IMG/VR virus record: IMGVR_UViG_3300025151_000357
Location: 1 to 21,501 of that record
Reading direction: 5' to 3' (one strand)
Origin: a virus
Length of the DNA stretch: 21,501 nucleotides
The translations under genes and the position numbers were made by a program. This document shows, piece after piece, positions 1 to 21,501 of this stretch. Under the pieces are notes generated by a model, which saw nothing but the letters and a program-made list of their open reading frames with translations, made no database searches and was not told the DNA's origin. Position 1 is the stretch's first letter; every line of letters starts with the position of its first letter.

Positions 1-502
1 CGCCAAACGCACTACCAATTACCAATGCGTAATCAGTAGTAGCAAGAGCATGACTTCCCTTATCTTCAAGTAGCTTGAATTTGTATTTTCCACCTGCAGT
101 TCTGGTCGTAACTACACATTTGAATTTTGGAACATCAGCATTTGAAAAAACTTCAAGTTCTAGCCCTACAAGATTTGCTCCTATTTCAATACCCTCTGCT
201 CCTGAAAACTCTATATCACCAGACTCAACGTTATCTGCTGGCATAGCACCATTAGCAATTGCTGTGTCAATTTGGAGTTTTTGCTTTACCCAAGGGTTTC
301 TGTGTTCAAACATTTTGAAAGTAGGGTCCGCCATACCAGATATTGTGCTTTGATTAGCAACAACAGTAGTAAAAGGAGTCACATCTGTCCAAAGTTCCTT
401 AACGATATTTGGACGAATGTAAAAATCTCTTCTATCGGTATAGAGGACACCTGAGGAGCCTAAATTCTTTGCTCCCACGACTTTAGTGTCGGATTGTGCC
501 AT
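1..502 (-). CDS. Major capsid protein, N-terminal part (cut by window edge)
   Basis: The start is the ATG at 502-500, preceded by a perfect AGGAGG (514-509) at 6-nt spacing. The frame stays open to base 1, giving 167 codons, so the C-terminus lies outside the window. The N-terminal third contains a run of the type IVKELWTDVTPFTTVV, followed by ADPTFKMFEHRNPW. This resembles the N-terminal region of major capsid proteins I associate with environmental podo- and myoviruses. The gene directly follows portal and scaffold genes, which is the standard place for the capsid gene. The very strong ribosome-binding site fits a high-copy structural protein. The HK97 fold is inferred from family and context and cannot be seen in this fragment. 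I am fairly sure of the role but not of the exact subfamily. Confidence 0.75.
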   Translation of the reverse strand, partial: MAQSDTKVVGAKNLGSSGVLYTDRRDFYIRPNIVKELWTDVTPFTTVVANQSTISGMADPTFKMFEHRNPWVKQKLQIDTAIANGAMPADNVESGDIEFSGAEGIEIGANLVGLELEVFSNADVPKFKCVVTTRTAGGKYKFKLLEDKGSHALATTDYALVIGSAFG

Positions 503-522
503 TTATATCCTCCTAGATATAT

Positions 523-1467
523 TTATCGTTTATTCGCCATCAAGCCCAAGTTGAATAAATCATCATCGCTAAAATTCGGTTCTGCATTGCCTGACTGTAT
601 TGCAGTAGGCGTAGGAACCTGCATTCTTTGTTTCTGATTTTGCATTGCTTGAACTTTCTGCTTCATAGCAACCTCTTGCTGACTAGGAGAGTTTCTCAAT
701 CTATCAAGTTGAACTAAATTGTCGAGAGTAATTGATTCAGGAGAACTATAGTGGCTTAAAAATTCTTCAGCTTTATCATCAGCGTAACCAAATTCATTTA
801 TTAAACGATTTCTCATACCATTGACAGCCTGTGCCTGTTGGTATTCTTCCTGTCTTTGTTGAATTTGTGCCTCTTGATGACGCAATGCCTGAATTCTTTG
901 TTCCTCTACCTTTTCCTGATAGTCAATCATTTCATCTCGATAATTATCAAGTTCAGCTCGATACTTAAAAGAAGCACTATCCTGGTCCATGTATGCTTCG
1001 GTTGCATCGTAATTAGTTGGTTTGGTTGGACGTTGAGGTTTCTTTAGCAATTCCTGCGATTTCTCTTGCGAGGGAACCGAAGGGTTATCACCAGAAAGTG
1101 ACCTTGCTACATTTTTCAAAACTGCTGGGTTTTCTTGAATATACTCTGCTATTGGAGCAATCTTCTCATACTCAGATATTTTTTGACTCATTGCATCAAA
1201 TTCACTTGCCTTTTGGTCATACCGTGATTGCCAATACTGATAACGTTGTTGTTCGCTATCCGCATTCTCTGGCGTTTCCTGATTTACTTGCTGATTAGCA
1301 ACTTCATGCTCAAAAGCATCTAAACCAGTATCTTGAGGCGTTTCTACAGGTGCCTCAGCCTGCTGGGTTGCCTCCACATTTGTATCATCTCCCCAATAAT
1401 CAACAGCATTATCTAATACTGACGGGTCGTTTGATTCAGCAATGTTTTGGTCGTCTAGTTCAGCCAT
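523..1467 (-). CDS. Putative capsid scaffolding protein
   Basis: This 314-aa protein is very polar, acidic at the N-terminus and rich in Gln and Glu. The N-terminal 80 residues look disordered. A long predicted coiled coil runs from about residue 75 to 215, with many EEQRIQAL- and QQRQEEYQQ-like stretches. The C-terminal 60 residues are Gln/Met/Lys-rich and end in an acidic patch plus basic tail. No enzymatic motif is seen. The position between portal and major capsid genes, and the acidic helical composition, are what scaffolding proteins of P22-like and related phages show. A GGAGA ribosome-binding site sits just before the ATG at 1467. The role is inferred from composition and synteny rather than from a recognised domain. 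Confidence 0.6.
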   Translation of the reverse strand: MAELDDQNIAESNDPSVLDNAVDYWGDDTNVEATQQAEAPVETPQDTGLDAFEHEVANQQVNQETPENADSEQQRYQYWQSRYDQKASEFDAMSQKISEYEKIAPIAEYIQENPAVLKNVARSLSGDNPSVPSQEKSQELLKKPQRPTKPTNYDATEAYMDQDSASFKYRAELDNYRDEMIDYQEKVEEQRIQALRHQEAQIQQRQEEYQQAQAVNGMRNRLINEFGYADDKAEEFLSHYSSPESITLDNLVQLDRLRNSPSQQEVAMKQKVQAMQNQKQRMQVPTPTAIQSGNAEPNFSDDDLFNLGLMANKR

Positions 1468-1488
1468 TATCTCTCCTTCCCAATTTGT

Positions 1489-3702
1489 CTATCCGACAGC
1501 AACTGGGTTTATTTGTTGTGACTTTATTTCCCTATTTTCATCTTTGACCTTTTTAAGCTCATCACCCAAACGAGCTTCATACAATTGAGAAGCTTTTTGT
1601 GTTCGATTAGCTGAGTCACTTAATTTGGTCTTGAATTTTTCTATTTCTACACGTTTCCTATCTGAAACAGATTCTCTTTGAGCTGTTTGTAGGTCGCCTT
1701 CTAATTCTTTAATTTTTTCTTCTTGAGCTTGTACCTGTTCCTGTAATTGCATAATCATACTGGTTCTTTGTAGAACACCTTCTGTATCTGCTACTTCAGT
1801 TTGCTCTAATACTTCTTGCTGGTCAATAATACCTTTTTCATACAGGCTCATATAGTAATCAAATCTTGCCCATCTATTGGAAGGTAGCGTACTGCCACTA
1901 ACGACAATAATGTCGTATTGTCCAATCGTTACATCATTCATTCTTCCAAGTATCTCTCCAGTATAATCATCGTACATTGGCTGATTCATTGTTGCTTCAG
2001 AAACCACACCATCTGGTTTCATTAAGCGTATTGTTTTCTCATCGGTATAAGTTTGCTGTATCAGACGTACAATAACTTTTCCCATTTGATTAAGCATGGC
2101 ATCAATATCATCCAGTTTTGATTTAATCCTACGCTGTGCATATTCATCAATAGCCACAGTACCTTTATACGTATTGGGAGCAGAAGAAGGGTCTCCGCTT
2201 TGTAATGGATGTATTCCAAGAATGTGATATATACTTTGTTTCGCATCTTCTCTATTTTTGTATAATTCATTTGGCAGAGGGACAGGTCCTGCGACAATTG
2301 GCTGTCCTAATTCTGGGTCATATTCAATAACGCCAGTTCCAGCTCTAGACCATTCCTCTTCTAGCTGTTTCCTATTCATTGACCCCCTAGGAATCAATAG
2401 CTTCGTATTCGTTGAGGAACTTGCGTGTGCTATAATTAGCGAAGTAATCTTATTTATATATTCCTGTATTGGTTTAATAAAGCGTACATCGCTCATTGGA
2501 TATGGATTTCTGTTATGCCTATTCATCAGAGTCACTATGGGGTATTCATCTATATCCATGATTTGCGTTGCCAGCATCACTCTACCAACGGAAAGTACTC
2601 GCTTTATTCTGTCTACTAAGACCTTATTACAAACAACGATTCCCTCTGCCTCTAAATCTCCTATAGAAACGATGGTGATTCTTGTCGTAGAACCAGGAAC
2701 AGCACCTTCATGCTCTTCTCCTGGCATTGGCACAGGTTGACCAGTTTGTTGGTCTATCATCATGTGGAAAACATTTCCTAATTGTTCCACCATTCCTATT
2801 AATTCTTGAACTTTATATTTTTCTGTAACGTGCTCTGTACCTTGAGAATTCGTAACAATACACGCTGGAGACTCTAAAAATGCCTGATACTCTGCATCTC
2901 CATGTATAAACTCATTGCCATTAGTTGTATCTATGCAATGCCAAAATGGTAATTGTACTTTTTCGTATCTATCAATTACTTGAAAAGTCTGACTATCGGT
3001 TAAGCTCGTATCTGTTACTGGACCAATTGTTTGGTCTAGTTGAGAAGAATCCCTATCGCTTGTTGGGTAAAGGTCATTAGAGCTTTCTACCATTTGAGAC
3101 AACAATGTTCCCCCACCTTCTCCACTGCTTTTTGTCACTTGAGGGTACGCATTGCGTACTTGCTCACCAGTTAATATTTTTGAAATAATAATATTACTGG
3201 CATCTCTGCAAAATGTATCTCTAGATGCAGGGTCAATAAATAAATCAAACGGGTCTACTGCTTTAAAGCACACTTCACCCCTGCCAAAATCCATCATTGG
3301 GTCTACATATGCAAATAAAGCACCTAAGCCTTTCACATAATAATCATCAATAACTTGTTTTAATTCTGTATTGCCATTGGATATGTCCCAGATATAAGAC
3401 ATAATATCAGAAAAGATTCTTCCTACCTTGGTATCACTATCATCTCTTCCCGTAGATTGAAACTTTGGTTTATTTGCTGTAAGAAGTGCCTTAGCTTGCT
3501 CAACTGCTGGATGTACAACATTATCAATAATCGGGCTTTGAGCACGACCCTTTAATACCTTTACTTGGTTAGGAGTCCATTGAGAACTGTTTCTGAACTC
3601 ATCATCTTCCATTGCCTGAGTTGCCCAATCAGAACGCTGTCCATGATACTCTCGTAGCAGGTCTTCAGACTTCTGGACTTCTGGATGAACGGAAATAGGC
3701 AT
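1489..3702 (-). CDS. Portal protein, P22 type
   Basis: This 737-aa protein fits the size of P22-like portals. It would form the dodecameric ring at one capsid vertex through which DNA is packaged. Recognisable features are the N-terminal region with IIDNVVHPAVEQAKALLTAN, the segment FKAVDPFDLFIDPASRD, and a central region with PYPMSDVRFIKPIQEYINK. The last 110 residues are an unbroken charged coiled coil (about 615-725), comparable to the helical barrel of podovirus portals. It lies between TerL and the scaffold-like gene. The start at 3702 has no clear Shine-Dalgarno sequence, and 53 nt separate it from the TerL stop, so translation may be weak or use another signal. The assignment rests on sequence resemblance and order. 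Confidence 0.85.
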   Translation of the reverse strand: MPISVHPEVQKSEDLLREYHGQRSDWATQAMEDDEFRNSSQWTPNQVKVLKGRAQSPIIDNVVHPAVEQAKALLTANKPKFQSTGRDDSDTKVGRIFSDIMSYIWDISNGNTELKQVIDDYYVKGLGALFAYVDPMMDFGRGEVCFKAVDPFDLFIDPASRDTFCRDASNIIISKILTGEQVRNAYPQVTKSSGEGGGTLLSQMVESSNDLYPTSDRDSSQLDQTIGPVTDTSLTDSQTFQVIDRYEKVQLPFWHCIDTTNGNEFIHGDAEYQAFLESPACIVTNSQGTEHVTEKYKVQELIGMVEQLGNVFHMMIDQQTGQPVPMPGEEHEGAVPGSTTRITIVSIGDLEAEGIVVCNKVLVDRIKRVLSVGRVMLATQIMDIDEYPIVTLMNRHNRNPYPMSDVRFIKPIQEYINKITSLIIAHASSSTNTKLLIPRGSMNRKQLEEEWSRAGTGVIEYDPELGQPIVAGPVPLPNELYKNREDAKQSIYHILGIHPLQSGDPSSAPNTYKGTVAIDEYAQRRIKSKLDDIDAMLNQMGKVIVRLIQQTYTDEKTIRLMKPDGVVSEATMNQPMYDDYTGEILGRMNDVTIGQYDIIVVSGSTLPSNRWARFDYYMSLYEKGIIDQQEVLEQTEVADTEGVLQRTSMIMQLQEQVQAQEEKIKELEGDLQTAQRESVSDRKRVEIEKFKTKLSDSANRTQKASQLYEARLGDELKKVKDENREIKSQQINPVAVG

Positions 3703-3755
3703 AAAATTGGAACGAAGCTACTATTCCAGAAAAACGACTCTGCAAGTCATTTATG

Positions 3756-5240
3756 CTATACGGTCATCCAGTCTATTGCTTTTTTCAACGACATACCCAA
3801 AACGGGAGTTTTATCGTCTGTTGTTTCGTGATGAGGTGTATACGAACCTTTATTAGCGTAATACATTCCATCAAGTAAATCATCATGCTTTCCCCTAGGA
3901 AATAATAACAGTTCATTTATTAAATCTTGCATATCTCTATCCATATAAACCTGACCTCTTGCAAATATAGGTTGCAAGCTTTCCAACCTACGACTTTTAG
4001 AGTTTCGTGGATTTTCTTTTACATTTAAGCCAGGAATAAACAATTTTTCATCTTCACATCGTTTTATAACGTATTCTCGCAACATTTCCTGATATCCTAC
4101 ACTTTCAATCCTCGTTTTCTGAGAACGGTACTTTCTAAAATTGTCTACAATTGCTTCAGCTAAATTCAAAGGCGTAGCCCGTTTACGATAATACGGCAAT
4201 ACGTACCTGTTTCCTTCTGCGTCTACTCCAATATTGAAAATGACGCTGTAGTCTGCTGTTTGCTTGGTACTAGACGCTGGGTCTACTCCAGTAAAGATAT
4301 TAATAGGTATTTGCTTTTTTTCAGGCTCTTTCATCTCTAAATATGCATTTTTATCACCATCTAACCACACATCGCCCTTATAATAACGAAAATCATCAGC
4401 TTTGAATAACTGGTCTTCGTCTCCTACTATTTCACACATATACTCCCTGTAAAACACAGAAAGCCTGTTAATTGACTCTAGTTCTTCTTTTTTTTGTATA
4501 AGTTTCTTTATAGACCACCAATCCTCCCATAAAGCAATACCTTTTTCCATATCGGGTTTATACGATAAGTTTTTCCACCCCTTCATTTCTTTTAACGTTT
4601 CTACCATGCAACGTTCATGCTGAGGTGTTCCAATAACAATAATTCTACCTTTACGTGGGTCGACTGAAGGAACAGCCGATTGTAATAGCCATCTAAGATT
4701 AGATTCCATAGCCTCGGCTGTTTTGGTGTTATTTTCATCCTCTGGGTCATCTACGATGATGAGCGTTGGTCTCTGGTTCCCTATTTTAATCCCTCGTAAC
4801 TGCTGACCTGTCCCCTTGCACAGCACCATAGACCCATCCTTCAGTTCAATTTCTGTTTTTGCCCAGCTTTTTGCTGAATGAGACCCCCAGTATCCAAACA
4901 ATTGCCTGAGCGAATCGCTATAATCCAGCGTATCTTTTATCAGTCCTAATAGTTTTACTGCGTGGTCCTGAGTTCTTGAGCACAAAACAATTAATTTTTT
5001 ACCTTCACCGAAAAATAAATGGTGCATAGGTAAGATACCGCCTACAATAGATGACTTAGCATGACCTCTAGGTGCGATAATATTTATCTGCTTATTGTCG
5101 TAATTAGTAATATGTTTGGTCAAATCATAATGGAAATCAGGAGATTTTGCTGAAAACATATTGGGAATACATACTTTTCCAAACAACATCATGTCGTCTT
5201 TCAGCTTTCGCAGTACTTCTTTATGATTTTTTTTATCCAT
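3756..5240 (-). CDS. terL: Terminase large subunit (packaging ATPase and nuclease)
   Basis: This 494-aa protein is the motor that cuts concatemeric DNA and pumps it into the prohead through the portal. The N-terminal ATPase domain has a Walker A-like APRGHAKSS at residues 56-64 and Walker B IIVDDPEDE at 161-169, with the catalytic acid in the DE pair. The C-terminal RNase H-like nuclease shows its acidic residues in FTGVDPASS (Asp320), IESVGYQ (Glu379) and HDDLLDG (452-458). Length and motif order are those of complete terminases. The start overlaps the stop of the 65-aa gene by one base (TAATG), so translation is probably coupled, and there is no strong ribosome-binding site of its own. The call is confident; the packaging type (headful or cos) cannot be told. 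Confidence 0.95.
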   Translation of the reverse strand: MDKKNHKEVLRKLKDDMMLFGKVCIPNMFSAKSPDFHYDLTKHITNYDNKQINIIAPRGHAKSSIVGGILPMHHLFFGEGKKLIVLCSRTQDHAVKLLGLIKDTLDYSDSLRQLFGYWGSHSAKSWAKTEIELKDGSMVLCKGTGQQLRGIKIGNQRPTLIIVDDPEDENNTKTAEAMESNLRWLLQSAVPSVDPRKGRIIVIGTPQHERCMVETLKEMKGWKNLSYKPDMEKGIALWEDWWSIKKLIQKKEELESINRLSVFYREYMCEIVGDEDQLFKADDFRYYKGDVWLDGDKNAYLEMKEPEKKQIPINIFTGVDPASSTKQTADYSVIFNIGVDAEGNRYVLPYYRKRATPLNLAEAIVDNFRKYRSQKTRIESVGYQEMLREYVIKRCEDEKLFIPGLNVKENPRNSKSRRLESLQPIFARGQVYMDRDMQDLINELLLFPRGKHDDLLDGMYYANKGSYTPHHETTDDKTPVLGMSLKKAIDWMTV

Positions 5241-5437
5241 TAGTAATCTTTGCCAACTAAATACTCTGTAGTGTCCATATATGCTCTCAAGCCCATATCT
5301 TGAGCTACGTCCTGCATTACACGCATAAATGATTCTAATTTTTTAGCATCAATAGCGTTTGCTTCGATTATTACGTGTCTTTTTTCTTTTGGGTTTGGTC
5401 TTTTGCTTTCTTTTTCTTTTACTAGCTCTAGTTTCAT
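5240..5437 (-). CDS. Small protein between putative TerS and TerL genes, unknown function
   Basis: This is a 65-aa basic protein: Lys-rich up to residue 22, then an amphipathic helix around NAIDAKKLESFMRVMQDVAQ and a short C-terminal strand. Its ATG overlaps the stop of the upstream gene in an ATGA, and its stop overlaps the TerL start in a TAATG. It is therefore tightly embedded in the packaging operon and must be translated in step with both neighbours. No family is recognised. A packaging or TerL-associated role is only suggested by position. Confidence 0.7.
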   Translation of the reverse strand: MKLELVKEKESKRPNPKEKRHVIIEANAIDAKKLESFMRVMQDVAQDMGLRAYMDTTEYLVGKDY

Positions 5438-6192
5438 GTGGCATCCTGTGTCCTTTCTAGCTTTAATTGTCGAGATTCTTCAGTTTCAATCTCATCTAAT
5501 ATCTTTTTAGTAACATCAATCTGTACAGTATCTGTAACCTGACTTTTATTGGGCAACATATCCATAATGCGTATATACTGCTCTGCACCACGTAGCATAT
5601 TGCTTGGGTCTCCGTTTTGTTTGGCTAATTCAATAGCCTCAGAGATAATATCAAGCACATCTCCCTGATTCATATCCCGTTCATCGAGGTATTCTTGTAT
5701 TTTTTTATCAACCATACGTTTAATTGTCTCCGTTTTAAATAATCTTTTGGCTGTGAGGTCTGGTTTGGCTTGGTCTTTCCTGTATATTTCGCCTAATTTG
5801 TGCCAATCTATCTTTCCTGATGTCATCATCATCTGCACATAGGCACTAACAGCGTTTTTTGCACGTGTCTGGCGACTTTCTCTCTCTTCCCATGACAAAG
5901 TACCACATTGACCAAATTCACCCGTATCTCGGTGATTTTCATAGGTTAATTTTGCTCGGTCACTAATCCACATTCTGGCGTAAGGAGTTACAATCTGCTC
6001 TGCGTCCTTATATTTGTTCCTTTGGATGCATTCTGCTACATATCCATCGTCAGAAATGCATAAATCACCAGCTTTTGCGTCTTTCCAGTAGCTATATTCC
6101 AACTGCCTTTCAATTGCTTCCTGTTCTGTGTGTACAAAATAGGTAACATCGTTCCAATTATTAACCTTTAAGCGTCTAGTTATTAAGTCCAT
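5434..6192 (-). CDS. Putative terminase small subunit
   Basis: This is a 252-aa protein. The central part, about residues 130-215, contains helices typical of DNA-binding small terminases: KIDWHKLGEIYRKDQAKPDL, then a segment with KTETIKRMVDKKIQEYLDE, then SEAIELAKQNGDPSNMLRGAEQYIRIMDM. The last is a helix-rich oligomerisation-like stretch seen in several TerS families. The N-terminal 110 residues look like a separate small domain with aromatic residues (WNDVTYFVHTEQEAIERQLEY). Small terminases recognise the packaging site and hand DNA to TerL. The gene precedes TerL, separated only by a 65-aa gene, and overlaps both neighbours. The assignment rests on position and the helical pattern, so it is less certain than TerL. 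Confidence 0.55.
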   Translation of the reverse strand: MDLITRRLKVNNWNDVTYFVHTEQEAIERQLEYSYWKDAKAGDLCISDDGYVAECIQRNKYKDAEQIVTPYARMWISDRAKLTYENHRDTGEFGQCGTLSWEERESRQTRAKNAVSAYVQMMMTSGKIDWHKLGEIYRKDQAKPDLTAKRLFKTETIKRMVDKKIQEYLDERDMNQGDVLDIISEAIELAKQNGDPSNMLRGAEQYIRIMDMLPNKSQVTDTVQIDVTKKILDEIETEESRQLKLERTQDAT

Positions 6193-6442
6193 GAGGTATT
6201 TTGTACTTTTTTAGCGTATCACGGCACATTTTACCCTTTAAACAAATCTCTATAAATGCCTTTAATAAGTAATAACCACCTTGGAAACGTGGTCTAGGGT
6301 AAATACGCTCTTCATTTAAGAAAAACTGCAAGCCCATTAGCATCCAATCGTAGTACGTCATTGCTGTTCCCTTATAGAAAACAATTTTATCGTCAGGATG
6401 CTTGTGCCCCTTTTTAAACGAGACATTATTGTCCGATTTCAT
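6176..6442 (-). CDS. 88-aa protein, first gene of the packaging operon, unknown function
   Basis: This short basic protein has a Lys/His-rich start (FKKGHKHPDDK) and a central aromatic helix around YDWMLMGLQFFLNEE. A C-terminal segment has two cysteines (ICLKGKMCRDTLKKY). Its last 17 bases overlap the putative small terminase gene. It is the promoter-proximal gene of the minus-strand head operon, and the palindrome at 6422-6433 lies inside its first codons. I do not recognise the family. A DNA-binding or packaging role would be a guess from position. Confidence 0.65.
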   Translation of the reverse strand: MKSDNNVSFKKGHKHPDDKIVFYKGTAMTYYDWMLMGLQFFLNEERIYPRPRFQGGYYLLKAFIEICLKGKMCRDTLKKYKIPHGLNN

Positions 6443-6466
6443 GGGCTAAAAGTGGACATTTTTGTC
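6422..6466. promoter_or_regulatory. Pair of matching 12-bp palindromes, operator candidates
   Basis: GACATTATTGTC (6422-6433) and GACATTTTTGTC (6455-6466) differ at one base, and each has GACA/TGTC arms. Their centres are 33 bp apart, about three helical turns, so dimers bound to both would face the same side of the DNA. One copy lies in the first codons of the 88-aa gene, the other in its leader. This suggests an operator pair that could shut off the packaging operon, which is inference only. Confidence 0.4.
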
Positions 6467-6475
6467 CAGTACCAT

Positions 6476-6557
6476 AGTGTACACTACGTTAGTGTACATT
6501 ACGTAATGTATATATAGAATTAATAGTAGTGTACACAACGTTATGTATACATTATGT
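6476..6557. repeat. Iteron-like array of 15-bp repeats
   Basis: The 15-bp units are AGTGTACACTACGTT (6476-6490), AGTGTACATTACGTA (6491-6505), AGTGTACACAACGTT (6528-6542) and a diverged ATGTATACATTATGT (6543-6557). A more degenerate copy starts at 6506. Each unit carries a near-palindromic RTGTAYAY core and an ACGT core. The array overlaps the candidate promoter of the minus-strand packaging operon. It could be binding sites for a phage regulator or iterons of a replication origin. Confidence 0.6.
6511..6538 (-). promoter_or_regulatory. Candidate promoter of the packaging operon
   Basis: Read on the minus strand, TTGTGT (6538-6533) and TATATA (6516-6511) are separated by 16 bp, a reasonable sigma70-type pair. 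It lies downstream of the terminator at 6560-6598 and upstream of the first packaging gene, where a promoter is needed. The iteron-like repeats overlap it. The -35 box is a partial match only. Confidence 0.35.
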
Positions 6558-6559
6558 AT

Positions 6560-6598
6560 AAAAAACAACTGCGGAGGGCAACTTTGCAAGTGTTTTTT
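6560..6598. terminator. Bidirectional intrinsic terminator
   Basis: Two 13-nt arms (6560-6572 and 6586-6598) pair with a single mismatch and one G-U around a 13-nt loop. One arm begins with six A and the other ends with six T, so a T-tract follows the stem on both strands. The last bases overlap the stop codon of the minus-strand 64-aa gene. It should end that transcript before the packaging operon promoter. Confidence 0.6.
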
Positions 6599-6791
6599 AA
6601 TCATATTTTGATTTTTCTTTAAATTTTTTCAAAACGTCATCTCCAAAACTGCTCATAAGTTCAATTTTATCTTCTATTTCCATCTCAGCTTTGGCAATAC
6701 CAAACCCTAGTATCAATTCTTCAAATTCTTCAGTAGATACATTTACGGATTCAAATACCTGTTTTTCCTCATTCCAGCGTTGAAATTTCAT
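6597..6791 (-). CDS. 64-aa acidic protein, unknown function
   Basis: This small acidic protein begins with MKFQRWNEEKQVFESV, followed by helices around STEEFEELILGFGIAKAEMEIEDK and a Lys-rich tail. It is the only minus-strand gene in the control region and is separated from the packaging operon by an intrinsic terminator, so it is probably its own transcription unit. The ribosome-binding site (AAAGGTAG, rather distant) is weak. No helix-turn-helix is obvious. The position opposite the start of the early genes is where phage regulators are often found, but the sequence does not show this. Confidence 0.5.
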   Translation of the reverse strand: MKFQRWNEEKQVFESVNVSTEEFEELILGFGIAKAEMEIEDKIELMSSFGDDVLKKFKEKSKYD

Positions 6792-6830
6792 ATGGCAATA
6801 CTACCTTTGCGGTGAGGGGGCTTTAAAAGT

Positions 6831-6845
6831 CAATTTTCAAAATTG
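6831..6845. promoter_or_regulatory. 15-bp palindrome, candidate operator
   Basis: CAATTTTCAAAATTG has perfect 7-bp arms around one base. It lies between the divergently arranged 64-aa gene and the early region. It overlaps a weak candidate plus-strand -35 box (TTGTAT, 6843-6848), with TATATA-like sequence at 6866-6873. A repressor site is plausible but not shown. Confidence 0.3.
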
Positions 6846-7140
6846 TATGTAGAATGGGAGTGAGAGATATATAGGTAAACCACCCCCGCCAGCGAATTGT
6901 GTGGGGGGTCTGAATTACGTTGAGAAATTCGGTTCAAATACACCTCAATCCTCCCACGCTCTGTCTTCTTCATTATGTATCTTCGTGCTACGCACAGGAA
7001 TGATACATCCTGAAGGTATCACAGATACGCAGACTCACGTGTGTTGATTGTTGTGTATATGAACCAGGAATCGAGAACAACTCTCAACAGTCCTTCAGCC
7101 CCCAGCTCTCACAATTACGTGGCGTCCCCTACCGTATCCT
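6846..7140. other. Leader region of the early genes, hairpins, no convincing gene
   Basis: This stretch has no gene with a ribosome-binding site. CCCCC (6885-6889) and a G-run near 6902-6907 could pair. At 6975-7008, ATGTATC pairs with GATACAT around an inner GTGC-TAC-GCAC hairpin (6985-6995). The overlapping TGATAC/GTATCA pair (7001-7006 with 7016-7021) is mutually exclusive with the first. From about 6940 the base composition is richer in G+C than the rest of the window. It is probably the untranslated leader and promoter region of the early transcripts. Confidence 0.35.
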
Positions 7141-7452
7141 ATGTCTATGACAGTCAGAATCTCTGGCGAGAAGTTCGGTAAGCGCACAACGCTTAACGAA
7201 CGTCCTCTTGCCGAGTACTCTGTCGAAGAACGTCAAGCCATGATTGACACCTCAGTCGGCGTGTCCATCTTTCTTAAAGATGAGACTCGTGCAGACGAGG
7301 CTAAGTCACTCATAGCTGAGTTCTTTGGTCATTTCCAAGGCAAGGTCGAGTCTAAGGCGACAAAGTACGGTTGGGTTGTCACCCAATCCGCTTTGCCTGC
7401 CAGAGACGACTCGGATGCTTTCGCTGACTTACGTCAGGCGATGGCTTCCTGA
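7141..7452 (+). CDS. 103-aa early protein with atypical codon use, unknown function
   Basis: The frame encodes a mixed alpha/beta-looking soluble protein. It has a strand-like start (MTVRISGEKFGKRTTLNERP), an acidic middle with helix DEAKSLIAEFFGHF, a strand YGWVVTQSALPA and a final helix. Codons often end in C or G (GTC, GGC, AAG, GAG, TTC, GAC), unlike the A/T-ending codons of the neighbours. This indicates either strong expression in a more G+C-rich host or recent acquisition. There is no recognisable Shine-Dalgarno sequence, and a second ATG follows two codons later. It is the first plus-strand gene, a position where many lytic phages keep host-takeover or anti-defence genes. That role is inference only; the family is not recognised. 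Confidence 0.6.
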   Translation: MSMTVRISGEKFGKRTTLNERPLAEYSVEERQAMIDTSVGVSIFLKDETRADEAKSLIAEFFGHFQGKVESKATKYGWVVTQSALPARDDSDAFADLRQAMAS

Positions 7453-7457
7453 GCGAC

Positions 7458-7565
7458 CTCTGGAAATGCAGAGTTAAGTGCTGAGCAACCTCCAATCACG
7501 CTAAACTGCTCACGTGTTTGAGATAGGGCTCGCCTTATCTCTTAATCCTTGCACTAAAAAAGTGC
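7458..7565 (+). other. Cluster of four hairpins after the 103-aa gene
   Basis: Four inverted repeats lie in 108 bp. CTCTG/CAGAG (7458-7462, 7469-7473) has a 6-nt loop. TGAGCA/TGCTCA is at 7482-7487 and 7507-7512. A 9-bp stem (7520-7528, 7533-7541, one G-U) closes a CTCG loop. GCACT/AGTGC is at 7551-7555 and 7561-7565. No T-tract long enough for a standard terminator follows, though CTTAATCCTT after the strongest hairpin could give weak termination. It could be a 3' stabiliser, a processing site or a small structured RNA. Confidence 0.4.
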
Positions 7566-7585
7566 GAAACTGTAAAAGGAGTGTT

Positions 7586-7672
7586 ATGAAAGTAGTAGGT
7601 GAGAATTGTTTCCAGTGCCATTTTAGCGACTTGGGCTGTTTCTGTTTGTCTCGAAGTAAACACATGAATTGA
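7586..7672 (+). CDS. 28-aa cysteine-rich peptide
   Basis: The reading frame encodes 28 residues, beginning MKVVGENCFQCHF and followed by two more cysteines (GCFCLS). The two CxC or CxxC pairs plus a histidine could bind one zinc ion or form disulfides. AAGGAG lies 5 nt before the ATG, a good ribosome-binding site, which is the main reason to call it. It is followed within 40 nt by another small gene with its own site. Function unknown. Confidence 0.45.
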   Translation: MKVVGENCFQCHFSDLGCFCLSRSKHMN

Positions 7673-7710
7673 ACTGTAAAGCTATTAATTATTAACTAAA
7701 GGAGTAGGTT

Positions 7711-7845
7711 ATGTCTTTAAGAGCCGTAACAGATAGGTATTGGATATTCGAGAATTGGTTCGGTAGTTTTGTAGAAGTAAGCCGTGCTAATCATCCTGAA
7801 TACCAACAGGCGTTAGCCAGAGCCCGAGATAAAGCTAATGGATAG
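7711..7845 (+). CDS. 44-aa small protein, unknown function
   Basis: The 44-residue product (MSLRAVTDRYWIFENWF at the start, helix EYQQALARARDKANG at the end) is preceded by AAAGGAG, 6 nt from the ATG at 7711. Its last codons overlap the ATG of the next gene by 8 nt. The amino-terminal half is aromatic and the tail is a basic amphipathic helix. No family is recognised. Confidence 0.5.
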   Translation: MSLRAVTDRYWIFENWFGSFVEVSRANHPEYQQALARARDKANG

Positions 7846-7936
7846 CTTTTTTGAGTGGCTCGAAAATGCTTTAATTGTTTGTGTCCTCCTTTGGGGGAGT
7901 TATATCGTAGTACGATTGTTACTGGTGCTGGTATAG
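7838..7936 (+). CDS. 32-aa single-pass membrane peptide
   Basis: Starting at the ATG inside the end of the preceding gene (ATGGATAG), this frame encodes a short acidic head (MDSFFEWLEN). One hydrophobic helix of about 20 residues follows (ALIVCVLLWGSYIVVRLLLV). There is no good ribosome-binding site, so it would depend on re-initiation after the 44-aa gene. The topology suggests a small inner-membrane protein, as found in many early phage regions. No function can be assigned. Confidence 0.4.
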   Translation: MDSFFEWLENALIVCVLLWGSYIVVRLLLVLV

Positions 7937-7948
7937 TTTATAAAAAGT

Positions 7949-8025
7949 GAGAACAGGTGTTAGCAGAATACGCAATAAGCCATTAAGTGGATAACTCCTC
8001 TATGAGGGTAATCTGTCCTGTTCTC
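7949..8025 (+). ncRNA. Structured RNA element A, tRNA-sized, closed by a 9-bp stem
   Basis: GAGAACAGG (7949-7957) pairs perfectly with CCTGTTCTC (8017-8025), enclosing 59 nt. One base after the 5' arm comes GTTAGCAGAATAC (7959-7971), nearly the same as in element B at 8419-8488. Inside are two short hairpins, CCA-TTAAG-TGG and CCTC-TAT-GAGG. It fills the gap before the 104-aa gene. It has no tRNA arms or anticodon loop. It could be a leader element, a processing site or a small RNA. Confidence 0.5.
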
Positions 8026-8057
8026 TTTGCTTTAAAGATTTAATTATTGGAGATAAA

Positions 8058-8372
8058 ATGAAAAAAGAAGAATTAAAGGCAGTAGATACATTAAAAGATG
8101 ATGATAACCTTATGGTCAACGTAGCTGTGGATAATTTAGTAGATGAGAAAATTAGGTTAAAAGATGAAATTGATGACTTAAAATATGAAAAGCGTATGTT
8201 ATTAAATATGCTTGAGGATTTAAGAGAGATAGCTCATAAAGGATATAATACCATTAGGTTAAGAGACAACTATGATGATAATAATGTTAGAGATGCTTAT
8301 AATCTTGGTTATGAGTCAGGTGGAGAAGACGCTTATGTTAGAATCATTAAGTATATAAATATGCCTAAGTAA
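8058..8372 (+). CDS. 104-aa coiled-coil protein, unknown function
   Basis: A GGAG site precedes the ATG. The protein is highly charged. Residues about 20-65 form a heptad-like helix (VDNLVDEKIRLKDEIDDLKY and following), and the C-terminal third is Asp/Tyr-rich (LRDNYDDNNVRDAYNLGYES). No catalytic motif is visible. It sits between structured elements A and B and probably has its own leader. Likely a small dimeric early protein; the family is not recognised. Confidence 0.6.
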   Translation: MKKEELKAVDTLKDDDNLMVNVAVDNLVDEKIRLKDEIDDLKYEKRMLLNMLEDLREIAHKGYNTIRLRDNYDDNNVRDAYNLGYESGGEDAYVRIIKYINMPK

Positions 8373-8418
8373 TTTGTAAGAAAATGATAATTAGCGAGTA
8401 TAAAGTATCTGATAAAGT

Positions 8419-8497
8419 CCTATGTTATGTTAGCAACATACATTACTGCCTTCGCTAAGCAGTGATGGAAGAGAATTCTTAACATAGGCAAGAATTC
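8419..8497 (+). ncRNA. Structured RNA element B, with an alternative hairpin
   Basis: CCTATGTTA (8419-8427) pairs with TAACATAGG (8480-8488). As in element A, the motif GTTAGCAACATAC (8429-8441) follows one base after the 5' arm. A second hairpin, ACTGC/GCAGT (8445-8449, 8459-8463), lies inside. GAATTCTT (8473-8480) can instead pair with AAGAATTC (8490-8497), using the 3' arm of the closing stem as its loop. The two structures therefore compete. A further small hairpin, TTCAA/TTGAA, is at 8503-8518. The gap carries no gene. Confidence 0.5.
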
Positions 8498-8555
8498 CTG
8501 CGTTCAAAACCCGTTGAAATCATAGATATGGTGAGATGTAAGACAGGGAAAATTT

Positions 8556-8584
8556 TTGCTGTGTTGTAGTGGTTAATCTACAGT
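8556..8584 (+). promoter_or_regulatory. Weak candidate promoter
   Basis: TTGCTG (8556-8561) and TACAGT (8579-8584) are 17 bp apart, upstream of the 98-aa gene. The -35 box matches consensus at only three positions and the -10 box at four. An ATTGAA/TTCAAT hairpin (8585-8602) lies just downstream. Confidence 0.2.
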
Positions 8585-8651
8585 ATTGAAGTCAAATTCA
8601 ATATCTCTGCTAACCTTAGAGGCACAGCTTAATTTTATAACTGAGGTTAAT

Positions 8652-8948
8652 ATGACTCAAAATAAAAAGTGTCAACACGAATGTTCATGTGGTGACACTC
8701 AAATCAATCATGCTCACGAGTTTCCAGAGTTGGGTTGTGTTTGCCTCACTTGTGGGGAAAACTCTCCACCTTTTGAAGGCTCAGAGCTTGTTATGTACGA
8801 TGAGGAATGCGTGCATAACTTAAAAAAGATGATTCCTCTTATTAATTCAATGAAAACAAGCTTTGACCATGTTCGTGGCGATGTAGAGGCTAGAGAGATA
8901 ATGGTCGCTACTATTAATAAGGCTATTGAAATCATTGAGTTAAAATAA
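8652..8948 (+). CDS. 98-aa Cys-rich, probably zinc-binding protein
   Basis: The ATG at 8652 follows GAGG at 5-nt spacing and is preferred over an upstream in-frame TTG (8586) that falls in a hairpin and lacks a ribosome-binding site. The first 35 residues contain Cys7, Cys11, Cys13, Cys29, Cys31 and Cys34 with three nearby histidines. They resemble a zinc-ribbon-like knuckle (CVCLTCG). The rest is helical and acidic. Phage zinc-ribbon proteins often bind nucleic acid or host polymerase, but nothing here shows which. No known family is recognised. Confidence 0.6.
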   Translation: MTQNKKCQHECSCGDTQINHAHEFPELGCVCLTCGENSPPFEGSELVMYDEECVHNLKKMIPLINSMKTSFDHVRGDVEAREIMVATINKAIEIIELK

Positions 8949-8976
8949 GTTTTGCTTTATTATGCAAGGAGGCTAT

Positions 8977-9030
8977 ATGAGTGATGAAGAAGCTCAATGG
9001 CTAGAAAGCCAAGTTACCAGAGAGTGGTAA
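8977..9030 (+). CDS. 17-aa micropeptide with a strong ribosome-binding site
   Basis: AAGGAGG is placed 4 nt before an ATG that opens a frame of only 17 codons (MSDEEAQWLESQVTREW). The quality of the site suggests real translation. It may act as a leader peptide for the structured stretch that follows rather than as a functional protein. Confidence 0.35.
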   Translation: MSDEEAQWLESQVTREW

Positions 9031-9044
9031 TATTATTTGTAGTA

Positions 9045-9079
9045 TCAAGGTAGTACTAGCGAAGTCCTGAGAACCTTGA
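9045..9079 (+). other. Hairpin element D
   Basis: TCAAGGT (9045-9051) pairs with ACCTTGA (9073-9079) around a 21-nt loop. It is one of two inverted repeats in the 308-bp gap between the 17-aa frame and the next gene. No T-tract follows, so it is not a standard terminator. Confidence 0.35.
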
Positions 9080-9112
9080 CTAAGTTTATTCCAGGAAGTT
9101 AAAAGTAAATAT

Positions 9113-9167
9113 TGTCTAGTGGTGTCGTTTAAATTGCCTTAAATACAGTGGATTCTGTTGCTAGACA
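9113..9167 (+). other. Structured RNA element E
   Basis: TGTCTAG (9113-9119) pairs with CTAGACA (9161-9167), and the stem can be lengthened outwards by A-T and G-U pairs. Inside, TTTAA/TTAAA (9128-9132, 9139-9143) and ACAG/CTGT (9145-9148, 9155-9158) form two further small hairpins. From 9168 to 9338 I see no gene, only a CTAAC/GTTAG hairpin (9181-9196), an A8 run and a TACAAT box (9303-9308) without a convincing -35 partner. Confidence 0.35.
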
Positions 9168-9338
9168 GTAGGCAAACCATCTAACCTCTCAGTTAGTACG
9201 AAAAAAAAGCTACAATCCCCTTCTACCCTATTTATTTCAATCTAAGCTAGACCAAGGACTCCGCATCCACTAGGTTGTTAATGTTTTAGTATTAAACGAG
9301 GGTACAATCTGTTTACAAGTCAGATGAGGGAAAGAATT

Positions 9339-9560
9339 ATGTACAAAAACACTATAAGTGAATTAGATATAATGGTAGATGGAATGGCTGAATACGCTTT
9401 TCCATATTTAGATAAAATATTTGAGGACTATGGTTGGTCTATACAAACAGTTGGTGTTCAACTGTTAATGGATGAGCATGGTTGTCCTCGTAACTTAGCT
9501 GAGCGTCTTTTAGATGCTTGGTCAATTAGAAAGGAAAAACATGATAAGGAAAATGTATAG
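9339..9560 (+). CDS. 73-aa protein, unknown function
   Basis: The ATG at 9339 is chosen because GAGGG lies 8 nt upstream; an in-frame ATG at 9324 overlaps that site and has none of its own. The product is acidic and mostly helical (LDIMVDGMAEYAFPYLDKIF, then CPRNLAERLLDAWSIRKEKH). No family is recognised. Its end overlaps the next gene by 20 nt, so the two are probably co-translated. Confidence 0.6.
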   Translation: MYKNTISELDIMVDGMAEYAFPYLDKIFEDYGWSIQTVGVQLLMDEHGCPRNLAERLLDAWSIRKEKHDKENV

Positions 9561-9927
9561 TGTCAAAGATGCTGATGATTTTAATGAATTAAGTGAAAAA
9601 GATACAGAGCAAATGAAAGACCAATATATGGAATGGTTAACACAATGCCCTTTTTGGTTTTCGACAAGTGTACCTGAGAAAGTAGATAGCTCTCCTTTCC
9701 CTCATAAGAAAGTTATTCTTGAAGTTCATTATCCTGTTGTAAAGAAAGAGGATGGGCTTAAAAGGTATGATGTTCATTATGAAGCTGTTGTGGATGGGTT
9801 CATTGATATAGAAGCAAGAGACTTAGACCATGCTTATGAAGTTGCAGAAGACCATTATGGTGAGTTCATAAGTAATGTAGAATCTTATGATTATGAAATA
9901 GAAGTTCTAGATATTAAGGAGCTTTAA
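9541..9927 (+). CDS. 128-aa protein, unknown function
   Basis: AAGGA precedes the ATG at 9541 by 5 nt; a second ATG at 9553 is also possible. The N-terminal half is charged, with a Trp/Phe-rich patch (WLTQCPFWFSTS). The C-terminal half reads as a small alpha/beta unit: strand YDVHYEAVVDGFIDIEA, helix DLDHAYEVAEDHYGEF, final strand. This pattern resembles small phage domains in which an 'A-x-D-x-x-x-A' helix follows a strand (DpnD/PcfM-like), but the match is too weak to name the protein. Confidence 0.6.
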   Translation: MIRKMYSVKDADDFNELSEKDTEQMKDQYMEWLTQCPFWFSTSVPEKVDSSPFPHKKVILEVHYPVVKKEDGLKRYDVHYEAVVDGFIDIEARDLDHAYEVAEDHYGEFISNVESYDYEIEVLDIKEL

Positions 9928-9928
9928 T

Positions 9929-10003
9929 ATGGCTGTTGCTGGTGTCTCTTTGTTGTTGTTGTGTTTGGTAATGTTTTATTTAATCGTAATAAAGGAGGTT
10001 TAA
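9929..10003 (+). CDS. 24-aa hydrophobic membrane peptide
   Basis: This frame of 24 residues is almost entirely one transmembrane helix (VAGVSLLLLCLVMFYLIVI). AAGGAG at 9917 lies 8 nt upstream inside the previous gene's end, and the stop TAA directly abuts the ATG at 10004. The AAAGGAGG inside its own last codons serves the next gene. The tight packing and good site support translation. Function unknown. Confidence 0.45.
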   Translation: MAVAGVSLLLLCLVMFYLIVIKEV

Positions 10004-10525
10004 ATGGGTTTAGATATGTATCTAACTGCTAGACATTATTATGGTGGTAAATGGCGTAAGAAAGGAGAATGGAACTCTAAACGAGGTCATACATTGTCTA
10101 TTGGTGGCAATTTTGCTAAGAATAGCAATCTAAATGCTGATAACGTGTATGAAATATCTAGTGAAATAGCTTATTGGCGTAAAGCTAATGCCATTCACGG
10201 TTGGTTTGTTGAGAATTGTGCTGATGGCGTTGATAACTGTCAACCTGCGTATGTAACTCATGAGCAATTAGAAAACTTATTAGAGTTATGCAAAGAAGTG
10301 AAAAGGCTTTTGGATGAAAAGAAGTATGATACCGCTGAAGGACTTTTACCGCCTACGCAAGGGTTTTTCTTTGGTCAATATGACACAAGTCACGAATGGT
10401 ATAAAGAAGAAGTCGAAGAAACCATAGATATGTTGGAAGAAATTCTGAGCAACCACAAAGACATAGTTTCCAAACTAGAACCAACTGACTTAGGTGTCAG
10501 TTATTGGTATGAAGCTAGTTGGTAG
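10004..10525 (+). CDS. Conserved phage protein of the MGLDMYL type, function unknown
   Basis: AAAGGAGG stands 5 nt before the ATG. The 173-aa product begins MGLDMYLTARHYYGG. It continues with EIAYWRKANAIHGWFVENC, a DNCQPAYVTHEQLENLLELC segment, then LLPPTQGFFFGQYD and a helix-rich tail. I know this pattern from uncharacterised proteins in many phages and some bacteria: a fixed N-terminus, YWRKAN-IH-WF, and GFFFG followed by an acidic helix. No enzyme activity is established as far as I know. An intrinsic terminator follows, so this is the last gene of the first early transcription unit. Confidence 0.8.
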   Translation: MGLDMYLTARHYYGGKWRKKGEWNSKRGHTLSIGGNFAKNSNLNADNVYEISSEIAYWRKANAIHGWFVENCADGVDNCQPAYVTHEQLENLLELCKEVKRLLDEKKYDTAEGLLPPTQGFFFGQYDTSHEWYKEEVEETIDMLEEILSNHKDIVSKLEPTDLGVSYWYEASW

Positions 10526-10545
10526 ATGCTGTGAGTGGGTAAAAA

Positions 10546-10580
10546 AGGGGGGAGATTTCTCTCCCCTTTAATTGTTTTTT
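10546..10580 (+). terminator. Rho-independent terminator
   Basis: GGGGAGA (10549-10555) pairs with TCTCCCC (10560-10566) around TTTC, extended by G-U and A-T pairs. TTTAATTGTTTTTT follows. It ends the unit that finishes with the gene at 10004-10525, so the next gene needs its own promoter. Confidence 0.85.
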
Positions 10581-10682
10581 ATGTACTTAAACTAGTACAA
10601 ACTTAACTACTTAAACCAAATTTTTCCACATATTTATACTTGTTAAATATGTTAACCTAATTTAACTTACAGGACAATTAAT
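10581..10682 (+). promoter_or_regulatory. Promoter/operator region of the second early unit
   Basis: The gap is very A+T-rich. It holds a TGTAC/GTACA hairpin at its start, three direct repeats of ACTTAAAC-like sequence (10585, 10599, 10607) and an inverted repeat GTTAAAT/ATTTAAC (10642-10648, 10660-10666) centred near GTTAAC (10651-10656). TTGTTA (10640-10645) is a possible -35 box, but I see no -10 box that fits well. A promoter is needed here because a terminator lies just upstream. Confidence 0.35.
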
Positions 10683-11003
10683 ATGAGATTAGAAACCTTA
10701 TTAACTACCGAAACTAAGAATGATTTAATTAAATTCTCCCTTTCCCTTAAACGCAGTAATATAGATATACAGCGTGCATTAGTTAAGGGAGAATATTACG
10801 CAAATGAAATAACTAAAATACGAGCTTTAAGTAAGTATGAGCTTGTTAAGTATATTGAACAATTGCGAAATGATAAAGGTGTCAAACTTGGCACTAAAAT
10901 TGCCCACTCAAGCTCTACAAAGATGTATAGAATGCTAGACAGTAAGATTCGTGAAAAGATGGAATTAATGAATTACGCTAGAAATCGTTTATATGCTTCT
11001 TAA
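10683..11003 (+). CDS. 106-aa basic helical protein, unknown function
   Basis: An AGGA site lies 8 nt before the ATG. The product is basic and appears all-helical: LETLLTTETKNDLIKFSLSL, then IQRALVKGEYYANEITKIRAL, then a C-terminal helix with IREKMELMNYARNRLY. The first part could be a small helix-turn-helix-like bundle, but no clear recognition helix can be pointed to. It is the first gene after a terminator and the next terminator-like hairpin follows directly, so it is probably a single-gene unit. A regulator is possible. Confidence 0.6.
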   Translation: MRLETLLTTETKNDLIKFSLSLKRSNIDIQRALVKGEYYANEITKIRALSKYELVKYIEQLRNDKGVKLGTKIAHSSSTKMYRMLDSKIREKMELMNYARNRLYAS

Positions 11004-11011
11004 TGAAGAGC

Positions 11012-11076
11012 ACCCAAGATACGCCTCCTCCTACCTATCTACAACTACTACATTGGGGGCGTATCTCTTTTTGGGT
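11012..11076 (+). terminator. Long hairpin followed by T-tract, probable terminator
   Basis: A 12-bp stem (11017-11028 with 11055-11066, one G-U) closes a 26-nt loop and is followed by CTTTTT. Outer arms ACCCA (11012-11016) and TGGGT (11072-11076) could pair across the T-run. The loop is larger than usual for an intrinsic terminator, so the element may also act like the structured elements elsewhere in the early region. Confidence 0.6.
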
Positions 11077-11084
11077 CAAGACTT

Positions 11085-11576
11085 ATGAGTAATACAACAA
11101 TTGTCAGGCTAATCAAAGACAGATTAGAACATGGCAAGAAACAATACAAAGAGCAATTAAATGTACATGATGGTCGTAACTGGACTCAAGAAACGCTTGA
11201 GGAAATGTTAGATGCTTGTGTATATCTATCTGCTGAAATAATAAAAAGAAATAGTAAAGCTGTTAAATACAAATACGTAATCACCATGAGAGAGTTTGAT
11301 GGTGAAAACTTCACAATAGTCTATCAACATGATAAAAGCTGGTCGATGAGCAAAGCTTATATAAAAGAAATTTGCTTTTGGCTTGCTCAATCAAAAATTG
11401 ACACTAGTTCTGATTTTGATAAAGACAAAAACAAAGAGTTATTAAACGATGTGCACGTAATAAGTTGTATTGAGTTTAATAACGCTAATGATGAACACGA
11501 AGATTTAGCAAAAAGCGGATGGAATCTGTGGGCACATGACTATTGGGACACTTCTTACGTATTAAGTAGTATGTGA
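11085..11576 (+). CDS. MazG-like N-terminal domain protein
   Basis: Residues 1-55 (VRLIKDRLEHGKKQYKEQLN, then TQETLEEMLDACVYLSAEII) follow the pattern of phage MazG-like pyrophosphohydrolase helices. In those, a basic 'RLxxGxxxY' helix precedes an 'EExLDAxxYL' helix carrying the metal-binding acids. The usual second pair of acidic residues is not evident, so activity is doubtful. Residues 60-163 look like a separate alpha/beta part with several Trp residues and an NNANDEHEDLAKSGW segment. MazG-type enzymes hydrolyse (d)NTPs or alarmones. The gene begins the block leading to the recombination genes. The family call is moderate and the function uncertain. Confidence 0.45.
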   Translation: MSNTTIVRLIKDRLEHGKKQYKEQLNVHDGRNWTQETLEEMLDACVYLSAEIIKRNSKAVKYKYVITMREFDGENFTIVYQHDKSWSMSKAYIKEICFWLAQSKIDTSSDFDKDKNKELLNDVHVISCIEFNNANDEHEDLAKSGWNLWAHDYWDTSYVLSSM

Positions 11577-11582
11577 AAACTG

Positions 11583-11816
11583 ATGAGTAAACAATCAATA
11601 TATGTAAGACATAAAGATGAAATATTTAAAAAGTATAAGGAACATATAGATTTTATGTGGGAGAAAAAAGACAGCGTAGATATAGTTCTACGAGATGGAC
11701 TTATAGTAGGATACAAACAGGCATTAGAATGGGTATTAGGTTTAGATAAAACTCAAGAAGAAAAAGACAAAGAATATGCAAAGACCGACAATAACAAACA
11801 TAAGAAAGATATTTAG
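11583..11816 (+). CDS. 77-aa charged protein, unknown function
   Basis: The protein is helical and strongly charged (HKDEIFKKYKEHIDFMWEKK, then GYKQALEWVLGLDKTQEEKD). It starts 6 nt after the previous stop without a clear ribosome-binding site, and its last 41 nt overlap the next gene in another frame. No family is recognised. The tight packing supports it being real. Confidence 0.55.
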   Translation: MSKQSIYVRHKDEIFKKYKEHIDFMWEKKDSVDIVLRDGLIVGYKQALEWVLGLDKTQEEKDKEYAKTDNNKHKKDI

Positions 11817-11982
11817 TGATGCTGGTGTCCAATTAGGCACTCAGACAGTAAATATGATAGAAAAAGAAATGGTTTTCCTTGCTCAAAGAATGGCACAACG
11901 TTGTGTAGAAGGAAACCTTAAACGATTAACTCCAGAATTATTCTGGGTAGCAATGGGAAGAACAAATGGGTCATCTGATTGA
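11776..11982 (+). CDS. Possible single-domain histone-fold protein
   Basis: The 68 residues can be laid on archaeal histones of the HMf type. A short helix ITNIRKIFSDAG matches 'IgrIiknAG', with AG before loop 1. A long central helix TVNMIEKEMVFLAQRMAQRC ends in a basic loop NLKRLT comparable to the histone RKT loop. A last short helix TPELFWVAMG matches 'kaEDIelA'. The central helix is about one turn shorter than in HMf. If right, it would be a small dimeric DNA-binding protein, as in the bacterial and phage histone families now known. The gene overlaps both neighbours and has a weak ribosome-binding site. The fold is inferred by eye; another helical DNA-binding protein is possible. Confidence 0.45.
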   Translation: MQRPTITNIRKIFSDAGVQLGTQTVNMIEKEMVFLAQRMAQRCVEGNLKRLTPELFWVAMGRTNGSSD

Positions 11983-12964
11983 AAATATGTTCTACTTGGG
12001 TGAGACTCCCTGGCATGGCTTAGGAACGCCATTACAAGAAGTTCCTTCGATAGAAGAAGCGTTAGAGTTGTCTGGTATGAACTTTGAGGTAAAGAAAGTA
12101 CCTACTGTTTATCAAATGTATAATAACGAAGGTGATTATATATTGAAAGACACTGGTCATTTTGTAACAGTTCGCTCTGACACTAATAAACCAATAGGTA
12201 ATGTTGGTAACAAATACGAAGTCTTGCAGAACCGTGATGCTTTTGCACCTTTTGAGGTATTACAAGACTATGGATATAAGTTTGAAACTGCTGGTGTAAT
12301 TGACGAAGGAAAGAAAGTATGGATTCTCGCAAAGACTCCTGACACTTTTCAAGTAGGCGATGATGCAATACAAGGTTTTGTGTTGCTCTACACTTCACAT
12401 GATGGGTCATCAGGTAGTTGTTTTCGTGATACGTCTATTCGTGTTGTATGTAATAATACATTAACGTGGGCATTAAATAAAAAAGGTGGCTATGAGTACA
12501 AATTAAGGCATACCTCTTCTATTAATTCACGAATAAAAGAGCTAACTGATAAAATAAATGAGCATAAAGGAAATGTTTCGTTAGCAATGGACCACATGAA
12601 TCGTTTTGTTGATGTTGAAATGACTCCAGAGTCATTAAAACTGTACATCGAAGCAGTAATGCCTTGGTTAAAGAATAGACATAAAGAATCTGTACCTGAA
12701 CTTGGTATTTTTGTTCGTAACAGGGCAAAACCAGTTTATGATACGATTACTGACCTGTTTTATAACGGGAAAGGAAATAAAGGTCGCACATTGTGGGATG
12801 CGTATAATGCAATTGCTGAATATCACGACCACGTGAAGAACCATAAAGACTGGGTAAAAGGTACTCATTTTGGTGCTTCTCATCGTGATAAGATGAATGC
12901 ATATAGGATTGCCGAAGCGATGGCGAATCATAGTAGTAATAGTGGAATAATCACTTACAATTAA
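11966..12964 (+). CDS. DUF932 (phage/plasmid-like, TIGR03299) protein
   Basis: This 332-aa protein has all landmarks of the family. At the N-terminus is MFYLGETPWHGLGTPLQE, then GNVGNKYEVLQNRDAFAPFE, then a DEGKKVWILAKTP strand. The core FVLLYTSHDGSSGSCFRDTSIRVVCNNTL comes next, and a helical C-terminal third includes GKGNKGRTLWDAYNAIAEY. The family is common on phages and plasmids, often beside annealing proteins and SSB. Its biochemical role is not established to my knowledge. GGAAG lies 5 nt before the ATG, inside the end of the preceding gene (17-nt overlap). It probably belongs functionally to the recombination genes downstream, from which it is separated by only 9 nt. Confidence 0.88.
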   Translation: MGHLIENMFYLGETPWHGLGTPLQEVPSIEEALELSGMNFEVKKVPTVYQMYNNEGDYILKDTGHFVTVRSDTNKPIGNVGNKYEVLQNRDAFAPFEVLQDYGYKFETAGVIDEGKKVWILAKTPDTFQVGDDAIQGFVLLYTSHDGSSGSCFRDTSIRVVCNNTLTWALNKKGGYEYKLRHTSSINSRIKELTDKINEHKGNVSLAMDHMNRFVDVEMTPESLKLYIEAVMPWLKNRHKESVPELGIFVRNRAKPVYDTITDLFYNGKGNKGRTLWDAYNAIAEYHDHVKNHKDWVKGTHFGASHRDKMNAYRIAEAMANHSSNSGIITYN

Positions 12965-12973
12965 GGAGTTGAT

Positions 12974-13792
12974 TTGAACGAAGAAAGAAATCTGTACGCT
13001 TACAGTTTAAGAGATACAGACTATAAACCTTTCGTAGAAAACATTGGGGGAGGAAGCTTTGATGCTTCCTACCTCTCATGGAGTGTATGCTGGGACAACT
13101 TAAAAGAGTTGTTTCCACTTGCAAGACACGAATGGGTTATATACACATATGGAGACAAGCCGTTTGCTGGCATTATGCAACCAGATGGCTCTGTAATTGT
13201 CCATTGTAAAATAACTTACGAAACAGAAGATGGCGATACGTTTGTCCATGATGAATATCTTGCTGTTCGTGATAATAGAAATCAAGCAGTACTAAATCCT
13301 AATTCTGCAGAAATGGAGAATACATATCGTAGGGCACTTGCTAAAGGTGTTTCAACGTTAACTGGGTTTGGTATTGAGTTATGGATGAATGAAGATATTA
13401 AAGAGCTTCAGCGTCCTCAACATACACTGTTAAATGGTAAAAAGCCGACACCTGGTGGGATAACTGTAGACCAAAATGTCTTATTAGACAGATTAATGCG
13501 AGACCCTCTAGCTAATGGTGCAGATAAAAGTAGGCTGAAAAAGATGAAAGACGCTGGCTGGGAAGGTGTTACAGAAGAGGTCGCAACGATTTTAATTGCA
13601 GACGTAAAAGCTGGAATTGCAAGCAATCGTAAGATTACCGAACCAAGAAGAAATAAAGTAATTAAGGCTATTGAAGGTTCTAACCTATCAGATGATAAGC
13701 AAAAGAAAGCTATTGAATGGGTATCAAGTAAAGAAAGGACAAATTTCGATATTGATACCTTTTTGAGTAAAAATAAACTAGAGGAGAAGTAA
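12974..13792 (+). CDS. DUF1071/Sak3-like single-strand annealing protein
   Basis: The start is a TTG at 12974 preceded by a strong AAGGAG at 5-nt spacing; no ATG is suitable. The N-terminal 135 residues match the DUF1071 annealing-protein pattern. They comprise DASYLSWSVCWDNLKELFP, a strand with GSVIVHCKITYETEDGDTF, EYLAVRDNRNQAVLNP, and the helix YRRALAKGVSTLTGFGIELW, which corresponds to the usual 'N..RcLvKalA.fGLGlyiy'. The C-terminal half is Lys-rich and helical and may bind DNA or partners. These proteins anneal complementary strands during phage recombination (Rad52-like). The SSB-like gene follows at once, giving the usual annealase plus SSB pair. Confidence 0.75.
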   Translation: MNEERNLYAYSLRDTDYKPFVENIGGGSFDASYLSWSVCWDNLKELFPLARHEWVIYTYGDKPFAGIMQPDGSVIVHCKITYETEDGDTFVHDEYLAVRDNRNQAVLNPNSAEMENTYRRALAKGVSTLTGFGIELWMNEDIKELQRPQHTLLNGKKPTPGGITVDQNVLLDRLMRDPLANGADKSRLKKMKDAGWEGVTEEVATILIADVKAGIASNRKITEPRRNKVIKAIEGSNLSDDKQKKAIEWVSSKERTNFDIDTFLSKNKLEEK

Positions 13793-14374
13793 ATGCAATT
13801 TACTAATAGTAAAAGTGGAAGTACTGGTGCTTCAAGTAAATTCCCTAAAGGAGTTTATGTTGACTTGTGTACTATCACTAAAGCTGAAAATAGTGAATCA
13901 CAATATAATGATTGTAATATTTTCGTAGAAGCTGAGCCTGTTAAGGGTTATCCTAAGAAATTCTACCTTGGTGGCAATCATCACAAAGATGGTAAAACCA
14001 TGTTAGACTGGGGAAGCAGTAGTAATGACACTAGAGGTGGAAGTTGGAAGGTGTGTCATTTCATTGAAACTGCTACAGGAATGAAACCAAATGAAATAGA
14101 GCTAAACGAAGATGGAACTATTGCACCAGTAACCCTAGGTAGGCTAATAGGTGAACAGGTCTATGTCTTGCAGTACGATTCTAATGGAAAGTACTCTAGA
14201 GAAACATGGTTTTACTTTGGAGATAAAGAAGGTGGTAAAGATTTCTTACTTGATAAGTGGAATGATATGTCACCGCCTAAAGGTTATAAACATCAATCTT
14301 CTAACAAAGCTCTTAATGGACTTTGGAATGAAGGTGCTGAAAAAGAGAAAGCAGAGGCTTCATTGCCGTTCTAA
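13793..14374 (+). CDS. Putative single-stranded DNA-binding protein
   Basis: GAGGAG precedes the ATG, which directly follows the annealase stop. The 193-aa product is strand-rich (GVYVDLCTITKAE, CNIFVEAEPVKGYPKKFYLGG, WKVCHFIETATG, GEQVYVLQYDSNG), as expected for an OB fold. It ends in an acidic tail closing with SLPF. That ending imitates the C-terminal tip (acidic residues then PF) by which bacterial SSBs recruit partners. The position between an annealase and the primase-helicase is the usual place of a phage SSB. It is not a close relative of E. coli SSB. The OB fold is inferred from strand pattern, tail and context. Confidence 0.6.
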   Translation: MQFTNSKSGSTGASSKFPKGVYVDLCTITKAENSESQYNDCNIFVEAEPVKGYPKKFYLGGNHHKDGKTMLDWGSSSNDTRGGSWKVCHFIETATGMKPNEIELNEDGTIAPVTLGRLIGEQVYVLQYDSNGKYSRETWFYFGDKEGGKDFLLDKWNDMSPPKGYKHQSSNKALNGLWNEGAEKEKAEASLPF

Positions 14375-14688
14375 TGGCTTACGATTTTTCAAAAGTTATG
14401 GGTATCAAGGGGCGTAGCAACGAAGCTATGCTCCTTGAATGGTTTAAAAGCAGAAAAGATGCACTCATTGGTGCACATGAAATACAGCTAAATGCCGTTC
14501 AATATATCCGTAATATGTTTAATAAGCCTGTCACGCCAGATACTATATCTAGGTTGTGGAGAAAAATGAGAGAAGACTATCGCAATGACAAAGAGAATTC
14601 AGCTCTTTATCGCAGTGGTCTTAAATATGACGAAGTTATGACTAATCGTGGAACTCAAAAGTACTATAGGGTAACTGATGCAGATTGA
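14374..14688 (+). CDS. 104-aa protein, possible winged-helix type, unknown function
   Basis: The ATG overlaps the previous stop by one base (TAATG), so translation is coupled. The sequence is basic. A helix ALIGAHEIQLNAVQYIRNMF, then a turn KPVTPDTISRLWRKMREDY and a strand TQKYYRV together resemble a winged helix, with TPDTISRLWRKMRE as recognition helix. Such small DNA-binding proteins are common in phage replication cassettes. The family is not recognised, and a role in replication control is only suggested by position. Confidence 0.6.
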   Translation: MAYDFSKVMGIKGRSNEAMLLEWFKSRKDALIGAHEIQLNAVQYIRNMFNKPVTPDTISRLWRKMREDYRNDKENSALYRSGLKYDEVMTNRGTQKYYRVTDAD

Positions 14689-14926
14689 TTATATTAAACT
14701 TCAAAAGAAATGGAATGCCATTGCTAGGGATGTTTTGCTAAATCAAAAGATTGTTGAAGTCTCATATATGTCTGAATTTGAAAAAGATGAAAATATGTGG
14801 CACAATCGCCCTGTTATGTTCAAATTAGAAAATGGTGTTTGGTGTTATCCATCAAGAGATGACGAAGGAAATGACGGTGGTGCATTGTTCGTAACAAATA
14901 GCTTAGGATGTCTGCCAGTACTATGA
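14678..14926 (+). CDS. Small conserved phage protein with DDEGNDGGALF motif
   Basis: This 82-aa protein starts inside the end of the previous gene (11-nt overlap). The C-terminal half has NRPVMFKLENGVWCYPSRD followed by DEGNDGGALFVT. I recognise this motif from short uncharacterised proteins found near replication genes in many tailed phages. They share the plan 'basic helix, strand with YM, RP, PS-D-DEGNDGGAL'. No function is known to me. Its stop is part of an ATGA shared with the possible primase start. Confidence 0.65.
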   Translation: MQIDYIKLQKKWNAIARDVLLNQKIVEVSYMSEFEKDENMWHNRPVMFKLENGVWCYPSRDDEGNDGGALFVTNSLGCLPVL

Positions 14927-16731
14927 GCGATATCCGCATGGTGGAAATTGCTACAGGTCACGTTTCTAATAGGCACCAAGTTGCTAACTTAAACAATATT
15001 AGCAGTTACGTATTTGGTCCAGAACAAAAGAATGAAACCTATCACAGTTGGTATTGTTTTGATGAGCAGTTAAAGCAACACATTGATAGCGTAGGTACTA
15101 TTCAAGGATTTTCTGGAGCATATTACATTAACAGTATCATTTTAGACTTCGATAAGAAGGAACTGAGTAACACTGATTTATATGACTCTGTTCATTGGTT
15201 AGTGAACTTTGAAATGATACAAGACTTGGGCATTAATAAGGATGACATACTTATTTGGTATTCAGGAACTGGTTTCCATATTGAAATGCCAAATATCTTT
15301 GGGTTTACTCCTTCCACTACCTTACCTCAAGTTGTAAAAGAAACTTTGCAGGCAGTATTTCCTAGTTGCGACAATATCTATGATGGGGCACGTTTAATTC
15401 GTGCTCCATTTAGTTATAATGCTAAGAAAGGAAACTTCAAGATTCAATTTACTGTAGACAGTTTTAATGAATGCGATATGGATTCTATTATGTCAGCCAG
15501 TAAAGAAGGATTTGAGCAGGATGATGTTGATGTAGTTAACGCATTGCGTAGTAAATGGGCAAATACAAAGCCTTATATGCAATCGCTAATTGAATATCCC
15601 TCAAGAAGTGTCGCCTCTAAAGAGACTGTTAGAAGTCAATTTAGAATGGACCCTAACTCGGTAGTAACCTGTATGCAAAATGTAATTGCCAATCCTCCAG
15701 TTGAAGGTGAACGAAACGATACGATGATGAGGGTTGGTTCTTGGATGAGGCGTACTGGAATGCCTTTAGAGGTGGTAAAGCATACGTTAAGTACTTGGTC
15801 AGGATTAGGTGCAGAAGCTGAAGAATGTGCTAGTAAGGTATTTGATACTGGGTACGAATATGGTTGTAATGACTATATCATGGCTAAGCATTGTAAACCT
15901 GAATGCATTTACTTCAAGCATAAAGATTATTCATTAGAGCTTAAAAGCATGGATGACATAGCTGATGAATACGCTGAGTTCCTTGAAAAAGACTTTACTA
16001 AAAGTTCGTTTAACTTTGCAGATATTTACGATATGAATCGTGATTTCTGGGTAATGCCTGGTGAACTGGTAATTGTTTCAGGCAATACTGGTATGGGTAA
16101 GTCTACGTGGGTAATGAATCTTGTAACAAAGATACCTCATTTGTCTGTGATGTTTCTATCTTTAGAGAATAATCAGCATATGACAGGAAGAAGGTTTGTA
16201 CAAATGTGCCATAATCTTACAAAAGAAGAGGCAAATAAAGTATATACAGACCCTGTTACAAGAAGAGAACACATGGAGGCTTTCAAGCACGTTCAAGTGA
16301 CAACTGAGCCACCTGAATTGTCAAGGTTAATTGAAGGTATTGCACGAAGTAAACCAAAGGTTGTTGTGATAGATACAAGCGATATGATATGGGTAAAAGG
16401 TATCCATGATGAAATCGCTAAGATGAATCAGATTATCAACTCTCTTAAAGCTGTTGCACAGAAACAAGAATGTATTGTGATTGTTGTACATCACGTAAAT
16501 AAGGAAGCCCAAAGTTCTGGAGTAGTTCGTATGGGTAGCTTAAAAGGTACTAGTAATGTTTCTCAAAAGGCTGACAAGGTTTTGGTAATTAATGGTGAAA
16601 TGCACGAAAGAAGACGAAGTCTTACTACAGAAAAGGCAAGAGATGAAGGATATATGCAGTTGATGTTTGAATTTCAAAAAGACTATTTCAAATTTAAACA
16701 GGTCTCAGGAGAAGGTGGCTTTCATGGTTAA
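14923..16731 (+). CDS. Archaeo-eukaryotic-type primase fused to DnaB-like helicase
   Basis: This 602-aa two-domain replication protein has an N-terminal primase with the signatures of the archaeo-eukaryotic superfamily. They are ILDFD (catalytic Asp75, Asp77), YSGTGFH (Ser114 to His119) and ARLIRAP (Arg157, Arg160). A Cys cluster, GCNDYIMAKHCKPEC, near residues 310-325 probably binds zinc. The C-terminal RecA-type helicase has Walker A GNTGMGKST at 387-395, Walker B VVVIDTSD at 480-487 and a later VIVVHHVNKE sensor-like strand with GS-KGTSNVSQKAD. It would unwind DNA and make primers at the phage fork. The start at 14923 is chosen for the ATGA overlap; an ATG at 14908 is in frame too. The call is strong. 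Confidence 0.88.
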   Translation: MSDIRMVEIATGHVSNRHQVANLNNISSYVFGPEQKNETYHSWYCFDEQLKQHIDSVGTIQGFSGAYYINSIILDFDKKELSNTDLYDSVHWLVNFEMIQDLGINKDDILIWYSGTGFHIEMPNIFGFTPSTTLPQVVKETLQAVFPSCDNIYDGARLIRAPFSYNAKKGNFKIQFTVDSFNECDMDSIMSASKEGFEQDDVDVVNALRSKWANTKPYMQSLIEYPSRSVASKETVRSQFRMDPNSVVTCMQNVIANPPVEGERNDTMMRVGSWMRRTGMPLEVVKHTLSTWSGLGAEAEECASKVFDTGYEYGCNDYIMAKHCKPECIYFKHKDYSLELKSMDDIADEYAEFLEKDFTKSSFNFADIYDMNRDFWVMPGELVIVSGNTGMGKSTWVMNLVTKIPHLSVMFLSLENNQHMTGRRFVQMCHNLTKEEANKVYTDPVTRREHMEAFKHVQVTTEPPELSRLIEGIARSKPKVVVIDTSDMIWVKGIHDEIAKMNQIINSLKAVAQKQECIVIVVHHVNKEAQSSGVVRMGSLKGTSNVSQKADKVLVINGEMHERRRSLTTEKARDEGYMQLMFEFQKDYFKFKQVSGEGGFHG

Positions 16732-16900
16732 GCTAAAGAAACATTCTTCTAACAAAGGAAGGTCAATAAGGTTAGTTCTCCTTTCCTTATTTTCCCTTGA
16801 GCTTGGTTTGCACGATGTTAATGGTATGCATCTTAGTGCTGGATTAGGCGTGGGACCTGTTGAATTCTCCATGAGTTTACATACTTGGGATAAGTGGTAA
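16724..16900 (+). CDS. 58-aa small protein, unknown function
   Basis: The ATG at 16724 overlaps the primase-helicase end by 8 nt, with AAGGTGG 6 nt upstream; a longer in-frame start at 16667 has no site. The N-terminal 15 residues are basic, then comes a hydrophobic stretch SIRLVLLSLFSLELGL and a tail GMHLSAGLGVGPVEFSMSL. It could be a small membrane-attached or secreted peptide, or a beta-hairpin protein. The stop overlaps the next ATG (TAATG). Function unknown. Confidence 0.5.
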   Translation: MVKLKKHSSNKGRSIRLVLLSLFSLELGLHDVNGMHLSAGLGVGPVEFSMSLHTWDKW

Positions 16901-17202
16901 TGTCACATCCAAGTAAAAGAAAAGGTAATGCCTTTGAACGTGAACTTGTAAAATACGCTAAGGGCTGGGGTTTCTCAGCCCGTAGGGCGTGGGGGTCTAA
17001 TGGAAGGTCTTTGGGTATGCATGATGAGGTTGATTGTGTTATTGATGAATTTACAGTACAGGCGAAAAGACGTAAAACACTACCTAAATATCTCAAATGT
17101 GAGCATACTGATATAGTGGCATTCAGAGAAGACAGAGGTACTACCTATGCTCTTATGCCAATGGACTTATTTTTTGATTTAATTAAAAGACTAAAAGGAT
17201 AA
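16900..17202 (+). CDS. Hjc-like Holliday junction resolvase / PD-(D/E)XK nuclease
   Basis: The 100-aa protein starts at the ATG overlapping the previous stop; a GTG at 16894 is also in frame. The plan is that of archaeal-type Hjc enzymes in phages. A basic KRKGNAFERELVKYAKGWGF helix carries the N-terminal acid (Glu13 or Glu15). ARRAWGSNG follows, then the metal-binding acids in HDEVDCVID (Asp42 to Asp45) and the QAKRRK strand (Gln54, Lys56). A final strand-helix is YALMPMDLFFDLI. The usual ExK motif is QxK here, a tolerated variant in this superfamily. It would cut branched DNA before packaging. Confidence is good for the fold and moderate for the substrate. Confidence 0.75.
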   Translation: MSHPSKRKGNAFERELVKYAKGWGFSARRAWGSNGRSLGMHDEVDCVIDEFTVQAKRRKTLPKYLKCEHTDIVAFREDRGTTYALMPMDLFFDLIKRLKG

Positions 17203-17203
17203 T

Positions 17204-17443
17204 ATGAAAAAAATTGAATACGTTAAGCCAATCTTACAAGTAGATATGTTTTTTAAGTTGGCTGACCATTTGTTAAAAGCAGATGATTATGAATTAGTTC
17301 AAATGGGAAGAACAATGAGAAGTACTTACGAAGCTCAAATGATAGAAATTGACATAGAAGAAGAGTCAGAAAGGTTTCAGACTGACACGAAGGACATAGA
17401 GAGTTACAATCCAGCTGATTGTAAGTCAGGAGCGTGTGACTAA
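17204..17443 (+). CDS. 79-aa acidic protein, unknown function
   Basis: It starts one base after the resolvase stop, with AAAGGAT upstream. The product is acidic and helical (VDMFFKLADHLLKADDYELV, then MIEIDIEEESERF) with two Cys at the end (CKSGACD). No family is recognised. A 7-bp hairpin spans its stop codon and a long stretch without genes follows, so this is probably the last gene of the replication block. Confidence 0.6.
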   Translation: MKKIEYVKPILQVDMFFKLADHLLKADDYELVQMGRTMRSTYEAQMIEIDIEEESERFQTDTKDIESYNPADCKSGACD

Positions 17444-17449
17444 CGCTCC
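17429..17449 (+). other. Hairpin across the stop codon of the 79-aa gene
   Basis: GGAGCGT (17429-17435) pairs with ACGCTCC (17443-17449) around a loop holding most of the stop codon. No T-tract follows, so it is not a classic terminator. It may protect the 3' end of the message or mark a processing site before element F. Confidence 0.4.
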
Positions 17450-17458
17450 GTCTATCTC

Positions 17459-17532
17459 AGGGATATGGTTGCTATAGAAAACTTTACTCCATTGGTGTCT
17501 ATACAGCGAATAAACGCCTACGCCATATCCCT
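17459..17532 (+). ncRNA. Structured RNA element F, closed by a 10-bp stem
   Basis: AGGGATATGG (17459-17468) pairs perfectly with CCATATCCCT (17523-17532), enclosing 54 nt. Inside, TATAGA (17473-17478) pairs with TCTATA (17498-17503), and GCG/CGC (17506-17508, 17515-17517) forms a small hairpin, giving a branched fold. The total is 74 nt. No tRNA signature was found. It is the first of three such elements in tandem in the 380-bp gap 17444-17823. Confidence 0.55.
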
Positions 17533-17544
17533 AAGAATTAAAAA

Positions 17545-17620
17545 TGGGTTAGCACTTGTTTAGATTGATGTTTCAAAATATTAACAGACGTGAAATTGAA
17601 AAAATGCAAATGCTAACCCA
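17545..17620 (+). ncRNA. Structured RNA element G, closed by a 10-bp stem
   Basis: TGGGTTAGCA (17545-17554) pairs perfectly with TGCTAACCCA (17611-17620), enclosing 56 nt; the total is 76 nt. The heptamer GTTAGCA, which follows the closing stem in elements A and B, is part of the stem here. Inside, TTTCA/TGAAA (17571-17575, 17591-17595) can pair. It starts 12 nt after element F. Confidence 0.5.
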
Positions 17621-17626
17621 GAAATT

Positions 17627-17801
17627 TAAGGGGATTTATAATAATTACATGAATTTAATTAACATAAACCTGTGAGCCGAACACATAAGCAAGCAGGAAT
17701 TTTGTGAGATGCGTTATTTAATGACAACTTTCGTTCAATGTGTGATAATTAAAAAGCAAATGTATTATACGCAAGGTTGGCACTAAGCATAAATCCCCTT
17801 A
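17627..17801 (+). ncRNA. Large structured RNA element H, closed by a 13-bp stem
   Basis: A perfect 13-bp stem joins 17627-17639 and 17789-17801 across 149 nt. Two further helices nest inside it: TTTAATTA (17654-17661) with TAATTAAA (17746-17753), and ACACAT (17681-17686) with ATGTGT (17738-17743). The coaxial order of three helices is what a folded RNA shows. It starts 6 nt after element G. The ribosome-binding site of the next gene follows the closing stem closely, so it may be a cis-acting leader or a separate small RNA. Confidence 0.55.
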
Positions 17802-17823
17802 CTAACTTAAAATAGGAGTGAAA

Positions 17824-17955
17824 ATGATGTATTATTATTTTCTAGAAATAGCACAAACTCAAGCATTTGATGTCTTGTTTCATTGTGCAGTAGATATTGT
17901 GTTATACTTCTTATTAGTTCAGCGTATAAAACTAGAACTGAGAGGTATAAAATGA
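17824..17955 (+). CDS. 43-aa single-pass membrane protein
   Basis: TAGGAG lies just upstream of the ATG. The protein has an aromatic head (MMYYYFLEIA), a hydrophobic helix (AFDVLFHCAVDIVLYFLLV) and a basic tail (QRIKLELRGIK), giving a likely N-out, C-in inner-membrane orientation. Its stop shares an ATGA with the next gene, which also encodes a membrane protein. The pair could be a holin-like or spanin-like unit or a host-envelope modifier. Sequence alone does not decide. Confidence 0.55.
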   Translation: MMYYYFLEIAQTQAFDVLFHCAVDIVLYFLLVQRIKLELRGIK

Positions 17956-18080
17956 TTTTAGGTCCAGATTGGTTAATGTACTTAGAAATCATAGGTAAAA
18001 ATACATTGTATATAGGCATTGGGTTTGGTGTATTCACATTGTCAACAATGAAATGGATAGATTTTCTATTCGATAGATAA
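17952..18080 (+). CDS. 42-aa single-pass membrane protein
   Basis: The ATG at 17952 overlaps the previous stop (ATGA), which is preferred over an in-frame ATG at 17883 that would overlap the neighbour over 70 nt. The product has one hydrophobic helix (NTLYIGIGFGVFTLSTM) between polar ends and a DFLFDR tail. Translation is probably coupled to the 43-aa membrane protein, suggesting that the two work together. Function unknown. Confidence 0.5.
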   Translation: MILGPDWLMYLEIIGKNTLYIGIGFGVFTLSTMKWIDFLFDR

Positions 18081-18092
18081 CAGGGAGAGGGA

Positions 18093-18398
18093 ATGCCACC
18101 GTTTGATGAACAAACGAGTGGGCAAGAAAAAAAAGATTCTAAGAATAAAGCGAGGGTTAAGGACTTAGAATATTACCTAGGTAAAGAATGGATAGATTTT
18201 CATCCTATAATATCAGATAATCAATCAAGGTATTATAGGAATGTTGCTACTTCATCTTATCAGCCTAAAAAATGCCCTGTATGTAAAAAGTACTGGGTCA
18301 ATACTATTACTGGAGAAAGAGGTGAATTGTCACCAAGGAGTCTAGGAAAACATTATTTTAATATACCAGCAGATGAAGAAACCTGCTGGGAATGCTAA
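18093..18398 (+). CDS. 101-aa zinc-ribbon protein, unknown function
   Basis: GGGAGAGG precedes the ATG. The N-terminal 25 residues are Lys-rich and polar. Cys61 and Cys64 (CPVC) and Cys98 and Cys101 (CWEC, the last residue) make a four-Cys zinc ribbon around a basic strand-rich loop (KKYWVNTITGERGELS). Such proteins usually bind nucleic acid or protein. It is the last plus-strand gene. Its stop codon overlaps by four bases the stop end of the integrase remnant on the other strand. Confidence 0.65.
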   Translation: MPPFDEQTSGQEKKDSKNKARVKDLEYYLGKEWIDFHPIISDNQSRYYRNVATSSYQPKKCPVCKKYWVNTITGERGELSPRSLGKHYFNIPADEETCWEC

Positions 18399-18493
18399 AA
18401 AGTAAAGTCTTCTATATCATCTACTAGTAATGGTGCGTAATGGTCTTGTGTTGTTTTCACAGAACTATGACCCAGTAATTTACTAAATTGATT
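18395..18493 (-). pseudogene. C-terminal remnant of a tyrosine recombinase (integrase)
   Basis: On the minus strand, 32 codons followed by TAG lie between two stop signals. They contain SKLLGHSSVKTTQDHYAPLL, which is the final catalytic box of tyrosine recombinases. The His of LGHSS is an active-site residue and the Tyr of HYAP is the nucleophile. Spacing and flanking residues match many phage and bacterial integrases. There is no start codon and no upstream catalytic part; the preceding codons are TAA and the TGA stop of the 541-aa gene, in the same frame. It could be the remains of a lost integrase gene, a captured host fragment, or the 3' part of an integrase gene split by an attachment site. 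Confidence 0.7.
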
Positions 18494-18496
18494 TTA

Positions 18497-20122
18497 TCAT
18501 TTTTCTTCGCTTTGTGGCAATACCGCTGGAGCAAGTAAGCCTAATCTCCAGTTTTTCCTAAGTTGCTCTTTCCAATCAGGGCTCATTGCTTTCATTGTAT
18601 AATCTAAATATTTGCTATCTAAAACACCTAGTCCCATATCGTCTCTTACTGGGTCTATTAATCCTCTAGCTCTCCTGAGTCTATTCATTAAATCTCTATG
18701 TGTCGCATAAGACAAGTATTTTCCTGCACTTATGTTCTCTTTATTTCCTAAACGAAACATTTCTTGGTAGCCCATTGGAGGACCAGAGTCAAAATCTGGG
18801 TCTTTATAGCCCATTAATCGTACCATTTTTTCATCAAGTCTAGCATCAGAATGAGCTCCTTCTCCTGCAAACCATTCTTTTGCTAACCTGTCATCTATAA
18901 TTCCTTCTCTTCTTAATCTTAATAATTCCTGCGTTGCGTTATCATAAGATATTCCAAGATTATCAGCTAATTGCATAACCCTAGCTGAATTATTACCTAT
19001 AGTCATATTGGTGTAAAACTCATCATTTCCCATTTCCTCCATTGCACTTCTTCTGTTTTGAAGAAATCTAGGGTCATGTGTTCTTGCTGTAGTATTCCCT
19101 ACATCCCATACTCTTAGTCCTCCACCAGTTTGTCCTATTATATAATATGAGTCAGGATTGTTTCTATATGCTTTTTCAATACCCTCCATAGCGTGTCCAA
19201 CATTATCATACTTAATTTGCATAGCGTCATCATAATGTTCTCCTTTAAAACCGCTTGGAGTAGCTAAATCTAAATCATGCATTTCGCCAGGAATCGATGC
19301 GTAAGTTAATGTGTTTCCTGCTTTTTTATCTTGAACGTTTCTAAGTGCTCCAAACCCAGGAACTTGATTGAAATTATACATTGTATTGCCACCGCCTAAG
19401 TCAACTGTGCCTTCTTGAAACCAAGGATAGTTTCCAAATAATGGATTTTTAAGCTGATTATTAAGTCTACTCATAAGTTCTTCTTGCGAAACAACTACTG
19501 GGTTTTTGTTATCGTCTAAAACTACCTGTTTATCTCTAGCCATTAAAGCCCTTGTTCTGCCTTCAGCTCTTTCTAATGCATTCATAGTTGTTCGTTGCTG
19601 TGGGCTTAAATCAACTTTTTGTCTAGGAGCCATTGGGATTTGAAACCTATTGTCATGCCGTATTACTGGTTCAAAATCAGGGTTTCTTTTTGTTGGATAT
19701 AAATAAGGAGTATCTTGATACCCGTATCCTTTACTGTAACCATCAGGATATTTTGGATACATTCTAGTATCTGGTGTATTATCTGAAAACCTTTTTCCTC
19801 TGCTCATAATTGCTCCACCAATTAATCCAAGCCAAGGATTTCGCATAGCCAACTCATCTGTGGCAATACTTGTTATAGCACCTTTAGGTGTTGGGTATAC
19901 TTCTGTGGGAATTAACGCTGGACTACCTGCTGGTATAATTTTACCTTCTTCAGTTAATGCAAAATTTCTCCGTGAAAATTCCTTATTACTCAAAGGCGAT
20001 GTCATTTCAGTATCTTCTATTCCATAATACTGAGGACCTTTAAGCCTTGTTCCTTTACTTTTGAATTTTATTCCTATTGTTTCAAGTAAATCTCTGTAAT
20101 ATTTTGCTTCTTTAGGACCCAT
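18497..20122 (-). CDS. 541-aa protein of the late operon, probable virion-associated protein
   Basis: AAGGAAAG precedes the ATG at 20122, which overlaps the stop of the upstream gene by 11 bases. The N-terminal 160 residues are rich in Tyr, Pro and Gly (YPKYPDGYSKGYGYQDTPYL) and probably extended. A middle domain, about residues 250-345, has strands and helices (IPGEMHDLDLATPSG, NPDSYYIIGQTGGGLRVWDV) with a conserved-looking DLD, resembling a nucleotidyltransferase- or primase-like arrangement only faintly. The C-terminal third is helical and charged. No transmembrane segment or signal peptide is seen. The order after a large polyvalent-like protein suggests a protein carried in the virion. 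The family is not recognised. Confidence 0.6.
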   Translation of the reverse strand: MGPKEAKYYRDLLETIGIKFKSKGTRLKGPQYYGIEDTEMTSPLSNKEFSRRNFALTEEGKIIPAGSPALIPTEVYPTPKGAITSIATDELAMRNPWLGLIGGAIMSRGKRFSDNTPDTRMYPKYPDGYSKGYGYQDTPYLYPTKRNPDFEPVIRHDNRFQIPMAPRQKVDLSPQQRTTMNALERAEGRTRALMARDKQVVLDDNKNPVVVSQEELMSRLNNQLKNPLFGNYPWFQEGTVDLGGGNTMYNFNQVPGFGALRNVQDKKAGNTLTYASIPGEMHDLDLATPSGFKGEHYDDAMQIKYDNVGHAMEGIEKAYRNNPDSYYIIGQTGGGLRVWDVGNTTARTHDPRFLQNRRSAMEEMGNDEFYTNMTIGNNSARVMQLADNLGISYDNATQELLRLRREGIIDDRLAKEWFAGEGAHSDARLDEKMVRLMGYKDPDFDSGPPMGYQEMFRLGNKENISAGKYLSYATHRDLMNRLRRARGLIDPVRDDMGLGVLDSKYLDYTMKAMSPDWKEQLRKNWRLGLLAPAVLPQSEEK

Positions 20123-21501
20123 CGTTATCTTTCCTTATCATATTTCCTAATTTATGTACTGGTATTCCAAACATGAATTCAGCAGTCATTTCTGGTCTTT
20201 CTAATGTCATAATAGTACTTCTTGCTAGTCTTCCAAATGGCATCATTGACCATGTATAATAGTTTGCCCATCGTTCCCATTCTCCATTAATTAAAGCAGT
20301 CATTAATGGCATCCAGTATCTATGTATTGGAGCTGTAGCTACTTGCAATGGTGCTAGTATAGGATGTGGATAGGCACTAAAAAACGCTCTTTCTCTTTCG
20401 ACTTTATCTCCAAATAACCAATCGGCAGTATCTTGCACATAAGATAAAGGAGGTGGTAGTATGCTGTCAAAAAGAGAGCCTACAAATACATTGGCTAATG
20501 CAAAAGTTGATAAATCCATGATAGTTAATCTTTTTAGCCTATCCATTGATTTTTTATCATTAAACCCGTACATCTTAGCTTGTTTGTAAATATCTCTTCT
20601 AAAACGTATTGAATTCCACATAAAAGGTTGGAATCTTGTGAATACTTTTCCCATTGTAGAGCGAGAAACTGCTGGTCTATTAACGTTATGGTATAAAAAC
20701 TGCGTAGCTTCAACGCCTTTTAATGCCATTCCTGTAAGGTAGGGATGGTCAAAGGGCATATTAGGTATTATTTGCCCTAAAGCTTCTCTTGCATTTAAAT
20801 AATGTGCTATAAACGCATCAGTACGAAGTGTTCTTTCTGAGGCTCTCATAAACCAACCACCAGCAGATAGTATAGAATCTGTTACTTGGTATTTTTTAGC
20901 TAAGTCCATTACTGTAGCATCTGTAATGTCTCTTTTAGAGAATACTTCTTTAAAAAATGGTTTCAATTTCTTAGCGTCTAATCGCTTATCCATCATAGCT
21001 TCATTAATATAGAATGATTCTAACGCACCAATTTCTGCTACCCATCTATGTATGGTATTCCTATCGGTAATTGGAGTTCCGTCTTTTAGTTTGGCACCTG
21101 CAAACACATTAGTTACCAGCCACTTTACATCCCTTGCTCTTTTAAATTGCCTGAAACCCATATTAGTTATAGTGTTAGAGCTACCACCCACTACGTTACC
21201 TAAGTATGTTTTTGGATGTGCTAGTAGTGATATCAATGAAAGCTTTGATTCGTAAGCACCTATATTATTAAGGATTTGATATAAAACTTGGTGCCTTGCT
21301 TTTTCAGAGGTAGGCAAATCCATTCCAAATAGCTTGGGTGCTTCTGGTGTACCGTGAAATTTTTTACTAATGCCAGGAATCGCCCACTTGTTTAGTTGCT
21401 GTGATTTGGCATCAAGGTATTCAACCAGATTTTGGTCAGACATTCTGTATTCAATATTTTGTAATGGATTCCATGTGGTTACTTTAGTTCCATATAGTTT
21501 T
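20112..21501 (-). CDS. C-terminal part of a large virion-associated polyvalent-like protein (runs off the window)
   Basis: The frame is open from 21501 without a stop. The ATG at 21443 has no ribosome-binding site, and the 19 upstream codons (for example VTTWNPLQNIEYR) look like protein, so the real start lies beyond the window. The visible 463 residues are mostly helical. One segment, LLAHPKTYLGNVVGGSSNTI, is followed later by FTRFQPFMWNSIRFRRDIYKQ. There is also a weakly hydrophobic region STFALANVFVGSLFDSILPPP and a Trp-rich C-terminus. Such segments occur in the C-terminal parts of the very large polyvalent or internal virion proteins of podoviruses and related environmental phages. These are packaged in the head and enter the host with the DNA. 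The full length cannot be judged here. Confidence 0.6.
   Translation of the reverse strand, partial: KLYGTKVTTWNPLQNIEYRMSDQNLVEYLDAKSQQLNKWAIPGISKKFHGTPEAPKLFGMDLPTSEKARHQVLYQILNNIGAYESKLSLISLLAHPKTYLGNVVGGSSNTITNMGFRQFKRARDVKWLVTNVFAGAKLKDGTPITDRNTIHRWVAEIGALESFYINEAMMDKRLDAKKLKPFFKEVFSKRDITDATVMDLAKKYQVTDSILSAGGWFMRASERTLRTDAFIAHYLNAREALGQIIPNMPFDHPYLTGMALKGVEATQFLYHNVNRPAVSRSTMGKVFTRFQPFMWNSIRFRRDIYKQAKMYGFNDKKSMDRLKRLTIMDLSTFALANVFVGSLFDSILPPPLSYVQDTADWLFGDKVERERAFFSAYPHPILAPLQVATAPIHRYWMPLMTALINGEWERWANYYTWSMMPFGRLARSTIMTLERPEMTAEFMFGIPVHKLGNMIRKDNDGS

Follow-up and report, generated by a model that had tools for sequence, protein, structure and literature searches.

Why are so many of the gaps between the early genes of a phage occupied by segments that inverted repeats close into stems, and do such segments act as DNA or as RNA? 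The question is raised by a stretch of viral DNA of 21,501 nt, which was analysed over its whole length and is referred to here as the window. The early region of the window lies on the plus strand and includes genes for a DUF932-like protein, a Sak-type annealing protein, a primase-helicase and a Hjc-like nuclease, and the minus strand carries the portal and large terminase genes. The closest kin are uncultured viral contigs, whose primases are 98% (L001), 71-79% (L002-L005) and approximately 61% (L010 and L011) identical to that of the window, with other relatives at 44-60%. A search for a cultured near relative found none, the best primase being ~25% identical and the best TerL ~27%. The elements described below belong to an uncultured marine phage group. 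A preliminary description of the window had listed eight inverted repeats in the gaps between genes, and all eight were recovered, each within a base of its reported place and each intergenic.

The gaps of the window hold far more closing stems than their composition predicts. Perfect stems of at least 9 bp that close 35-175 nt occur six times in eight gaps (1,833 nt), against an expectation of 0.86 ± 0.99 from 300 dinucleotide-preserving shuffles, of which a single one reached six; shuffled sequence, which the preliminary description had proposed as a control, thus yields far fewer stems than the phage DNA. For stems of at least 10 bp the count is 3 against 0.23 expected, and all three lie in the gap at 17444-17823, where 0.05 are expected and where two stems of 10 bp and one of 13 bp are found, as had been reported. 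At 9 bp, stem density is 3.27 per kb in the gaps and 0.51 per kb in the coding sequence of the window. The suspicion that these stems reflect a wider arrangement was borne out in the gaps of 41 loci of the group, in which 45 stems of at least 10 bp were counted against 7.2 expected and 24 of at least 11 bp against 1.6, with densities of 0.98 per kb in gaps and 0.15 per kb in coding sequence. The early strand holds most of the gap sequence examined in the 41 loci and most of the stems. Several contigs are near-duplicates of one another, some of them among the 41 loci, and copy counts here and below therefore exceed the number of independent cases. Genes of the relatives were called with a simple script.

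The elements of the window are listed in Table 1. Folding energies separate those closed by a stem into two groups: E1, E2, E5, E6 and E7 have z scores from -3.3 to -5.0, and E3 and E4 have values that leave neither individually convincing. Thus, the fold test sustains most of the repeats first described and leaves those at 9045 and 9113 in doubt. Outside the window, E3 and E4 recur in the near-identical L001 alone, E4 in identical form. Element F was absent from the original list.

Table 1. Stem-closed elements of the window and the genes that flank the array in the gap at 17444-17823.
Feature	Position	Strand	Description	Fold z
E1	7949-8025	+	9-bp closing stem, branched fold; common only to near-identical L001	-3.3
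E2	8419-8488	+	9-bp closing stem, conserved loop CUUCGCUAA, inner hairpin UGUUAGCAACA	-3.4
E3	9045-9079	+	short 7-bp closing stem, weak	-1.5
E4	9110-9170	+	10 bp with one mismatch, weak; given as 9113 in the preliminary description	-2.1
F	9216-9331	+	three-way-junction element; the 3' strand of its closing stem overlaps the Shine-Dalgarno that probably serves gene 9339	
E5	11017-11066	+	long hairpin, 12 bp with one mismatch, between genes 10683 and 11085	-5.0
Upstream gene	17204-17443	+	ends 15 nt before E6; conserved in L001-L004, L010 and L011	
E6	17459-17532	+	three-way junction; P1 10 bp, P2 UAU..AUA, P3 GCG-AAUUAA-CGC	-4.0
E7	17545-17620	+	10-bp closing stem	-4.3
E8	17627-17801	+	P1 13 bp, variable arm, invariant GGUUGGC adjoining the 3' closing strand	
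Downstream gene	17824-17955	+	ATG start codon 22 nt after E8	

Comparison with related phages, a second check that had been suggested at the outset, reveals compensatory changes in E6, E8, E2 and E5 and, thinly, in E7. The pairing of E6 is supported across 10 phages, in which 10 of the 17 pairs show two-sided changes while the stretches GUUGCUAU and AUACAGCGAAUUAACGCC are conserved. The covariation score of E6 is 0.48, compared with 0.23 in shuffles, none of 500 shuffles scored as high, and the signal is lost when the pairing partners are slid against each other. E8 was found in 22 loci; its P1 measures 10-16 bp, its arm is variable, and GGUUGGC stands immediately 5' of the 3' strand of P1. 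Its closing arms comprise 20 distinct pairs, with 215 Watson-Crick and five G-U pairs in 220 cells, a percentage that is inflated because the loci were selected by motif and closing stem. As a control, a closing stem accompanies 23 of the 44 sense occurrences of GGTTGGC and none of the four antisense occurrences. Genome position played no part in choosing the E8 loci, and E8 lies downstream of the helicase in the loci checked.

Smaller alignments point the same way for other elements of the window. E2 is kept in L001 and L004, with two-sided changes in three pairs of a small alignment, and a pattern search matched no contigs beyond these two. E5 lies at the same place in L002, L004, L005 and L010 (two-sided changes in three of nine pairs, again in a small alignment). 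Homologs of F occur in L004 (4412-4545) and L005 (3371-3518), with two-sided changes in 3 of 18 pairs of a similarly small set. E7 is kept in L002 with one two-sided stem change, judged by eye in a small alignment.

Two further classes emerged from the relatives. Class D is an insertion of ~128 nt in L001 at window position 8955/8956, and the window is cleanly without it. It consists of P1, P2 (UAUGGA/UCCAUA), a CU/UGGCU internal loop, P3 and the hairpin GUCU-UGAUGUC-AGAC; two-sided changes affect 8 of its 27 pairs, and none of 500 shuffles reached its covariation score. Eight contigs carry class D, in four gene contexts, and among them are phages with primases only 26-28% identical. A match to the class D core in one Planctomycetota contig was set aside as chance, since it falls in a coding-like stretch and involves only the 15-nt hairpin. 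The class D model also gives weak matches to F in L004 (E 0.0024) and L005 (E 0.18), and E6, D, F and E8 have a common plan of P1, a variable arm, a small 3' hairpin and the returning strand of P1, for which common descent and convergence are both possible. Class G came to light just downstream of E8 in relatives and has a P1 of ~8 bp, an invariant ACANUA/GACCU internal loop and P2. All 13 of its pairs show two-sided changes, and its score is 0.767 against 0.306 (23 aligned sequences). The class G model, R3, finds 39 copies in the searched loci at E < 3e-8, plus one in L004; some of these are on near-duplicate contigs and most are sequences that built the model. Class G was not found in the window, where an antisense match at 16755-16798 (E 0.63) was dismissed as weak. 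A further candidate element is common to L179 and L193.

The direction of base changes indicates the level at which these elements are constrained. A G-U pair is tolerated in RNA, and the same change read on the other strand is an A-C mismatch. Across E6, D, F, E2, G and E8 together, 35 G-U pairs and six A-C mismatches were tallied on the coding strand (E8 contributing five and none), in cells that are not independent, and no class runs in the opposite direction. This excess argues for constraint on the sense transcript and against a role as DNA. Additionally, once the loci had been oriented, each of the 40 copies of class G falls on the early strand, the one with the helicase; L030, the only minus-strand entry, was oriented by its terminase.

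The position of the elements is equally regular. The last element in a gap usually ends 16-36 nt upstream of the start codon. Class G often starts 5-33 nt past a stop codon, often fills the entire gap, and usually has its 3' end 16-36 nt before a start codon; the genes downstream of it differ among phages. In 9 of 20 cases the next start lies 19-28 nt beyond the 3' end of E8, a spacing seen when E8 comes last in the gap, and in several of the others another closed element, such as G, takes the place before the start. E6 and E8 track one operon, and the gene after E8 varies. Classes D and G precede unrelated genes rather than being constantly tied to one gene family as a riboswitch would be. 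The spacing to the start codon and the variety of genes that follow suggest that the elements are interchangeable junction pieces rather than leaders of single genes.

These observations suggest a role, read from sequence comparison, that we put forward tentatively: the elements could well be modules at gene junctions by which the early mRNA is processed, protected or insulated. They would most likely be transcribed within a polycistronic early message and act in cis. E6, beginning 15 nt after a stop codon, has scant room for a promoter of its own, and the plus strand of the E6-E8 array is free of terminator-like sites. The modules might mark sites at which the message is cut or points at which decay stops, so that the downstream segment would start with a fold at its 5' end, shortly followed by an accessible ribosome-binding site; stability and translation could thereby be set gene by gene. 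The stem excess and the covariation of E6, D, G and the E8 arms, together with the smaller sets for F, E2 and E5, support such junction modules, as does the presence of D in L001 and its clean absence from the window. Against them stand the arrays of two or three different elements per gap, which exceed the needs of processing, and the copies of D that lack a nearby start: one in L101/L197 and one in L004 have no Shine-Dalgarno-bearing start codon in their vicinity. F also counts against them, since the 3' strand of its P1 lies on a ribosome-binding site, an overlap that would allow sequestration.

A model of junction modules also leaves unexplained the conserved, unpaired cores, which comprise GGUUGGC (E8) and ACANUA/GACCU (class G), both invariant, as well as GUUGCUAU..AUACAGCGAAUUAACGCC (E6) and GGUCUUGAUGUCAGACGC. 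Such cores suggest a binding partner that would recognise them, or catalysis. A more specific proposal, which we offer with low confidence, is that at least E6, E8, D/F and G are interchangeable RNA domains not previously described in the open-licence literature that serve as generic insulators ahead of early genes, some by cleaving themselves or by binding a factor of the phage or the host. If cis-acting junction modules are correct, they would amount to an RNA-based splitting of one long transcript into separately controlled messages, and the group would hold several new families of structured RNA from marine phages without cultured members. Since distinct classes replace each other in equivalent positions, it becomes testable whether unrelated folds have converged on one job; the alignments and models are good enough for bench tests, and the elements might find use as small natural mRNA insulators.

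One version of the junction-module proposal is that the elements are RNase III sites in the strict T7 sense, in which the closing helix is cut and the rest is incidental. Several elements per transcript lie between early genes, their closing helices of 9-16 bp are variable in sequence, T7 provides the precedent, and E5, a simple long hairpin, has the look of such a site. A duplex cut nevertheless has no need of the unpaired cores and three-way junctions that 10-23 phages retain, the cores exceed what a plain RNase III duplex would require, and P1 of class G is only ~8 bp, so that we consider the strict version unlikely. The likeness to T7 drawn in the preliminary description thus stands in part: stem elements recur group-wide in early gaps, act at the RNA level and are placed as T7 processing sites are, and it is their cores that go beyond the comparison.

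The arrays invite a different explanation, in which each element is an RNA of its own, released from the transcript much as from a tRNA cluster to act in trans as a decoy or regulator of host machinery. Differing classes stand side by side with no intervening gene: E6-E7-E8 in the window, with at most 12 nt between neighbours, E6-D-E8 in L003, where D takes the position of E7, and E6-E8 in L120 and L128, where the two abut. Free RNAs would not be expected to keep a regular, close spacing to the next start codon, and we regard this explanation as rather improbable. That the elements are themselves tRNA-like, an idea raised by the four that are 70-77 nt long, was ruled out by the absence of matches to ARAGORN or the Rfam tRNA model anywhere in the window.

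New self-cleaving ribozymes, cutting just upstream of ribosome-binding sites and leaving a folded end, would unite core, gene-independence and position in some or all classes. The domains are compact, class G being as short as 37 nt; their unpaired cores are invariant, their peripheral arms vary, and they occur regardless of which gene comes next. We judge such catalysis quite improbable, given that no cleavage site can be deduced, that a protein-binding site would fit these features too, and that Rfam families, ribozymes and riboswitches included, gave no match, the ribozymes even at permissive thresholds. Weak Rfam matches to STnc40, sraA and CsrC fell on or around the terminator at 10544 and were rejected. 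Compared by BLAST with 50,697 phage records, E6, D, E8 and G gave short chance matches or nothing. Integron attC sites were rejected because the RYYYAAC/GTTRRRY cores are absent by eye. The closing helix and the three-way junction also prompted a comparison with the phi29 pRNA, which was rejected because the large terminase gene here is an ordinary one and the elements are numerous and dispersed.

Antitermination RNAs of the HK022 put kind, which bind RNA polymerase, would be structured RNAs in an early phage transcript, and they would have something to antiterminate: a strong terminator at 10544-10569, which polymerase would have to read through were the early region a single transcript. The sole plus-strand terminator-like sites of the window lie there, outside the elements, which are therefore not themselves intrinsic terminators of the kind formed by a G+C-rich hairpin and a U run. 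As to nearness to a promoter, E6 to E8 sit within a run of plus-strand genes, and a scan for promoter consensus sequences performed no better than on shuffles. The elements are numerous, belong to several classes, have a single closing stem and lie deep in the operon, and an antitermination role is accordingly very improbable. Finally, chance inverted repeats or DNA-level structures, which an AT-rich genome might supply and which could account for the weak E3 and E4, are close to untenable overall and, for E6, E8, D and G, already refuted in large part by the shuffle and coding controls, the covariation and the bias of G-U over A-C on the coding strand.

Conserved, structured RNAs have been described in other phages and operons, and the junction modules proposed here differ from each in an instructive way. 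The manA and wcaG RNAs of marine cyanophages are likewise conserved structures in 5' leaders (PMC2864571); they are tied to groups of metabolic genes, whereas D and G precede unrelated genes and match no Rfam family. The HDV-like theta ribozymes of gut phages are small conserved RNA domains that break up a transcript, as the phage elements would if their putative cutting is real; theta ribozymes take part in tRNA-based recoding (PMC10879173), and no Rfam ribozyme model matches the elements described here. The put RNAs of HK022, in which two adjacent stem-loops close to the early promoters make up ~70 nt (PMC9378689), resemble the elements in size, in structure and in their occurrence in early transcripts as putL and putR. 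The resemblance claimed in the preliminary description did not hold further, since put is one kind of sequence in two stem-loops, whereas the best-resolved elements are single domains with one closing stem, mostly three-way junctions (E6, D, F and E8 having one outer helix with inner branches, E5 and G being single hairpins), and the elements fall into several classes per operon and are spread along it. In the Clostridium cip-cel operon, intergenic processing sites and stem-loops underlie selective RNA processing and stabilization (PMC4423207), and intergenic stem-loops could similarly set the fate of each segment of the phage message. As far as the accessible part of that report goes, the cip-cel stem-loops are linked to highly transcribed genes, at their 3' ends, and a conserved core is not mentioned, whereas the phage elements have cores conserved across phages and end beside the following start codon. 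The closest parallel in placement is T7, in which RNase III makes five cuts in an early transcript of ~7,000 nt (PMC4858673): like the R sites, the stem elements lie between early genes, several per message and upstream of the next ribosome-binding site, and unlike them they form classes with invariant cores and three-way junctions that interchange from gap to gap and occur in arrays of two or three.

The nearest relative, L001, is elsewhere about 95% identical to the window and cleanly lacks one early gene (8058-8372) together with its leader, and the missing stretch starts immediately 3' of E1, the first of the stem-closed elements between early genes. Upstream of a second such element, E2, the sequence TTAGCGAG is complementary to the conserved apical loop of E2, TTCGCTAA, over 8 bp including one G-U pair, and both sequences are retained in the related locus L004; UUAGC within E2's own hairpin could be an alternative partner of this loop. 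Farther along, a strong terminator-like hairpin that reads on either strand seems to split the early region into two units, and L001 carries an insertion of about 700 nt directly past it. Two strong hairpins (folding z-score -4.9) at the end of gene 17204 and just past it immediately precede the element E6, and the second of these (GGAGCG..CGCTCC) spans the stop codon of that gene.

Positions of features in the window and related viral loci
Feature	Locus	Coordinates
Gene and leader absent from L001	window	8028-8370
Upstream partner of E2 loop	window	8391-8398
E2 apical loop	window	8451-8458
Terminator-like hairpin	window	10544-10569
Hairpins before E6	window	17400-17453
Closed element downstream of E8	L179	11339-11400
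Closed element downstream of E8	L193	11240-11316
Region with several elements	L004	2632-3545
Integrase-like gene and partial tRNA	L001	13500-14553
Counterpart place	window	18399-18493
tRNA-like sequence	L010	17525-17601

The additional closed element of L179 and L193, downstream of the element E8, has the common core CUUGUCUUAAUGGUGAAAGCUACC and is possibly one more RNA class. About 900 nt of L004, with apparently little coding sequence, seem to hold several stem-closed elements (TTAAGGC..GCCTTAA, E2, others and class D, a folded RNA class of the relatives).

L001 also possesses a tyrosine-integrase-like gene and a partial, attP-like tRNA (the 3' part), together about 970 nt. The window retains only a small vestige of this stretch, from its far end, before the sequence continues, so that it either lacks most of the integrase-like gene or is misassembled there. 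The tRNA-like sequence adjoining the early region of L010 (Rfam tRNA, 32 bits) may mark where these phages integrate, and by eye it resembles alphaproteobacterial tRNA-Val(GAC), a hint of the host only.
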